DNA from: Pseudoalteromonas sp. R3
GTDB taxonomy: Bacteria > Pseudomonadota > Gammaproteobacteria > Enterobacterales > Alteromonadaceae
DNA length: 64,000 bases
Assembly (NCBI RefSeq): GCF_004014715.1
Contig: NZ_CP034834.1
Location: 682,001-746,000, forward strand
Direction of reading: 5' to 3'
Made by a program: the position numbers and the translations under genes. This document shows, piece after piece, positions 1 through 64,000 of this stretch. Position 1 is the first letter of the stretch, and each line of letters begins with the position of its first letter. The notes below the pieces were generated by a model. It saw nothing but the letters and a program-made list of their open reading frames with translations, did not search any database and had not been told where the DNA came from.

Positions 1-26
1 GGTGGAAAAACCAGCGATTTTGCCAT
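1..26 (-). CDS. Possible 5' end of a divergent gene cut by the window edge
   Basis: On the minus strand an ATG at 26 opens a frame (MAKSLVFP) that runs off the left edge. It faces away from the LysR gene at 110, the usual position of a LysR target. There is no clear ribosome binding site, and eight codons do not identify a product. A divergent gene is plausible only from the arrangement. Confidence 0.25.
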
Positions 27-40
27 TGAGTCGTGAATAC

Positions 41-52
41 TATTCATGAATA
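41..52. promoter_or_regulatory. Palindrome in a putative divergent LysR promoter
   Basis: TATTCATGAATA is a perfect 12-bp palindrome, 57 bp before the LysR start at 110 and 15 bp before the possible divergent ATG at 26. LysR proteins usually bind interrupted dyads near their own divergent promoter, so an operator role is reasonable but inferred. Confidence 0.3.
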
Positions 53-109
53 ATTGCTGATATAGTGCAAATATCGACGCTGTTTACCCAATTCACAGGA
101 CTGACTATC

Positions 110-1102
110 ATGGATAAACTGAGATCACTGACACTGTTTCTGGCAACCTGTGAGGAACAAAGCTTTGCGGCTGCAGCGCGTGTCTGTAATACAGATCCTT
201 CTACCATCAGTAAAGCCGTAAGTCGCCTCGAAGCTGAGCTGGGGGTAACTTTATTTCAGCGCTCCACCCGGCAATTGAAGATCACCGCTGCCGGGCGGCA
301 TTATGCACACACCGTACGTTCGAGCATTCAGGCCCTGTCCAGCTGTGAAGATGAGCTCAGACAACTCAATGACGCACCCAGAGGACGGTTGCGGGTGAAT
401 TCCGCCGTGTGCTATGGTCACCTTTACCTGCGCCCGTTACTTAAAGCGTTTTGTCAGCGTTATCCCGAGATCACACTGGAGTTATCTCTAGACGATATGC
501 ATGTGGATATTATCGAGCAAGACATTGATGTGGCGTTACGTACAGGGTTTATCAAAGATAGTCGTCTGGTGGCTCGCTGTCTGAGTCCGATGGATTTTTT
601 AGTATGTGCTTCACCGTATTATCTTGAACAGCATGGCACGCCAGGCAGTCGAGGCGATTTTGACAATCATGCCTGGATAGGCTTTAAGATCAAAGAAACA
701 CAGCAGCTACAACCGATTTTTCTGCCAGATGAGCAGGGAAATTATCAGCTCTGCGACCTGCGTCGTACCCATATTACCGATGATGGCGAGGCCATGGCAC
801 AATTATGTGCCGATGGTCTGGGACTTGCTCAGTTACCGCACTTTTTGGCTAAAGCAGGTCTGGAAACTGGGGCGTTGGTGTCACTCTACCCTGCGTTCAG
901 AGCGCCTTTGCCAGAGGGCGGGGTATTTGCGATTTACCCCAAACGTGAATACCTGCCTGCCAGAGTACGGGTTTTTCTGGATTTTTTGGTTGCGGCTTTA
1001 GCAGTGCAACAAGAAACGCCAACCCATACCTGGGCCGAGCATTGGCCGGAGCGTATCCGCTTTGACGGATCAGCTGAACAAGGGCGCACAGTTGCCCTGT
1101 GA
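110..1102 (+). CDS. LysR-family transcriptional regulator
   Basis: A cytoplasmic DNA-binding regulator of 330 residues. The N-terminal winged helix-turn-helix (about residues 1-60, with FAAAARV and SRLEAELGVTLFQRS) is followed by a periplasmic-binding-protein-like effector domain (about 90-300). The ATG at 110 is preferred over an upstream GTG at 65: AGGA lies nine bases before it, and MDKLRSLTLFL matches the usual family N-terminus. The gene ends inside the convergent PEP mutase-like gene (33-bp overlap). Its target may be the gene running off the left edge. The ligand is not predictable from sequence. Confidence 0.85.
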   Translation: MDKLRSLTLFLATCEEQSFAAAARVCNTDPSTISKAVSRLEAELGVTLFQRSTRQLKITAAGRHYAHTVRSSIQALSSCEDELRQLNDAPRGRLRVNSAVCYGHLYLRPLLKAFCQRYPEITLELSLDDMHVDIIEQDIDVALRTGFIKDSRLVARCLSPMDFLVCASPYYLEQHGTPGSRGDFDNHAWIGFKIKETQQLQPIFLPDEQGNYQLCDLRRTHITDDGEAMAQLCADGLGLAQLPHFLAKAGLETGALVSLYPAFRAPLPEGGVFAIYPKREYLPARVRVFLDFLVAALAVQQETPTHTWAEHWPERIRFDGSAEQGRTVAL

Positions 1103-1831
1103 GCGGACCTGTTCAAGCGCAGTGTTCAGGTGAGTGTGCATGCCCTCAAAGGCGAAGTTGCCCATACTGATCCGTTTAACGCCTAGCCCGGCCAGGGTGT
1201 CGATGTCGGGTAAATCAGGCATCGCCATCACATTTAGCGGCAGTGCACACGCATGTGTGATGGCCTGAATATCTGCTGGCTTGACAATGCAGGGCAAGAA
1301 CAAACCATCAGCCCCAGCCTGCTGGTATTGTTGAGCCCGATGTAATGCTTCCTTGCGTGCGTTTTCCAGACCCAGCAAAAAGGCGTCACAGCGCACATTG
1401 ATAAAAATGTCTGTCTGCTGAGTGATTAAATGGCCGCGTACAGACGCTAAACACTCAGCAAACTCACCGGCATGGGCTAATGTACGAGTTGAGCCAACCA
1501 GGCTGTCTTCAAGGTTAACCCCCACTACGCCCAGCTGTGCAAGTTGCTGAATATGTTTTGCAATTTGTTGTGGGTCACGGCTGTAGCCCGCTTCAATATC
1601 AACACTCAGTGGCAAGCTGGTGGCACTGGCGATACGGCTGACCATAAAGCGCAGCTCGTCGAAAGGGAGCTGTTCACCGTCCTCGTAGCCCAGCACACTG
1701 GCGACGGCGGCACTGGAGGTACCTATGGCCTGATATCCGACGTGTTGTGCCGCTTTGGCACTGGCAGCATCCCAGACATTCGCCAGTAAAAGAGGGGTTG
1801 TTTGTTGATGTAGTTGTGTGAAGTGTTGCAT
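1070..1831 (-). CDS. Isocitrate lyase/PEP mutase superfamily enzyme
   Basis: A TIM-barrel enzyme of 253 residues of the ICL/PEP mutase superfamily, which cleaves or rearranges C-C or P-C bonds of 2-oxo or 2-hydroxy acids with Mg2+. Visible signatures are LLANVWDAASA at the N-terminus, SVDIEAGYSRDP and GVNLEDS (metal site), and INVRCDAFLLG. The KKCGH loop of true isocitrate and methylisocitrate lyases is absent, so it belongs to the broad 'PEP mutase family protein' group of uncertain substrate (an oxaloacetate decarboxylase-like activity is possible). The start at 1831 (MQHFTQLHQQ) is chosen because the extra upstream residues of the longest frame are not family-like and run into the divergent LysR gene. 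It shares a promoter region with the LysR gene at 1988, its probable regulator. Confidence 0.75.
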   Translation of the reverse strand: MQHFTQLHQQTTPLLLANVWDAASAKAAQHVGYQAIGTSSAAVASVLGYEDGEQLPFDELRFMVSRIASATSLPLSVDIEAGYSRDPQQIAKHIQQLAQLGVVGVNLEDSLVGSTRTLAHAGEFAECLASVRGHLITQQTDIFINVRCDAFLLGLENARKEALHRAQQYQQAGADGLFLPCIVKPADIQAITHACALPLNVMAMPDLPDIDTLAGLGVKRISMGNFAFEGMHTHLNTALEQVRSQGNCAPLFS

Positions 1832-1932
1832 ATCGTCTCGCTTTTCCAGGTGTTTGTTTTTGTTGGCAACGTTTTGGTTTGCAACATAGTGCGTTTGCGA
1901 GAAATAAAAGACCAACGATAAAAATCGACTTG

Positions 1933-1955
1933 TATTATAAGCAGAGCTTATAATA
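1933..1955. promoter_or_regulatory. Probable LysR operator (perfect dyad)
   Basis: A perfect inverted repeat with 10-bp arms (TATTATAAGC at 1933-1942 and its complement at 1946-1955) around a 3-bp spacer. It lies in the 156-bp divergent promoter between the PEP mutase-like gene and the LysR gene, 32 bp before the latter. A dyad here is what LysR autoregulation and target control would need; binding is inferred. Confidence 0.55.
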
Positions 1956-1987
1956 GGGTTTTTCAGAAACCCGGCAGCGTCCCTATC

Positions 1988-2878
1988 GTGTTTAAAAATA
2001 TGAATTTGCTTGTGACGTTTGAGTGTGCGGCAAGACACCAAAGCTACAGTCTGGCAGCTGCTGAACTGTGCATCTCTCAGGCGGCGGTCAGCCAGCAAAT
2101 GCGCCTGCTGGAGCAGCAGTTGGCACAGCGGCTGTTTGTCAGGACCGGCCGACACATGCAGCTCACACAGGCGGGTGAAACTTTGCACGAACATATTGCA
2201 CCTGCCTTAACGATGATCGGTCAGGGTATAAATCGTTTACGTCAGGAAGAGTTGGCGGGCGAACTTTGCATCAGTTCTACCCAGGCATTTAATACCCTGT
2301 GGCTGATGCCCAGATTGCAGGAATTCGCGAGTTTGTATCCGCAGATCCGCATTCGTCTGCACTCATCCGCCAGCTTTGAAGATTTACAACACGCCCGCAT
2401 TGATCTGGCGATCCGGTTTGGCACTGAAGTAGAAAAGCACACTCCGACGACGTTAGCGTGTGAATACTTTGGCGCATCACCTGTTTTGCCTGTGTGCTCC
2501 GCTCAGCTTGCTGAATCATTGCCACTAGCGGCGCCTGCCGATTTGCTGTCGACCTGGCTGGTCGCCTTAGAGCAGTCTGGTGCTTATGACTGGCCCCAGT
2601 GGTTTGAAGCACATAGCGTGCCAGGCTATGCTGAACATCCGCACTGGACCTATGTGAACTCTACAGATATGGCACTCAGTGCCGTCGCGAATGGCCACGG
2701 TGTCACGCTGGCAGTGCCTTATCTGTTTCAGCGTCAACTCGATAGTGGCGAGCTGGTGATCCCATTTAAACTGCCCCACCCCAACTCGGTAAAACGTTAT
2801 CTGGTTTATGATCCCAACTCGGCTCGGATAACCCGCCTGAAGGTATTTATGGCCTGGTTAAAAGCGCAGGAGATATGA
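1988..2878 (+). CDS. LysR-family transcriptional regulator (GcvA-like)
   Basis: A 295-residue LysR regulator. The N-terminus (FECAARHQSYSLAAAEL, ISQAAVSQQMRLLEQQL) closely follows the GcvA/AmpR subgroup, with the effector domain after about residue 90. The GTG at 1988 leaves 12 residues before the FECAARH motif, as in GcvA proteins; an ATG at 2000 is the alternative, and neither has a strong ribosome binding site. It is divergent from the PEP mutase-like gene with a perfect dyad between them, so that enzyme is the likely target. Confidence 0.85.
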   Translation: MFKNMNLLVTFECAARHQSYSLAAAELCISQAAVSQQMRLLEQQLAQRLFVRTGRHMQLTQAGETLHEHIAPALTMIGQGINRLRQEELAGELCISSTQAFNTLWLMPRLQEFASLYPQIRIRLHSSASFEDLQHARIDLAIRFGTEVEKHTPTTLACEYFGASPVLPVCSAQLAESLPLAAPADLLSTWLVALEQSGAYDWPQWFEAHSVPGYAEHPHWTYVNSTDMALSAVANGHGVTLAVPYLFQRQLDSGELVIPFKLPHPNSVKRYLVYDPNSARITRLKVFMAWLKAQEI

Positions 2879-2910
2879 CGCGCATAGGGCAAGACTGGTT
2901 TTAAATCCCA

Positions 2911-2932
2911 TATTTCTATATTTATAGAAATA
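2911..2932. promoter_or_regulatory. ArsR-type operator, copy 1
   Basis: A perfect inverted repeat with 10-bp arms (TATTTCTATA at 2911-2920, complement at 2923-2932) and a 2-bp spacer, 64 bp upstream of the permease start. It repeats the TTTCTA...TAGAAA core of the second copy at 2951, so the same repressor probably binds both. The pairing with the ArsR protein encoded at 5353-5703 is inferred from the matching site before that gene. Confidence 0.6.
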
Positions 2933-2950
2933 ACTATTGATCTGAATTTA

Positions 2951-2972
2951 TATTTCTATAATACTAGAAATG
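2951..2972. promoter_or_regulatory. ArsR-type operator, copy 2, overlapping a -10 box
   Basis: An imperfect dyad TTTCTA-TAATAC-TAGAAA (2953-2970). A consensus -10 hexamer TATAAT sits inside it at 2957-2962, so a bound repressor would block polymerase. The six-base centre TAATAC is identical to that of the site in front of arsR (5731-5736). Confidence 0.65.
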
Positions 2973-2995
2973 TGAGTTTAGATCGGGAGAGACTT

Positions 2996-4003
2996 ATGTC
3001 ACCAGAAATGCAGGTCATGCTTGAAGAAGCGGCCGATATGTTTGTGTTCCTCGCTGCGGAATTAACTGTATTGTTTCTTGTAGTGAGTTATTTAGTGGGT
3101 GTGCTGCAGGAATACATCACACCAGAAAAGGTCCGGGAAAACCTGAGTGCACGTAAAGGCAAAGGTTATATGATTGCTGCGCTGCTGGGCGCCATAACGC
3201 CGTTTTGTTCCTGTTCAACGATACCCTTTCTCAAAGGCCTGTTGCAGGCACGCGCCGGGTTTGGGCCGGTTACCGTGTTCTTATTTTCCAGCCCGTTGTT
3301 AAACCCCATTGTTATCGGGTTATTGATAGTGACATTCGGCCTCGATGTGGCGCTATTTTATTTTGTCATTGCACTTGTCACGTCTGTGGTGTCTGGCTAT
3401 GCACTGGAGCGGCTGGGGTTTGAACGTTATGTGCGGGACGAAGCCTATCAGGCTGCGGTCAGCCAATCTGCTTGTAGTGCTAATCAGGCAGACAAACCGG
3501 GCTGTACAGACGTCCCTGCTGACTCACAAACGTCCGTTAACCAGAAGCGCGGTTGTGCAGTGCAAAACTCGAATGAGGCAGCTATGCCTGCAGAAAATCG
3601 CTGGTTGCGGATCTGGCACGCCACCTGGAAAGACTTTCGCACTACCCTGCCTTATCTGTTGCTTGGTATCACCATAGGGTCATTCATTTACGGTTTTGTG
3701 CCGACGGAGCTCATCGTTGAGTATGCCGGTGAGAATAAATGGTACGCAATCCCCCTTGCGGCCGTGATTGGTATCCCCCTTTACATTCGTGCTTCGGCAG
3801 TGATCCCCCTGAGTGCCGGTTTAGTGCAAAAAGGCATGGCACTGGGCTCGGTTATGGCACTGATCATTGGCAGTGCGGGTGCCAGCCTGACCGAAGTCAT
3901 TCTGCTTAAATCCATCTTCAGAACACAGATGATCCTGGCTTTTCTGAGTGTCGTGCTTGGGATGGCGATCACTGCGGGATATCTGTACACGCTTATTTTT
4001 TAA
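2996..4003 (+). CDS. ArsP-like (DUF318) membrane permease
   Basis: A 335-residue inner-membrane permease of the ArsP_1/DUF318 family, which exports organoarsenicals or other soft metal(loid)s. About eight hydrophobic segments are seen. The family motif TPFCSCSTIPFLKG (Cys71 and Cys73) is present, and the central hydrophilic loop (about 150-205) carries Cys160, Cys170 and Cys187. The ATG at 2996 follows GGGAGA at seven bases and is preferred over the GTG at 2972, which lies in the operator. It is first in an apparent operon with the flavoprotein at 4082, with two ArsR-type operators upstream. The loop segment ANQADKPGCTDV recurs almost unchanged at the C-terminus of the neighbouring ArsR. Substrate is inferred; zinc or copper export is the alternative. 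Confidence 0.75.
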   Translation: MSPEMQVMLEEAADMFVFLAAELTVLFLVVSYLVGVLQEYITPEKVRENLSARKGKGYMIAALLGAITPFCSCSTIPFLKGLLQARAGFGPVTVFLFSSPLLNPIVIGLLIVTFGLDVALFYFVIALVTSVVSGYALERLGFERYVRDEAYQAAVSQSACSANQADKPGCTDVPADSQTSVNQKRGCAVQNSNEAAMPAENRWLRIWHATWKDFRTTLPYLLLGITIGSFIYGFVPTELIVEYAGENKWYAIPLAAVIGIPLYIRASAVIPLSAGLVQKGMALGSVMALIIGSAGASLTEVILLKSIFRTQMILAFLSVVLGMAITAGYLYTLIF

Positions 4004-4081
4004 ATTATGGCATGTCCTTTTTGCGCTGTGAGCCTGAACGACAGCGAGACTTGGACACATTCAATCAAGAGGTAATCTGAT

Positions 4082-5341
4082 ATGAAACCAATCAAAGACG
4101 TCATTATTATTGGTGCCGGACCTGTCGGGCTGGCCGCTGCAGCGAGACTGGTCGAAAAAGGCATACGCCCCACCATCATTGAAAAAGGTAACTCTGCCGG
4201 AGAGGCAATACGCCAGTGGGGTCATGTGAGTTTGTTTACGCCCTGGTCCTATATGATTGACGACGCCGTTGTTAGCTTGCTTAATCGACATGGCTGGCCA
4301 GGCATCGATCTTAATGCTATCCCAACTGGTCAGGAGGTGGTTGAGCAGTACTTGCAACCTGCGTCGCAGCTGCCTGAGCTTGCTGAAGGGATCCTTTATA
4401 ACACAGAGGTTTTCGGAGTGTCGAAAGAGGGGAGCAGTAAGCACACAACACAAGGTCGCGACCGTGCTCGTTTCGCAGTGCATTGTCGCAATGGACAGGG
4501 AATTCAGGTGCTGCATAGCGACGCTGTGATTGATGCTTCCGGCACCTGGTCAACACCTAATCCATTGGGGTTAGATGGCCTGCCTGTGCCGGGTGAGCTG
4601 GCAAATCTGGACAGAGTGCATTATGGCATTCCTGATATTCTGGGTGCGCAGCGAGGCGACTTTATGAATAAGCGAACATTGGTCGTAGGTGCGGGTCACT
4701 CTGCAATGAATATTGCGCTGGACTTACTGAAACTGCAAACCGCTGAACCGGACACTGAGGTGATCTGGGGAATGCGAAAAAACAACATAGATAAATTACT
4801 GGGCAGAGGTATTAACGATAAAGTGCCGGCTCGCAAGCAGCTGGGGCTGGCAGCAAAACAAGCGATTGAGCGCGGTGCACTAAAACTGCTTCCTCAGTTA
4901 GAGATCAGACAAATCACGCGTTCTGACCATGGACTGGAGATCGATTCTTTGGTGGCTGGCACCCAGGCTGAGATACAGGCAGATCACATCATCGTTGCCA
5001 CTGGCTTCAGGCCTGATCTGGATATGTTGCGAGAGTTAAGACTGGATCTGGATCAGATTGTCGAAGCGCCGTCACAGCTTGCGCCTTTGATTGACCCAAA
5101 CCTGCACAGCTGCGGATCGGTGCGTGCCCATGGTGTCGATGAACTGTCCCATAATGATGCGCACTTTTACATTGCAGGTATGAAGTCTTACGGACGTGCT
5201 CCTACCTTCCTGATGCTGACCGGTTATGAGCAGGTCCGCTCTATTGTTGAATCCTTGGCTGGTAATGAAGCCGCGGCCAGACGCGTTCAGTTGAGATTTC
5301 CCGGCGCACCTGAAGCTCAGTCTGGCGCTTGTTGTTCTTAG
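4082..5341 (+). CDS. FAD/NADPH-dependent flavoprotein of the ars cluster (ArsO-like)
   Basis: A 419-residue two-dinucleotide-domain flavoprotein: an FAD-binding GAGPVG at residues 11-16, a second nucleotide site VVGAGHSAMN near 200, and ATGFRP near 308. This is the layout of flavin monooxygenases and thioredoxin reductase-like proteins found in arsenic operons (ArsO). There is no CxxC redox pair in the middle, which argues against a thioredoxin reductase. The protein ends in GACCS, a vicinal cysteine pair that could hold a soft metal. AGAGGTAA precedes the ATG. It is 78 bp after the permease and convergent with arsR (11-bp gap). Oxidation of trivalent organoarsenicals is a reasonable guess but not shown. 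Confidence 0.65.
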   Translation: MKPIKDVIIIGAGPVGLAAAARLVEKGIRPTIIEKGNSAGEAIRQWGHVSLFTPWSYMIDDAVVSLLNRHGWPGIDLNAIPTGQEVVEQYLQPASQLPELAEGILYNTEVFGVSKEGSSKHTTQGRDRARFAVHCRNGQGIQVLHSDAVIDASGTWSTPNPLGLDGLPVPGELANLDRVHYGIPDILGAQRGDFMNKRTLVVGAGHSAMNIALDLLKLQTAEPDTEVIWGMRKNNIDKLLGRGINDKVPARKQLGLAAKQAIERGALKLLPQLEIRQITRSDHGLEIDSLVAGTQAEIQADHIIVATGFRPDLDMLRELRLDLDQIVEAPSQLAPLIDPNLHSCGSVRAHGVDELSHNDAHFYIAGMKSYGRAPTFLMLTGYEQVRSIVESLAGNEAAARRVQLRFPGAPEAQSGACCS

Positions 5342-5352
5342 GTTGCGTCGAT

Positions 5353-5703
5353 TTATGTGTTATCGCAGGGAGTATCACAGTCGCGCGATAACACATCATC
5401 ACAGCCGGGTTCATCGGCCTGATTGGCGCAGCACTCCTCTTGCAAAAATCCGATTAACCCAATCAGAGCGTCATATTGAGGCACGCAATAAAGCGTCCGG
5501 CTTTCTCGGCGTTGCTTAACCAGCCCTACTTTAACCAGGCGATTTATATGGTGTGACAAGGTAGAGCCAGGTACATTCAATGCTGCCTGTATTTCTCCAA
5601 CAGGGACGCCCTGTGTGCCACCTTTCACCAAATATCGGAAAATGCTCAATCGGGTTGTGTGCCCCAGTTCGGCGAGTTTATCTGCCGCAGATGCCAGGTC
5701 CAT
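5353..5703 (-). CDS. arsR: ArsR-family metal(loid)-responsive repressor
   Basis: A 116-residue winged-helix repressor. Residues 5-75 match the ArsR fold (DKLAELGHTTRLSIFRYLV, VPGSTLSHHINRLVKVGLV). The classic ELCVCDL metal site is absent; the cysteines are gathered at the C-terminus (Cys91, Cys92, Cys101, Cys109, Cys113), a layout seen in ArsR variants with C-terminal As(III) sites. The start at 5703 has GAGGAG upstream; the longer frame adds 28 non-family residues that cross the operator. An operator lies 23 bp upstream. It is convergent with the flavoprotein gene, and the regulator and the two exported-function genes carry matching operators, so they probably form one regulon. Confidence 0.8.
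   Translation of the reverse strand: MDLASAADKLAELGHTTRLSIFRYLVKGGTQGVPVGEIQAALNVPGSTLSHHINRLVKVGLVKQRRESRTLYCVPQYDALIGLIGFLQEECCANQADEPGCDDVLSRDCDTPCDNT
5355..5396. repeat. 12-bp perfect inverted repeat at the arsR 3' end
   Basis: ATGTGTTATCGC (5355-5366) and its exact complement (5385-5396) flank 18 bp. The repeat includes the arsR stop codon and lies between the convergent flavoprotein and arsR genes. It could end transcription from both sides, but neither flank has a run of T. Confidence 0.5.
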
Positions 5704-5725
5704 AGTGTACTCCTCAGTTATATAA

Positions 5726-5741
5726 TTCCATAATACTGGAA
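5726..5741. promoter_or_regulatory. ArsR-type operator, copy 3, before arsR
   Basis: TTCCA-TAATAC-TGGAA, a dyad with the same six-base centre as the operator at 2951-2972, starting 23 bp upstream of the arsR ATG. On the minus strand TATTAT overlaps it as a likely -10. This supports autorepression of arsR and joint control of the permease operon. Confidence 0.6.
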
Positions 5742-5821
5742 ATATATAACTGAGGCAAAGCAAGCCAGTGAATTTTAGGTCTGTCACTTTATCGATCTGG
5801 CTTGTTTTGATGGAGTCATGC

Positions 5822-8800
5822 TCAGGGTCGCGTGCTTATAAGCACTTCCTGTGCATTGCTGTCTCCGGCTATCTCTGGTTGATACATCATTTCAACGCTG
5901 GCGGGTGGCGCCAGATAGTTGCCACCGGCCTGTGCCTGTGCCAGATATTCAAATGTTGTTGTCCCGGCGCTGAGATATGCCTGATGCCAGAGCACTTGTT
6001 GTGCCCCTTGTGATGTCTGTTGCATAAGCAGACTGGTATCCAGGGAGTCCGCCTTCAACCAGTTTTTATACTGAGTATGGCTGTGTTGCGGATTGAGCAA
6101 TCGCAGCCCGCCTGGCAGTGTATCGGTCAACAGTACATGTGCTCGCTTATCAGCCGAAAAGACCTCCAATGTGACTTTGATCAGGTAGCCAGGCTTAATT
6201 GCCTGACCTGCAATGGGCTGCCATTTGTCATTGCTGTATGTGTGATAACGTCGAGTCACATCCAGGCCATTACTCTGCGTCTTGGACAATGAAAGAGGCT
6301 GACGGGTTTGTACTGTTAACCAGTAGGGCTCTGCCAAAGGTGTCTTTATTTTATATTCGTTGCTCTGAGCATCAGGTGATGCTGTCAATGATACGGGGGC
6401 CGCTGCGTTATGCTGGTGATCTTGCAGGGCCAGCGCACAGATCCCATCATTCAGCGTATTGCCAAAATGTCCCTGGCGGTGTTGACGACTGATGGCCAGT
6501 TTGCTGAGTTGTGCTTTCAATGCCTCACGCTCAGTGAGCAGCAGAGCAAGACATTGCTCCAACGGACCTGGCAGCGCACTGAGGGTTTGATCCTCAAAGC
6601 CGGTGTCGAGAACCCGGGTGAGTGCACGCTCCAGTTCAGGCTGCTCGTGTCCGAGCGCTTTCATTGCCAATAGTTGTAACAGATTACTACGAGTGCCCGT
6701 TACACCGAAGGTGTGTCGCCAGGAGAGTACCTGCTCAAGTGTCACCTGTCGGCTTTGCGCCAGCGCCCACCACTGCCAGTCGGCACTGTCATCGTCAAAT
6801 GCTCGCCGTTGGTGCTCTGCTATATGTAATGCCTCAAGCACGTCCTGGCTTATGGCTTCTGGTATTGTTTTATCGATAGTCAGACTCAGGGGACTGTTAT
6901 TGAGCCATTGACTTACGAGCAGCGTATAGGCGCTCAACATTGGGTCTGGGTAGGCGTGCGGGTAGTAAGCGTATCCCGTACCAAATTGCCAGCTTGAGTT
7001 CTCAGTTGCGCCCTTGGTGAGCATCTGTTGCAGGGCCTGCTTTCCCTCTGGCCAAAGTTCACTGGCAAGGGGGTTTACACTGTAGCTTAATGCTCTGGAA
7101 AGCGTTTGCTCCCAACATTGATGAGGATAATGCTGATGGTGTTGCTGTAGTGCAGACCAATTGGGAGCGAGCTGCTCAATGGAGTGCGCTTCAGCTGATT
7201 CGACCTGTACACCCTCTGCCAGTGTTACGGTGTTTTGGCGGGCAGGGTCTAACAGCCATGACTGCTGCACAATACGGCTACTATCGCTGACCCTAAACTC
7301 CGAAAGTCGCGGGAATGCCATTCGTTCGCTGTGCAGCTGCAATATGTATTCACCCGGTGGCAGCTCAGGGAGTGTGACATCAAGCAACTGTGGCTCCTGC
7401 TCTTGCACCTCAATGGTGTGCTCTGCGAGTGTCTTACCGTTGAGTGTGAGCCGCACTTTATCCTCTAATGGTTTTCCCAGCCGGTTTTCTGCCCGAATGG
7501 TGACTATGGCTTTGTCACCCTGGATAAAATGTGCTGCATGAGTTAGGTGATATTCCAGCCCCGCATGACTGGTGATGGTGTTTGTATACGTCTGTGTGCT
7601 CTGAGTATTCAGGGCCACGGCAAACACACGCCAGCGCCCAAGTAACTGGGGCAGTTGCAGTGAGACCGTTTTTGTCTGGTTAGCTTTAAGGGGGATGACC
7701 GGTTGCCAGATGGTATTTGCCAAAGCCTGAGACAATGTATCTGGTGGGGCGATTCTTGATCCGGTTGCCATCATTGCTTCATATTGAGCTTTAAAAAGCT
7801 GCTCATCCAGCTGTTGGATAAACTGCGATGCGACCAGTCTGTCACTCAGGTTATAGTCACTGATAAGGCTTTGCTGATACCCTTCACGGTTAAACAATCG
7901 ATTGAGATGTATCTCGCCTGCCTGTGCACTGGCAATATTAAACAATGCATCATTGACCAGCCAGAGCTGAATATCCGCGTCCTGATCGCTGGATACCTTG
8001 ATATCCAGCTGACCATTGGCTGCCACTGTTTCTGGGTGCTCTACCCTGATTGACAAAGCGTTAGCGGGTCGCACCTCAACGGAAAGGCTGGCAAACTGGC
8101 CGCGCATGTCGGGTTTGGTTGGCAAAGCAGGCGAAGAAGTCGCCCGTGAAAAATGAGGCTGGGCTTGCCATTCGAGCTGTGCAGCGCTGGCGTCACTCAG
8201 CCACTGTTGATGTAGCACTTCTCGATGGTGGTCCGAGTAAGGCATGACGGCTGTTATCCGAAAGCCGGGTAGCCAGCTGGGCGGTACCTGCAAAGTTAAG
8301 TCGTTGCTTCCCTTTTTTACTGTAAAGGTGTGTAGCGACTGATGCTCTCCGGCAGTGATAAAAGCCAGTATTTCGCCGTTTCTGAGGGCGTTTACAGAGA
8401 AGGTGTATTCCGCTTGGGCCGTTATCTGTTTTTTACCCGTTAAGCCGAATTGTGCTGCCGGTTCGCTTTCATCTGGTGAAGAGTCACTGCGAAAAACGTT
8501 GCGCATCCACAAGTAATCCTGCTTCCCGCTGCGGATATCCAGATAAAAAAAGTCTGACTCGTTGTCGGGCAGAGCGCAGGTTGCGGGTGTCTGGATCTCA
8601 CAAAGTAACACCTGTTCCTTGCGTTGTTGGCCCTGTTCCGTGGTTGAAACTTCCATATGAACGGAGGCCGGCACAGACACCGGATTACCTGAGTGGTCGA
8701 CAGCTATGATATGCACTTGTCCGTCTTGTTCCCGGACACCAATATAGTGCTCACGGGATAAGTAGGTCAGTTGCTGATTGAAAAATTGTACTTCGCCTTG

Positions 8801-11125
8801 CTCGGAGACCACTCTGCCAGACAGAGCCAGTTTTACCAGTGGCAAAGTCTCAGTTGGCGTGAAAGTAGCTGAAGACAGCTTGCCATTTGTGCTTAGAGGA
8901 ATGGCGTTATTGCGCTGGCTCGCAGGCTTTTCTCTTCTGCTGCTAAAGTCATACTCCTGTGGCCAGCCACTGGGCAGATCCGAATAACCAAAGCGAATAA
9001 ACTGGTATTTTAGCTCACCGCTGAGGTTGTCTGCATCAAATCCATTCATGGTTTTGCCACTCACAGAGAGGTTCAGTGGCCGATCTTTATATGCTGTGTC
9101 AGGGTGTTGCCAGGTAAACTCTATCTCAGGTGGAATAAACTCAGAGACATAGATTGAACCCAAAAAGTGAGATGTCCCCGATACTTTGGCATGCACATGA
9201 TATCTGCCCTGCTTATCAACGCCTTCGGGGAGGTGAAATTGTCTTAGCCCAAACTCAGACACTGACTGTTGTGCCAGGCGAGCTTTGTGTTCGGAGCCTC
9301 TTCTTTGCAGTGTGAGTTCGATATTGTCGAGCACAGGTTGCAGGCCGTCGCTGGTGTGACGATACAAAACGACACTCAAGTCGATGGCTGAATTGGGCTG
9401 ATAAATGGGTTGGCTTTTAAGCAGCTCGCCACTGATTGCCGCAGCAGATTGGGGCGTGAGCGCCATCATGGCGTGGGTGGTGTCTTTGCTGGCCCATAAC
9501 CAACAGTCAGCATTGTTTTGTGGGTGTAAAGACTGCCATTGCTCAGGGGACAGCGTAAGCAATCCCTGCTGATTACTTTGGCCAAGATATTTGGGCGCGC
9601 TAAAAGACGCACAGGCAAGGTAAATATCGACATCAGCGATGGTCTTGTCGGTATCAAATTCTGTGTTGTAAAGGGTAATACCGGAGCCATGATGGACAGA
9701 CAGGTTAAAGTCAGATGCGGTCAGCGTTTGCTGCAGCTGGCGCATTGTTACCTGATTGTCATAAACAGAGGACGAACCCGGGCCTTGCAGATCGTAAAAT
9801 AGTATGCCACTTCGGTCTTTCAGATGGCCACTGACAGGCAAGTTAGTCTGATGTATTCGGTTATCCATATGACGCGGCATATCCGGCAATGGCATCAAAA
9901 GTTCTGATTTATCTTTTGTCTGTAGCCAGTGATGCAGCTGCGCCAGCTCGAATACGGGATAAAATTGAATTGAGAGATCTGCTGTATTACGTGTGCTCAG
10001 AGACAGTGCTGCGGGGGTACGTGCCCGATAGGCACTGCCTGATTGCTCGCTGATATGCCAGTAAGGGCTACTGGGCCCTGTACTCAGCGTCAGCAAACCT
10101 GCTTTTTTAAACGGATGCCCCGTTGAATCTGAACGCAGTGTGCTGAGATCCAGTTGGTAGTCCGTTTCCCCTTTGAGTGCGATGGGATAATAGTACAGGT
10201 CACTTTCGTGGTTTTCACGCGCGTTGCCTTTGATTATCACAGGTTGCGTGGCAATCGATGCTGATATGACAGACTCCATGAGCCAAAACTTCTCTACCCT
10301 GTGGGTAAAGCCCAATGCCAGTGCTTCTGGGGCACAGGAGCCTGCCTCTTCAGGGGGGAGCGCTTTAAAAGCGTTTTGCCAATATGGCCCTCGAGCGAAA
10401 GGCTTTACACAAAAGAGTCCCTTAAACTCGGCCTCAACCTCTGGCTCTGGGCGTTGCTCAGGGGAGAGAATTAGCTGCGAGGCCGGCAATGCAACGTGTG
10501 CTTGTGTAGGCTGAAAACCGGCGGGCAATGCAACCTCCAGATTGCCGTTATCTATCGGCTCAGCAAAGTCAATTGTGAGCCGATAGATTTGTCTTGAGTC
10601 GGCTATCTCATAATGTCGCGCTGTTGGAACAATCGTTTGATCATTAAGCTTAAAGGTCAGCGAATGCGTGATATCCCATACAACGTGCTTGTCTGTTTCT
10701 GTGTCAGCAGAGTAAACCAGCTGAAGCTGCGTTTCTTCGCGCTCTTCTATGTAAATGGGCCAGTTAGCACTGTGCCACTTTGCTGTTCGGTCATTTTGTA
10801 ACTGAGAATGCAGACCAGGAAACCCAGCTTCAACACGCACTTTCACTGGTTTGTAGGCGCTTGTTTCTGTGTGTATATCACAACTGAGCTTATTGAATGT
10901 CACATAACGCCAGCGGCACTGCTGCTTGTATTGATCAGTGAGTGTGATATGCGTCAGTTGTGCGTGGCTAGGTACTTGTCCCGCTTGAGCAATATCCTGG
11001 TCAAATTGGATCAGAATTTGTTGGAGGGTATTTTTTTGTGTATGAAAGCGAATATCCTCGACCTCTAATGCCTGAGTAGCCCAGGTTAAGCAGGTGAGCA
11101 GTAACAGCACGCCTCTGAGTAACAT
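5822..11125 (-). CDS. Bacterial alpha-2-macroglobulin (thioester protease trap)
   Basis: A 1767-residue secreted protein of the bacterial alpha-2-macroglobulin family, periplasmic proteins that trap attacking proteases by a bait region and covalent thioester. The thioester motif CWEQ is intact at residues 1337-1340. Downstream there is an alpha-helical thioester domain and a C-terminal macroglobulin-type domain (VTLEVFSADKRAHVLLTDTL). The start at 11125 is preferred over 11164: AAGGA lies before it and it gives a clean signal peptide (MLLRGVLLLLTCLTWATQA). No lipobox is seen, so it is probably soluble in the periplasm, unlike the lipoprotein E. coli YfhM. The PBP1C gene that usually accompanies this family is not adjacent. 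It is slightly longer than E. coli YfhM. It stands alone, followed by arsR. Confidence 0.85.
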   Translation of the reverse strand: MLLRGVLLLLTCLTWATQALEVEDIRFHTQKNTLQQILIQFDQDIAQAGQVPSHAQLTHITLTDQYKQQCRWRYVTFNKLSCDIHTETSAYKPVKVRVEAGFPGLHSQLQNDRTAKWHSANWPIYIEEREETQLQLVYSADTETDKHVVWDITHSLTFKLNDQTIVPTARHYEIADSRQIYRLTIDFAEPIDNGNLEVALPAGFQPTQAHVALPASQLILSPEQRPEPEVEAEFKGLFCVKPFARGPYWQNAFKALPPEEAGSCAPEALALGFTHRVEKFWLMESVISASIATQPVIIKGNARENHESDLYYYPIALKGETDYQLDLSTLRSDSTGHPFKKAGLLTLSTGPSSPYWHISEQSGSAYRARTPAALSLSTRNTADLSIQFYPVFELAQLHHWLQTKDKSELLMPLPDMPRHMDNRIHQTNLPVSGHLKDRSGILFYDLQGPGSSSVYDNQVTMRQLQQTLTASDFNLSVHHGSGITLYNTEFDTDKTIADVDIYLACASFSAPKYLGQSNQQGLLTLSPEQWQSLHPQNNADCWLWASKDTTHAMMALTPQSAAAISGELLKSQPIYQPNSAIDLSVVLYRHTSDGLQPVLDNIELTLQRRGSEHKARLAQQSVSEFGLRQFHLPEGVDKQGRYHVHAKVSGTSHFLGSIYVSEFIPPEIEFTWQHPDTAYKDRPLNLSVSGKTMNGFDADNLSGELKYQFIRFGYSDLPSGWPQEYDFSSRREKPASQRNNAIPLSTNGKLSSATFTPTETLPLVKLALSGRVVSEQGEVQFFNQQLTYLSREHYIGVREQDGQVHIIAVDHSGNPVSVPASVHMEVSTTEQGQQRKEQVLLCEIQTPATCALPDNESDFFYLDIRSGKQDYLWMRNVFRSDSSPDESEPAAQFGLTGKKQITAQAEYTFSVNALRNGEILAFITAGEHQSLHTFTVKKGSNDLTLQVPPSWLPGFRITAVMPYSDHHREVLHQQWLSDASAAQLEWQAQPHFSRATSSPALPTKPDMRGQFASLSVEVRPANALSIRVEHPETVAANGQLDIKVSSDQDADIQLWLVNDALFNIASAQAGEIHLNRLFNREGYQQSLISDYNLSDRLVASQFIQQLDEQLFKAQYEAMMATGSRIAPPDTLSQALANTIWQPVIPLKANQTKTVSLQLPQLLGRWRVFAVALNTQSTQTYTNTITSHAGLEYHLTHAAHFIQGDKAIVTIRAENRLGKPLEDKVRLTLNGKTLAEHTIEVQEQEPQLLDVTLPELPPGEYILQLHSERMAFPRLSEFRVSDSSRIVQQSWLLDPARQNTVTLAEGVQVESAEAHSIEQLAPNWSALQQHHQHYPHQCWEQTLSRALSYSVNPLASELWPEGKQALQQMLTKGATENSSWQFGTGYAYYPHAYPDPMLSAYTLLVSQWLNNSPLSLTIDKTIPEAISQDVLEALHIAEHQRRAFDDDSADWQWWALAQSRQVTLEQVLSWRHTFGVTGTRSNLLQLLAMKALGHEQPELERALTRVLDTGFEDQTLSALPGPLEQCLALLLTEREALKAQLSKLAISRQHRQGHFGNTLNDGICALALQDHQHNAAAPVSLTASPDAQSNEYKIKTPLAEPYWLTVQTRQPLSLSKTQSNGLDVTRRYHTYSNDKWQPIAGQAIKPGYLIKVTLEVFSADKRAHVLLTDTLPGGLRLLNPQHSHTQYKNWLKADSLDTSLLMQQTSQGAQQVLWHQAYLSAGTTTFEYLAQAQAGGNYLAPPASVEMMYQPEIAGDSNAQEVLISTRP

Positions 11126-11215
11126 ATTGAGTCCTTGTATTGGTGTATCTGATGACTTTAGCAAATTTATAACGTTGGCCAGTATAGAAAGGGGTTAAAG
11201 TGCATTACTAAACTT

Positions 11216-11240
11216 GATTATCATTGTTTTATTGATAATC
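11216..11240. promoter_or_regulatory. Inverted repeat in the divergent A2M/cupin promoter
   Basis: GATTATCA (11216-11223) and its complement TGATAATC (11233-11240) flank a 9-bp AT-rich spacer, about 95 bp from both flanking starts. The ATTATCATT-like half sites faintly resemble Fur boxes, but the match is partial and neither gene is an iron gene. A regulatory role is a guess. Confidence 0.3.
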
Positions 11241-11335
11241 TTTCAATCTTTAGCCAATTTATTGTCTGTTCAATAGAGTCTACTATGACACGCGTTGCTT
11301 ATTAAATCTGCGATTGCTCTGGGAGGCCGATAACC

Positions 11336-12163
11336 GTGGTAAAACTCAATACACTCAACAGCCTGTTGGCTGGGACCCTGTTTATTCCAGTTGCTGTGTT
11401 GGCTACTGATGCACACACCACTGCAGACAAGGTTAAGGTGGTCAGCACTGAGCAAATAGAATGGGGTTACCTTAATCCTGCACGGGGTGACAAAAGCCCA
11501 AAAGCGGCAAACCTATGGGGTGACAGAACAGGCTCTGGTGCTACCGGAATGCTGGTCAGGTTTGAGCCGGGCTTCTCATCGCCACCACATATTCACAATG
11601 TGTCTTACCGTGGCATCGTGATAGAAGGCTCATTACATAACGACGACCCCACAGCAAAAGCCATGTGGATGCCATCGGGTTCTTTCTGGACCCAGCCTGC
11701 AGGTGAAGATCACATTACTTCAGCCAAAGCGCCAGCCAACATGATTTACCTGGAGATAGACAGCGGTCCCTATCTGGTGAAGCCATCTACTCAGCAGTTC
11801 GACAATGGTGAGCGCCCCCTCAATCTTCATTACAATAACCTGACCTGGCTGGATCAGGGTACTTCGACTCAGCTGAACGGTACAGGAATTGAAATGGCCA
11901 ATCTGTGGCAAAAAAGCGGTTTGACAGGTGTGTTGTTGCGCTTACCTGCGAATACGAAAATGACGTTGTCGAACGAAGGCACCGAGTTTAAGGCGGTGGT
12001 TATTCAGGGAGAGCTTAATTTTGAGCGGGAAAATGCTCGACAGGTACTGCACGCAGGCAGCTTTGTGACAGCCCACCATCCTGTAGACATGTCTTTTTCA
12101 GCGGACCAGCAAGTGTTGTTGTATGTACGCACCAATGCTGCGTTTAAGGTAGCGGCAGAATAG
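11336..12163 (+). CDS. Exported bicupin protein (DUF4437-like)
   Basis: A 275-residue protein with a Sec signal peptide (about residues 1-24) and two cupin halves. The first has [19 protein letters not shown] with a possible metal-binding His pair and a later His in GEDHITS; the second half (about 165-270) has [12 protein letters not shown] and few histidines, so only the first may bind metal. The GTG at 11336 is set by GGGAGG nine bases upstream. The family (DUF4437) has no settled function. It is monocistronic and divergent from the macroglobulin gene. Confidence 0.7.
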
Positions 12164-12179
12164 CCACAGGGTCACAAAA

Positions 12180-12199
12180 GCAGGCTCAGCAAAGCCTGC
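12180..12199. terminator. Bidirectional hairpin terminator
   Basis: GCAGGCT (12180-12186), loop CAGCAA, AGCCTGC (12193-12199). On the minus strand it is followed by TTTTG, suiting the gene at 12215; on the plus strand it follows the cupin stop by 16 bp. Confidence 0.6.
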
Positions 12200-12214
12200 C
12201 CTTTATATCAGGTG

Positions 12215-12550
12215 TTATGGGCGGTAAATAGTACGCAGATAGTCTTTGACACCATCGTCACAACGCGCACCATCTTCTTCCCCTTTTGCTTCTACAGGGT
12301 AAAGGCGAACCTTGTAGCGGTATTTTTGCGCATCCAGAGCACGCATATAGATGCCGCCGAAGTTGCTGTCGTCGTAATCTTTGTACATTACATCTAGTGT
12401 ACGGCCGTCATAAGCGCTGGTTGAATAGACTGTAATGCCCATTGAGTTTGGTACTACACGCTCAATAAAAGCTTCACACCAGTGCGCGGCATTTGCGCTT
12501 GCAGATAAAACAAGTGCTGCTGATGCAGCTAATAGAGATAGTTTTTTCAT
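12215..12550 (-). CDS. Small exported protein of unknown function
   Basis: A 111-residue protein that I do not recognise. A clear signal peptide (MKKLSLLAASAALVLSASANA, cut after residue 21) leaves a 90-residue mature protein with two cysteines (WCEAF and ARCDDG), which could form one disulfide in the periplasm, and many Tyr, Arg and Asp residues. AAGGAAATATC before the ATG is a good ribosome binding site. It has its own hairpin terminator and appears monocistronic. Confidence 0.7.
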   Translation of the reverse strand: MKKLSLLAASAALVLSASANAAHWCEAFIERVVPNSMGITVYSTSAYDGRTLDVMYKDYDDSNFGGIYMRALDAQKYRYKVRLYPVEAKGEEDGARCDDGVKDYLRTIYRP

Positions 12551-12754
12551 GATATTTCCTTATTATGATTTCCGACTCCGTATGAAGTCGCATCAAATAT
12601 AGGAACTAATAATGAATCTTAGATGTGATTTTTGTGTATTTTTCATACACTAAATGTGTCAGGGGTTGATGGGAGGTGGCCAGTATAAAAGCTCAGTCAG
12701 ACCAAGCTTTTCGTTTCAGGATAGTGATGCAGTGGCCACTAAACCACAGCTGCC

Positions 12755-13111
12755 TTAACTGGGGTTGATCTCGGCGGCAATCACTGAAATTTCTACTAAC
12801 AGAGCGTCCCGCGCCATAGCGGCTTCCACACAGGCACGCGCAGGTGCATGGCCTTCAGGAACCCAGGCGTCCCACACCTCGTTCATGTCACTAAAGTACT
12901 TCATGTCTTTAATGTAAATTGTTGCAGATAGAATGTGCTGACGGTCACTTCCAGCCTGTTGCAATAGTTCATCGACTTTTTCAAGCATGGTGGTGGTTTG
13001 CTCTTTAATGCCTTGCTCTGCGTCTTTACACACCTGACCACATAAATAAATTGTGCCGTTGTGTTTTACGATACGACTCATGCGTTGTTTGGTATCAATT
13101 CTCTGTATCAC
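12755..13111 (-). CDS. RidA (YjgF/YER057c/UK114) family protein
   Basis: A 118-residue member of the RidA family, homotrimers that hydrolyse reactive enamine/imine intermediates made by PLP enzymes. The family signature [22 protein letters not shown] near residues 92-113 holds the arginine that binds the substrate carboxylate. The GTG at 13111 has AAGGGGG upstream and gives the [15 protein letters not shown] start usual in this subgroup. The subgroup differs from archetypal RidA, so deaminase activity is likely but not certain. No operon partner. Confidence 0.8.
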
Positions 13112-13309
13112 GGGTGGCCCCCTTGTTGAATAATTGGTGGAACAAAAGAGGTGCTCATGGTACCACTGCTTATTTCATAGGGTAACCACTTTGGCTCTGA
13201 ATGCGATTTAAGGGCATGCGCAAAGCATCAAAGCCGATAAGAATTAAACCTTACCGGCCGACTTGTGTGCAGCTTACAGTCAGGTTAAGACTGGATTGCC
13301 TGATATGTG

Positions 13310-14758
13310 TTATGCGCCCGGACCACACTCCATGCAGTGCTGGACAATATCCGGACCAAATTTAAGTTTGGCGTTAAGGTTTCGCAGTGCAGTACGCAAG
13401 CCTTCCTCTATGACAGGGTGGTAGAAAGGCATGTCTAGCATTTGAGGTACCGTCATCTTATTTTGTACAGCCCAGGCGAGCAAGTGCGCCATGTGCTCGG
13501 CGGCAGGACCGATGAATTCTGCACCCAAAAACAAACCACTGCCCTGTTCTGCATACAGGTGCATATAGCCCTTATTCCTGAGCATGACTCGGCTACGGCC
13601 CTGGTTTTCAAAACTGACTTCACCGATTGCGAAGCAGCCACATTTGCCATATCGTTCGTTCAGTTGTTTAAAACTCTCTCCTACCATGGCGATTTGCGGA
13701 TCACTAAATACGGCAGCAATCGGTGCACGTCGCAGGCCATTGCGCACATCCGGAAAACGTCCGGCATTTTGACCGGCAATGGTGCCCTGATCGGCGGCTT
13801 CATGCAGTAATGGGATCTGGTTACTGGCATCTCCGGCAATGAAGATATGGCTTTCACCGCATTGCATTGTATGTGAATCAGCCAGTGGCACACCGCGCTC
13901 ATCCAATTCTATTCCGGTATTTTCAAGGCCCAATTTGTCGATATTTGGCACCCTGCCCGTTGCAGCCAGCACATAATCAAACTGCTCTGTTTGCGGTTTG
14001 CCATCACGGTCAATGTAGGTGAGCTGAGCTTTGTCACCAACTTGCTTCATATCAGACACTTTGGCATCACTGTCAACGTAAAACTCTTCTGCAAACACAG
14101 TATTGGCATAATCCTGAATTTGTGGATCTGTGAGAGGTCCAATGTTACCCCCTACTCCAAAGAGCTTCACCTTAACGCCCAGTCGATGTAGTGCCTGACC
14201 CAGCTCAAGACCTATCACTCCGGGACCAAACACCGCAACTGACTCTGGCAAGTCCTGCCAGTCGAAGACATCGTCGTTAATAATAAGGCGATCGCCAAAT
14301 GCTTGAAAGAATCCAGGTACATTGGGTCTTGAGCCGGTTGCAATCACAAATCGTTTTGCAGTTATTATGGTATGGTCATCGATCTGAACTCGATTTGCGT
14401 CCAAAAAGCGCGCGTACCCTTTGATCCTGTCTTGCTCGGGCAGTTCATCCACAGCTTCCAGTACAAAGCCAACAAACCGATCTCGCTCGCTGCGCACCCT
14501 TGCCATCACGGCTTTACCATCGATGTCGGGGGGCGTGGTATTGACTCCGAATTTTGGCGCTTCAGTGACGCTGTGGGCTGCTTCTGCTGCTGCAATCAAC
14601 AACTTGCTGGGCATACAGCCGACACGTGCGCAAGTAGTGCCATATGCACCGGCTTCGATCATTAACACATTATCAGTAGATTGTTTGGCATTACGATAGG
14701 CGCTGAGCCCAGCTGTGCCCGCACCAATGACGACGACGTCAGTTTCAAGTTGTTTCAT
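13310..14758 (-). CDS. Dihydrolipoamide dehydrogenase-like pyridine nucleotide-disulfide oxidoreductase
   Basis: A 482-residue class I flavoprotein disulfide reductase. It has FAD-binding VIGAGTAG (11-18), the redox disulfide CARVGCMPSK (about 43-52), an NAD-binding VFGPGVIGLELG (about 178-189), IFIAGDAS, and a C-terminal catalytic HPVIEEG. The proline after the disulfide motif and the His-Glu pair fit dihydrolipoamide dehydrogenases, but this is the short-branch type found away from 2-oxoacid dehydrogenase genes. It lies 90 bp after the peroxiredoxin-glutaredoxin hybrid in the same orientation, so it may recycle thiols for that enzyme. AGAGGTAA precedes the ATG. A short hairpin in the gap (14789-14804) could modulate read-through. 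The C-terminal CMECGPGA adds two unusual cysteines. Confidence 0.8.
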   Translation of the reverse strand: MKQLETDVVVIGAGTAGLSAYRNAKQSTDNVLMIEAGAYGTTCARVGCMPSKLLIAAAEAAHSVTEAPKFGVNTTPPDIDGKAVMARVRSERDRFVGFVLEAVDELPEQDRIKGYARFLDANRVQIDDHTIITAKRFVIATGSRPNVPGFFQAFGDRLIINDDVFDWQDLPESVAVFGPGVIGLELGQALHRLGVKVKLFGVGGNIGPLTDPQIQDYANTVFAEEFYVDSDAKVSDMKQVGDKAQLTYIDRDGKPQTEQFDYVLAATGRVPNIDKLGLENTGIELDERGVPLADSHTMQCGESHIFIAGDASNQIPLLHEAADQGTIAGQNAGRFPDVRNGLRRAPIAAVFSDPQIAMVGESFKQLNERYGKCGCFAIGEVSFENQGRSRVMLRNKGYMHLYAEQGSGLFLGAEFIGPAAEHMAHLLAWAVQNKMTVPQMLDMPFYHPVIEEGLRTALRNLNAKLKFGPDIVQHCMECGPGA

Positions 14759-14848
14759 GTTTTACCTCTGAGCAAGGGGGAGTATTGAGGGGCTGTAACG
14801 CCCCTTTACAGATGTGTTTATTGGCTTGTAATTAAGCCTGCACAGACA

Positions 14849-15577
14849 TTAAGCGAAGTGCGCCGCTAAGTCGTCGGAGCCACCAATGTGCTTGCCGCCA
14901 ATGAATACCTGAGGGACCGTTTCGCGGCCAGACAGCGCTTTAAGGCTAGTCAGTGTCGCTTGCTGACCTAATACCAGCTCTTCATAAACCAAGCCTTTTT
15001 CATCCAGCAGTGCTTTTGCTTTGGCACAGAAAGGACATCCAGGCTTAGTGATAATAGAGACAGGCTCAGGTTTTACTTGCTCTGGATTTATGTACTCAAG
15101 CATAGTATCTGCATCTGATACTTCAAACGGGTCGCCTGGTACGTCTGGTTCAATGAACATTTTTTCAATCACACCGTCTTTGACCAGCATAGAATAACGC
15201 CAGCTGCGCTTGCCAAAGCCTAACTCTTTTTTGTCAACCAGCATGCCCATGCCTTCAGAAAATTCACCGTTTCCATCCGGGATAAGCGTAACATTTTCGG
15301 CTTCCTGATCTTTGGCCCATGCGTTCATCACAAAGGTATCGTTAACCGAAATACAGACGATGTCATCAACACCATTTTGTTTAAACACGCCAGCTAACTC
15401 GTTGTAACGTGGCAAGTGAGTTGATGAACAGGTCGGTGTAAACGCACCTGGTAATGAGAAAACCACGACGGTTTTACCTTTGAATAAGTCATCTGTGCTG
15501 ATGTTCTTCCATTCGTCGTTTTCACGTACCGGAAAAGTAACCTGAGGAACTGTCTGACCTTCGATATTGTTTAGCAT
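14849..15577 (-). CDS. Peroxiredoxin-glutaredoxin hybrid (Prx5-Grx)
   Basis: A 242-residue fusion that reduces hydrogen and alkyl peroxides using glutathione through its own glutaredoxin domain. The Prx5 domain (about 1-165) has [13 protein letters not shown] with peroxidatic Cys49; the glutaredoxin domain (about 172-242) has [10 protein letters not shown] with Cys180 and Cys183, and the GSH-binding [17 protein letters not shown]. The start at 15577 follows GGAGA at nine bases; the 15 extra residues of the longer frame are not family-like. This natural fusion is known from Haemophilus and marine gammaproteobacteria. The flavoprotein disulfide reductase downstream suggests a peroxide-defence pair. 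No OxyR gene is adjacent. Confidence 0.9.
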
Positions 15578-15813
15578 AATGTGTGTCTCCTTTGATTTCG
15601 ATGGAGCCATTATCAGCCACATCGATTCATTTGTATAATGGGTTAAATTAATTGGTTCGATTGAAAAAATGGAATAAACACCTTGTCAGGTGCGTATTGC
15701 ACTCTGACTATGATGTTTTTCAAGGTAGTATGAATTACTCAAAAGTAAAACTGTACGAAAGGGAAGTTGACCAGCTACCAATGAGCTATGAGGCGTTCTA
15801 TCAATTTGCTGAT

Positions 15814-17976
15814 TTAGGTGTTCAGGGGAAGGGTGAGCGTTACCCTTAGCCCGCCCAGTTCACTGTGCGATAAAGAGAGCGTTCCCTGATGTAATTCAGA
15901 GAGTTTCTGACAGATGGAGAGCCCGAGTCCAGAACCACCAAGGTCACGACTGCGAGATTTATCGCACCGGTAAAGGCGCTCGGTGAGACGAGGCAAGTCC
16001 TCATCGCTGACACCGGGGCTGGAGTCGTCAAAGTGGCACACCAACAGATCCTCTTGTCTGGTAATTGTGACGTTTACGTGACCCGGTTTGTTGCTGTAAT
16101 GACAGCTGTTGCGTGCCAGATTATTGAAAATCTGATGCATCCGGTTGCTGTCGCAGACAATGAGGTCGGTGTCTGTCAGGCGATTGTCTGTCGTCAACGT
16201 TAAGTCGTCTTGTTCTATTAAGGGTTTGATACCGCTGAGTAACTCATCAAATAACACTCGAGCCGGCCAGGCTTGCAAGTCGAGTTGTAAGCTATGGGTA
16301 TCAGCCTGCGCCAATTCATAAATATCAGCGATAAGCGTATTGAGCATTGAGAGGCGACTTTGCATCAGCTGATAGGTGGCGTCCGGATCGGTAATCAAAT
16401 TGTGTTGTAGCGCCTCAATATTGAGCTTAAGTACGGTTAGTGGCGTTCGTAGTTCATGTGATACATCTGCAAGCAGTTGTTGTTTGAGTGTCAGTGCCTG
16501 ATTCAGTACAGTGGCTTCTTTTTCCATCACTTTACGCTTTTTCAGGTGATAGAGGTAAAACATCAGGAAAAAGTTCAGCAATACGATGATGGCTGCTGCG
16601 AGGACAACACTTTGTAATTTGCTCTGGCGTTTTTGTTCATCCAGTCCACTTTGCAGCTGGTTGACTTTTAACGTCTCTAAATTGAGTTCAGCATCGCGCT
16701 TTTTGGCTTCTAGTCGGGTCAGTTTCGATTGTTCAGTTTGTTGTCTGAGCAGTGCTGTGGCATGTGTCTGATAGGTCAGGGCTGCTTCAAAATTCTGTTG
16801 TTTCTGATGGGCAAAAGCTAACACTTTTGCTGCCTCAACCATAGTATCTGTTGGGGTGGCGGTGAAATAAGGCGCCAGTTGCTCTATGGCCTGGTCGGGG
16901 CTTTGATGGCTCAATGCGCTGGCATACCAGACGAGATTGTTCAGGTACAGTGCTCGGCTAGTGTCGGGGTTGATTAATGCCAGACCTTGACCAATTAAGT
17001 TGGCCGCATGCGGATAGTTTGTTTTGGCTAACTGTACGCGACCCAAACCTGCAATGGCCCAGCCAAGATTCCGCTTATGGTTAATTTCCTCGTTGAGTGT
17101 TTTGGCTTGCTCAAATGCCTTTTCTGCGGCATCCAGCTTATTCAGTTGCAAATATTGTTCTGCAACTCGGATCTGAGTTTGCCCCATATAGAGGCGGTCG
17201 TTGACCTGTGCATCATAGCGGTAGGATTGTGCAAACGCATCCAGTGCCGCCTGATGATCGCCGAAATCAACGAATATATCAGCAAGGCCATAATACGTGG
17301 CTGACAGCATAGCCGGCTCTGGGGTAGCCTGTTCCTTTAGCCAGCTGAGCTGAGCCTGACGACTCTCAAGTGCTCGGTCTAACTGGCCAAATAGCTTATA
17401 GATTCGAGCTTCGGTATCAAATGCGGCATTGTGTAGCGGAATATTGTTATCTAACTCAGCATAGTGCTTAGCGAGAGTGACATGCTCAATTGCATTTAGG
17501 TCCGGACTGCCTTTTGCTACTGCATTGGCTATCATGCGATGGGCATGACTGAGCATGCGCCAGTCCTGGGTGCGCGAAAAGAACTCGCTGGCTTTTAAAA
17601 AGTGCGTTTGAGCGGTTTGGCTGTCGCTCAGGCGATATGCAAGGTCACCCCGTACCCAGTGATATTTTCCGAGCATAGAGTCATCAGGGTGAGCGTTTAA
17701 ATGTGATGCTAATGCATCTAGCCTGATTTGAGCGCGGTCATAATCGTCGAGCCGTACCAGGTGTAAAGCGGTTCTGTGCAGAACAAAAGTGCGTTGCTCT
17801 GGGGTCAGGGTGGATTCTGTAAGGAGCGCTTCGCCTTCTTCAAGTGCTGTGCGGAAGTCTTTTTTCCCTTTTAATGGGAATTGTTGCGCATAGGATGCAA
17901 AATCCGCGCTGTGTGAGGCCGAGGGCCAGAGTGCACAGAGTTGAGCTGCAAAGGTTAAGGCGAATAAGTTCTTCAA
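15814..17976 (-). CDS. TPR-containing membrane sensor histidine kinase
   Basis: A 720-residue sensor kinase. A signal peptide (to about residue 23) is followed by a periplasmic domain with tetratricopeptide-like repeats (about 40-400), a short coiled coil (about 410-450), one membrane span (VVLAAAIIVLLNFFLMFYLYHL), then HisKA with SHELRTPL (phospho-acceptor His507) and a HATPase domain with GGSGLGLSI. There is no HAMP domain. The start is a TTG at 17976; no other Met gives a signal peptide. No response regulator is adjacent: upstream is an AraC-SDR operon on the same strand, downstream the unrelated peroxiredoxin gene. It is therefore an orphan kinase whose partner must be elsewhere. Confidence 0.85.
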   Translation of the reverse strand: MKNLFALTFAAQLCALWPSASHSADFASYAQQFPLKGKKDFRTALEEGEALLTESTLTPEQRTFVLHRTALHLVRLDDYDRAQIRLDALASHLNAHPDDSMLGKYHWVRGDLAYRLSDSQTAQTHFLKASEFFSRTQDWRMLSHAHRMIANAVAKGSPDLNAIEHVTLAKHYAELDNNIPLHNAAFDTEARIYKLFGQLDRALESRQAQLSWLKEQATPEPAMLSATYYGLADIFVDFGDHQAALDAFAQSYRYDAQVNDRLYMGQTQIRVAEQYLQLNKLDAAEKAFEQAKTLNEEINHKRNLGWAIAGLGRVQLAKTNYPHAANLIGQGLALINPDTSRALYLNNLVWYASALSHQSPDQAIEQLAPYFTATPTDTMVEAAKVLAFAHQKQQNFEAALTYQTHATALLRQQTEQSKLTRLEAKKRDAELNLETLKVNQLQSGLDEQKRQSKLQSVVLAAAIIVLLNFFLMFYLYHLKKRKVMEKEATVLNQALTLKQQLLADVSHELRTPLTVLKLNIEALQHNLITDPDATYQLMQSRLSMLNTLIADIYELAQADTHSLQLDLQAWPARVLFDELLSGIKPLIEQDDLTLTTDNRLTDTDLIVCDSNRMHQIFNNLARNSCHYSNKPGHVNVTITRQEDLLVCHFDDSSPGVSDEDLPRLTERLYRCDKSRSRDLGGSGLGLSICQKLSELHQGTLSLSHSELGGLRVTLTLPLNT

Positions 17977-18029
17977 AATTAACGTCCGGTAGTGTGACGT
18001 TAAATTTTATGTGTTATCGGAATAAACGC

Positions 18030-19064
18030 CTATCCAACTTTTCTATTAAATTGAATAATCCTTGTTAGCTCCCGCTTCATCCTGATGCCTAAACTGACCG
18101 GGGGCACTCCATGCCATTGGCTAAAGGCCCTGATGAACGTATTGGCGTCACTAAAGCCGAGTAAAAAGGCGATTTCTTGCAACGACATACTGGAGCGGCG
18201 CAGATATTGGCGGGCCAGATCGGAGCGCAATGTACTTAACAGAGACTGAAAGTTGACAGACTCACCATCCAGTTTGCGTTGTAAGGTACGTTTGCTGATC
18301 GCCAGTTTTCCGGCCACCTGGTCTGCACTTACCTGCCCTGACGGCAATAGTTCCATCAGCAGTGCTTTGACCTTCTGTGTCATACTGGCAGAAGCATCGA
18401 GTTCAGCCAGACGACGAGCAAGATCATTTTCAAAAAAAGACCACATGGCGGCGTTTTCAGTCAGAAATGGCCGCTGTGCATCCTCAGTGCTGAAACGCAA
18501 TGCAACCTGGTGACTGAGGTTAAGTTCGGTACCAAAATAATCATTAAACTCTGCGGCGTTGTCGGGAAGTTGTGTGACGTACAATGCTGCGGGTACTATC
18601 TGAGTACGAGTTGCAAGGCGAGCGAGCTGGGTGAAAAATGCCAGTTCACATAGTTCAACCGACTTAGGTAAAGGCTTGTCATAGCCGTAACAATCAAGAC
18701 TGAGTAATAAACCCTGATTGTCTTCTCGGACATCCAGGGTCAGCGGTCCTATCAGAGGTTTGTAACTGCTGAGACGACGCATTGCTGCGCTCAGATTGGC
18801 GCTACAAAGGCAAGCGAAAATAGCCGGATCGAACGCCTCAACGTTGAGATGCTGTGCCAGTTTAAGTGGCAGTGTTTCACCTATTTGCTCTTCCATGGCA
18901 TGCCACAGGTCAAAATACTGCGCGGCATTCAATGAAGCAGGCAAGCTTTGCCACAGGTCAGCTGGTAATTTTGCCTGTTTTAACAGTTGTGCCTGATCCA
19001 GACCAAGGTCTTTAAATAAAATCAGGCAATGGGGCGACAGGGTAAATTTGGAGGTGCGCTTCAT
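18030..19064 (-). CDS. AraC-family regulator (Arabinose_bd/OruR type)
   Basis: A 344-residue regulator: an N-terminal ligand-binding-like domain (about 20-200) and a C-terminal double helix-turn-helix (about 245-335; AISKRTLQRKLDGESVNF and LLGFSDANTFIRAFSQWHG). Its ATG overlaps the stop of the SDR gene by one base (TAATG), so it is translationally coupled to that enzyme. A 21-bp-spaced direct repeat upstream of the SDR gene is a good candidate for its own binding site. The inducer is unknown. Confidence 0.85.
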   Translation of the reverse strand: MKRTSKFTLSPHCLILFKDLGLDQAQLLKQAKLPADLWQSLPASLNAAQYFDLWHAMEEQIGETLPLKLAQHLNVEAFDPAIFACLCSANLSAAMRRLSSYKPLIGPLTLDVREDNQGLLLSLDCYGYDKPLPKSVELCELAFFTQLARLATRTQIVPAALYVTQLPDNAAEFNDYFGTELNLSHQVALRFSTEDAQRPFLTENAAMWSFFENDLARRLAELDASASMTQKVKALLMELLPSGQVSADQVAGKLAISKRTLQRKLDGESVNFQSLLSTLRSDLARQYLRRSSMSLQEIAFLLGFSDANTFIRAFSQWHGVPPVSLGIRMKRELTRIIQFNRKVG

Positions 19065-19843
19065 TACTTTTCCATTGTACGGCGAGACATAGACAATACC
19101 AAAGCGCGAGGTAACAGAGGCACTATCCAGTTTAGTAAGAAGTTTAGCATAGGCTCATTAAACGACAATAGTTTACCTCTTTGCATAGCCTGATAGCCAC
19201 ATTTGGCGACAGATGAGGCGCTTTTACCTTGCTTGAACACAGCCAGGTCTTCAAGGTTGCCTGTTTTGGCAAACTCCGTGGCTACGGCACCCGGACATAG
19301 GGCCGTGACACTGATCCCCTGCTCTTTCAGCTCTTCTGCCAGAGCTTGAGAAAACGAAGTAACAAAGGCTTTGGTTGCATAATAAGTGGCTTGTAGTGGG
19401 CCCGGGATAAACGATGCTGTGGAAGAGACGTTAAGGATTTTGCCACTTTTTCGCGCTGTCATATCCTGAACAAACAAGTGAGTCAGTGCTACCAGGCTAC
19501 TAATGTTAACCTGGATCATTTCGAGGTCCGCTTGCAGTTCACGTTCATGAAAAAAACCATGGCCGCCGAAGCCGGCATTGTTGATCAAAACATCGACTTC
19601 AATACCCTGTTGCTTGGTTGCTGTGTAGATCTGTTGTGCTGAGCCAGGATCCGTCAGGTCGGCTGTAATGACACTGGCCTTGACACCATAGGCTTGCTCC
19701 AGCTCGTTTTTCAGCGTATTGAGTTTACCTTCTGAGCGGGCAACGAGGATCAGATCTCCCCCTCGCTGAGCATGCAAGCGAGCCAGCTCTAAACCAATAC
19801 CTGAAGATGCGCCTGTAATGAGTGCTGTGTTTGTGTATGTCAT
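19064..19843 (-). CDS. Short-chain dehydrogenase/reductase
   Basis: A 259-residue classical SDR with the nucleotide motif TGASSGIG (10-17), NNAGFG (about 89-94), catalytic Ser near SSTAS and YYATK (Tyr-x-x-x-Lys). The C-terminal hydrophobic stretch (LNFLLNWIVPLLPRALVL) is typical of the DltE/YqjQ-like SDRs that act on lipids or steroids. First gene of a two-gene operon with the AraC regulator. The substrate cannot be read from the sequence. Confidence 0.85.
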   Translation of the reverse strand: MTYTNTALITGASSGIGLELARLHAQRGGDLILVARSEGKLNTLKNELEQAYGVKASVITADLTDPGSAQQIYTATKQQGIEVDVLINNAGFGGHGFFHERELQADLEMIQVNISSLVALTHLFVQDMTARKSGKILNVSSTASFIPGPLQATYYATKAFVTSFSQALAEELKEQGISVTALCPGAVATEFAKTGNLEDLAVFKQGKSASSVAKCGYQAMQRGKLLSFNEPMLNFLLNWIVPLLPRALVLSMSRRTMEK

Positions 19844-19906
19844 GATGTCACCTTATTGCCTGAGTTGATGATGCCATTGTAGAAGCTGGCATCAAGAAGT
19901 TCACTG

Positions 19907-19940
19907 GCAAAAGGTGACGCTTTACTTGCAAAAGGTGTCG
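19907..19940. promoter_or_regulatory. Tandem direct repeat, likely AraC-type binding site
   Basis: GCAAAAGGTGACG (19907-19919) is repeated as GCAAAAGGTGTCG (19928-19940), 12 of 13 matching, with a 21-bp period (two helical turns), 64 bp upstream of the SDR start. AraC-family proteins commonly bind such direct repeats on one face of DNA. The co-encoded AraC regulator is the natural candidate. Confidence 0.6.
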
Positions 19941-19974
19941 TTCTTTTTATTCGTGGAGATGGAATTACATCGAG

Positions 19975-21003
19975 CTAGTCCCGAATGTTGACCTCACCGC
20001 GCACTTTTTCGATGCGCTGGCCACCCGAAGTATCACCTGTGATGGTGAGGCCGCCAGCTTCAATTACTTCGATGTCGCCGGAATCATCATCAATGGTGAC
20101 GTGGCCTTTGATGTTTTGTAGTACCAGGTTACCACTGCCATCGTTTACGTTGACATTGCCCTGCACGTCCTGAACTTTGATGAAACCAGAGTCATCGCGT
20201 AAGTCCAGCGAGCTACCACCACGGATCTCAAGATTGCCAGAACCATCGACAATGATCAGATCGCCGCTCAAGTCAGTCAGGCTGATGTTACCTGATTCAT
20301 CGTCCAGATTGAGTGAGCGCCCACCAATGATTTGCAGGTCGCCGGAGCCATCTTCGATGTCCATATCGCCACGAATGTCTGTGATATAAACTTGCCCAGA
20401 GGCATCGTCGAGTTTAAGCTGACTGCCGCCCTGAATACTGATATCGCCAGAGCCATCCTCGATATCCAGCATACCGCTGACACCACGGATAAGCATTTGT
20501 CCTGAGCCATCATCAATTTTGACATTGGCCGCGCCATTAATACTGATGTCCCCGGAACCGTCTTCCAGTTCAATATCGCCTGTCATTCCTGTAATGGCAA
20601 TGTCGCCAGAACTATCGTCAATATCTAATGCCAGATGTTTAGGCACACGCACTGTGAGATCGATTCTGGGGCTATTGCCGCTGTACCAGACAATACCAAC
20701 CCGGGTGTTTTGTTTTGCGACGAGTCGGGCGTTATTGCCGTCCTGTTCAAGACTGAGCTGATAGCTATGCTCTTTGTCGGTCAGTATCTTGGCCTCGACT
20801 TCGATGTGTGTGAGGTTATCGTCACCAACGATGTCCAGTGAACCCGCACTGGTATCTGCGACCAGGCTGGAGAGGTTTGCTGCATCCAGTGTCAGGCTTT
20901 GTTGCAGTTCTACATCGGCCACTGTTTTACTGTGGCCATCAATATGGATTACACAACCACTAAGTGCTAATGCTGCGAATAAAGGAGAGAGTTTTTTTAT
21001 CAT
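19975..21003 (-). CDS. DUF4097-type repeat lipoprotein (beta-solenoid)
   Basis: A 342-residue predicted lipoprotein: MIKKLSPLFAALALSGC ends in a lipobox with Cys17. From about residue 130 the chain is built of eleven units of about 18 residues of the form DGSGDIxIxG, alternating between a 'DGSG' and a 'DDxSG' version. Such DUF4097 (toastrack) repeats form beta-solenoids; the Asp-rich turns might bind Ca2+. The N-terminal 110 residues are a non-repeated DUF4097-like region. It is monocistronic. Attachment to the inner or outer membrane and any adhesion role are not shown; Val at +2 would favour the outer membrane by the E. coli rule. Confidence 0.7.
   Translation of the reverse strand: MIKKLSPLFAALALSGCVIHIDGHSKTVADVELQQSLTLDAANLSSLVADTSAGSLDIVGDDNLTHIEVEAKILTDKEHSYQLSLEQDGNNARLVAKQNTRVGIVWYSGNSPRIDLTVRVPKHLALDIDDSSGDIAITGMTGDIELEDGSGDISINGAANVKIDDGSGQMLIRGVSGMLDIEDGSGDISIQGGSQLKLDDASGQVYITDIRGDMDIEDGSGDLQIIGGRSLNLDDESGNISLTDLSGDLIIVDGSGNLEIRGGSSLDLRDDSGFIKVQDVQGNVNVNDGSGNLVLQNIKGHVTIDDDSGDIEVIEAGGLTITGDTSGGQRIEKVRGEVNIRD
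20070..20630 (-). repeat. Coding tandem repeat, about 54 bp per unit, 11 units
   Basis: The DNA coding the DUF4097 solenoid is a degenerate tandem repeat whose units encode a Asp/Glu-Asp-Gly-Ser-Gly turn and two short strands. Alternate units resemble each other more than neighbours, suggesting growth by duplication of a two-unit (about 108 bp) block. Confidence 0.7.
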
Positions 21004-21259
21004 GGTGAGTTTCCATTTTGTTCTTTTTCGATATGTACAGGTTTAGCAAAACGAGTGCCAAAAATATAAATCTAATAATATCATAGTGATATGGGGTTTT
21101 GCGGCCTCGATAATGGATGCAGTGTGACTGACTTTGGTGAATTTGACCAAATATTAGTGTAACTAATTATGTGTGTAGGTTTGAGTGTGTCACTGAATTG
21201 TCAATTATTGCATCTAGCATTGGACTTGTACCGAGTGGCTTTCATTGACGAGCAGACAG

Positions 21260-22045
21260 ATGTTACATTCGATAGTAACCCGGCCGACACAGGACAATAC
21301 GAGTGATACGCAGGCGCTGGCAAGAATTCCGGATTGCGCTATGTTTCTCGGGGTTGGGGCGGCCAGTGCTGCGGAGCTTGGGAATTCAGCATGTGTTATC
21401 TGCAGTAACGACTCACCCTGGTTACTTATCGACTGTGGCCACGATACCCTGTTGCGATTTAAGCGGGCTTTTGGCGGTCAGTCTCTGCCTCAGGCGGTAT
21501 TTATTACTCACCTGCATTACGATCATATTGGCGGGCTGGAACAGCTCTACTTCAAAGCGGCATTGCGTGAGCAAAAAGTCCGCTTGTATGTGCCTGTGCA
21601 ACTTATCCAGTCATTGTGTGCCATGCTGGCTTATACTGGGTTGGCAGAGCAACGTGAAGATGTCTGGCACACTTTTGAGTTACACCCGGTTGGTGAGTAC
21701 TTTTTTCATCAGCAGGTTCGGCTAAATTGTTATCCGGTGCGTCATCAGGCCCCTGGCAGCGCTTTTTCCCTGCATTTGCCCGGACGGTTTTTCTACAGCG
21801 GTGATACCCGCCCCATCCCTGAACTATTAATACACCACGTAGGTCAGGGAGAGGTCATTTTTCACGATTGTGCAGCGTCGGGCAACCCCAGTCATGCTGG
21901 TCTGGATGAACTACTAAGAGAATATCCGCCAGTCATACTGGCCAGACTGTGGGCCTATCACTATCACGGGGAGGACGACGTACGTGCGTTTGAACACGCG
22001 GGTATTAGGTATGCCAAACCACAGCAAATTATTCCTTTTTGTTAA
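21260..22045 (+). CDS. MBL-fold metal-dependent hydrolase
   Basis: A 261-residue metallo-beta-lactamase-fold protein. It has THLHYDHIGG (the HxHxDH metal motif, about 88-97), a histidine in VRHQAP, SGDTRP with the bridging Asp, and a C-terminal YHYHGEDD histidine. This layout resembles RNase Z/PhnP-like hydrolases rather than lactamases; the substrate is unknown. The ATG at 21260 is chosen over a TTG at 21245; neither has a good ribosome binding site. It overlaps the convergent acetyltransferase gene by 17 bp. No signal peptide, so cytoplasmic. Confidence 0.75.
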   Translation: MLHSIVTRPTQDNTSDTQALARIPDCAMFLGVGAASAAELGNSACVICSNDSPWLLIDCGHDTLLRFKRAFGGQSLPQAVFITHLHYDHIGGLEQLYFKAALREQKVRLYVPVQLIQSLCAMLAYTGLAEQREDVWHTFELHPVGEYFFHQQVRLNCYPVRHQAPGSAFSLHLPGRFFYSGDTRPIPELLIHHVGQGEVIFHDCAASGNPSHAGLDELLREYPPVILARLWAYHYHGEDDVRAFEHAGIRYAKPQQIIPFC

Positions 22046-22967
22046 GCCCTTTACAGTGCGTACCCTGGTCAATTCGACTGATACGGATCTCAGCCAGCAT
22101 TTCCTCTTCCTCCTCATCAAAGCCGGTTTCAATGAAACCAAAACTGGCATAAAAGTCCTTGGCAACCGGGTTATCTGGTACGTAACAGATTGCGATTTCA
22201 GTGATTTCCGGGTGGCTACGGATCTCCTCCAGTGCTGCACTAAGGGCTTGTCGGCCTATGCCCTGCTGCTGATATGTTTTGTCCACCATTAATCGCCAGA
22301 TTGAGACCCTGTGTGGCTTTTCAAACACCCACATAATGAGGCCGACCTGTTCACCCCGATAATTGATTGCACGTACTTCATATTCCGGGTTATAGGCTGC
22401 TTCCAGGAGCGTCCAGTCGTTGGGAGCCACCAATGACTTTTGCTTTTCGTGCAATTGCAGATCACCCAGATGTTCAAAATTTTCACGCCAAACACTACTC
22501 AGAAACACTTCTGGTTGCACAGATTCCCGGTGCCACTCCATCAGGTAGGCATTGTCGCTCCAGCGCCCTTTGAACTCAAATGAGAGTTGGCTAAGAAGTG
22601 CTCTCATTCGCTCATTACCCTGTACATAGACAGCGGAAATGACCTGGCAATCCGACTTAGCTTGAAGTTGGGTAAGTAATGCCCGCAAAGCCTGAGTTGC
22701 AAATCCCTGGCGTCGATAACGTTTGTCTATGAGCAGTTGTGTGATGGTATATTCATACTTGGTGCCCTCGGGCTCCATGGGGTGATACTGAACAAACCCG
22801 ACCAGCGTTTGCTGATGATAGATAAGCAGGTTGCGGTAATATGCAAAGAATGCCGACTCAGCGAGCGCTTCGGCTGGTGAGGCAATATAGTTCAGGTCTT
22901 CACTGAGCAGTTGCAGCGCAAATACGTCACTGTAGTTGTCTTTAGTGGCTGATTTTAGTGTGATCAT
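22029..22967 (-). CDS. Tandem GNAT acetyltransferase
   Basis: A 312-residue protein with two GNAT folds. The first (about 1-150) contains YRRQGFATQALRALL, the second (about 170-300) YQQQGIGRQALSAALEEI; both match the acetyl-CoA pyrophosphate loop (R/Q-x-x-G-x-G/A). AAAGGAGTCGTC precedes the ATG at 22967. The acceptor is unknown. An acidic tail region (DEEEEEMLAEIR) closes the second domain. Convergent with the MBL gene. Confidence 0.8.
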   Translation of the reverse strand: MITLKSATKDNYSDVFALQLLSEDLNYIASPAEALAESAFFAYYRNLLIYHQQTLVGFVQYHPMEPEGTKYEYTITQLLIDKRYRRQGFATQALRALLTQLQAKSDCQVISAVYVQGNERMRALLSQLSFEFKGRWSDNAYLMEWHRESVQPEVFLSSVWRENFEHLGDLQLHEKQKSLVAPNDWTLLEAAYNPEYEVRAINYRGEQVGLIMWVFEKPHRVSIWRLMVDKTYQQQGIGRQALSAALEEIRSHPEITEIAICYVPDNPVAKDFYASFGFIETGFDEEEEEMLAEIRISRIDQGTHCKGLNKKE

Positions 22968-23070
22968 GACGACTCCTTTTTTCCTTATATAGGTCCTAAC
23001 TGGCTAAAACCAAGCCATTTGTATGTTTTTTGATGTTTACAGTAGATTATCGTTAAGTTATTGATTTTTA

Positions 23071-23247
23071 ATGATGCTTTTTAAGTCAACGAAGTTTGAT
23101 GACTTTTTTAGGATAATAATTGCACTATTTTCTGGTTATTTGGGTAATTTTTTGCTATCAATGTTACTACTTTTGGTTGTATTGCTTATTCTCTTATTCA
23201 TACTTTTGTGGGTTTTAAGGGGCAGAGAAAGAAGCGAGGGGAGTTAA
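23071..23247 (+). CDS. Candidate small membrane protein (58 residues)
   Basis: An ATG-TAA frame of 58 codons in an otherwise gene-free 643-bp gap. It has a charged N-terminus (FKSTKFDDFFR), a long hydrophobic segment (about 15-49) and a basic, hydrophilic tail (RGRERSEGS). No ribosome binding site precedes the first ATG; an internal ATG at 23161 would give 28 residues. The AT-rich DNA favours Leu/Phe codons by chance, so this is tentative. Its stop lies two bases before the start of a second small membrane ORF that has a strong ribosome binding site. Confidence 0.3.
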   Translation: MMLFKSTKFDDFFRIIIALFSGYLGNFLLSMLLLLVVLLILLFILLWVLRGRERSEGS

Positions 23248-23249
23248 TC

Positions 23250-23354
23250 ATGTTATTTTCTCATTCAGGCCGCACTAGCCATAATCAGTGTTCATTGTTT
23301 TTCATCATCATTGCGACAGTCATTCTGTTTGCTATTACTCTGTTACTCGCTTAA
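23250..23354 (+). CDS. Candidate 34-residue single-span membrane peptide
   Basis: A 34-codon frame led by GAGGGGAG seven bases before its ATG, the best ribosome binding site in this gap. It encodes a polar N-terminus (MLFSHSGRTSHNQC) and one hydrophobic helix (residues 16-34) that ends the chain. Small single-span peptides of this kind act as subunits of larger membrane complexes or as toxins; no similarity is recognised. It would be translated together with the 58-codon ORF just upstream. Confidence 0.4.
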   Translation: MLFSHSGRTSHNQCSLFFIIIATVILFAITLLLA

Positions 23355-23610
23355 CTGGTCGATATCCACGGACGGCCTGCGCAGTTTGGCAAAATAACTC
23401 AAACATGTGGAGCATTGTGCTCGTTAATCACATGCTGCAACTTGTTTCATCACTACAATATCTGAATATATTTAGTTATATTTCCCGCAAAATACGTTAA
23501 AATACTCCTTTACGATGTTGTACAGGTCATGTCCCTTAATCAGGCATGTCTTGCTACTAAAGGGCGCATAACTGTGCTCTGAATGTAACCGCTCTGTTCA
23601 AAGGAAAATT

Positions 23611-24081
23611 ATGCAACTAGTTGATTTAAAAAGCGATGATCCCAGTGTGAAAGAACTATTTGCAGAAATTGACCGACTTATGAATACCCTCTACCCTATT
23701 GCCAGTGACCAATCTCTGGCGTTGGAAGAACTCAATCAGCCGAATGTCCGCGCTGTTGGCCTTCGCAACGAAGAAGGCATTGTGGCGTGTGGCGCCATCG
23801 TCAAGCAATTCGACAAAACTTTATACGGTGAAATTAAGCGTCTGTATGTCAAACCTCAGTATCGCGGTAAGGGGTTGTCCAAACGTATCATGCAAATTCT
23901 GTTGCATTATGCTGGCGATGCGCAAATCCCTCTGATCCGTCTGGAAACCGGGGTTAAACAAGAAAAGGCCATTAACCTCTATGAGAGCCTGGGATTTGAG
24001 CGTTGCGAACGATTTGGTTTGTACCGTGACAATCCGCTCAGTGTGTTTATGTCCTTGTCGCTAAACAAAGAATCAAACTAG
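23611..24081 (+). CDS. GNAT-family N-acetyltransferase
   Basis: A 156-residue single GNAT domain. YVKPQYRGKGLSKRIM carries the acetyl-CoA loop (RGKGLS), followed by LETGVKQEKAINLYESLGF, the classical end of the fold. AAAGGA lies before the ATG. The subgroup resembles YiiD/ElaA-like acetyltransferases of small amines or peptides. Substrate unknown. Monocistronic. Confidence 0.85.
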   Translation: MQLVDLKSDDPSVKELFAEIDRLMNTLYPIASDQSLALEELNQPNVRAVGLRNEEGIVACGAIVKQFDKTLYGEIKRLYVKPQYRGKGLSKRIMQILLHYAGDAQIPLIRLETGVKQEKAINLYESLGFERCERFGLYRDNPLSVFMSLSLNKESN

Positions 24082-24169
24082 TCGTTGAAAACCCCAAGTC
24101 CTAAAGTCGACTTTACCGCCATCTTAGTCTAATTTTTTATCTGACTATTGCGAAGTTAAGGAGGAGCGG

Positions 24170-24559
24170 GTGAAAATTCTGGTTGTCGATGATATGACCT
24201 CAATGCGCCACGTGATGATAGGCATGCTTCGTAAGCTTGGTTATGAAGACATAGATGAAGCCACAGATGGTTTGCGGGCCCTGCAATTGTTGAGTAACAA
24301 AAACTATGATTTGGTGATATCCGATCTGAACATGCCACATGTGGATGGATTAGGGCTCCTTAATGAGATTCGCTCCAGACCTAAGCTCAAACACCTCAAG
24401 TTAGTTATGGTAACCTGTGAAAATGGTCGCGAACGCGTGCAGCAGGTGCTACTACATAAGGTTGATGGCTTTATTATCAAACCCTTCTGTCTTGCTACAT
24501 TAGAAAAACAATTAAAGCGCATTACAACATTTACGAAGCAACCCAATCTTAGCAATTAG
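24170..24559 (+). CDS. Single-domain CheY-like response regulator
   Basis: A 129-residue receiver domain without output domain. VVDDMTSMR has the acidic pair (Asp7-Asp8), VISDLNMPHVDG the phospho-acceptor Asp51, VTCENG the switch Thr and IIKPF the conserved Lys. The GTG start at 24170 follows AAGGAGGAG. CheY-like proteins work by binding flagellar motors or other partners when phosphorylated. There are no che genes beside it; a chemoreceptor lies 15 kb away and an orphan kinase 6 kb away. Followed by a strong terminator. Confidence 0.85.
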   Translation: MKILVVDDMTSMRHVMIGMLRKLGYEDIDEATDGLRALQLLSNKNYDLVISDLNMPHVDGLGLLNEIRSRPKLKHLKLVMVTCENGRERVQQVLLHKVDGFIIKPFCLATLEKQLKRITTFTKQPNLSN

Positions 24560-24590
24560 TATGATATTACTGTCTCTTTGATAAGCATTA

Positions 24591-24618
24591 AAAAGCCCCG
24601 TTACTTCGGGGCTTTTTT
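24591..24618. terminator. Strong bidirectional rho-independent terminator
   Basis: AAAAGCCCCG, loop TTACTT, CGGGGCTTTT followed by further T residues; 10-bp stem. It serves the CheY-like gene on the plus strand and, with its A-run read as T on the other strand, the Dcp gene ending at 24630. Confidence 0.9.
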
Positions 24619-24629
24619 GACTTTGAAGA

Positions 24630-26798
24630 TTACTGCTGTGAAGTAACCGGGAAGCCTCGATCCAGCATCAGGGCTTCTACCGCAGCATCACGACCGCGGA
24701 ACTTGCGATAGGCCTCCGCCGGATCCATTGCATTACGAACCGAGAACAGGTAGTTAACCAGACGTTGTGCAACGTCTTCATCGTAAAAACCACCTGGTGC
24801 ACTGGCAAATGCCTGTGCTGCATCTGATGTCAGTACTTCTGCCCACAGGTAGCCATAATAACCGGCTGAATAACCTTCACCGGAGAAAACGTGGCCAAAA
24901 TGGGTGGTACGATGGCGCATCACAATTTCGGATGGCATGCCAATCGCCGCCAGCTGAGATTTTTCGAATTCAACCGGATCGCCAATCTTGGCAGGATCTG
25001 TGGTGTGGAACTTCATGTCCATGATGGCCGATGCCAGGTATTCAGTGGTGGCGAAACCCTGGTTGAAGTTGGCTGCCTGTTTGATTTTGTTTACCAAAGA
25101 TTTTGGCATTGGTTTGCCTGTCTCATGGTGTACCAGGAAGCGGTCAATCACTTCATCGGTCACCAGCCAGCGCTCTAATAGCTGAGACTGGAATTCAGTG
25201 TAATCACGCACACCTGAGTTTGAGCCAGGATATTTTACTTTAGAAGACAAAGAGTGCAGCGCGTGGCCAAATTCATGGAAGTAGGTTTCTGCGTCATTCC
25301 ATGAGATCAGACTCGCCTGGCCCTCAGGTGCTTTCACAAAGTTAGAGTTGTTTGAACTGAGTACATTGGTTTTGCCATCAAATGTGGTGTGACCACGGTA
25401 GGACGTTGCCCATGCGCCAGAGCGCTTGCCTTGACGTGCAAACGGGTCGAGATACCATAAACCGATATGTTCGCCGCTGGTCTTGTCGGTTACTTCCCAT
25501 ACACGTACGTCTTCATGGAACACAGGGACTGAGCCCTCTGGTACTTCGGTAAACTCGAAGTTGAACAGGCGTCCGGCAACGTAGAACATGGCTTCACGCA
25601 GCTTGTCCAGTTGCAGGTATTGTTTTACTTCATTGGAGTCCAGATCGTACTTGGCTTTACGTACTTTCTCTGAGTAGAAACGGTAATCCCATGGTTCGAT
25701 TTTGATGTTTGCGCCTTCTTTGTCCGCCAGTGCCTGCATATCAGCAACTTCTTCTTTCACACGAGCAATCGCAGCCGGCCAGACATTATTCATCAACTCC
25801 ATGGCATTTTTAGGATCTTTGGCCATGCGATCTTCAAGGCGCCATTGTGCGTAGTTCTCATAACCTAGCAGCTGCACGCGCTCATGACGTAGAGTCAGGA
25901 TCTCATTAATGATGGCTTTGTTATTGTGCTCACCTGCATTGTTACCGCGGCTATAGTAGTTTTGCCATACCTGTTTGCGTAACTCTCGTTCTGTGGAGTA
26001 CATCAGGAAAGGATCCATAGATGAACGGGTGTTGGTGACCGCGTACATGCCCGGCTTACCCCGCTCTTCAGCAGCTGCAGCCGCAGATGTGATGTACGAC
26101 TCAGGCAGGCCCGAAAGCTGATCTTTTGTCAGATACACCACATAGCCTTCTTCATCGGCCAACACATTATTTGCGAAGTCTGCGTGCAGCTTTGACAATG
26201 CCAGATTAATCTCGGCGTAGCGTTTAGCTGCTTCTCCTTCAAGCGTTGCACCATTGCGGGCAAAGTTGTTGTACTGAAGCCAGGTAATACGTTGCTCTTC
26301 AGCTGTGAGCTTTTTGAACTCCGCACTCTCGTAAACTGTTTTCACGCGCTCAAACAGGGCTTTATTTTGGGTGATTTGTGAGCGGTATTTGGCATATTTT
26401 GCCATCAGGCCGCCCTGCATCTGACGAAACTCAGGCGACGAATTATTTGCGCTCCAGATACCAAAGTAGGTAAAAAGGCGATCCAGTGCTGCGCCTGAGC
26501 GCTCCATCGCAACAATGGTGTTCTCAAATGTTGCGGGAGCGGTGTTGCTTGCTATCTGATCTATTTCGCTCAGATGATCCGCCAAAGCAATATCCAGTGC
26601 CGGCTCCAGGTCTTTCAGCTGGACTTTATCAAACTGAGGCACACCCTGGTAAGGGCCCGAAAAAGGTTGTAGTAGTGGGTTTTGATATTGTTTTTCAGCG
26701 ATTGTAGGTGCTGCTGAGCTGCTTGGTTGTGTGCTGCTGCATCCTGCCAGCCCGATAATTACGGCTGCGCTGAGTAGTGTTAGTTTCATTTTCAACAT
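24630..26798 (-). CDS. dcp: M3-family peptidyl-dipeptidase, lipoprotein
   Basis: A 722-residue zinc metallopeptidase of family M3 (Dcp/oligopeptidase A group) that trims peptides, in Dcp by removing C-terminal dipeptides. The zinc motif HEFGH is at residues 508-512, within TYFHEFGHALHSLSS, followed by the C-terminal substrate motif HFGHVFSGEGYSAGYYGYLWAEV. The N-terminus is a lipoprotein signal (VIIGLAGC, Cys20) with Ser-Ser after it, so the enzyme is anchored on the periplasmic side, as in marine Alteromonadales Dcp but unlike cytosolic E. coli Dcp. The first ATG (26798) is used; one three codons later is possible. Monocistronic. Confidence 0.9.
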   Translation of the reverse strand: MLKMKLTLLSAAVIIGLAGCSSTQPSSSAAPTIAEKQYQNPLLQPFSGPYQGVPQFDKVQLKDLEPALDIALADHLSEIDQIASNTAPATFENTIVAMERSGAALDRLFTYFGIWSANNSSPEFRQMQGGLMAKYAKYRSQITQNKALFERVKTVYESAEFKKLTAEEQRITWLQYNNFARNGATLEGEAAKRYAEINLALSKLHADFANNVLADEEGYVVYLTKDQLSGLPESYITSAAAAAEERGKPGMYAVTNTRSSMDPFLMYSTERELRKQVWQNYYSRGNNAGEHNNKAIINEILTLRHERVQLLGYENYAQWRLEDRMAKDPKNAMELMNNVWPAAIARVKEEVADMQALADKEGANIKIEPWDYRFYSEKVRKAKYDLDSNEVKQYLQLDKLREAMFYVAGRLFNFEFTEVPEGSVPVFHEDVRVWEVTDKTSGEHIGLWYLDPFARQGKRSGAWATSYRGHTTFDGKTNVLSSNNSNFVKAPEGQASLISWNDAETYFHEFGHALHSLSSKVKYPGSNSGVRDYTEFQSQLLERWLVTDEVIDRFLVHHETGKPMPKSLVNKIKQAANFNQGFATTEYLASAIMDMKFHTTDPAKIGDPVEFEKSQLAAIGMPSEIVMRHRTTHFGHVFSGEGYSAGYYGYLWAEVLTSDAAQAFASAPGGFYDEDVAQRLVNYLFSVRNAMDPAEAYRKFRGRDAAVEALMLDRGFPVTSQQ

Positions 26799-26968
26799 AG
26801 TTGGATTTCGCTTGTTGGTATTTTAGTGTCAGCATACTAAAAGACTATTTCATGAAAGTGCAATCAGGATTCGATTAATCGCCAAAATCAAAGTGTAAAA
26901 AGATATGAATGGCTAAGATCTGCGCTACACTATGAGGGCTCAAAAACTTCCTTATTCTGGATCATTCA

Positions 26969-27538
26969 ATGGAAATCGGTATTTTTATTTACGATGGCGT
27001 TGAAGTGCTAGACTTTAGCGGCCCATTTGAAGTGTTCAGTACGGCAGCACGTTTTATCGACGAGCCCGTAAACATTAGTCTTATTGCTCCCAGCCATGCG
27101 CCGGTTAGTTGCCGTGGTGGCCTGTCTGTTAACCCGCATTACAGTATCCATGGTCATCCCCGATTTGATTTACTGGTTGTTGCTGGTGGACAATATCAGC
27201 ATGTCGTCAACAATACGTCTGTGCTGGCCTGGCTGGCTGAAACCGCCACTCACACGCGACGATGTGCATCTACTTGTACGGGGGTGTTTTTGTTTGCCGA
27301 AGCTGGGCTGATTGATGGTAAGTCTGTGACCACGCATTGGGATGATGTGGACCTGTTGCAAACACAGTACCCACACCTGAAAGTGCTTAAGGATACGCGG
27401 TTTGTTATGGATCAGAATTTTACCAGCTCAGCTGGGATTTCAGCCGGCATAGATATGAGCCTTGAGCTGGTCAAGCTGCATTTTGGCAAGAAACTGGCGG
27501 AGAAAACCGCCCGGCAGATGGATTATAACTGGCTTTAG
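26969..27538 (+). CDS. DJ-1/PfpI family protein (isonitrile hydratase-like)
   Basis: A 189-residue cytoplasmic protein of the DJ-1/PfpI superfamily, nearest in form to isonitrile hydratases and to the N-terminal domain of GATase-type AraC regulators. GIFIYDGVEVLDFSGPFEVFS is the usual start; the nucleophile elbow is CASTCTGVFLFAEAGL, followed by a conserved TTHWDD. Without the C-terminal AraC part it is probably an enzyme. The ribosome binding site is weak. It is convergent with, and overlaps by four bases, the LysR gene at 27535. Confidence 0.75.
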   Translation: MEIGIFIYDGVEVLDFSGPFEVFSTAARFIDEPVNISLIAPSHAPVSCRGGLSVNPHYSIHGHPRFDLLVVAGGQYQHVVNNTSVLAWLAETATHTRRCASTCTGVFLFAEAGLIDGKSVTTHWDDVDLLQTQYPHLKVLKDTRFVMDQNFTSSAGISAGIDMSLELVKLHFGKKLAEKTARQMDYNWL

Positions 27539-28410
27539 GACATCATTGACACAGTAGTGTCGTACAGCCAGTGAATAACCGGGCCTTTGGCTTTGTCTCT
27601 GCGCCTGACCAGGCCCATATCTACTGTCAAAGAACCGGGAATGTTACGCGTTGATAAAATGGTGACGGCTTCATTAAACCAGTGTGATTTAACCACATGT
27701 TCAGGCACCATTGCCCAGCCAACGCCTCTGAGCACTAAGCCAACTATGTAGTAATAACTGTCGATATGCCAGTGATGCGAGGAGATGGCCTGAGACTGGT
27801 TGTTGCCGATGCGGTCGCGGATCACCAGCTGTCGGTGTTGATTAAGCTGTTCCACCGTCGGGCTTGAACAGGACGCCAGAGGGTGATCAGGTGCCACGAT
27901 CAATCTCTGCTCAAAACTGCCCAGCGGGGTAAAATCCAGATTCTGCGACAGAGGTTTTTGATGAAATAAAATGCCCAGATCGGCTTTTTGTTCTTCCACC
28001 CATCGGGCAATATCATCTTGCGAGCCATTTAATATTGATAGTTTTAACAAGGGAAACTGATGTGATAGCCGTTCAAACATGGTTTCAAAAGCATTGATAG
28101 GTACGGCTTCATCCATGGCGACGGTCACAGAGACTTCTTCTCCACAGCTCATTGAGAGTGCTCTGGACTGCAGCCTTTGACATTGCATCAGCACGGCCTC
28201 GGCTTCTGCAAACAAGTCATGTCCGGCGGCATTTAATACCGGTAGTCGTGAAGAGCGATCGAACAACTCAAAGCCCAGATCGGTTTCGAGATTGGCGATG
28301 GCGGTACTGATACGCGATTGTGCTTTGCCCAGTTTCCGGGCCGCAGCAGAAAAAGAGCCGGTTCTGACCGCAGTGACAAAGGCCTCCAGCTGGTCGAGTG
28401 TCCAGTGCAT
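27535..28410 (-). CDS. LysR-family transcriptional regulator
   Basis: A 291-residue LysR regulator (MHWTLDQLEAFVTAVRTGSFSAAARKLGKAQSRISTAI is the DNA-binding start, described here by position 1-38). The ATG at 28410 with GGAG six bases upstream is preferred to the TTG at 28422. It is divergent from the MATE exporter gene with a dyad in the 98-bp gap, so it probably controls that exporter. Confidence 0.85.
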   Translation of the reverse strand: MHWTLDQLEAFVTAVRTGSFSAAARKLGKAQSRISTAIANLETDLGFELFDRSSRLPVLNAAGHDLFAEAEAVLMQCQRLQSRALSMSCGEEVSVTVAMDEAVPINAFETMFERLSHQFPLLKLSILNGSQDDIARWVEEQKADLGILFHQKPLSQNLDFTPLGSFEQRLIVAPDHPLASCSSPTVEQLNQHRQLVIRDRIGNNQSQAISSHHWHIDSYYYIVGLVLRGVGWAMVPEHVVKSHWFNEAVTILSTRNIPGSLTVDMGLVRRRDKAKGPVIHWLYDTTVSMMS

Positions 28411-28425
28411 AGGGTGCTCCAAAGT

Positions 28426-28440
28426 ATCCGAAAAGCGGAT
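28426..28440. promoter_or_regulatory. Candidate LysR operator
   Basis: ATCCG-AAAAG-CGGAT, a perfect interrupted dyad in the gap between the LysR and MATE genes, with a third half-site ATCCG near 28458. This is the arrangement of LysR recognition and activation sites; it supports control of the MATE gene. Confidence 0.55.
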
Positions 28441-28508
28441 GGTAACTAACTTTAACTCATCCGTTAAAAAAGCATAATAGCGGGTATTCGCAGTGAGTGG
28501 GGAATTTT

Positions 28509-29897
28509 ATGCAAACACACGATGCTGAGCTACCAGTGCTCGGTCAAGATCAACAAGGGTCCACTGAACCACACAATGAGTCGGTTGCCAGAACATTCTG
28601 GCGTTACACGATCCCAGCCGTAGTGGCCATGATGGTAAATGGCTTATATCAGGTTGTGGATGGGGTCTTTGTAGGCCACTTTATCGGGTCCGATGGACTT
28701 GCCGCAGTTAATCTCGCCTGGCCTGTGGTGGGGCTGATTGCGGGACTGGGCACACTGGTCGGGATTGGTGCGGGGAGCTTGTTGTCGTTGTTTCGCGGTG
28801 CGAAAGACACCACACAGGGGCAAGCTGTGCTGACGACCAGTTTTTGGTTATTACTGATACTGGCTGCAACGACGAGTTTGGCACTTTATGCCAGCGGTAC
28901 CTTATTGTTGGATTTACAGGGCGCCAGTGGCGATGTGCTCAGATTCGGGCACAGTTATCTGTCGGTATTTGGCTGGGGGGCTGTGGCAACCATGGCAGCG
29001 GGCGCGCTGCCTATGCTCATTCGCAATGATGGTAGTCCCGGGGTCGCCACGCGCTTACTGATCTTTGGCGCACTCACTAATATTGTTCTGGACTATGTAT
29101 TTATCGTGCTGTTGCAGTGGCAACTTGCCGGTGCCGCCTGGGCAAGTGTGGTATCACAGTCTCTGGTTGCTGTGCTGGCTCTGAGTTATTTCTGTTCAGC
29201 AAAAGCGGGTGTTAGATTGACGGCAGCCAGTCTGAGGTTTTCTCTTAACCTGGCGGGGCGGACTCTGGTGCAGGGGGCCTCGGGACTTGTGATGTTCCTT
29301 TACTTTGCCTTTATCACCGCGCTGCACAATAAGCAGTTACTGATGTATGGTGAGCCTCTGCACGTCGCGGCATTCGCGCTGATTGGCTACATTGGTGTGA
29401 TTTATTACTTTTTTGCAGAGGGAGTTGCCAGTGGGATGCAACCGCCGATCAGTTACTATTATGGGGCAGGGAAGATAGAGAGAATTAGCGCAACATTGAA
29501 GCTGGCTTGTCAGGTTAGTCTGTCGGTTGGGCTTGTTATCGTGTTGTGTCTGAATGTGTTCCCGGAATTCATTGTGTCGCTCTTTTCCCAGGAGAATACA
29601 TTGCTTAATGAGGCGCAAAAAGGCGCACGCCTACACCTTTCTATGGTTTTTCTGGACGGGTTTATATTCCTAGCGGCGATGTATTATGTGGCGTTGGATC
29701 AGGGGGCGAAGTCTTTATTGATCTCGCTGGGTAACATGGCCATTCAGGTGCCTTTTTTGTTCTTTTTACCTGAGTATTTGGGTGTTGACGGGGTGTGGCT
29801 GTCCGTACCTGTGTCTAATCTGGTCCTGACTTTGATCGTTGCACCTATGCTGTGGCGTGATGTATCACGGTTGCGACATGGCAGGGTGTTCAGCTAA
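28509..29897 (+). CDS. MATE-family multidrug/Na+ antiporter
   Basis: A 462-residue inner-membrane MATE transporter with about twelve hydrophobic spans in two similar halves. These proteins export cationic drugs or toxic metabolites in exchange for Na+ or H+. The first half begins FWRYTIPAVVAMMVNGLYQVVDG and VGIGAGSLLSLFRGA; the second FLYFAFITALHNKQLLMYG. The ATG at 28509 has GGGGA six bases upstream and is preferred over the GTG at 28497. A hydrophilic N-terminal 30 residues precede the first span. Probably regulated by the divergent LysR. Confidence 0.85.
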   Translation: MQTHDAELPVLGQDQQGSTEPHNESVARTFWRYTIPAVVAMMVNGLYQVVDGVFVGHFIGSDGLAAVNLAWPVVGLIAGLGTLVGIGAGSLLSLFRGAKDTTQGQAVLTTSFWLLLILAATTSLALYASGTLLLDLQGASGDVLRFGHSYLSVFGWGAVATMAAGALPMLIRNDGSPGVATRLLIFGALTNIVLDYVFIVLLQWQLAGAAWASVVSQSLVAVLALSYFCSAKAGVRLTAASLRFSLNLAGRTLVQGASGLVMFLYFAFITALHNKQLLMYGEPLHVAAFALIGYIGVIYYFFAEGVASGMQPPISYYYGAGKIERISATLKLACQVSLSVGLVIVLCLNVFPEFIVSLFSQENTLLNEAQKGARLHLSMVFLDGFIFLAAMYYVALDQGAKSLLISLGNMAIQVPFLFFLPEYLGVDGVWLSVPVSNLVLTLIVAPMLWRDVSRLRHGRVFS

Positions 29898-29910
29898 AGC
29901 CAGCATTAAT

Positions 29911-29930
29911 AAGGGGGTGGCAACCCCCTT
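29911..29930. terminator. Hairpin between convergent MATE and permease genes
   Basis: AAGGGGGT (29911-29918), loop GGCA, ACCCCCTT (29923-29930): a perfect 8-bp stem, 13 bp after the MATE stop, with a weak T-rich tail on the plus strand. Confidence 0.7.
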
Positions 29931-29937
29931 TACATCT

Positions 29938-32349
29938 TTAAACTAATCGCTTTACAGGCACATATTGTCTGGCTGTGACCAGGCTGATAGCGACTAAGGC
30001 AGTAACCACACTACAGAAGCTTATCGCAACCAGCGTGAGGTCAGGTGAAAACGCCATCAAGGTGTTCAGCCAGGGCCATGCAAATGCAAGGACGATCCCT
30101 GCAAGTAAAACACTCAGCAGTGCGGGCTGCAAAAAAGCGTAAAGCCTCGCGGCAAGTACCTGACGACGCTTGGCACCCAGCATGAGATGTACTTTGACAA
30201 CGCCCTGCTGCAGGTATGCGGCGTAACTTTGCAAACTGTAGACGCCATAAGCTGTGATGATTAGGATCAGCGCATTGATAAACATCAGTAACAGTGATGT
30301 GATGCGCCGATATTGATGCGCATGCGCTATTTCCTCTTCCAGCGCGCGCCACTGTGTCAGTACAAACTGTGGGTGTTGTTGTTGCAACAGCGTATTGAGT
30401 TGCGCTTTGCTCAATGTAAGTCCGGGCGTCACTTTGACCAGCATATAAGTGGCACTGCCATAATTGGGCAGGTAAAAGCGTGGTGGTGATATAGGCTTGC
30501 CTGGCAGCTGCAAATCGTCGATAACTGCGATGATCCTCAGGGCATTCGCCCCATTAATATTAACGGTTTTGCCAATGACTTCACCACCCAGTTGGCGCGC
30601 GAATGTTTGATTGATGATCACCACAGGGTTCTCATCCTCAATGTCCTCGAGGGTGAATGTACGCCCGGCGACAAGGTGCTGATCCAGAACCTCAAAGTAA
30701 TCCTGGTCGACATTGCGGTGAAATGGCAGATAGCTGGCATCTTGCCACGGCGCGGTGATTTTAAACTGAAAGTCGTCTTTAAGTGGTGAACGGGCGAAGC
30801 TGACTGATAACACGCCCGGCTCTTGCAACAGTGTCTGCTTAAAGGCCTTGGCCATGGGGGCGTAGGCTGACCAGCCTTGCCAGTCTAGTGTGGCGACACT
30901 AAATTCCAGTTCATATACCTGACTTGCATCGAAGCCCAGGGGATGAGTTAGCTGTTTGAGGCTGTCCCAGACAAGCTGAGAGCAGGCTAACAGGGTTATT
31001 GACACCAGCAAAACCTGCGAGGCAACAAAGCGCCTGATGGTCGCCTGTGACAATTGCTGAGCTTGGCCCTTGCCGCTACGTTTAAGGCTGTTTAACAGAT
31101 TGGCGGGTTGGCAATGGGAGCGACTCAGCAGCATGAATAAGCCCAGAATTGCGCTGCCTAATACACAGGCCAGTAGCATAACAGGATAGGTAAGTGCCAG
31201 GTGTTCACTCTGATAGATAAACTGTGATAGCCAGGCTGCGCTGAGTTTAAGTACCAGAGTTGTTAGCCACAGAGAGAGTATCATCGCCGGTACGATCAAC
31301 AAAATCAGCTGACACAGCAAGGTAGTGCGAATGGTGCTGTACTTTGCACCAACGGCGCTGCGCACAGCTAACTGGTGGCGGCTTTGGAGTAACTGGAGCA
31401 AAAATAACTGGGCCAGATTCAAGCTTGCCAGCAGCAGCAGAGCGAGCGTACAGGCAAATACAATCAGTATGATCGGGTGGTCGCCGCGCAGTGCCTGGGT
31501 TAAGGTCTGCATTGTGAGTTGCGTTTGCCAATCTGCCAGCTGTGGGGGAGCATGACGAGAAGCGGTTTCATTCATTGCACTTTGCAGATGTGTGAGCGCA
31601 TTTTGCGTGGCATCAGAGTTGATCAGAACCCGTATATTTGGATCGGGGCTTTGCCAGTACCCCTTGTACTCTGAATTATTGTAGCGCCATGGGAGCCACA
31701 GCTGTGGTTGCCAGCCCGCTTTGAATAGCTCGGGCGGTTGATAGTTTTGACTGACTACGCCGCGAATGGGGTGAATAATCCCATTAATATTGATGTGTTG
31801 CTGTAAGATATCTGATGTGCCACCAAAGACCTCCTGCCACAACGCAAAGCTGATCACTGCCCCTTCTGGCTGCTCCTTTGGCGCTACCATAAAGTGATCC
31901 CCCTGACCGTGCACAAACTCAACCCCCAGCATGGCTTGCCAGTCACCACTAAGATACGCCGTTTTTATTTTTTCTGCATTTGTCGACGTCAGTGGTACTT
32001 CTTCACCATAGTAAAAAGCCAAAAGTGGAGCTGTTTGCAATGCACGCTCTTGTGAAAGATGCTGCCCGGTCAGTAGCGCAGCGGTGGCGGGGTAAGGCCA
32101 GCCATTATCATGGAGTTCGGCAGCTGTTCCCTGGCGTTGATGCTCAAGCTGGAAAATAGTATTGGGCTGCGGATAGGGTAGGGGTTTAAACCAGATATGG
32201 TAAAGCAGGGCTGCAACACATAACACGGCGCTGAGCGTCATTGTGAGTAAGATAAGCATACTCAAAGCCCAGCGAGGTTGCTGGCGCAGTTGCATGAGTG
32301 CTGGTTGTAAACAGGTAAACCAGATAAAGTCACGGTAGCACTGTGGCAT
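29938..32349 (-). CDS. MacB/FtsX-type ABC permease (ADOP-like), no ATPase nearby
   Basis: An 803-residue inner-membrane protein with the duplicated FtsX/MacB layout: one span (about 29-50), a large periplasmic domain (about 55-285), three spans (about 290-405), another span near 430, a second periplasmic domain (about 455-660) and three final spans (about 680-795). Such permeases form mechanotransmission exporters or lipoprotein/peptide transport systems with a separate ATPase. No ATPase or membrane-fusion gene is adjacent, so the partner must be encoded elsewhere. GGA precedes the ATG at eight bases. Confidence 0.75.
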   Translation of the reverse strand: MPQCYRDFIWFTCLQPALMQLRQQPRWALSMLILLTMTLSAVLCVAALLYHIWFKPLPYPQPNTIFQLEHQRQGTAAELHDNGWPYPATAALLTGQHLSQERALQTAPLLAFYYGEEVPLTSTNAEKIKTAYLSGDWQAMLGVEFVHGQGDHFMVAPKEQPEGAVISFALWQEVFGGTSDILQQHININGIIHPIRGVVSQNYQPPELFKAGWQPQLWLPWRYNNSEYKGYWQSPDPNIRVLINSDATQNALTHLQSAMNETASRHAPPQLADWQTQLTMQTLTQALRGDHPIILIVFACTLALLLLASLNLAQLFLLQLLQSRHQLAVRSAVGAKYSTIRTTLLCQLILLIVPAMILSLWLTTLVLKLSAAWLSQFIYQSEHLALTYPVMLLACVLGSAILGLFMLLSRSHCQPANLLNSLKRSGKGQAQQLSQATIRRFVASQVLLVSITLLACSQLVWDSLKQLTHPLGFDASQVYELEFSVATLDWQGWSAYAPMAKAFKQTLLQEPGVLSVSFARSPLKDDFQFKITAPWQDASYLPFHRNVDQDYFEVLDQHLVAGRTFTLEDIEDENPVVIINQTFARQLGGEVIGKTVNINGANALRIIAVIDDLQLPGKPISPPRFYLPNYGSATYMLVKVTPGLTLSKAQLNTLLQQQHPQFVLTQWRALEEEIAHAHQYRRITSLLLMFINALILIITAYGVYSLQSYAAYLQQGVVKVHLMLGAKRRQVLAARLYAFLQPALLSVLLAGIVLAFAWPWLNTLMAFSPDLTLVAISFCSVVTALVAISLVTARQYVPVKRLV

Positions 32350-32519
32350 AGTGTGTATCCATTGAACGGTCAGTGATCAGGGTTTAGTCTACAGCAAAGA
32401 TTGGTCCATAAAAATTGTATAACAATAACAAAAGGTTATATATTTAATGCCGGATGCAATTGCAAAAGCGGACGATCAGTCCGGAATTATTACTCTCAGA
32501 CTCCCAAAGGAGAATTACA

Positions 32520-33635
32520 GTGAGGATAAAGAGGTCGTGCGCAGCATTATGCTTAGTGGCTATGGTGTCATTAACGACAGCCTGTCAGTCCCCGGGAGCT
32601 GGACGTAAGCTGGCGCAGTTTAAAACGGGTTCTGAACAAGCATGCTATGACAGAACAACCCAACCCTATACATTTGTGGTCGATGCCCATGCTCACTTTC
32701 GCCCTTTTGGTGGTGAAGCTGTGCCCTATACTGAACTTGTTGGTTACTTTCAAAGCGCTGACGTATTATTCGTCAATGTGTTTGGTATTGGACAGATGTT
32801 TAGCGCCCAAAGTGGCTGTCAGCGCTTTTCGAGCTGTCCAACCGGTGAAATTAAGCCAACTATCAGAAATGATGTGATCAACGCATCTAACGCGCTGCTC
32901 CACCCGACCACAGAGACGCACCTGACTTTGTCTATGAGCTTTCCTGATCTGAGTAAACCGCATCACATAGTGCAACAAATGACATTGCTCGATGAAGAGT
33001 TTGGGCCTGCGTTTGGTTGGATGGGAGAGGTCAACTTAGTGAAACAGGCATTGTTTGATCATTCTCATCAGGCAACCCCTGTAGAGCGTATTAAAGACTG
33101 GGCACCTTTCATGGCCAGGCTACGTGCGCCTGATCAGGGTCGCTCGCCCATGCCCTTGTCAATACATGCTGACATTGGCTCTGATACTGAGCCAACCAAA
33201 TACTTACATCTAATGGAATCTGTACTGGCCCAGTATCCAGATAACCCGATTGTTTGGGTTCATATGGGATTGTCGAGGGAGCAAACCAGGATGGATCCGC
33301 AACAACACATTGAAATCCTGTCTCGCTTGCTGGACGCATATCCAAACCTGATGCTGGACATTTCCTGGCGCGTTTTATACGAGGCTTATTTTCGTCATGC
33401 GGCAATTCGAGCGCAGTATGTGGCGTTTTTTAATCGTTATGCCACACGCATTCTGACCGGCAGTGATTTTGTTGCAGCAAAAGGTTACAAGTACCGGGAT
33501 TATGTGCGTGAAGTCGAGATCAACAGTCGTATCAATCAGTACCTCAGCGATAAGGCGTTTCGCCATATTGCACTGGGTCAGAATTATTTTGACTTAATGG
33601 GACTAAGCTATCAGGCGCCAGAGATATGCCAATAA
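32520..33635 (+). CDS. Amidohydrolase-family lipoprotein
   Basis: A 371-residue protein with an N-terminal lipoprotein signal (MVSLTTAC) and a TIM-barrel amidohydrolase domain. Metal-ligand candidates are DAHAHF near the start of the barrel, IHADIGS, WVHMGL and TGSDF; this is the Amidohydrolase_2 order (HxH...H...H...D). The GTG at 32520 with AAAGGAG seven bases upstream is chosen over the longest frame, which adds 22 residues before the signal peptide. Several cysteines (CYDRT, SGCQRFSSC) suggest periplasmic disulfides. Substrate unknown. Confidence 0.7.
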   Translation: MRIKRSCAALCLVAMVSLTTACQSPGAGRKLAQFKTGSEQACYDRTTQPYTFVVDAHAHFRPFGGEAVPYTELVGYFQSADVLFVNVFGIGQMFSAQSGCQRFSSCPTGEIKPTIRNDVINASNALLHPTTETHLTLSMSFPDLSKPHHIVQQMTLLDEEFGPAFGWMGEVNLVKQALFDHSHQATPVERIKDWAPFMARLRAPDQGRSPMPLSIHADIGSDTEPTKYLHLMESVLAQYPDNPIVWVHMGLSREQTRMDPQQHIEILSRLLDAYPNLMLDISWRVLYEAYFRHAAIRAQYVAFFNRYATRILTGSDFVAAKGYKYRDYVREVEINSRINQYLSDKAFRHIALGQNYFDLMGLSYQAPEICQ

Positions 33636-33660
33636 CATCAGTTGTGAGCTGGTGTAAATG

Positions 33661-33692
33661 ACCCCGACAGGCGGGGTCAGGCAACGCCTGTC
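33661..33692 (+). terminator. Two alternative hairpins after the amidohydrolase gene
   Basis: ACCCCG (33661-33666) can pair with CGGGGT (33672-33677), while GACAGGCG (33666-33673) can instead pair with CGCCTGTC (33685-33692). The two stems share bases, so they exclude each other. No T-run follows. Probably a termination or mRNA 3'-end structure. Confidence 0.4.
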
Positions 33693-33832
33693 AGTGGCAA
33701 TAAAAAGTCACAAATGTGTGAGTGTTACACTGACCATCGGTGACACAAAAATGGCTTGGCGGTGGTGCCGCACCACCCACCCGGGGCGTCAATCCTGCGT
33801 CCAGTCCTTTTGCCTCGTTCGACAGTTGCTTT

Positions 33833-34042
33833 ATACCAATTTCACTTAATACCTGTTCAATTTGAAGGAGCAAATATGACGCTAACGGCGTTAAAAATTT
33901 CTCATTTAGAACAACTAAATAGCAAAATTTTTGCCTCGCCTATAGGGATGTAGGTGCCTCAGCGATAGCAGGACGCGGGAGCGGTGTTATCGACCATATT
34001 TTCTCGCCTCAAAATAGAACACTTAATTAAGCAAATTGGTAT
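33833..34042. mobile_element. MITE-like element with terminal inverted repeats
   Basis: A 210-bp element without transposase. The ends ATACCAATTT (33833-33842) and AAATTGGTAT (34033-34042) are perfect inverted repeats, and similarity continues inward for about 39 bp (CTTAAT, TGTTC and an ATTTGA-rich stretch recur in order on both ends). It lies between convergent genes, a usual place for such elements. Inside is a 25-codon ORF with a good ribosome binding site. Target duplications are not clear. The family is inferred; other copies would have to be found elsewhere in the genome. Confidence 0.6.
33876..33953 (+). CDS. 25-codon ORF inside the MITE-like element
   Basis: ATG at 33876 with AAGGAG six bases upstream encodes MTLTALKISHLEQLNSKIFA and five more residues before a TAG. 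The well-placed ribosome binding site is notable, but part of it belongs to the terminal repeat, and the peptide has no recognised features. It may be incidental or may give read-through translation to inserted elements. Confidence 0.25.
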   Translation: MTLTALKISHLEQLNSKIFASPIGM

Positions 34043-34077
34043 TACATGTCTTTGTTTAATTTCATGGTCTTTTCCTT

Positions 34078-34116
34078 AGTTGAATTGTGTTGCTTTTTTC
34101 AGCAACATCTTCAACT
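34078..34116 (-). terminator. Structured 3' region downstream of the S41 peptidase operon
   Basis: Outer arms AGTTGAA/TTCAACT (34078-34084, 34110-34116) enclose an inner stem GTTGCT/AGCAAC (34089-34094, 34101-34106) with a T-rich loop. It follows the S41 stop (34169) on the minus strand. No terminal T-run, so it may be a processing or stability element rather than an intrinsic terminator. Confidence 0.35.
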
Positions 34117-34168
34117 TAGCGGGTAAAGAACGAACCAGCAATTGCCTATTTGTAACATTTTTTACGCA

Positions 34169-35437
34169 TTAGTCTGTCTGAGGCTTGTTGAGCCACTCCA
34201 GTGCCGCCTGTAGCGTGGCGTCCTGCTCCTGATTGTATTGTCGCTGTTCAATCACGATATCAGGGATAAATGCTTCTCTGGGTGTACCGTCAACGTGGTA
34301 GAGCTTTTCTCTGGGTAACATATAATTGAGCTGGCTATGGGGCAGGGTCTCACCGTAAATGGCCCCAAGCAGTTGCGACATTTGTGTGCCTACGACCGTT
34401 GCCCGCTTCATGCCATGCAGGCCAATCGTTAGTCCTTCCCCCATGCTGCCTGTCCATTTGTTACAAAGTACAATTAACGGCTTGTCATACTGGAAGTCTC
34501 CACGTGGATACACGAACTCCTGCCAGGCGCGTTTCACGCCAAACTCTCGCTCGATAGAGACTAACTCATGTGTCTGATAAGGCTGAGGTGCTTTTATAAA
34601 GCGGCTCATAATGCCTCTTGCCACTTCTGTATTGCCACCACTGGGGGTGTGGCGTAAATCGAGGATCATGGCCTGGGTATCTTTTAACTGATCCATAGCC
34701 TCGTCAAATGCACTGATTAGCGCGTTATTGCCCAAGCTGTTTTCCGGGCGTATATAGCCCACTGTGCCAATGCGCTTTTGTGTCAGAAGGGGTTTTTCTG
34801 TGATCACATTTTTTACAATGGCTTCAATATCCAGCAGCTTTATTTCGGTTTTACCAAGCCAGCGAACTTCCAGTGAGAGGCGTTGTTTACGTTTACCCGT
34901 TAACAGCCGGTTGAGTGTCCAGCTTTTTGCCGAGTCGAACCCCGAAACATTGGCCTGTTCAATGGCTTGTTCGACGGCAATGCCATCAATACGCAGGATT
35001 TGCATACCTGCACGAAAGCCTTGCTGATAAGCTGATTCGGCAAAGGGGACCGCAGTGATAGTTGCTTGTCCATTGCGCCACTGTGCCCACAAGCCTGTGG
35101 CCGTGGGCATTGGCAGATAATAGTCTTTTGGCCGTGGTGTAACGTCAGCGTGATGATCAAACCAATGTTCCAGACAATGATTGAGCCGGCCTGACAGTTG
35201 CAGCTTAGTTTTGAGTTCAACACTTTGATGACGAATACACTGCTCAAAAGTGGCGAAATCGGTCGGTTTGTCATCACGGTAGGCATAGCCGAGCCGGACA
35301 TACTCAATAAAATGCTCTATGTCCTGCTGTATTTGCTCTGGCGTCAGAACATTTTGCTTATCATCTGTTTTAGTGGAGGCTGCAGCATTGCTAATGCAAC
35401 AGGCTGACAGCAGTGTTGCGACGAGTAATGAGCGCAT
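34169..35437 (-). CDS. S41-family (tail-specific-like) serine peptidase, exported
   Basis: A 422-residue exported protein with a signal peptide (MRSLLVATLLSACCISNAAAS) and an S41 peptidase domain. A PDZ-like segment (QQGFRAGMQILRIDGIAV, about 138-155) precedes the catalytic part: VGYIRP, MILDLRHTPSGGN, and NKWTGSMGEG with the nucleophile Ser, followed by VGT. The usual catalytic Lys about 25 residues later is not obvious, so activity may differ from CtpA. AAGGAT precedes the ATG. It is 11 bp after the unknown membrane protein gene at 35449, an operon. Confidence 0.8.
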   Translation of the reverse strand: MRSLLVATLLSACCISNAAASTKTDDKQNVLTPEQIQQDIEHFIEYVRLGYAYRDDKPTDFATFEQCIRHQSVELKTKLQLSGRLNHCLEHWFDHHADVTPRPKDYYLPMPTATGLWAQWRNGQATITAVPFAESAYQQGFRAGMQILRIDGIAVEQAIEQANVSGFDSAKSWTLNRLLTGKRKQRLSLEVRWLGKTEIKLLDIEAIVKNVITEKPLLTQKRIGTVGYIRPENSLGNNALISAFDEAMDQLKDTQAMILDLRHTPSGGNTEVARGIMSRFIKAPQPYQTHELVSIEREFGVKRAWQEFVYPRGDFQYDKPLIVLCNKWTGSMGEGLTIGLHGMKRATVVGTQMSQLLGAIYGETLPHSQLNYMLPREKLYHVDGTPREAFIPDIVIEQRQYNQEQDATLQAALEWLNKPQTD

Positions 35438-35448
35438 GACTATCCTTA

Positions 35449-36039
35449 TTATTGTTGGTAAACAAGTTGCTCTTCTAGGGTATCAAGCTGTTGTTCATAG
35501 TCTTCAGCTGACAACTCTCCGCGCTGATAGCTGCGTTCCAGAATCAGCACCTGTTTTATATAACGCATACTGGCAATGAATATTTTGGGTGCAACCCGCT
35601 GTGAACGCTGCAATGTAATAAGATGCTCATTGAGTTCACTGAGTGCTTCCAGAGAGAGATTTTTACTGCTCAGGTTCTGGCTTAACATGGTATCCAGGTA
35701 ATGAGGGTAAACGAGCGGGTTATTAGTAAAAAAGTCAGCTTGATCGCCAAACTCTTCAATGTTTTGCTGATAGGCTTCATTGAGGCGGATGCTATAGTCC
35801 AGACTCTCTTCTACAACCGCCTCAGCTGCGGTGAGTACCTTTATTAAGTCTCTGATTTCTTTTTGATCTGAGTCGTAATTGCTAATTGCAATCGCCAGTA
35901 ATACACCGACCAGAGTCGCAACCAGAGTCAGAATAAAATTGCAGGCTACGTCATGGTGGCGGGTGAACGCCTTGAATGAGGACGTGAACAGTAAAGCGCT
36001 GAGCGCCAGAAGTGCGCAGGTCAGTATGATATACAGCAT
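35449..36039 (-). CDS. Two-span membrane protein of unknown function
   Basis: A 196-residue protein with two N-terminal membrane helices (about 2-22 and 34-54) and a soluble, mostly helical and acidic C-terminal domain (about 60-196) with coiled-coil character. I do not recognise the family. It precedes the S41 peptidase gene by 11 bp in the same operon, so it may anchor or feed that peptidase. The topology with two spans puts both ends on the same side. No clear ribosome binding site. Confidence 0.6.
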   Translation of the reverse strand: MLYIILTCALLALSALLFTSSFKAFTRHHDVACNFILTLVATLVGVLLAIAISNYDSDQKEIRDLIKVLTAAEAVVEESLDYSIRLNEAYQQNIEEFGDQADFFTNNPLVYPHYLDTMLSQNLSSKNLSLEALSELNEHLITLQRSQRVAPKIFIASMRYIKQVLILERSYQRGELSAEDYEQQLDTLEEQLVYQQ

Positions 36040-36171
36040 AGTGGTAATAATTATTTTTGTTATATAGGTAAGATATTGATTTTATAAGAACAGTGCAACT
36101 AAAGAGCGAAAAGAGGGTGAAGATTGTGTGTATTGAGTCATTTCTTCACCCAAATCGTTGTGCTTCAGCGA

Positions 36172-37191
36172 CTATGGCGCTGGTTGGTGTGCCTGAGCAT
36201 CAAGCCACGCTATTAAAGCGTCCAGCGCGCCCGGCGCAAAGTCGTCTTCGGTGAGGTACAAAGCGGCCCTTACTGGCAGGTCAGTTTTTAGCAGGCTATG
36301 AGAGGCATTGCTGATGACCTTTTGTGTGAGCTTGTCTGGTGCACCTATGGTGCTGGCAAATATCTGTTGGCTGTGATCAACATCAACCCGGGTGTCGGAA
36401 TCGCCAAACAGGGCGAGCAGTGGGAAATGGATCTGAGAAAAACCCAAGCTGACATCTGAGTCTATATTGGTCCGGACAAAGTTGAAGCGGGCTTCGTCTT
36501 CCAAAGGAGTGCCCATAAAAGGATGCAAATGCAGATCACTGCCTTGATAAGTGTCATACCCGGATTTTATCAGCTGGTACTCTATTTCATTTAATTCTGA
36601 AATTTCCGGCCACACCGAGTGGTCATCGGCATGGATCTTTTGTTCATCTATCAGGCGCAACCACATCGTATATTTGCTCTGCTCTCGCCAGTTTGCCGCG
36701 CCTCCCACTAAAGCTGCAAATTCAATCTCAGGTTCACTGTGCAGTTCGGCCAGTACCCAGCTTGCCTGGCTAAAACCAACCACGCCAATTGGATTATCCG
36801 GGTAACCATTGTCGCGCAAGTAGCGAATTGCGCTACGTACTTCCTCTGCGCGTTGAGGCATGGTTTGAGCCAGCCAGTTTCCGGTTGACTCGCCAATTCC
36901 GGGTTTACTCCACGACATGGTGGCATATCGTTTGCGGGTTAAAGTGTTGATAACAGGGTCAAAGTATCCGTTGGCACTATGATCCATCGCGCCATCGCCG
37001 TGGACAAGCAGGATGATTGCATCATGACTTTTATGTACATGTGGCACGACCAGCCTGGCATCTAAGGTGTTTGTGTTTGCGCTGAATGCAACGTAGCGCT
37101 CTTCGACGTGTTCCTTGTTATTGTTATGGCATCCGCCAAGTAAGCAGCACAAAAAGGTAATAAAAACAGCAGTATTCCATCTGGGTATCAT
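36172..37191 (-). CDS. Alpha/beta-hydrolase lipoprotein
   Basis: A 339-residue lipoprotein (CCLLGGC lipobox) with an alpha/beta-hydrolase fold: oxyanion VHGDGAMDHS, nucleophile elbow VGFSQASW, Asp in GDSDTRVD, and catalytic His in NASHSLL. The start at 37191 with AAAGGAGAGATC is chosen; the longer frame adds 26 residues. These secreted esterases/acylhydrolases act on short-chain esters or acyl-peptides; substrate unknown. It lies after a 130-bp gap from the membrane protein at 35449, possibly a separate unit. Confidence 0.75.
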   Translation of the reverse strand: MIPRWNTAVFITFLCCLLGGCHNNNKEHVEERYVAFSANTNTLDARLVVPHVHKSHDAIILLVHGDGAMDHSANGYFDPVINTLTRKRYATMSWSKPGIGESTGNWLAQTMPQRAEEVRSAIRYLRDNGYPDNPIGVVGFSQASWVLAELHSEPEIEFAALVGGAANWREQSKYTMWLRLIDEQKIHADDHSVWPEISELNEIEYQLIKSGYDTYQGSDLHLHPFMGTPLEDEARFNFVRTNIDSDVSLGFSQIHFPLLALFGDSDTRVDVDHSQQIFASTIGAPDKLTQKVISNASHSLLKTDLPVRAALYLTEDDFAPGALDALIAWLDAQAHQPAP

Positions 37192-37623
37192 GATCTCTCC
37201 TTTTATAAACTGATACCAACGCATGCGATAATTTTGAGCATATAAAGAGTTGGTACATTCAAATATCATCAGGTGTCTACCATATAGAAGGATCTCCCCG
37301 ATGAGTGTTAAGCAGTGTGGAAAGTTGTAAGCTGCTGTAAAATTTCAGGTCAGGTACATCTTTGTGTAAGCGGCATCGACTTCCGCTTTGCCTTCCACTG
37401 AGACGCACAGGCATTTGTAATGCCCTGACAGGCAAGCCGTGAAAATGGCCAGGCATATATTACATCAACCCTGACTTTATTATTGCACAGCTGCAAAAGT
37501 GTTTATCTACATGTTTTATTATCATTTCCTGAGAAATAATCTACAGTGTGTTTTCAGAGCGTGTTGCTATTGCATACACAGGCGTTGTCTAAGCTATCAT
37601 TTAATTCTGGAGGGTAAAGCTCG
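37192..37623. other. Intergenic stretch without a detected gene
   Basis: 432 bp between divergent genes. It must hold the promoters of the hydrolase lipoprotein and the DJ-1 gene. Only a short hairpin, GGCATT-TGT-AATGCC (37410-37424), stands out. No coding frame with a ribosome binding site was seen. Confidence 0.5.
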
Positions 37624-38298
37624 ATGAAAAAAGTACTAATACCGGTCACCAACCATGCAACCTTAGGCGAAACAGATCAGGCCAATGGGACCTATGCCCC
37701 GGAGTTGACACATGTAGTGCATGTACTCAAAGCACAGGGGATCGCCTTTGACTTGGCTTCTCTTAGTGGTGGTCATGCTCCTCTGTATGGCACTGACATA
37801 GAAGGAGATGAGGTTAATCAGCAGATGCTCGCCGATACTGAGCTTCAGGCTAAGATTGCGAATACGCTGAGCGTATCTGAGCTTGATATCAGTGACTATG
37901 ACGCCATTTTTTACCCGGGTGGTTTCGGGCTGCTTAGCGACTTAGCGACAGACAGCCAGTTTGCTGAACTGGCAGCAACACATTATGAAGCCGGCGGAGT
38001 CATTGCTGCAGTGTGTCATGGGCCCGCCGCTTTGCTGCCTATTACATTAAGTAATGGTGAAGCGCTCATCGCTGATAAATCGGTGACCTGTTTTACCCGT
38101 GAAGAAGAAATCGATTTTGGTACCATCAATGACATTCCTTTCCTGCTTGAAGAAGCAATAGCTCGAAAAGCGGCGCAGTATCGTAAAGTTCAGCCTTGGC
38201 AGGAATTAGTGATTGAAGACGCACGCCTGATCACAGGTCAAAACCCAGCCAGCGCTCATGCCGTGGGTGTGGCACTGGTAAAACATCTTGCACAGTAA
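37624..38298 (+). CDS. DJ-1/PfpI-type glutamine amidotransferase-like protein (Hsp31-like)
   Basis: A 224-residue protein of the Hsp31/YhbO part of the DJ-1 superfamily, related to glyoxalase III and protein deglycase chaperones. Signatures: SLSGGHAPLYGTDIEGDEVN, the PGGFGLLSDL acid loop and the nucleophile elbow AAVCHGPAALLP. It acts in the cytoplasm, probably on methylglyoxal or glycated amines. GGAGG lies ten bases before the ATG. The GST gene 78 bp downstream in the same direction fits an electrophile-detoxification pair. Confidence 0.8.
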   Translation: MKKVLIPVTNHATLGETDQANGTYAPELTHVVHVLKAQGIAFDLASLSGGHAPLYGTDIEGDEVNQQMLADTELQAKIANTLSVSELDISDYDAIFYPGGFGLLSDLATDSQFAELAATHYEAGGVIAAVCHGPAALLPITLSNGEALIADKSVTCFTREEEIDFGTINDIPFLLEEAIARKAAQYRKVQPWQELVIEDARLITGQNPASAHAVGVALVKHLAQ

Positions 38299-38376
38299 TT
38301 GCTGCGATTATTAACAGGCATTGTCAGTGCCTTACAGCATCTGGCAGGCCTCTTCTGATAAGGAATCCATGTATCC

Positions 38377-38985
38377 ATGATTAAGGTACATCATCTCAAC
38401 CAATCACGATCAACCCGGGTATTGTGGCTGCTCGAAGAACTTAAGTTACCCTATGAAGTAGTACACCATGAAAGGGACGCGCAAACCAGGCTGGCACCGG
38501 CGAGTCTGGGTGAGGTTCATCCGCTGAATAAAGCTCCGGTTATTGAACACAATGGTCTGGTATTGTGTGAATCGGGCGCGGTGATGGAGTATCTGCTCGA
38601 TCAGGCCGACTCAACGAGTTTACGTCCTGAAAAAGGCGACGCCCATTACTATCAATATCTGGAATGGTCTCATTTTGCGGAAGGGTCACTGGCGCTACCT
38701 GTGATCACCACCCTGCTGATGCAGATGGAACAGCGCGAAGGCACAGCGCCAATGGATGGGTATATTGCCAAAGAGCTGGCACTGGACTTGGGGTACATCG
38801 AAGCGACGCTGACAAAGCAGGCGTTTTTTGCAGGTCCGCAGTTTAGTGCGGCAGACATTATGATGACCATTACCCTGGAATTTGCTGCCAACCTCAACCT
38901 GCTGAATGATAAACCTCAGATACAAGGCTATCTTAACAAAGTGCAAAGTCGCGAGGCGTATCAGGCCGCCAGAAAACTGGGCTAA
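38377..38985 (+). CDS. Glutathione S-transferase
   Basis: A 202-residue soluble GST: thioredoxin-like N-terminal domain (1-80; SRSTRVLWLLEEL with the catalytic Ser/Tyr region, NKAPVIEH cis-proline and ESGAVMEYL glutathione site) and an all-helical C-terminal domain (about 90-200; FSAADIMMTITLEF). The ATG overlaps the stop of a three-codon minicistron (ATG TAT CCA TGA, 38369-38380), whose own spacing to AAGGA is better (four bases against twelve), so re-initiation or coupling is possible. Followed by a good terminator. Confidence 0.9.
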   Translation: MIKVHHLNQSRSTRVLWLLEELKLPYEVVHHERDAQTRLAPASLGEVHPLNKAPVIEHNGLVLCESGAVMEYLLDQADSTSLRPEKGDAHYYQYLEWSHFAEGSLALPVITTLLMQMEQREGTAPMDGYIAKELALDLGYIEATLTKQAFFAGPQFSAADIMMTITLEFAANLNLLNDKPQIQGYLNKVQSREAYQAARKLG

Positions 38986-39000
38986 ATCATTTCACTATCG

Positions 39001-39033
39001 TCTGCTCTGTAGTGTGCGGAGCAGATATTTTTT
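39001..39033 (+). terminator. Rho-independent terminator after the GST gene
   Basis: TCTGCTC (39001-39007) pairs with GAGCAGA (39019-39025), followed by TATTTTTT. Sixteen bases after the GST stop. Confidence 0.8.
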
Positions 39034-39163
39034 CAGGGCCGTTTTGCACGGGCTCATGATGCAGCATATGACGAGCAAAAAGTGACTGATCTGATCCAGG
39101 TTCTGGAGACCTTTCGCCAGCATCATGGGTTTGCCGCTGTCAGATGACAGCGGCACCTGATTG

Positions 39164-39664
39164 CTACTCGAAACGAGAGAACTGATTGAAAAAAGCGAGC
39201 TGAGCCGGATGAGTTAAGGCTTTGGGACGCAGCGCCTGTACCTGAGGGATGATATCCGCCTTATCCAGCCCAAGTTGATACATGATCAACCCAATGACCA
39301 TTCCTGTACGCCCTGAACCGCCTTTGCAGTGAACCGCAACAGAGCCTTGTTCAGACAAAATTGCTTTGAGCGTCGGCCAGCTCTGTGCAAACGCCTGCGT
39401 AAAATCTTTATTAGGTGGCGCATCGTCTGCGATCGGCAGTTGAAACCATGACATACCAAGGGCATCACACACCTGAGGTAACGCTGTTGCTTCGTTGCTT
39501 TCTAATTCTGAAGGATACATGAGTGTCACAATAGCCTGTGCGCCGGCATCGTGCAGTTGCTGTACGGATTCTGTCAGTGGTGTGCCCTTAGTACCCGGGC
39601 AAGGCGTAAATAATAACGCTGCACCTGTGTCTAAATGCAGCGTATCAAACGGATGTGAGGTCAT
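39164..39664 (-). CDS. Protein-tyrosine/dual-specificity phosphatase (CDKN3-like)
   Basis: A 166-residue cysteine phosphatase. The P-loop VHCKGGSGRTG holds nucleophile Cys113 and Arg119; the general acid Asp is probably in the LPIADDAPPN loop (about 77-85). The family includes KAP/CDKN3-like and bacterial tyrosine phosphatases acting on phosphoproteins or phosphoinositides. Its ATG starts immediately after the TAA of the chemoreceptor gene (no gap), so the two are co-translated. Followed at 39133-39154 by a perfect hairpin. Confidence 0.85.
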   Translation of the reverse strand: MTSHPFDTLHLDTGAALLFTPCPGTKGTPLTESVQQLHDAGAQAIVTLMYPSELESNEATALPQVCDALGMSWFQLPIADDAPPNKDFTQAFAQSWPTLKAILSEQGSVAVHCKGGSGRTGMVIGLIMYQLGLDKADIIPQVQALRPKALTHPAQLAFFNQFSRFE

Positions 39665-41656
39665 TTAGTTTGTCTGTTCCTGTACTTTATAACGGTCAAT
39701 TAATTCATCCATATCCATTGCGGCTTCTGCGATATTAGAGGCCGCCACAGCAATTTGTTCGGCTCCGGTCACATTTTCGGTTGCCTTGGCAAAAATTTCT
39801 ACAATATGCCGACTAACTTCGTCAATGGCATTGCTTTGCTGCTGAGTGTTCACTGACACAGAATCTGTCACTGATTCTACCTGTTTCGCCTGTTCGACGA
39901 TTTTGCCTAAGGCTTCTTTGATTAACTCGGCACGCTGGGCAGCCTGCATGGCGTTATCCTTACCCTGAGTGATTACATCTGATGCTGATTGTGCGCTGCT
40001 TTGCAGTTCGTTGACCAAAGCCGAGATTTCTTCGGTGGATTGCTGAGTTCTGCTGGCCAGGCTACGTACTTCATCGGCAACCACGGCAAAACCACGCCCC
40101 TGCTCACCTGCCCGGGCAGCTTCAATGGCGGCATTTAACGCAAGTAAATTGGTCTGCTCTGCGATACTCTTGATCATATCAACCATGCTGGAAATACTGC
40201 CCACCCGTTCGTTCAGCGCATCGACGGATGTCGCAGACTTTTCCATATCAAAGGAGGCTTGTTGGATCACCGATACCGCATCTGTGACGACTTTCTGACC
40301 ATTAACCGATTCCTCAGTAACGGACTTTGCCGCGGCAGCATTTTCTAACATAGAATTGGCAATAACCTGGATATTAGCGCTCATTTGCTCAGCCGCTGAG
40401 GCGATAGTCTGCACACCTGATTGCTGCTCAACCAAATTGGTCTGGCTCTGGCTGATGGCACAGGCGGTTTCATGTGTAGAGGTTGCAATCTTGCGTGATG
40501 CACGCCCGAATTCAATCAAGTCTTCTTCAAACTGTTGGGTCAGTCGGTTAATGTCTTTTGCCGAATTGCCCAAATCGTCAGAACTTAAAATATCGATTTC
40601 ATGTGCCAGGTTTCGATTGTTAATCGCAATAGCAATCCCCTCAGCAATTTTTACTGACTGCTGATGGCGAAGACGGATTGATATAAACAGGGCCGCTGTG
40701 ATCAGCAAACCTATCACCAGAATAATCAGCTCAACCACCAGAATGGTCACCGCCGTTTCCTGAATGTCTATGGCTGTTTTATCAACAAGTGTTAAGGCTT
40801 TTTCCTCGGCCTCTTTCAGGGCGTTAATACGCCGAGTGGCGGCTTCAAACCAGGCTTCTGGATCTTGCCCAAACCCAGAATCCCGATCTGCGACGGCGGC
40901 TCTGAAAGCATCAACGTTTTTCATGGCACTGCTGTTTAACGCTGTGGAAAACATGGCTTTCATTTGTGGGGGAGACGCTTCTAGTGCTTCAGCTAGATAA
41001 ACCTCTTGTTTGGTGTGAAGTTGGGTATAGCGGGTTCGAAGTGCCGGAGTAAATCTATCTTGTGCAAATACATTGCTCAGAACGGCACGCTCTATACCGG
41101 CAGATTCTTTGGCGCTGGAGAAATTGTATATCGCCATTAATTCAGTGGCGACGATATAATCCCGGCTCAGGCGCGCTGCAGTGATGACAATATGCAAGCC
41201 CTGGTTGTTTATGTCGGTGTAGTACTTTAAAGCTTCAGGCAGGCTCATAGAGAGCGCACTTACTTTACGCCTTACATTGTCGAGCTGGTTAAATTTTTGC
41301 AAAAATGTGTTGATCTCACGCGTCATTTCATCCGACAAATCCCAGTTCACCACCTCGCTTTTAAGCTTACTGAGCTTGCTTTCGGTTAAACGGCGCTGCT
41401 GCGTCAGGTTGCTTTGAAATTTTTGGCCTTGTGAGCCGATAAACCCGGCTGAAGCACCTCGTTCTTTCTGTGTTTCGTGAATCAGCGCGAGTACCGCGTG
41501 GCTCAAAAAGGCATTATATTCGGCGTCGTATGCATCATTCATGCGTTTCGCTGATACCGATACATCATAAAAAATGACGCCACCGAGCAACAAACAGGGA
41601 AGTAATACGACAAGGGTTAAATGGCTGGAAATGGTTTTAGCTATTGTTCTCAGCAT
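39665..41656 (-). CDS. Methyl-accepting chemotaxis protein with NIT sensor domain
   Basis: A 663-residue chemoreceptor: span 1 (about 12-32), a periplasmic all-helical NIT domain (about 45-295; [19 protein letters not shown] is its hallmark), span 2 (about 300-325), a HAMP-like linker, and a cytoplasmic signalling domain with the hairpin tip [18 protein letters not shown] (about 490-510). NIT domains sense nitrate and nitrite. The C-terminus lacks the CheR/CheB pentapeptide NWETF (it ends KVQEQTN). Co-transcribed with the tyrosine phosphatase gene, an unusual partner. No other che genes are in the window. Confidence 0.9.
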
Positions 41657-41880
41657 GCACGACTCACTTCTGGGGGTTAAAGCGGGAATAGCTGTTAAAA
41701 ATTATAGTGCGAAGAGCCAAAATTGGATCACTTTGCAGCCACACTATTGCACAAATTAATGCTCTAAAGCTAGTAACTTGCTAACATTTAATAAGAAAAA
41801 AATACTATGAGCCTGTTATGGGGACGATAAGTGATGTCGTAGAGTGCATGGAAAAGTAAGCTGTTTTGATGGTGGATGAG

Positions 41881-41918
41881 AAAAGTGCCACAGAACAAAG
41901 AACGACTGTGACACTTTT
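41881..41918 (-). terminator. Terminator after the DUF2141 gene
   Basis: AAAAGTG-c-CACAG (41881-41893) pairs with CTGTG-a-CACTTTT (41906-41918), one mismatch in a 12-bp stem, five bases after the DUF2141 stop; the minus strand then reads TTTTCTC. Confidence 0.65.
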
Positions 41919-41922
41919 TCTG

Positions 41923-42348
41923 TCAACGCAGTCTTATTTCTAAGTTCTGATTGTGCTGCGTGATCTGTACTGCCAGCTGCGGAAACTGTGGGATGCCGGC
42001 AAGCAGCTCATTATTGCTAAAACCATAAGGCTCTGTTGGCAAGCCAAAACGATTGCGATTTAGCCGCCCATCGCCATTGAGATCCTGATAAACCATAAAG
42101 CTGTATTGTCCGGGTTCTACATTATGCAGCGTGAGCTCAGGCTGAGTGTCTGACACCTGTTGCTGTGCAACCCGCCAGGCTCGTTGTTGTAAAAATCCTG
42201 CTGCCGAGTCATAGGCTACCAGCTTTAGGGTGCCTGACTGGTGCGCCAGGCCGCTGAACGTAATAGTCAGATCCTGTGCCATTGCACTGGCCGAAAGTGC
42301 ACCAAGTATGCAGGCAATGGCGGTAGTGCGAGTCAGATGTTTAGTCAT
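41923..42348 (-). CDS. Exported DUF2141 protein
   Basis: A 141-residue exported protein. Signal peptide MTKHLTRTTAIACILGALSA and SAMAQ end near residue 25. The mature part has the DUF2141 hallmark YQDLNGDGRLNRNRFGLPTEPYGFSNN, a calcium-loop-like DxNxDG segment. Function unknown; the family is common in marine bacteria and Bacteroidetes and has an immunoglobulin-like fold. The start at 42348 with AGGATAAC is chosen over an upstream ATG eight codons earlier. A Pho-box-like site lies 81 bp upstream. Confidence 0.8.
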   Translation of the reverse strand: MTKHLTRTTAIACILGALSASAMAQDLTITFSGLAHQSGTLKLVAYDSAAGFLQQRAWRVAQQQVSDTQPELTLHNVEPGQYSFMVYQDLNGDGRLNRNRFGLPTEPYGFSNNELLAGIPQFPQLAVQITQHNQNLEIRLR

Positions 42349-42428
42349 GTTAGTTATCCTTTGCTGAATCAATTTGTTGATGGGATAACTTTACGAAATG
42401 AAGCGGGTGGTAGCATGTGTGATCTGTC

Positions 42429-42446
42429 ATGACAATGGCATGACAG
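42429..42446 (-). promoter_or_regulatory. Pho-box-like site upstream of the DUF2141 gene
   Basis: Read on the minus strand, CTGTCATGCCATTGTCAT has two 7-mers spaced as in PhoB boxes (CTGTCAT, four bases, T/CTGTCAT), differing from the consensus in the first base of the second half and in the GC content of the spacer. The same DNA is also a perfect dyad with 10-bp arms (42422-42431 and 42439-42448). PhoB control is possible, not shown. Confidence 0.4.
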
Positions 42447-42651
42447 ATGTCATTTGTGTCCAAAGATGTCATGTTTTAGCGGTGGTTTCAATTGATCCAC
42501 TTTGCTTGCTAACTCGTACCTTTATAGCGTCCCTTTGCTGTGATATGACCAGCAGGTTGGGCCTGAATAATTTTGTCTCAATATCTTTGCAAGGTAACAC
42601 AGCTTACCCTATGTTTAGGGCTGGTTAAGCCTTGGTGATAAGGAAATATGA

Positions 42652-43269
42652 ATGGCTGATTTAACGGTAAAAGGTGTGATTTTTGATTTGGACGGCACCT
42701 TAGTAACCTCTACCCTCGATTTTGCTTTAATTAAGGCGCAAGTTGGCTGCGACCGTGACGCGGATTTACTTGACTATGTCGAGTCTTTACCCTCGCCTTA
42801 CATGCGCGAGGAAGCCATGGCATTGATCCATCAACATGAAATGCAGGATGCACAGCACGCCGAGCCCATCCCCGGTGTGATAGAAACGTTGTCTGTATTA
42901 AAAGCGATGGGCATGCCTATGGCCATTGTCACACGTAACTATTCTAAAGCGGCCAAATTAAAGCTGTCGCGCTGCCAGCTGGGCCTGGATTTCTTGCTGA
43001 CACGCGAAGATGCGCTACCAAAACCTGACCCGCAGGCACTTCATATGGTCGCAGATACCTGGTCGCTGCCTTATCAGCAGTGTGTATATGTAGGCGATTA
43101 CAAGTACGACATCGAGGCAGCGCAACGCGCCAATATGCATGCATGTTTGTTCGCACCACTGGGTATGCCTGAATACGCTGATCAGGCCGATATCATCATT
43201 GAACGCTTTTGTGACCTGCCAGGTGCGCTGGGCTTGCACTATCAGGCTCGCTCTGGCCAGTTGGCCTGA
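42652..43269 (+). CDS. HAD-superfamily hydrolase (phosphoglycolate phosphatase-like)
   Basis: A 205-residue HAD phosphatase with FDLDGTLV (nucleophile Asp and general acid Asp), IVTRNYS (motif II Thr), KPDPQAL (motif III Lys) and VGDYKYDIEAAQRA (motif IV). The small helical cap (about 20-85) places it among subclass IA enzymes such as Gph. Substrate unknown. AAGGA lies before the ATG; an out-of-frame ATG four bases upstream encodes only three codons. Monocistronic. Confidence 0.85.
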   Translation: MADLTVKGVIFDLDGTLVTSTLDFALIKAQVGCDRDADLLDYVESLPSPYMREEAMALIHQHEMQDAQHAEPIPGVIETLSVLKAMGMPMAIVTRNYSKAAKLKLSRCQLGLDFLLTREDALPKPDPQALHMVADTWSLPYQQCVYVGDYKYDIEAAQRANMHACLFAPLGMPEYADQADIIIERFCDLPGALGLHYQARSGQLA

Positions 43270-43381
43270 TTAATTCTTATGGAATGCGTACGATACCGAG
43301 CAATTCTCGTCTGGGTATAGCCCAAAATGCAATGTCTTGTTAGAATCTTGTCCAATTTAATTTGCACAAACGAGAATTAAG

Positions 43382-44107
43382 ATGGGTAGAGCATTTGAAG
43401 TCCGCAAAAACGCCATGGCAAAAACGGCAGCGGCAAAGACCAAAGTAAACTCAAAATATGGTAAAGAGATCTATGTAGTTGCGAAAAACGGTGGTGCAGA
43501 TCCGGATACCAACCTCTCCCTTCGTCGTTTGATCGATAAAGCTAAGAAAGACCAGGTTCCGGCACACGTTATTGAAAAGGCGATTGAAAAAGCAGCTGGT
43601 GGTGCAGGTGAAGATTACTCTCCGGCACGTTACGAAGGGTACGGTCCTGGTAACTGTATGGTGATTGTGGATTGTTTAACTGACAATCCAAACCGTACTA
43701 TCAAGGATGTACGTCTGCCATTCACCAAGACAGACTCTAAAATTGGTAGCCCGGGCTGTGTTGCACACATGTTTGATCACTTTGCTATTCTTGGCTTCGC
43801 CGGTGATGACGATGAAGCGGTACTGGAAGCGCTGATGATGGCGGATGTTGATGTCACCGATGTAGAAGTAGAAGAGGGTCAGGTCTCTGTGTTTGCACCG
43901 CACACTGAATACTTCAAAGCGAAAACTGCACTGATTGAAGCGTTTGAAGGCATCAATTTCGACGTAGACGAAATCACTTGGGTACCGCAAACACACGTTG
44001 AAATCACGGGTGAAGACGATCTGGCAAACTTCGAGAAGTTTATTAACATGCTGGAAGATTGCGACGACGTACAAAACGTGTATCACAACGCGATTGTGAA
44101 GAACTAA
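43382..44107 (+). CDS. YebC/PmpR-family protein (YeeN-like)
   Basis: A 241-residue member of the YebC/TACO1 family, ribosome-associated or DNA-binding proteins; recent work points to relief of ribosome stalling at proline stretches, and PmpR acts as a transcription factor. The N-terminus [30 protein letters not shown] follows the YeeN paralogue pattern. The rest has [23 protein letters not shown] and YEGYGPGN, both usual. Followed by an excellent terminator. Not next to ruvC, unlike canonical yebC. Confidence 0.85.
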
Positions 44108-44165
44108 ACGAAAATGACGTTGTAATGTGCTTCATGTATGTGAAGCACAACACGCCAATGTTTCT

Positions 44166-44197
44166 AAAAAAGCCGGGCACTGTTGCCCGGCTTTTTT
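44166..44197. terminator. Very strong bidirectional terminator
   Basis: A perfect 13-bp stem (AAAAAAGCCGGGC / GCCCGGCTTTTTT) with loop ACTGTT, 58 bp after the YebC stop and 64 bp after the last tandem peptide gene on the minus strand. Because both flanks have A/T runs it can end transcription from both sides. Confidence 0.9.
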
Positions 44198-44261
44198 GAC
44201 AGGGTACACCTTTGTGCCTGAGTCATTTGTGTATCAGCAACTGCGTGACTTGGACTGCTCA

Positions 44262-44462
44262 TCATAGACAGGTAAATATGTTTTGGAAGGAAGGGCAATC
44301 AATTGTTTCGGGCTTACAATAAGATACCGGCTGACACTGAATTGAACGGCAATCTCTGAAATTTGTAACGTAGCCACCCCCAATCTCAGGGGTCTGGTTG
44401 GCAGAAATGTGCGATTTGGCACAGAGCGACTTCATATTTTTTTTGTATAGCTTTAACTTCAT
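44262..44462 (-). CDS. Leader-type cysteine-rich peptide 1
   Basis: A 66-residue peptide. Residues 1-30 are a leader (MKLKLYKKNMKSLCAKSHIS, then ANQTPEIGGG) shared with two tandem neighbours and a distant fourth copy, ending in a Gly-Gly-type cut site. The predicted core (31-66) has five cysteines at 38, 43, 49, 56 and 65 and ends CL; the last four keep C-x5-C-x6-C as in the neighbours, with longer spacing before the final Cys. One leader residue is an extra Cys (14), unlike the others. CAAAGGA precedes the ATG. Leader and core layout suggests a secreted, processed natural product or disulfide-rich bacteriocin. No modifying enzyme is nearby. Third and last of the tandem array. Confidence 0.7.
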   Translation of the reverse strand: MKLKLYKKNMKSLCAKSHISANQTPEIGGGYVTNFRDCRSIQCQPVSYCKPETIDCPSFQNIFTCL

Positions 44463-44511
44463 ATTTCTGTCCTTTGCTCCGTCATTTGACGTGATTTACA
44501 AGTCCTGTATC

Positions 44512-44543
44512 ACTGCACAGTGACACCTTTATCACTGTGCAGT
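44512..44543. repeat. Intercistronic 12-bp hairpin in the peptide array
   Basis: ACTGCACAGTGA (44512-44523) and its exact complement (44532-44543), 8-base loop, 20 bp after the stop of peptide 2 and 50 bp before the start of peptide 1. No T-run on the minus strand, so it is more likely an attenuator or RNA-stability element tuning expression between peptides than a full terminator. Confidence 0.6.
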
Positions 44544-44562
44544 TAGTCTTACAATGCCAAAA

Positions 44563-44763
44563 TTAAAGACATTGAATGGTTTGGCATAGTGGGCCATCTG
44601 AGGCACATCCGTAGCTCTCGGTACAGCCACCTCTGCGTGTATCACAACGTAAAGAACAGGCCGCACGACTGCCTGCACCGGCGACTTCAGGGGTCTGATT
44701 GGCAGCAATTTGCGAATTCGCTGAGAGTGATTTCATATGTTTTTTATTAAGCTTAAGTTTCAT
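44563..44763 (-). CDS. Leader-type cysteine-rich peptide 2
   Basis: A 66-residue paralogue. The leader (MKLKLNKKHMKSLSANSQIA, ANQTPEVAGA) ends in GA rather than GG before a core with six cysteines (36, 40, 47, 53, 60, 65) spaced C-x3-C-x6-C-x5-C-x6-C-x4-C and a terminal Leu, the same spacing as peptide 3. The core is basic (RRGG, SLRC) and also has Ser/Thr residues that could be dehydrated if a lanthionine enzyme exists. AAAGGTACTG precedes the ATG, matching the untranslated region of peptide 3, so duplication included the 5' region. Confidence 0.75.
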   Translation of the reverse strand: MKLKLNKKHMKSLSANSQIAANQTPEVAGAGSRAACSLRCDTRRGGCTESYGCASDGPLCQTIQCL

Positions 44764-44852
44764 TTTTCAGTACCTTTAATGTGTGATAGAGGTAATTAAC
44801 CTCTGATCCTGTTGAGTTAAAAATTGTAGTGTTATACCTGTAAAAGCAGTGC

Positions 44853-45059
44853 TTACAGACAGGTCACTGTCGCACAGTTAGGGCCTTCGGATTTGCACCC
44901 ATAACTGAGATCGCAGTTTGCTTTGTATGAGTCGCAAGCCAAAGTGCAGCCGCCGCCCCGCGTATAATAACCACCGGCAATCTCAGGTGTCTGGTTGGCA
45001 GAAATGTGAGAATTGACAGAGAGCGCCTTCATATTTTTTTTGTTTAGTTGTAGCTTCAT
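44853..45059 (-). CDS. Leader-type cysteine-rich peptide 3
   Basis: A 68-residue peptide, first in the tandem array on the minus strand. Leader MKLQLNKKNMKALSVNSHIS, ANQTPEIAGG with Gly-Gly at 29-30; core from 31 has six cysteines (38, 42, 49, 55, 62, 67) in the pattern C-x3-C-x6-C-x5-C-x6-C-x4-C, ending CL, identical in spacing to peptide 2. AAAGGTACT precedes the ATG. The pattern suits three disulfides or thioether rings. The promoter must lie in the 274-bp gap shared with the divergent hybrid sensor gene. Confidence 0.75.
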   Translation of the reverse strand: MKLQLNKKNMKALSVNSHISANQTPEIAGGYYTRGGGCTLACDSYKANCDLSYGCKSEGPNCATVTCL

Positions 45060-45250
45060 TTTTTAGTACCTTTGATAAGTAACTCGGTAAAGTTAGTTAT
45101 TGTTCCTTCACTCAAGTCGATATTGATGCTTCCATGCCCTTTTTATGCACATTCTGAATTATTGATGCACTCATACTTGTTTGCATTTCATCAGGTAATG
45201 CGGCCCCTTACTCCGTTGGCAACACTGTAATCGTCTACCGTACAAAAAAG

Positions 45251-45286
45251 TTTAAAATTTGGGACGGCTTGTTTCAAAATTGGGAC
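45251..45286 (+). promoter_or_regulatory. Direct repeat before the hybrid sensor gene
   Basis: TTTAAAATTTGGGAC (45251-45265) is followed by TTTCAAAATTGGGAC (45272-45286); the GGGAC ends are 21 bp apart, two helical turns, 47 bp upstream of the sensor start. AraC-type DNA-binding domains, which this sensor carries, commonly bind such tandem sites, so autoregulation is likely. Confidence 0.55.
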
Positions 45287-45333
45287 TGTGTAATATATAA
45301 GTAAAAATATCAAAAGGATGGAATAAAAAAGAA

Positions 45334-48300
45334 ATGGTAAGGAAATTATCTTTTGTGTTTTTTCTATGTATGAGCTTGCTTGTGCAAGCGACAAGCCTAA
45401 CGCCGGTACACACTAAAGTTCAGGATCCAGTTGTTCGGCATATCGCTGATTTTGAAAACCGTGCAATAGGAGAGGTGACTGCACTTCATCAAGATAAATA
45501 TGGCTTTTTATGGCTCGGAACCACCACAGGCCTGTATCGTTATGATGGCACAATATTGCGCCATTATGACACTACAACAGTGCCGTCACTGGCGCATAAT
45601 TTGGTACTTGATATTGTTGAAACTGCCGATGCACTGTGGTTGACAACCTATGGCGGTGGACTACATAAGTACGACTTTGCTAAAGACACAATCAAAATAT
45701 TTGGCCCTAAACATGACAACTTTTCTGAGCAACAGCTTTGGTTTGCTGAGCTGGCAGATTCTGAGCTGTATATTGGAGGACGAGACGGAGGGCATTTATT
45801 TGACGTGCAATCAGAAACCCAACTCACATTACCCGAAAAATTGCGGCATACGCTCTCACAGAAGAACATCTGGCGCTATTTAAAGGATAAGCGGGGTGAT
45901 CTTTGGATAGCGACCTTATCTGAAGGCCTGTATCGCTATATTTATGCCACGGATGAGTTACGGCATTATCCCGGGCAAAATGGCAATGACGGACCTGCTG
46001 ACAATATTGTCCGTGCATTGCAATTGGATGCTCAAGGGCGGCTTTGGATAGGCACAGATAATGGTCTTAGCGTCATGAACACAGACACTGAGCAGTTCCA
46101 GCACTTTCTCTATAACCCGGATGAGCCTGATGCACCAGATAGTTTGGCTGCAAACACCATCTGGGCGTTACATTTAGATAGCCAACAACGTTTATGGGTG
46201 GGCGCGCGCTCAACCAATTTAGGGTTGTCAATCTTAGATACCAAAACCTTAACCTGGCAAAATATGGGACTTGGCGAATCTGGCGGGCTGAGTAACCTCA
46301 CCATCAGCGTGATTGAAGAAGATGATCAGGGCAATATTTGGCTGGGTACCCACACTGGGCTTTATCAGATCCCAGCCTCTGCACTCGCTTTTTCAGTGCT
46401 CTCACTCCAGCAAGGGTCAAATAACGTAACATGCACTTATCTGGATAGTCGTGGTGTTTTATGGGTGGCTACCGACACAGGTATCTATCAACGCAAAAAT
46501 GGGAAACTGTTTCATGTGTCTTCGATTGTCGGTGTCAATACGTTTGTAGAAGCATCTGATGGTAACATTTGGGCGACCTCCATTAACCGGGGACTGGTCA
46601 ATCTGAGTCCGGAGGGGAAGTTGTTACATCACTTCTTGAAAGGGGATGCATACAATACCGCAACTAGTAACTTTATAACGGTTGCTGCTGATGGAGGGGC
46701 TGTCTGGGCGGGCGTCTATAACGCGTCAGAAGGGATTGGCTTGATGAAGCTTGATTTGGCCACTCTGGAGTCTGAGTGGTTCAACACCAACTCACCCGTT
46801 CGGCAAATTGCTGTGCTCAATAACAAGCTATTACTGGGGCATAATAACTCTCTTCCCAGCATATTCGATAAAAACGCTGGCACGGTAACCGAGCTTAGCC
46901 TCGATAACGATGAAGTAACAGACAGTATGGCTATTATGGATATGCATATTATCGATGAACGTTATACCTGGATCGCTTCGCATTACCGTGGTTTATGGTT
47001 AGCTGATAGCGAGCGACATACGCTTACCCAGGTTTCATCTATTTCAAATAGTGAGATTTGGGCAATGTGGCAGACAAACGATTCGTTGTGGCTAGCCTCA
47101 ACCGACGGCCTCTTAGAGTTGGAGGCGGATCACCACACTATGAAAGTTAATTTAGTGCGTCGCTTGGATGCACAGCATGGTTTGCCAAACAGCAACTTCA
47201 ATGCTCACGGGGCGACGTTCGACAAACAAACGGGGATGGTTTATTTGGGGACGTTGGAAGGATTAGTGCTCTTTGACATGGCGAAAATGCACTCTGCCTC
47301 ATCCACCAAACTTCCATGGATGACTCGATTCAGTATCATCAATCAATCTGTGAGTGTAGGCTCTTCCCCTGCTGAATCAGCACTTTCTCGGGCAATAGAA
47401 TTAACCGAATCCATCACTTTAGGGTACGAGGATTATGTTTTTTCATTGGATTTCGCGACTCCCGATTTCGTTGAAGCGCAAAGCCTGGAGTATGCATACA
47501 AGTTAGAAGGCCTTGATACAAAATGGTTTTATACCGACAGTACGAGCCGCAAAGCTACCTACACTACCTTACCTGCCGGAAAATATCGTTTTTTGGTAAA
47601 AAGTAAACGTCGGGACGAGGATTGGCCAGACACATATCGCGCGTTAGATATCGAGATTTTGCCCCCCTGGTGGCACACTTGGCAGGCTTATTTGGCGTAT
47701 GGCGTTATATATTTAATCTTAATGTGGTTATTTGTCCGTCACCGTAGTCAACGTTTGAAGCAGCAAGCACGAGCTCTGCAACAGGCCGTTGAACTAAAAA
47801 CTGCGGAACTGAATGAACAAAATGATGAGCTTAAACAAAACCAGCAAACTATTGCTGCCTTACTCCAGCAACGTACGACTTTTTTTACCAATGTGTCTCA
47901 TGAGTTGAGGACACCATTGTCGTTGTTGAGCATTCCTTTAGAGCACTTGCAGCGTCAACATACTCAGGGTGAGTCGGCCTATCTGACCGGCGTAATGAGC
48001 AAAAGCCTTGCACAATTGCGTCGTCTGGTAGAGCAACTGATGACTCTGGCACGATTGGACAGTCAGGTAGAGCAGAGCCAAACTTCAGTCTCCACTGTGC
48101 AGGTGTGTGCCGAGTTATACGCGGTTTTTAATCCTTTGTGTGAGCAGAGAAACATTCGGCTGTCGTTGTCTGATATTCCGGATATGCATCTGAGTTTAAT
48201 TCCTGAAACTTTGCAGACTTGCCTGGCGAACCTGTTGTCCAATGCCGTTAAGTACAGCTTTGATGGTGGAGATGTGCGACTGACCGTATCCATGCACAAT

Positions 48301-49449
48301 ATGGATGTACATTTTTGTGTGCAAGATCAGGGTTGTGGTATAGCTGCGCAGGATATCCCTAAGATTTTTGAACGCTTTAGTAGAGCTGGCAGTGTGGCAC
48401 AACAGGGTCAGGTTACAGGCTCCGGGATTGGGCTTACAGTCGTTAAAGAGTTAGCGCTTGCCAATGGAGGTGATATTCGCTGTACCAGTGAGCTGGGCAA
48501 GGGGAGTACATTCACACTGACACTACCGGCATCATCTGTGGTAGCCGCAGGCGTTGACGCTGCGCAGGCTGAGCACCAGCCGTTATTATTAGAAGCAGGT
48601 ATTTTGGAGCAAAGTGAACCTGTGCTGCTCACGCCAAATGAACCAACAGGACAAACCAAACCGCTGTTGCTGGTAATTGATGACAATGTGGAGCTGCGTG
48701 AGTTACTGTCTTTTTCACTGAGTGAAGCTTATACAATTGAAACAGCGCAAAGTGGTCAGCAAGGGATAGACATGGCATTGCAATTATTACCGGACCTGGT
48801 CATCTGTGATCTAATGATGCCGGATATTGACGGTTTTGATGTGACGCAGCAGTTACGAGAGCATGCATTAACCAGCCACATTCCTATTATTATGCTAACC
48901 GCCAAGAGTGAAACGCAAAGTCGTTTAAAAGGCTGGCAACAGCGGGTAGATGACTATATAGCCAAGCCATTTAATCTCACTGAGTTAACCATGCGAATTG
49001 ATAATCTGTTGGCAATCCGTCAACTGATCCGCAAGCGACTGGATACTTTGGTTGGACGTAATCTGGCGTGTGCTTCTGCAGAAGCTTCTTTTTGTGACAG
49101 AGATAAGCAATTTTTACAGCGCTTTGAAGATTTGGTAAGGCAGCACTATCAGGAGCCTGATTTTAATCGCTCTTTCGCAGCCAAAATATTGGCTGTTAGT
49201 GAGCGCCAACTTAATAGAAAGCTGTCAGCATTGTTGGACCATAATTTTGCAGACTATCTCAGACGTTATCGTGTTCAACAAGCCGCGACTTTTTTGCGGC
49301 AGGGCACAGATACCCCCATCAGCCATATTTGTGAGCTGGTTGGGTTTGCTTCTAGTAGTTATCTGGCAAGTTGTTTCAAAGCTGAATTCGGTGTTTCCAT
49401 GCGTGAATATCGGCAAAAACACTCTTCACCAGAAGCGGAGCCTTTGTAA
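45334..49449 (+). CDS. Hybrid two-component sensor with propeller, kinase, receiver and AraC output
   Basis: A 1371-residue one-protein two-component system of the type best known from Bacteroides. Signal peptide (1-20); a long periplasmic domain of repeated LWLGTxxGLYRYD-type propeller blades (about 40-690); a Y_Y_Y domain (about 690-775); a span near 785-805; coiled coil; HisKA with SHELRTPLS (His856); HATPase with GSGIGLTVV; a receiver with phospho-acceptor Asp1159 (VICDLMMPDIDG); and a C-terminal AraC helix-turn-helix (about 1275-1371). It would sense a periplasmic ligand and bind DNA itself. It is divergent from the peptide array and upstream of the convergent phytase gene; targets are inferred from proximity. 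Confidence 0.9.
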   Translation: MVRKLSFVFFLCMSLLVQATSLTPVHTKVQDPVVRHIADFENRAIGEVTALHQDKYGFLWLGTTTGLYRYDGTILRHYDTTTVPSLAHNLVLDIVETADALWLTTYGGGLHKYDFAKDTIKIFGPKHDNFSEQQLWFAELADSELYIGGRDGGHLFDVQSETQLTLPEKLRHTLSQKNIWRYLKDKRGDLWIATLSEGLYRYIYATDELRHYPGQNGNDGPADNIVRALQLDAQGRLWIGTDNGLSVMNTDTEQFQHFLYNPDEPDAPDSLAANTIWALHLDSQQRLWVGARSTNLGLSILDTKTLTWQNMGLGESGGLSNLTISVIEEDDQGNIWLGTHTGLYQIPASALAFSVLSLQQGSNNVTCTYLDSRGVLWVATDTGIYQRKNGKLFHVSSIVGVNTFVEASDGNIWATSINRGLVNLSPEGKLLHHFLKGDAYNTATSNFITVAADGGAVWAGVYNASEGIGLMKLDLATLESEWFNTNSPVRQIAVLNNKLLLGHNNSLPSIFDKNAGTVTELSLDNDEVTDSMAIMDMHIIDERYTWIASHYRGLWLADSERHTLTQVSSISNSEIWAMWQTNDSLWLASTDGLLELEADHHTMKVNLVRRLDAQHGLPNSNFNAHGATFDKQTGMVYLGTLEGLVLFDMAKMHSASSTKLPWMTRFSIINQSVSVGSSPAESALSRAIELTESITLGYEDYVFSLDFATPDFVEAQSLEYAYKLEGLDTKWFYTDSTSRKATYTTLPAGKYRFLVKSKRRDEDWPDTYRALDIEILPPWWHTWQAYLAYGVIYLILMWLFVRHRSQRLKQQARALQQAVELKTAELNEQNDELKQNQQTIAALLQQRTTFFTNVSHELRTPLSLLSIPLEHLQRQHTQGESAYLTGVMSKSLAQLRRLVEQLMTLARLDSQVEQSQTSVSTVQVCAELYAVFNPLCEQRNIRLSLSDIPDMHLSLIPETLQTCLANLLSNAVKYSFDGGDVRLTVSMHNMDVHFCVQDQGCGIAAQDIPKIFERFSRAGSVAQQGQVTGSGIGLTVVKELALANGGDIRCTSELGKGSTFTLTLPASSVVAAGVDAAQAEHQPLLLEAGILEQSEPVLLTPNEPTGQTKPLLLVIDDNVELRELLSFSLSEAYTIETAQSGQQGIDMALQLLPDLVICDLMMPDIDGFDVTQQLREHALTSHIPIIMLTAKSETQSRLKGWQQRVDDYIAKPFNLTELTMRIDNLLAIRQLIRKRLDTLVGRNLACASAEASFCDRDKQFLQRFEDLVRQHYQEPDFNRSFAAKILAVSERQLNRKLSALLDHNFADYLRRYRVQQAATFLRQGTDTPISHICELVGFASSSYLASCFKAEFGVSMREYRQKHSSPEAEPL

Positions 49450-49484
49450 AATACCGCCCAAATAAAGGGGGATCTGAGCCTATA

Positions 49485-49508
49485 GCGCCAGCTGTACAAT
49501 GCTGGCGC
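49485..49508. terminator. Hairpin between the convergent sensor and phytase genes
   Basis: GCGCCAGC (49485-49492) and GCTGGCGC (49501-49508), loop of 8, 36 bp after the sensor stop. Perfect GC-rich stem without a T-run. The rest of the 240-bp gap holds nothing recognisable. Confidence 0.5.
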
Positions 49509-49689
49509 AGTCGATTAATTACATCTATGGGATGCATGAGTCGGACATAGGGTTGATATGTACGTCTGATGCATCCAGCATGATGAGGTGTTTATTCAGC
49601 CGTTACAGAACGGTTGCTTTTTGCCAGATACCTCAAACTCTTAATGACGTTTTAAGTTCATCGAAAATATCTTTGATATGCATTGATGG

Positions 49690-51621
49690 CTATTTCTTAG
49701 GTTTCTTAAGCCCGGTACTTTCCAGCACATCCCGCCAGCTGACGTATTTAAAGTTTTGTGGTTGATCAGGGAAGCGATTGCGGCCATCCTGGAGCACCAG
49801 CAGACCCTCTGGGTAGTCTTGGGTTCGTAGCCGGGTAGACAATGCCAGACCATCGGTTTCTGATGCCCCATCAATGCCCTTAAAGCCATCCAGGCCAACG
49901 CGAAACCCTGCTAAATGGCGGTAGGGCGGTGTTGCTTCGTAAAGCTGATAGCTGTTATTGCCCTGGCTGGAAACAACCAGCACAGGAGCGTCACCAAAAG
50001 ACAGTGCCAGGCCTTCTACATCATCAACCAGATGCTTGCCCACTTTTGCCACTGAAACGGGTTGGCTGTTATCCGCCGGATTCAGGCTGGTGGCCCAGAT
50101 CCCTACGTCTTCTTCGCCAATAAATAAACGGCCACGCGTATCATCTGCGACACAGCCTTCTGGTTGTGAGCTTAGGGGGATTTCTCGCATTTTCTCAGCA
50201 TGCAGCTTATCCTGATAGGCTTTAACTCTGTATTGAAAGGTCAGGCCGGCTTTGTTGTTTGCAAACACGTAGTGACTGCCTTCAAAAATGGCCATACACA
50301 GTCCATAAATTTCTTCCAGACCCGATGGTGCACTGCCCAGACGAAAGACGTGGCCGTTTGCCTCTATGCCGTAAAATGCGAGGCTGTCATCGTTGCGCTT
50401 ACTGGCGGCAGCAATACTGATAGTTCGCCCTTGCCAGCTAAAACCATCACGCAGATCGACATTGTTAAGCCGACCATCTTTGAATTCTTGTAACCGTTTA
50501 CCCTGCAGATCGTAGACTTCCAGTCCTTGCTTCTTGTGTGTACCCAATACCCTAGAGGCGTCGGGGTTGGTAGGATGAACCCAGATAGCCGGGTCATCCA
50601 TGGCGTCTCCAAATTGTAAAGCGGGCTGGCTTTGTGCTGCGGGCCGAACGACCGGCAATGCTTGCGCTGTGAATGCTGATTTTAGGGAGATTTGAGTCGT
50701 GGCATATTGACCTTGTAGTTCATTGGTAAAGCTCAGTGTAGCCTTTGCTGTGCCGGGTAACTGACTCAGGTTCATCATAGTCGCCATGTCATTTTCAAGC
50801 CCCAGGGAGTCTGCTGCTGACCAGCTATCGGCAGCGTCTGGTGCATCCCAGTAAAGCACTTGCTGGCCGTTTTCCAGTAATGCAAAGAGTTCTCCTGAGT
50901 CACTGGTTGCCAGGCTAACTGCTGGCTCTGACTGACTTCCGTATGGGGCGACCAAAGAGACCGGGTAATACTGGGGGTTATCTTCAATACGAGCAGAGTA
51001 GCGCCAGATCCCCAAAGGTTCACTAATGTAGAGGTAGCCATTGCGCGGGTCGACTGCACAGGAATCCGAATCATAAGGTAAAGACAGTGTTCGCAGCAGC
51101 AGTGGCGTTTGCAGCCAGCTTTGTTGTTGGCGTAGCAGCCATTGCTCAGCTCTTCCTCGTCCGTCTGAGACAAAGATAGACAGTGTCTGGTTAGTCTTAT
51201 CGGAGAATAAGCAGAAATTATCGACCAATAATCCGGTCTGCGACAGTTCAAAGCGTGGCAACAGTTGCGCTGAATTGGCATCCAGTGTGCCTACGAACAC
51301 GCTATCTTTGCTGCCCTCAAGTGCGGCATACAGCCACTGATTATCACTCAGCTCGCTCAAGCGGACTTGTTTGAACGCGCCCGGGAGGTGTGCTTTAAGT
51401 GTGCTTCCCTGGCGCAATACCAACCCCTTATGCTCTGAGGCTATCAGTATCTGGTCTTTACCTGGCACCTGGGCGCTATCCACTATGCCAGCGACAGAGC
51501 CTTGAGTTTGGAGTTGTAATGGCTGCTGCACAGTTTGCTGGTTTGTTTGATTTTGGCAAGCACTTAGCGCGCCCAGTAACCCCAGTATAAGCGTTGTTTT
51601 GTATAACTTCTGTTTTTTCAT
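49690..51621 (-). CDS. Beta-propeller phytase lipoprotein
   Basis: A 643-residue lipoprotein (GALSAC lipobox) of the beta-propeller phytase family, calcium-dependent enzymes that strip phosphate from inositol hexakisphosphate. The second half (about 325-640) is the canonical propeller: DDPAIWVHP, LNNVDLRDGF, SSQPEGCVADD, VDDVEGLAL, SETDGLALSTR and PEGLLVLQDG hold the calcium and phosphate sites. The first half (about 40-320) is a second, degenerate propeller, as in the double-domain phytases of Shewanella and Pseudoalteromonas; such N-terminal domains help on intact phytate. Location is the cell surface or periplasm. Convergent with the hybrid sensor. Confidence 0.85.
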   Translation of the reverse strand: MKKQKLYKTTLILGLLGALSACQNQTNQQTVQQPLQLQTQGSVAGIVDSAQVPGKDQILIASEHKGLVLRQGSTLKAHLPGAFKQVRLSELSDNQWLYAALEGSKDSVFVGTLDANSAQLLPRFELSQTGLLVDNFCLFSDKTNQTLSIFVSDGRGRAEQWLLRQQQSWLQTPLLLRTLSLPYDSDSCAVDPRNGYLYISEPLGIWRYSARIEDNPQYYPVSLVAPYGSQSEPAVSLATSDSGELFALLENGQQVLYWDAPDAADSWSAADSLGLENDMATMMNLSQLPGTAKATLSFTNELQGQYATTQISLKSAFTAQALPVVRPAAQSQPALQFGDAMDDPAIWVHPTNPDASRVLGTHKKQGLEVYDLQGKRLQEFKDGRLNNVDLRDGFSWQGRTISIAAASKRNDDSLAFYGIEANGHVFRLGSAPSGLEEIYGLCMAIFEGSHYVFANNKAGLTFQYRVKAYQDKLHAEKMREIPLSSQPEGCVADDTRGRLFIGEEDVGIWATSLNPADNSQPVSVAKVGKHLVDDVEGLALSFGDAPVLVVSSQGNNSYQLYEATPPYRHLAGFRVGLDGFKGIDGASETDGLALSTRLRTQDYPEGLLVLQDGRNRFPDQPQNFKYVSWRDVLESTGLKKPKK

Positions 51622-52034
51622 TTTTAAGTTCCGACGTCACAGAGTATTGACGGAGATGGGCCAACTTATCGCACACTAAGCTGATTTTGAAACCGCCAAT
51701 GGATGTAAGTGAGCGGCTACCTTAAAAAGTCGATATGACCGTTTTGTTTCAGCCTAATCTGCGATTGCCTCGAGGTATATGATTTATGGCTGATTGAGCG
51801 TCAAATACATGGGGGAGTGAGCTACTTAGCCATATAAAACATGTGACATTCAAAAATAAATGTCAATAAAAACAAGTGGATATTGGTTGTTGGTGTGCTT
51901 TTTTAGAGATTGATGCAATGTTAAGTGAGCCGTTCCGGCCGGGTCTAAATAGCTCAGGTCTTAAGCAGCGACGTCTTAAAAGTGTCATATAGCGTCGTTA
52001 GGATACTCGAAATATTCAAGATTTGGCTTAAAAG
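51622..52034. other. 413-bp promoter region of phytase and GGDEF genes
   Basis: A divergent promoter region. The only clear structure is a dyad TGACATT (51844-51850) and AATGTCA (51859-51865) with an AT-rich 8-bp spacer, 170 bp before the GGDEF gene and about 220 bp before the phytase gene. No coding frame with a ribosome binding site was found. Confidence 0.45.
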
Positions 52035-52922
52035 ATGAAGAATGTCAGCAGTTTATGCTTAGCACTGGTTTTCAGTACGCTATTGACCATTTTGGCGTTG
52101 TTCATCGGTGAGCTTAAATTAATGCATGACGTTGACTGGGTTGACTTAGTTGGTGAAGCAACTTCGTCTATGATGGCCGCAATCTGGCTAATACTCCTGA
52201 CACTATGTCGCCCGAGAGGCCGCGTGACCACTGTGTTATTGCTGGGTTCTGCAACCTACTGGCTCACAACCTGGCTTGACGTATTGGATGAATTCATTGC
52301 TTACCCGCCGCAAAGTCACTTATTTACCTGGCTGGAGTCGTTGCCGGCCCCGATCAGCATGACGCTGCTCACCTGGGGGTTGGTCACCTGGTATCGGGAG
52401 CAGCAGGCGGTTAATCGCCAGCTTAAGCAAAGGGAGCACTTTCACCGTGAGCACAGCCTGATAGACCCGGTTACCCAGTTGTATAGTCTGCAATACCTGT
52501 TGATTCAGCTAAACCGTGAAGCCATGTTGCACGACAAGCGCAATCAGCCACTCTCTTTGGTTATGGTGGATATCAATGGCTTTGCCCAATACAATCGGGA
52601 GCATGGTGCTCATAAAGGGGATCAGGCCCTCAATGAAGTTGCTTCGGCACTCGAAGTTGCGCTCAGAGAAACCGATCTTGCCTGTCGTTATACCAGTGAT
52701 CGCTTTGCGATACTGCTGCCTGATACTCCATCACATGAAGTCGGTGTTTTCTCTAAACTAATTCAGGAGTGTTGCAACACAGCGTTAAAAGGGGCACTGA
52801 GTGTAACAACCGTGCAGGCTACCCGGATTGAGGGTGAATCCGAAAATGCGTTGTTTGAGCGACTCAATCAACAGCTTGCGGGGGCGAAACGTGCGACTTC
52901 TGCGGTAGTGGAGGCAGTATGA
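52035..52922 (+). CDS. Membrane protein with degenerate GGDEF domain
   Basis: A 295-residue protein: four hydrophobic segments (about 5-27, 43-60, 64-80 and 103-120), a short coiled coil, then a GGDEF-type domain (about 138-290). The domain is well preserved around the metal site (VMVDINGFAQYN) and GDQALNEVASAL, but the signature RYGGDEF is RYTSDRF at 218-224: both glycines and the catalytic Glu are lost, so diguanylate cyclase activity is unlikely. It may act as a c-di-GMP or partner sensor. Its stop overlaps the start of the AraC gene (ATGA), so the two are coupled. Confidence 0.8.
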   Translation: MKNVSSLCLALVFSTLLTILALFIGELKLMHDVDWVDLVGEATSSMMAAIWLILLTLCRPRGRVTTVLLLGSATYWLTTWLDVLDEFIAYPPQSHLFTWLESLPAPISMTLLTWGLVTWYREQQAVNRQLKQREHFHREHSLIDPVTQLYSLQYLLIQLNREAMLHDKRNQPLSLVMVDINGFAQYNREHGAHKGDQALNEVASALEVALRETDLACRYTSDRFAILLPDTPSHEVGVFSKLIQECCNTALKGALSVTTVQATRIEGESENALFERLNQQLAGAKRATSAVVEAV

Positions 52923-53934
52923 TACCTGCAAACTTTGCCTATCTGAATGACAAGCGTATGCCTGCGCATTTCCTTATCACCATACTGGAACTGGCCGAGC
53001 ACTATCAGATAAAACCACATCAGCTTATTCGTGGGTCTCAGTTATTTCTTGAAGACTTGGCTTATCCCGGTGCCCAGGTTGCACCAGCCAGCGCGCTTTT
53101 CATACTAAAAAAGCTTAAACGAGAGTTGACCGAACAGCCCCAGCTGGCACTGGAACTTGGGCAAAGGATAGCGACCGGTCATGGCCACGTTTTGTTTGAC
53201 CTGTGGCGCTATGCACCGAATTTAAGTGGTGCCCTTAATGCCTGGGCAAGAGTTCAAAAGGGCATTGAGACCTTGGTCCAGTTCAACGTGGAGCGACATC
53301 AAGGCAAGCTCTATATCAGGCTGACTGAATCAGCATCATTAAGTACGCAGCAGCGTATGCTATTTGAAATTGTACTCTCGGCCTGCCGGTTGCTGCTTAA
53401 AGAGCAACTCGGTGCGCAGACCTGGGTGAAGGTAGAGCTGCCATGGTCACAACCCGGGCAGGATTTACACTATCCGGTTTTTCTGGGTGAACATGTGCGG
53501 TTTGACGCGCCGCGTTGCGCGATTATTTTGTCTGAAGAGGCGCTTTACCAGCCCTTCAAAGAGGCCAGTGCGCTGCGGTTTGCTCAGGCAAAACACACAG
53601 CCAAGCATCTGTTGTGCCCGCCGCAGCTATTGCAGGCTCATTTGCGTCGTATATTTAGAAAGAACCTCGGGCAGGCCTGGTCGCTGGAATATACTGCCGG
53701 CTATCTGGGTATGAGTCCTGCGACATTGAAGCGTCGCCTTAAGCAAGATGGCACTAATTTTAAACTACTGGTTGACGAAGTCAGGGGCAAGAAGCGTTGC
53801 ACCTGATGGATCTTAATCAATGGAATAACAGCCAGCTGGCCAGCACCATGGCATTTGCCGATGTACACAGCTTTCGGCGCGCATTTAAGCGCTGGACCGG
53901 GGCTGTGCCCAGTGCGTTTCGCTGTGGCTCTTAA
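52919..53934 (+). pseudogene. AraC-family regulator broken by a one-base frameshift
   Basis: The frame from 52919 ends at 53806, after the first helix-turn-helix (YLGMSPATLKRRLKQDGTNF, FKLLVDEVRG). The missing second half of the DNA-binding domain continues in another frame to the TAA at 53932-53934: ALHLMDLNQWNNSQLASTMA, then FADVHSFRRAFKRWTGAVPS. Restoring one base (a C in the ggggcaag stretch near 53787) would give VRGQEALHLMDL and a normal 338-residue regulator with an N-terminal Arabinose_bd-like domain. This is either a recent mutation or an assembly error. It is coupled to the GGDEF gene by an ATGA overlap. Confidence 0.8.
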
Positions 53935-53997
53935 TCATACCTCCTACAATCATAGATATAACAAGCGCAGAGTGCGCTTGTTACTAAACTTTATTAA

Positions 53998-54171
53998 TCA
54001 GACCGGGCAGCGTTTCGTCCCTTCGCAGTTCGACCGGGTGTCAATACAAACCCAAAATGATTCATCGATTACACGGCCACCCCCTATCTGAGGTGTCTCT
54101 TGAGCGCGAATAATCGTTGCTGGATTAACAGATAGAGATTTAATGGATTTTTTATTCAAAGTCACTTTCAT
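53998..54171 (-). CDS. Leader-type cysteine-rich peptide 4 (distant copy)
   Basis: A 57-residue relative of the tandem peptides. The leader MKVTLNKKSIKSLSVNPATI, IRAQETPQIGGG keeps the LNKKxxKSLSxN and TPxIGGG features; the shorter core has three cysteines (42, 49, 55) with the same C-x6-C-x5-C spacing as the middle of peptides 2 and 3, and a DTR stretch also seen in peptide 2. The ATG at 54171 has AAAAAGGA eight bases upstream; the ATG at 54180 has no room for a binding site. An odd cysteine number suggests one free or intermolecular Cys. Confidence 0.65.
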   Translation of the reverse strand: MKVTLNKKSIKSLSVNPATIIRAQETPQIGGGRVIDESFWVCIDTRSNCEGTKRCPV

Positions 54172-54327
54172 AGTTAACATCCTTTTTGTTGTGGAAGTAG
54201 CAGGTTGATTCTTTTCTTTTCAAATGTCAACGGTGTGTTGCTATGTAATTATTGTGTAATGTTCTTTCGTTGGAGCTGAAACTAGTCTCATTACTGCCAT
54301 AAGGCAAAATGAACAGAGGACATGGTT

Positions 54328-54828
54328 ATGGAATTTAGTAAAAGTACAGCTCAGCTACAGGGAAATTTCGATGGACGTAATGACTTAGTAGTCACAGTAC
54401 AGAATGAGACCCGGTATGAGTTGACCATCTATACACACACTGAGCATGGAAAATTGAAAAAGTATCCTACTGATAACAGAGTGGCTGTAAATGGCCAATG
54501 GGAAGGTGGGGTAGAGGCGCAAGGTGCTGGCTCCAATTTGACACTAGGGATCAATGTGCAAGGCAATCAGCCTCACTGTTTTGGTTGGGCTGTGATGTCT
54601 GCCACTCCACCTAACAAAACCAATTACGTAAAAGTTGCATATAACGATAGTGGATTCAGCAGTGGTAGTGAAGCCTATAAAAGTGCGGACAGCCAGTCCA
54701 AGCATTATGCTAATGACGGGTATTATACCAATGTTAGGCACGACGTTGAAATTATCGTGAGCATAAGTCAGGACAGTGGAGCATCCAGCACTATTATTGT
54801 CAGAGAAACAGCTTCACGTGGCGAATAA
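54328..54828 (+). CDS. Unknown small protein, possibly aegerolysin-like
   Basis: A 166-residue protein without signal peptide, rich in Gly, Ser, Asn, Thr and Tyr, with alternating hydrophobic residues suggesting an all-beta fold. The stretch VTVQNETRYELTIYTHTEHG resembles the N-terminal strands of aegerolysins (small membrane-binding beta-sandwich proteins), but I cannot confirm it. One Cys (PHCFGW). The ATG at 54328 has AGAGGA seven bases upstream, better than the ATG at 54322. It is divergent from peptide 4 with a 156-bp gap, hinting at a shared theme of secreted or membrane-active products. Function unknown. Confidence 0.6.
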   Translation: MEFSKSTAQLQGNFDGRNDLVVTVQNETRYELTIYTHTEHGKLKKYPTDNRVAVNGQWEGGVEAQGAGSNLTLGINVQGNQPHCFGWAVMSATPPNKTNYVKVAYNDSGFSSGSEAYKSADSQSKHYANDGYYTNVRHDVEIIVSISQDSGASSTIIVRETASRGE

Positions 54829-54836
54829 ATGAGAGA

Positions 54837-54860
54837 GTGAGGGCGCCGTTGCGCCCTCAC
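54837..54860. terminator. Hairpin between convergent genes
   Basis: GTGAGGGCGC (54837-54846), loop CGTT, GCGCCCTCAC (54851-54860): perfect 10-bp stem between the unknown protein and the TorF porin gene. It lacks a strong T-run. Confidence 0.65.
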
Positions 54861-54874
54861 TGTAGTCACTTGGA

Positions 54875-55579
54875 TTACAAGTTAAACGTGCGTGCAATCG
54901 AGAACACAAAGCGCTCGTCGGTATGCTCGCCATCTATGGTGGTGTCTTCCACGGTAAAGGTTAGATCGAAATCGAACTGTGTGGTGGTGTAAGAAACGGC
55001 ATAGTGGGTGTAAGAGCTATCGAGCCCATCCCAGGCATATTTCTCAGCATCGAATGAGTTAGATACGTCGCCACTGAGAGTAATTGAGTGGTTATCGGCG
55101 ATATCAAAGGTATGCGACAGCATCACAATACTATGACCGACATCAACACCAAAGTAGTCCCAGCTATACCAGAAGTTAACATTGGTGGTACCCAGGCTAC
55201 TTGCGTAAGCAAACTTTGTGTAGACTTCAGGGTAGTTATAGTCGCTGGACGCATCACCACCATGATAGGTGTAGTAGGCGATACCATAATCCACCGACCA
55301 GGCGCTGGAAAGCTCCGAAGAGCGACCAACGTAAAAGTCCCACTCATGGCCTGTGTCATCGCCAAAGTCTACCCCTGAGGCCCAGGTGCCCACATACCAG
55401 CCAGCATCGGCTGCGTAGTCCAGGCTACCCTGAATGGTCGGGTCGCTCTGTGTCTGTGACACCCCGTTAAAGGTATAGTCCGAGGTGCCGGTAATGGTGG
55501 TTGACCAGCCAGCTACAGCCATGTTCGACAGCAGGGCCAGAGGAAGTGCGCAGAGTGTAGTTTTAAAATTTATTTTCAT
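54875..55579 (-). CDS. TorF-family putative outer membrane porin
   Basis: A 234-residue outer membrane protein: signal peptide (1-23) then a beta-rich barrel with SDYTFNGVSQTQSDPTIQGSLDY, the family hallmark, and aromatic-ended strands to the C-terminal TFNL. TorF-type proteins are predicted small porins. It is 12 bp after the BCCT carrier gene, last in the choline operon, so it may let choline or betaine cross the outer membrane. Replaces nothing in E. coli betIBAT, so it is an addition to the usual operon. Confidence 0.8.
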   Translation of the reverse strand: MKINFKTTLCALPLALLSNMAVAGWSTTITGTSDYTFNGVSQTQSDPTIQGSLDYAADAGWYVGTWASGVDFGDDTGHEWDFYVGRSSELSSAWSVDYGIAYYTYHGGDASSDYNYPEVYTKFAYASSLGTTNVNFWYSWDYFGVDVGHSIVMLSHTFDIADNHSITLSGDVSNSFDAEKYAWDGLDSSYTHYAVSYTTTQFDFDLTFTVEDTTIDGEHTDERFVFSIARTFNL

Positions 55580-55591
55580 TTCTTTTGAACC

Positions 55592-56815
55592 TTAGTTTAC
55601 GGTCTCGATACGGCTGAAGTCGATGGTATTCTCTTTGGGTGAACGGGTAATATTGGCCACTGTTTTGAACTTGCTATAGCAAATATAGCCAAAACAACCA
55701 AAAAAGAGCGCAATAACCAGTGCACCAACCCATTGTATCTGCAAAAAGTTTAGTTTAAATAGCAGCGTCAGCAACGACAGGGCGGCAATATTAAATAAAA
55801 TATAGTTGCGTTTCCCGAGTTTTTTAACCGTTAGGCCAAGGTTATCGGTATACAGTCTAATTAATGAGTCCAGAGAGTTGATCACAAAGATCACGCCAAC
55901 AATGACCATCGCCAGATTTTTAATCCCTGCGGTGTCAATGCCTGCCTCATGGTAGTGATACAACACACTAAACCACACGGCGATAGGAATAGACGGGAAC
56001 ACCAGCATGGCCGCCAGTACCTGATAGGTTTTCAGACCACCGACAAAGCGTGAAGTGAACTGACCTATCATGATGCTCCATGCGAACCACCAGAACAGGT
56101 AAAATTCATGGTAATCATTGAGTGGTAATACAAACTCGTTGAGATTGCTAAAGTAGCCGCCCAACAGCGCAATATTGTTGGTAAAGGCGCTTATCTCACT
56201 GTCACCAAATACAAATGCAGAGGCCCACATAAAGGCGATCAGAGCGATGAACATCCAGGTTGTAGAAATACTCAGAATACGCACGTACTTCAGGCTGGTG
56301 CTCGAATACACCGCAAAGCAAATGGCGGCGAACACAATGAGATAAAAGGTCGGAATAATGGATTCACCATCACCCACATTTGGCATATACCAGGGCAGGT
56401 TGGATAGCAGCAAATAGGCCGTAAAGGCGCATGTACCAATAATGACCACGTTGTTGATGAATTTAACCCAAGGGATCTCGAAAAATTTCACCTTAGGTTC
56501 TATTACGCAGAAATAAAAACACGTCAGAAAATAAAATCCCCAGATCAGGAAGCCCCAAAAGCCAAATTCGATGGCGAGTGGATTGGCAAACGCATATTCT
56601 GGGCTTGCTTTTATGTCTGCGTAACCCGCAAACTCCGTCAGCGGAAACATGATAAGTCCGACATCCAGCCCGGACGTAAATAAAATAGCAATAAAGGTAA
56701 AGGTTTTAACCGGTGTCACACCGACACAGCGTAGGTTCCCCCATTTTAATAAAATAAAAGCAATCGCAATTAGGGTAAATACAATGCCTGCACTAAGCCA
56801 TACTGTCATTGTCAC
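55592..56815 (-). CDS. Compact BCCT-family choline/betaine transporter
   Basis: A 407-residue inner-membrane carrier with about twelve hydrophobic segments. Family marks are SGLDVGLIMFPLTE in span 2-3 and the conserved FWWFAWSIMIGQFTSRFVGG of the transport helix. At 407 residues it is shorter than typical BCCT proteins (500 or more), mainly from lost termini. It lies between betA and the TorF porin, so choline import is the likely role, driven by Na+ or H+. GGGAGGGTGACA precedes the ATG. The 130-bp gap from betA holds two hairpins. Confidence 0.75.
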   Translation of the reverse strand: MTMTVWLSAGIVFTLIAIAFILLKWGNLRCVGVTPVKTFTFIAILFTSGLDVGLIMFPLTEFAGYADIKASPEYAFANPLAIEFGFWGFLIWGFYFLTCFYFCVIEPKVKFFEIPWVKFINNVVIIGTCAFTAYLLLSNLPWYMPNVGDGESIIPTFYLIVFAAICFAVYSSTSLKYVRILSISTTWMFIALIAFMWASAFVFGDSEISAFTNNIALLGGYFSNLNEFVLPLNDYHEFYLFWWFAWSIMIGQFTSRFVGGLKTYQVLAAMLVFPSIPIAVWFSVLYHYHEAGIDTAGIKNLAMVIVGVIFVINSLDSLIRLYTDNLGLTVKKLGKRNYILFNIAALSLLTLLFKLNFLQIQWVGALVIALFFGCFGYICYSKFKTVANITRSPKENTIDFSRIETVN

Positions 56816-56877
56816 CCTCCCAAAATAAGTAAAAATAACTCATTGTCTCTCCGTTTTTTATTGTCTCCGCATTAACC

Positions 56878-56933
56878 CGATACAACCAATTTGTATCGCG
56901 CACCACTGCAGACCCCACGGCCCGATTGGGCCG
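56878..56933 (-). repeat. Two intercistronic hairpins between betA and the carrier gene
   Basis: CGATACAA / TTGTATCG (56878-56885, 56891-56898) and CGGCCC / GGGCCG (56918-56923, 56928-56933). Neither has a T-run. They could protect the upstream part of the betIBA mRNA or lower carrier expression. Confidence 0.5.
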
Positions 56934-56945
56934 CAGGTGGCTTTG

Positions 56946-58613
56946 TTAAATCTCCGTGCTACGTTGTACTGCTTGCCACTGGTTGTGATTGGCAACCTGA
57001 GCATTGTTTGCTTTGAGGGCCGGCTGGCCCAGAATAATATCTGCGGCTTTCTCCGCGACCATAATAGTTGGTGCGTTGAGGTTGCCGTTCGGGATCGTCG
57101 GGAAGATAGACGAATCCACTACGTTCAGGCCATCGATACCATGCACCTGGGTGTTTGAATCCACTACGGCCATGTCGTCTTCACCCATTTTGCATGAGCA
57201 GGACGGGTGATAGGCGCTTTCGACGGCCTGGCGTACAAAGGCATCGATTTCTGCGTCGCTCTGCACGTCTTTGCCTGGCTGAATTTCACCGTCGCGGTAG
57301 GCATCAAAGGCCGGTTGCTCGATGATCTCTCTGGTCAGGCGAACACAGGCGCGGAAGCCTTCGATGTCTTCCTGGTGTGCCAGATAGTTAAATTGGATCT
57401 TGGGGGCCTGAGTCGGGTCGGCCGATTTAATGGTGACTTCACCGCGACTTTTCGGTTTGTTGTGACCAATATGGACCTGGAAACCGTGTCCGTCAAACGC
57501 ACTTTTGCCATCGTAGCGAATGGCTGCGGGCAAAAAGTGATACTGGAGATCTGGCCACTCAACACCCGCTTTGGAGCGGATAAAGGCGCAAGATTCAAAA
57601 TGATTGGTTGCACCCAGGCCGGTTTTGTTGAGGAGCCAGCGTGCTCCGATCAACCCTTTAGAGAACCAGTCCAGTTTGCCATTGAGGGTAATGGGCTGCT
57701 TACACTTGTACTGGAAATAAAACTCCAGATGGTCTTGTAAGTTTTTACCGACGCCGGGCAGATGATGCTGTACCTCAACGCCTGCGGCTTTGAGTGCATC
57801 CTGATCGCCAATCCCCGACAGTTGCAACAGGTGCGGCGAGCCGATTGGTCCGGCACTTAAGATCACGCGGCGCTCGGCTGTGGCACGATGGGTTTTGCCC
57901 TTACATTGATATTCCACGCCCACAGCGCGTTTACCATCCAGCAGCACCTTGTGCGCCAGCGCACCGGTGACGATTGTCAGATTGTCACGCCCCTTTACAG
58001 GGTCGAGATAGGCGCGGCTGGCAGAGCAGCGACGGCCATCTTTTACCGTCATGTGCATCGGGCCAAAGCCTTCCTGCTGCTCGCCATTGTAATCGTCAGT
58101 CTTGGCATATCCTGCCTGTGCACCGGCTTCGATAAATGCGCGATACAGCGGGTTGGCCATTTCGTTACCATTGTTGGTGCCAAGCGGGCCTTCACTGCCC
58201 CGATACGAGTCTTCGCCCAGATACCAGCTTTCGGCACGCTTAAAGTAAGGCAGACAAGCCTGATAATCCCAGCCCTGTGCACCGTGTTGCTGCCATTCAT
58301 CAAAATCTTTGGCGTGGCCACGTACATACACCATGCCATTGATAGATGACGAACCACCCAGCACCTTGCCGCGTGGGCAATGCATCACCCGGTTGTCCAG
58401 ATGCGGCTCCGGCTCGGTATGAAACTGCCAGGCGTATTTGTCGGTATTCATAGGAATAGACAGCGCCGTAGGCATCTGAATAAAGATGCTCTTATCGCTG
58501 CCACCCGTTTCTAACAGTAACACCCGGTGTTGTGGATTGGCGGACAATCGATTTGCCAGTACACAGCCTGCTGAGCCAGCACCGACAATAATATAGTCGA
58601 ATACTTTTTTCAT
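56946..58613 (-). CDS. betA: Choline dehydrogenase
   Basis: A 555-residue FAD enzyme of the GMC family that oxidises choline to betaine aldehyde at the membrane. [17 protein letters not shown] (FAD site, about 8-24), [25 protein letters not shown] (GMC signature 1, about 79-104), [17 protein letters not shown] (signature 2) and the C-terminal [22 protein letters not shown] with HPSCSCKMG (active-site His) are present. AAGGAGCC precedes the ATG, 16 bp after betB. Length and motifs match E. coli BetA. Confidence 0.95.
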
Positions 58614-58629
58614 AATCTGGCTCCTTTGC

Positions 58630-60093
58630 TTAAAATGGGCTTTCGATTTGGCTCATTCCTACGTAAACAGACTTGGTCTGGGTGTAGTGATCCAGTGTTT
58701 CAATGCCATTTTCACGGCCAATACCGGATTGTTTGTAGCCACCAACCGGCATTTCGGCGGGTGAGTTGCCATAGGCGTTGATCCAGGTAATACCAGCCTG
58801 TAACTGGTGGATCACGCGGTGTGCACGCTGAATATCGCGGCTGAATACCCCAGCCGCCAGACCCAAGTGCGTATTGTTGGCACGGTTAATCGCTTCTTGT
58901 TCGTCATCAAACACCATGACGCACATGACCGGACCAAAGATCTCTTCGCGGACTATGGTCATGTCTTCGTGACAGTCGGTGAATATGGTGGGGGCAACAA
59001 AGTAGCCGTTAGGTGCCGAAGCCGGGCTCAGGGCATGGCCACCAGTCAGCACGGTCGCGCCTTCCTGCTTGCCCTGCTCAATGTAATCTAGCACCAGCTG
59101 CTGATGTTTTTTCGAGATCAAGGCGCCCAGATTTACTTCGGGATTAAGTGGATCGCCAGCGATAATATTGTGCTCTGTGCGGGTTTTAAGCTGTTCAAGG
59201 AATTGCTCATACACGCCGCGCTGCACATAAACGCGTGTACAGTTTGTGCAGATCTCACCCTGAGTGTAGAAGTTGCCCAGCATGGCAGCACTGACCGCCT
59301 GTTCGATATTGGCATCGTCAAATACCAGCAGCGGCGATTTACCGCCCAGCTCCATGGTCACGTCTTTGAGGTTAGAAGCAGCACTTTGCATGACTTTTTT
59401 GCCCGTGCCCACTTCACCCGTAAACGAAACTTTTTCAATTTCCGGGTGCAGTGTCAGCCACTGTCCGACTTCGGCGGCACCCTGTACGACATTAAAGACA
59501 CCTGCTGGCATACCTGCTTCAACAAAGATCTCAGCCAGTTTCATTGCACCCAGCGGCGTTTCTTCAGATGGTTTAAAGATCAAAGCATTACCAGCCGCCA
59601 GTGCCGGGCCGGATTTCCAGCAGGCGATTTGCAGCGGGTAGTTCCAGGCGCCAATGCCTGCGCATATACCTAACGGTTCTTTGCGGGTATAGTAAAAATC
59701 ATCGCCGACCATTTGTTGCTGGCCAACTTGTGCAGGCGCCAGTCCGGCAAAGTATTCGATCACATCAGCGCCAGTTTGAATATCAACGCATTCGGCTTCT
59801 TGCCAGGGTTTGCCGGTGTCCAGCACCTCGATTTTAGCCAGCTCATCGTTGCGCTCACGCAATAGCGCCACCGCTTTATTCAGAATTCTGCTGCGCTCAA
59901 TCGGGGTCATAGCTGACCACTGCGCAAACCCGGCTTTGGCACTGTCGATGGCCGCTTTTTGAATGTGTGCATCTGCCACTTCAACGTGATAAATGACTTC
60001 GTCGGTCGCGGGGTTTTTTACCGCAAACTGCTCGCCGGTCTGATTGGCAAGGTAGCGGCCGTGAATAAAGTTCTGGTAGAGCGGTGTGGACAT
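58630..60093 (-). CDS. betB: Betaine aldehyde dehydrogenase
   Basis: A 487-residue NAD(P)+-dependent aldehyde dehydrogenase that makes glycine betaine, an osmoprotectant, from betaine aldehyde. It has [16 protein letters not shown] (cofactor), [14 protein letters not shown] (general base Glu) and [12 protein letters not shown] (catalytic Cys). The start at 60093 ([12 protein letters not shown]) with GGAGT eight bases upstream is used; the longest frame adds 26 residues inside betI. One base separates it from the betI stop, so they are coupled. Confidence 0.95.
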
Positions 60094-60094
60094 A

Positions 60095-60685
60095 TTAGAC
60101 TCCAAATTGTTGGATGAGGGACTGGATATAGCGTTTGGCCAGATCCTGCGCGCTGTCAAACTGCGCATCATCGGCTTTATTGAGAACGGCTCTGAGCCAC
60201 AGGCCGTCGATCATAGCGGCACCCAGCTCAGCAGCTTCACGCGCTTCGCCCGGGGCCATTAACTGTTTAAACGAGTACAATAAATTACTGTAAAGTCGGC
60301 GCGCATTGACGCGCTGTAAACGATGTAACTCAGGATCATGCATGGAGTGCGCCCAAAAACTCAGCCAGGTACGGGTGGTGTCTCGTTGTTGCTGCACCAC
60401 GGCAAAGTTGGCTTCGACAATAAACATTAGGCGCTGCTCAGGCGTACACCCCTGTGATGTCCGTTGCAATAAGCTGCGTTGCAGACTGCTCAGGAGGTAA
60501 CGCACAGTCGCTTCTATGAGACCTTGTTTACCACCAAAGTAGTGGCTAATGATCCCCGAAGACATACCTGCTTTTTTACTGATGCTGTTAATCGTGGTGG
60601 CTTGTAATCCAAGCTCAGCCACTGACTGTAAGGTCGCCTCAATCAGTTGTTGGCGACGCACAGGTTCCATTCCGACTTTAGGCAT
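60095..60685 (-). CDS. betI: BetI, choline-responsive TetR repressor
   Basis: A 196-residue TetR-family repressor that keeps the choline operon off until choline binds. The N-terminus [19 protein letters not shown] and [24 protein letters not shown] match BetI. No good ribosome binding site is seen, but the MPK start is that of known BetI. First gene of the operon betI-betB-betA-carrier-porin. A dyad just upstream is its likely operator. Confidence 0.9.
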
Positions 60686-60695
60686 ATTTTTATTA

Positions 60696-60709
60696 ATTGA
60701 CCGTTCAAT
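60696..60709. promoter_or_regulatory. Likely BetI operator
   Basis: ATTGA-CCGT-TCAAT, a dyad 11 bp upstream of betI in an AT-rich context. A TTGA/TCAA dyad is what TetR-type BetI would bind next to its own promoter; no direct proof. Confidence 0.6.
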
Positions 60710-61061
60710 AAAAATAAATTTTAAGGTGAACAGGTGGAGAATTCAAGGTTGACATTTTGTAAATGATACTGGGTCTCTCACTCGTTTATTTCTATCTTTA
60801 TGATATTTAAATAATTATATGGGATTGAATGAAAATTGAATTTGTCCTGTATGTGCTTCTATTTCGGCCGGAATTCGACCATCTATCACAAGAGTGATGT
60901 ACCAACACTCAGCAGTAGATAGGTTTTTTGTTGTGCTGACTGCAAAAGTATTGACTGATAAGTCCGCTTATTTGGGTTGCGGTGTGTAAATGCTCTATTT
61001 CACTCAAAAGTCAAAATGCTTAGCTATACTTGCCAGAGATTTCTTGTTAAGTAAGCAGTAT
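60710..61061. other. Divergent promoter region of bet operon and TonB receptor
   Basis: About 350 bp between the betI operator and the receptor start. Besides AT-rich DNA and an isolated TTGACA near 60750 without a matching -10, no feature is supported. The first 24 codons of the longest receptor frame (60990-61061) lie here. Confidence 0.4.
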
Positions 61062-63119
61062 ATGGCCCGATTAGTTACCTCTTTATTTATCTGCGTGATC
61101 TCGCATAGTTCAATGACATTGGCACAGGAGGGGGATGCGCTCTTTGCAATGTCATTTGAGGAGCTACTCGACCAGGATGTGACTGTTGCAGCTCGTAAGA
61201 GCGAATCCTGGCTGGCTTCATCCGGCACTGTGTACGTGATTAACCGCTCGGATATTGAGCGCTATGGCTGGCGTGATTTAAAAGAGATCCTCGCCTTTGT
61301 ACCGAACATGGACTATTTCTACCAGTGGTCCTGGTTACCAGGAGGTCAGAGGGGGTTTACCGGGAATATGTCGGGTACCCTGATGCTGATAGATGGCCGT
61401 GAAGTGCAAAATTTGCTGGCTAATGAAGCTTTTATTATGAATAACTTTCCGAGCGCCAGAATTGAACGAGTAGAGATATTACAAGGGCCAAACTCCACCT
61501 TATATGGGGGTAATGCAACGCAAGGGGTGATCAATGTGATCACCCGCCTGGACAGCGGTGTGAACGAATTGTCATTACTGGTTGGTGATGTGGGAACGCG
61601 CCATGGGCATGGTCTGCTTCATTATCAACAAGGTGAGGTTGAACTGGCGGTGTCGGCCAGTTATTTTGAAAGCGATCAGGATTATCGTGAAATAGGTGGT
61701 TTTTTGGTCGATGATGACGCATTCAGCCGTAACAGCAAAGATCCATTAAGAAACCACAACCCCAATGACTTTCGCAATCGAGAGCAAAATATTACGCTGG
61801 ACAGCCGCCTGACTACACCCTGGTTTTATCTTGGCAATAACCTCACTCGCACCACCAATGTTAGTGGTATAGAAGCTGTCGCGTTTGACTACATTACCGG
61901 AGATGACGCTTATCGTGGGTATAGTAGCTACTATCTGGGCAAAAATATGCAACCGTCCGTAAACTGGTCGGGCAATGTTGAACTGAGCTATTTTCGTGAG
62001 TACAAAGAGAAATATCGCCTCAGTGTGGATAACTCTGATCAGGCAACTCGTTATGAAGAACTGGCATTATACACTGAACGCGAAGACATAGGGCCGTCAG
62101 ACAGGATACGGCTCAATACCCAATGGACCTACCAGGGCGGTTCTGATCAGGATTGGATCTTGGGGTATGATGGCTGGCGAACCGAAATCGGCCGCAAAGT
62201 CAAATACCGGCGAACCGCTGAGGGGGTTAGACTGGTTACGCCTGACTCCTGGCCGACAGACAAAGAGCGTTCTGATAAGCACGCCGTATTTGGCCAGTAC
62301 TCAAGGCTGTGGCGCTTTGGTGAGCGCACGCTCAAAGTCAACGCCGGGCTTAGGTATCACCGTCAGGATTATACCAATGCCAGCTGGCTGCCCCGAGTCA
62401 GCATGGTCTATCAGCCAAACCCAGAGCAAGCGCTGAAACTGACCTATGGAAAGGCGTTTCGTCCACCCACAATTTTTGAGTTCGACCTGGTTGTTGACGA
62501 CGAAATTGAATCGCAAACTATGCAGATGTACGAATTCAACTGGAGCAGTAAGTTTCGCTGGCGTGGGGTTGAATTTGCCAATATCTCTGTCCTGTACAGC
62601 ATGCAGGCAAAGAACTTTTATCAAAAAGTACAGGACCCGAATACCCAGATTTGGCGCACCATAGTGGCCGGAGAGCACAGAGTATCTGGATGGGAAAACC
62701 AGCTGCGATGGCATGCCCAGCGCTGGCACGGGCAACTGGCTATACGCTATGTTTCACCGGATAAAACCCAGGTTGCAGGGCAATCTGTGGTGCTGAATGT
62801 ACCAGGTTACAAGGTGAAACTGGGTTTAGGTTACACGCTGGATCAACACTGGCAGGTCTCTGTGTTTATCGATCATTGGGATAAAGTACTGACCGAAGCC
62901 AATCGCTTTCAACAAAGCGGCACTGAGGTCGTCACCATACCCGCCTGGATGACGCTCAATGCCAATCTAACTTACACAAAAGGCAACAGCACGATGGGCC
63001 TGTATATCGAGAATTTGTTCGATGAAACCTATTATCACGGCAACGCGCGGGGTGTGTCTCCCGTTAAGTATATTCAGGCGCCACGAAACTTGCGCCTGAG
63101 TTGGTCATATCGTTTTTAA
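61062..63119 (+). CDS. TonB-dependent outer membrane receptor
   Basis: A receptor of about 685 residues. Signal peptide MARLVTSLFICVISHSSMTLA and QEG from the ATG at 61062; a GTG/ATG at 60990 would add 24 residues that do not look like export signal. A plug domain (about 25-170: SFEELLDQDVTVAARKSES, LKEILAFVPNM, IERVEILQGPNSTLYGGNAT) precedes a 22-strand barrel ending LRLSWSYRF. No clear TonB box is seen. The GPNSTLYGGNAT and ID-GREVQ motifs are as in siderophore and vitamin receptors. Ligand unknown. Convergent with the SDR at 63116 (4-bp overlap). Confidence 0.85.
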   Translation: MARLVTSLFICVISHSSMTLAQEGDALFAMSFEELLDQDVTVAARKSESWLASSGTVYVINRSDIERYGWRDLKEILAFVPNMDYFYQWSWLPGGQRGFTGNMSGTLMLIDGREVQNLLANEAFIMNNFPSARIERVEILQGPNSTLYGGNATQGVINVITRLDSGVNELSLLVGDVGTRHGHGLLHYQQGEVELAVSASYFESDQDYREIGGFLVDDDAFSRNSKDPLRNHNPNDFRNREQNITLDSRLTTPWFYLGNNLTRTTNVSGIEAVAFDYITGDDAYRGYSSYYLGKNMQPSVNWSGNVELSYFREYKEKYRLSVDNSDQATRYEELALYTEREDIGPSDRIRLNTQWTYQGGSDQDWILGYDGWRTEIGRKVKYRRTAEGVRLVTPDSWPTDKERSDKHAVFGQYSRLWRFGERTLKVNAGLRYHRQDYTNASWLPRVSMVYQPNPEQALKLTYGKAFRPPTIFEFDLVVDDEIESQTMQMYEFNWSSKFRWRGVEFANISVLYSMQAKNFYQKVQDPNTQIWRTIVAGEHRVSGWENQLRWHAQRWHGQLAIRYVSPDKTQVAGQSVVLNVPGYKVKLGLGYTLDQHWQVSVFIDHWDKVLTEANRFQQSGTEVVTIPAWMTLNANLTYTKGNSTMGLYIENLFDETYYHGNARGVSPVKYIQAPRNLRLSWSYRF

Positions 63120-63886
63120 CGGGTAACAAAGCCGCCATTGACGAATAAAGTCTGACCCGTGATCCAGCGCGCCTCTTCACTGACCAGAAAGTCAATCATG
63201 GGCACGACGTCATCTATGTTACCAAGACGATTAAGCACGCTGGCTGCACTGAGATAGGCAACGGACTGAGCATTTTCTTCGCCGTGGAAAAATGCGGTAT
63301 CTATCGGGCCAGGTGCTACCACATTGACAGTGACTTTCCGACTGCCAATTTCCTTAGCAAGTGCACGGGTAAAGTCTTCAAGCGGGGCTTTGGCACCGGC
63401 ATAGGCGCCGTAAAGGCCAGTAAATGCGCCCAGTAATGAAGTGCCCATATTGATGATTCGACCCTGATCCTGAATATGCGTAGCAGCATGCTTCATCATT
63501 AAAAATGGTGCCTTGGTATTAATCGCGAAGAGTTGGTCATACTCTTGTTCAGAAATATCTGCAATGGCTTTTTTCAGGACTTTTCCGGCGTTGTTTATAA
63601 CAATATCAACGCGGCCAAAGGTTTCCAGAGTCTGTCGGTATAGGGCCTGAACCTGGCTTTCATGACTCAGATCGCCCTGAACTAATAGTACTCGTCTGCC
63701 AATCTGAGCAATCTCGGCGGCGGTTTGCTCAGCGTCGTTAAGCGACGCATCACTGTGATAGTGTACGACAACATTGGCGCCACGCTTTGCCAGTGAAATA
63801 GCAAATGCACGTCCCATGTTTCGGGCAGAACCAGTAACAATGGCGACCTTACCGGTCAAATCAAGAAGGGTGTTTGAAGTAGACAT
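63116..63886 (-). CDS. Short-chain dehydrogenase/reductase (FabG-like)
   Basis: A 256-residue SDR with TGSARNMGRAFA (cofactor loop), NNAGKV, a catalytic MGTSLLG serine and YGAYAGAKAPLEDF (Tyr-x-x-x-Lys), then a C-terminal WITGQTLFVNGGF typical of FabG-like enzymes. NADPH preference is suggested by the Ala-Arg after the first Gly. CAGGAG precedes the ATG. Substrate unknown. Confidence 0.85.
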   Translation of the reverse strand: MSTSNTLLDLTGKVAIVTGSARNMGRAFAISLAKRGANVVVHYHSDASLNDAEQTAAEIAQIGRRVLLVQGDLSHESQVQALYRQTLETFGRVDIVINNAGKVLKKAIADISEQEYDQLFAINTKAPFLMMKHAATHIQDQGRIINMGTSLLGAFTGLYGAYAGAKAPLEDFTRALAKEIGSRKVTVNVVAPGPIDTAFFHGEENAQSVAYLSAASVLNRLGNIDDVVPMIDFLVSEEARWITGQTLFVNGGFVTR

Positions 63887-64000
63887 AATACGCTCTCCTG
63901 TGTGGGTTAATTGACGAAAGTAAGCTTAGCTGCTTGCGTTTATTTCAGGTATGCCATAAGTTTTCATTTATTAATTGCATATATCGCAAAAAGCAATGAA
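63887..64000. other. Upstream region of the SDR gene, window end
   Basis: 114 bp of AT-rich DNA before the SDR start. No further gene begins here on either strand within the window. Confidence 0.4.

Follow-up and report, generated by a model that had tools for sequence, protein, structure and literature searches.

In Pseudoalteromonas, PciA of P. citrea (pci, DSM 8771) is a class I lanthipeptide precursor that has been modified in E. coli, and pci is described, in the sections cited, as a biosynthetic gene cluster (PMC9993889). For P. viridis BBR56, a class I lanthipeptide cluster is named at 1,199,639–1,224,010; in the part of that paper cited, the words "precursor" and "leader" are absent (PMC11015633). 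The thalassomonasins and viridisins (of Thalassomonas) are marine gammaproteobacterial class I lanthipeptides with, according to the sections cited, a single cluster holding two or three precursors, two to four Cys per core, and several ring patterns determined; the thalassomonasin leaders have 29 residues and carry class I motifs (PMC11433236).

A different organization is described for the prochlorosins, with ProcM, and for SyncM. There, one synthetase goes with tens of precursors (29 and 79) whose leader is conserved and whose cores are diverse, and many prochlorosin genes are far from their LanM, again in the parts of the papers cited (PMC12328550; PMC7268733). One large survey is, in its cited section, confined to seven genes on either side of the enzyme gene (PMC7268733). 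Among the open-licence PMC papers listed by our searches, none describes dispersed class I precursors, although an earlier description is possible.

Three tandem genes with a shared leader

The window analyzed here is the whole stretch of 64,000 nucleotides from Pseudoalteromonas sp. R3. It contains three consecutive genes, called the trio below, with a common leader and different cores:

44853..45059, minus strand: putative precursor peptide 1, 68 amino acids; leader, residues 1–30 (MKLQLNKKNMKALSVNSHISANQTPEIAGG); core, residues 31–68, with six Cys; E = 3.3e-41 against the trio profile
45060..45075, minus strand: ribosome-binding-site region of peptide 1
44563..44763, minus strand: putative precursor peptide 2, 66 amino acids; AGA closes the leader at residue 30; core of 36 amino acids with six Cys; E = 5.8e-37
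44262..44462, minus strand: putative precursor peptide 3, 66 amino acids; leader LYKKNMKSLCAKS, somewhat off the motif; core of 36 amino acids with five Cys; E = 2.4e-33

The coordinates, the strand (minus for all), and the lengths (66, 66, and 68 amino acids) are those of the initial annotation. In the alignment, the leaders share MKL-x-L-x-KK-x-MK-x-L...ANQTPE-[IV]-x-G-[GA] over 30 residues, ending in GG or GA, and five Cys columns of the cores are invariant in all three peptides. A shared leader had been described from the start as nearly identical; the sharing stands, and one of the three, peptide 3, deviates from the motif that was quoted. The DNA is similar over the part coding for the leader and about 20 nt upstream, with the ribosome-binding site, and diverges farther upstream. 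The genes look like duplicates, as had been proposed; the likeness claimed for the upstream regions applies to those 20 nt or so. Against Pfam, NCBIfam, and PHROGs, the trio gives no match. There is no Rfam match between positions 42000 and 47000 of the window, and the promoter and terminator scan is not above chance.

Adjoining the trio, at 45334–49449 of the window, is a hybrid two-component sensor-regulator of 1371 amino acids (Reg_prop, Y_Y_Y, HisKA, HATPase, receiver, and AraC). The trio stretch (3.1 kb) is present, 98% identical, in only one of 10 relatives (G054). For the nine others, the yebC part alone gives a long match and the remaining matches are short, so that neither the trio nor the start of the sensor-regulator has a DNA-level counterpart there. 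Judged from these DNA matches, the trio is an accessory element. Since the two lack a match in the same nine relatives, one joint insertion is possible, and the trio and the adjoining sensor-regulator may have been acquired together. In the G054 copy of peptide 3, a run of As in the leader differs in length by two bases and the leader is, therefore, in a different frame.

The leader family across the genome

In the window's own genome (5.82 Mb, two contigs, C1 and C2), the trio profile gives 56 matches at E ≤ 10 and 44 at E ≤ 0.01, the trio among them; the trio is far above chance. An iterated search of the stretches around these first-pass matches yields at least 61 ORFs (18 on C1 and 43 on C2), a lower bound because the search was made in those stretches. 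The 61 ORFs occupy 43 places more than 5 kb apart, on both replicons. Sixty of them could be split into leader and core (one is unparsed), and 59 were extracted. A late check of the enzyme region described below adds two Cys-free members (L052:18778-18915 and L054:11214-11384). With the leader profile, the count in the genome is 63 at E ≤ 0.01. The earlier description of precursors made of a leader and a variable Cys-rich core holds. Two further members, neither of them noted in the initial annotation, are in the window:

53998..54180, minus strand: further dispersed member, 60 amino acids; leader MKVTLNKKSIKSLSVNPATIIRAQETPQIGGG, core RVIDESFWVCIDTRSNCEGTKRCPV; identical core in the relative G094
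33691..33873, minus strand: weak further member, 60 amino acids; TTG start in this reading; atypical leader N terminus; GG/GA site and Cys core; identical core in G094

A ribosome-binding site is found upstream of 56 of the 59 extracted members, where 500 control draws average 4.0 and never exceed 11. No overlap with an ORF of 150 amino acids or more is seen for any of the 59. Among the upstream k-mers of these members, the ribosome-binding site tops the list, followed by AT-rich words such as TAATTAAA. We did not observe recurring neighbor genes of the dispersed members: among 168 neighbor proteins, the biggest similarity group has four, the sensor-regulator of the trio included.

A protein search with the trio alone returns two proteins. 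With a 31-row alignment, 70 proteins are returned, mostly without a name or as "hypothetical protein," with a few UniRef entries called "Class I lanthipeptide" or "Lantibiotic"; a protein of Thalassomonas viridans (P0007) also matches the leader family. None of the precursors scanned matches Pfam or PHROGs or exceeds an NCBIfam cut-off, and seven of 10 are without any NCBIfam match. The other three, all enzyme-adjacent, are weakly similar to the NCBIfam class I lanthipeptide leaders NF038158 and NF038153 (E = 0.0027, 0.16, and 0.33, below the curated cut-offs), the best being one precursor against NF038158 (E = 0.0027). A phage origin of the family is unsupported, with no PHROGs match in the seven members scanned.

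Class I enzyme genes on the other replicon

At 4.415–4.424 Mb of C2, an operon-like row encodes LanB (1049 amino acids), LanC (412 amino acids), a C39-ABC exporter (714 amino acids), and HlyD (414 amino acids), all confirmed with Pfam. In LanB, a homolog of NisB, the glutamylation and elimination domains are both present (PF04738, 3.7e-133; PF14028, 6.5e-61), and the alignment shows conservation over the active-site stretches of NisB. In LanC (PF05147, E = 6.5e-40; NisC match, E = 2.2e-08), LanC-like proteins of solved structure align over the WCYG and CHG stretches. The exporter is homologous to bacteriocin transporters of known structure, and the active-site stretches of C39 exporters are conserved. 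We take the aligned stretches of LanB and of the exporter to be catalytic sites and the WCYG and CHG residues of LanC to be zinc ligands. The set is apparently intact, and the peptides cannot be called "without known modifying enzymes," as they had been, once the other replicon is considered.

The window itself is indeed free of LanB, LanC, LanM, and C39 genes, as the initial annotation had it. The matches in the whole genome (three C39 peptidase domains, three LanC-like domains, and one LanB) are all on C2, and LanM is absent from the window because there is no LanC-like match there. The PF05147 matches of the genome are LanC, a stand-alone LanC-like protein, and LanKC, all of which stay below the NCBIfam LanM cut-off. 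The stand-alone protein is at L055:9377-10615 (C2:1119377-1120615), where there is no LanB; by eye, its surroundings contain ATP-grasp ligase-like genes, an aminotransferase, and efflux proteins.

The stretch L051–L054 (C2:4.415–4.470 Mb), mostly between glmU and the atp operon, is a dense RiPP region. It also holds two radical SAM proteins, an ATP-grasp maturase-like ligase, LanKC with an ABC transporter, and two more C39 exporters, one of which, the third of the region, is split over two ORFs. The leader peptide closest to LanB is about 20 kb off and Cys-free (L052:18778-18915); the closest Cys-bearing one found is about 30 kb away. At L044:15927-16648, four tandem, closely similar leader peptides have Cys-free cores (HSLPKDSIVRPTGWP and close variants), about 2–5 kb from the second C39 exporter and HlyD, and four weaker family members are about 3–4 kb from the ATP-grasp gene. 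An ORF with 15 perfect repeats of the unit SANQPISQ is present at L044:7624-8031.

Composition and conservation of the cores

The 60 cores pooled contain 11.5% Cys, 10.7% Thr, and 7.7% Ser. Among the 59 extracted members, 53 have Cys, and Ser/Thr are at least as numerous as Cys in 51 of these 53. Six of the 60 split cores are Cys-free; these six and the two members found late cannot, therefore, form lanthionine. In a dereplicated set (53 cores, 197 Cys) compared with shuffles, Ser/Thr occur at Cys-3 in 69 cases (35.0 expected) and at Cys+2 in 71 (36.5 expected), with z near 7. The excess at Cys-5 is weaker (50 vs. 32.5), and there is depletion at +1 and at +5 to +7. With three genomes pooled and dereplicated (82 cores), the values are 82 versus 48.3 at Cys-3 and 98 versus 50.0 at Cys+2. 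The number of Cys is odd in 31 of the 53 Cys-containing cores, and 13 of the 53 are without both [ST]xxC and CxS/T.

Orthologs were compared with two relatives, and omega comes only from pairs with a core identity of at least 0.6, a filter that lowers the omega of the core. Against G094, 38 of 46 reciprocal-best pairs are retained, with so filtered an omega of 0.085 for the leader and 0.082 for the core (core bootstrap 0.03–0.14); all aligned Cys are kept (134/134). An identical core with a changed leader occurs in 15 of the pairs with G094, and the reverse in eight. Against G007, 21 of 26 pairs are retained, with omega values, under the same filter, of 0.104 (leader) and 0.083 (core) and with 61 of 61 Cys kept; the core is identical and the leader changed in three pairs, and the reverse occurs in one. 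The pairs set aside (8/46 with G094 and 5/26 with G007) have core identities of 0.15–0.53 and leader identities of 0.45–0.97. The dN of core and leader do not differ significantly (the difference spans zero), and the cores are not more conserved than the leaders.

Retained orthologous cores are under purifying selection. Neutral drift, which according to the initial annotation would have argued against a functional family, is not seen in them (omega 0.08, with the strongly diverged pairs left out). The cores vary among paralogs, yet they are held in most of the orthologs found. A few pairs suggest core swapping beneath a kept leader; in two of them, L013 (with G007) and L014 (with G094), the leader is 0.76–0.77 identical and the core only 0.23–0.24.

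Co-occurrence of the leader family and LanB

In a sample of 108 genomes of the same genus, a 44-row leader profile matches 52 genomes and a LanB protein search 51. The leader family is present in all 51 LanB-positive genomes versus one of the 57 LanB-negative genomes (G095, with a single leader match at E = 0.0057), and LanB occurs without the leader in none of the 108. Fisher's test gives 2.5e-30 with the genomes treated as unrelated, that is, with relatedness ignored. The 51 genomes contain at least 1,364 leader matches, with a median of at least 22 and a maximum of at least 75.

The wider sample has 395 genomes of the family, with 32 counted as the own genus and 363 as other genera. Leaders occur in 34 and LanB in 37, and all 34 are within the 37. 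In other genera, all 21 leader-positive genomes, spread over 10 genera, are LanB-positive, again with relatedness ignored. The three genomes with LanB but without the leader have distant LanBs (29%–37% identity). At the level of the order, leader matches occur in five of 394 genomes, four of them from the same family. Copy numbers per genome in the family and order surveys are lower bounds. In genus g14 (G120, G167, G200, and G228), with LanB at 46%–47% identity, leader copies are likewise numerous and dispersed (14 in G120 and at least 20 in each of the others), which makes it a second such lineage. In G106, LanB is at C1:1209642-1212788 and there are 30 leader matches; this LanB position agrees with the region named for P. 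viridis BBR56, and G106 may be that strain. In G146 (C229), LanB is matched in four pieces, of which two contain an internal stop, beside a single leader match, and the system looks to be decaying.

Exporters show another distribution. A C39-exporter homolog at E ≤ 1e-100 is found in 66 of the 108 same-genus genomes: all 51 LanB-positive ones and 15 that are LanB-negative. Leaders are missing from all 15, even from G028, whose exporter is 82% identical. G001 and G016 show the converse, with LanB and leaders present and an exporter only 61% identical. The leader family follows LanB rather than C39 exporters. The search of other genomes with a leader profile, suggested at the outset, thus finds the family in 52 of the 108 same-genus genomes and in 21 of other genera, and the view of an "undescribed system" gives way to a family that follows LanB almost perfectly over the 108 genomes and the wider family sample.

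LanB loci in relatives

Twenty of the 51 LanB-positive genomes were picked, not at random, for a comparison of loci. A same-leader precursor is present in the LanB locus of 13 of these chosen relatives, in 12 within the LanBC/exporter row and in one (L105) beyond glmU; the expectation of an enzyme or exporter recurring at some loci is borne out in these 13 and, like the other checks suggested at the outset, speaks for a functional family. The other seven chosen loci are without a local precursor. The low-copy genomes G070 and G061 resemble ordinary lanthipeptide clusters. In a second set of 37 named loci, which shares some genomes with the first, a precursor is within 6 kb of LanB in 12; these include P. 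flavipulchra, P. piscicida, P. phenolica, P. denitrificans, P. peptidolytica, and Colwellia MAGs. In the loci of P. rubra (0/3) and P. luteoviolacea (0/9), no precursor is within 6 kb of LanB. The genome studied here is close to P. rubra by its LanB (96% to S2676 and S2599).

Two loci, L089 (G001) and L088 (G016), have an ATP-grasp gene near LanB, with two and one leader copies, respectively; the only C39 exporter of these genomes is a distant one outside the locus. In L089, LanC was not found within the fetched stretch; in L088, the local precursor has no Cys in its core.

Proposed maturation and alternative explanations

The trio very probably encodes class I lanthipeptide precursors (LanA) on which enzymes act in trans, with a chemistry that we infer from the enzymes. 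Each gene would have a ribosome-binding site of its own for translation. The single LanB of the other replicon would recognize the conserved leader (MKLxLxKKxxKxLS...L...TPxVAGG) and dehydrate Ser/Thr of the core via glutamylation and elimination, and LanC would then join Cys thiols to form (methyl)lanthionine rings. Cleavage behind GG/GA would fall to the C39 peptidase domain of the exporter, and export to this exporter with HlyD. The repertoire may have expanded to about 60 genes through duplication, dispersal, and core replacement: if the leader holds the recognition, copies are free to sit anywhere with any core, which would allow such growth. Most of the roughly 60 members are probably made into ring-containing lanthipeptides by this one distant enzyme set. 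The Cys-free members, above all, may be handled by other enzymes, and LanKC, the ATP-grasp ligase, the two more C39 exporters, and the two radical SAM proteins could serve some members. As to the biological role, antagonism or signaling between strains is our guess.

The GG/GA leaders, the three C39 exporters of the genome, and a window without LanB, LanC-like, or C39 genes would also suit unmodified class II microcin- or bacteriocin-like peptides, with a leader for the C39 exporter alone and with stabilizing disulfides formed outside the cell; so would the 13 Cys-containing cores that lack Ser/Thr at both preferred positions. We regard such peptides as improbable, because Cys is odd in number in 31 of 53 cores, because Ser/Thr are placed nonrandomly around Cys (enriched at Cys-3 and Cys+2), and because the family follows LanB and not C39, the 15 LanB-negative genomes with a C39-exporter homolog having no leaders. 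On these grounds of Cys parity, Ser/Thr placement, and LanB tracking, disulfide-only peptides are rejected as the main reading. Of the two routes of maturation first envisaged, a distant system or simple disulfides, the distant system stands and disulfides alone are disfavored. That the genes are decaying duplicates or spurious ORFs without function is hardly credible. The frame difference within the leader of the G054 copy, the TTG start of one weak member, and the occurrence of the trio at its site in only one of 10 relatives point that way, but the frequency of ribosome-binding sites far exceeds that of the controls, no extracted member overlaps a long ORF, and the retained orthologs keep a core omega of 0.08 and all aligned Cys. 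A pseudogene family, disfavored by the selection result, is rejected.

The leader family could, further, be common to several RiPP enzyme sets, with LanBC acting on most Cys cores and LanKC, the ATP-grasp ligase, radical SAM proteins, or the second exporter on others. LanKC, ATP-grasp, radical SAM, and second exporter are all in one genome region; the four members with HSLPKDSIVRPTGWP-type cores are near the second exporter and HlyD, the four weaker members are near the ATP-grasp gene, and two more Cys-free members are in the enzyme region. By itself, such sharing does not account for the near one-to-one co-occurrence with LanB, and the trio cores are rich in Cys, Ser, and Thr, as are many cores adjoining LanBC in relatives. 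We hold it to be rather unlikely, though worth keeping in mind, and for the trio it is compatible with class I maturation by the distant LanBC.

Comparison with known systems

Beyond the class I reading of the trio, there is a broader picture that we consider likely. One LanB/LanC pair would work as a central factory, with as many as 75 or more unlinked substrates and with the leader as a portable pass. A new core could appear at any site, could replace another one while the leader stays, and would afterwards be maintained by selection. Such a system would parallel the prochlorosins within class I and at a comparable scale, and its repertoire would vary from one close relative to the next. Tens of such peptides are kept by related genomes, and mining near enzyme genes would miss any of the at least 1,364 leader matches (in 51 genomes) that lie beyond such limits. 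The retained cores are strongly conserved, which suggests that single products are of value to the bacterium; their targets can therefore be sought. The question of one enzyme with many substrates, so far a matter of class II LanM, becomes testable in class I, where dehydratase and cyclase are separate.

The pci and psf systems are alike in genus and in the kinds of enzymes; psf, with PsfB, is reportedly a further class I lanthipeptide system of Pseudoalteromonas (Wang et al. 2023). In P. flavipulchra, LanB is 63% identical and same-leader precursors are close by. The pci genes differ in being clustered; in the genome studied here, a 20-kb radius around LanB contains no leader peptide and a radius of about 30 kb none that has Cys, with about 60 located elsewhere. 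The thalassomonasins and viridisins, as far as described in the sections cited above, are similar in being of the marine gammaproteobacterial class I type, but their precursors, two or three to a cluster, contrast with the roughly 60 dispersed ones here. With the leaders of NCBIfam NF038158 and NF038153, the similarity of the three enzyme-adjacent members stays below the curated cut-offs, and the trio gives no match to them.

With the prochlorosins, the family shares many dispersed precursors with a common leader (61 ORFs in 43 places) and one LanB that would act on them. The prochlorosins differ in their class II LanM, their Nif11-type leaders, and their occurrence in cyanobacteria; here, LanB and LanC are separate and the leader is short and K-rich. 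The present family is outside the prochlorosin class, since no LanM was found in the genome. Class I lanthipeptides of Pseudoalteromonas are already known; what appears to be new is the genome-wide dispersal of the precursors, with a median of at least 22 and up to at least 75 matches per genome.
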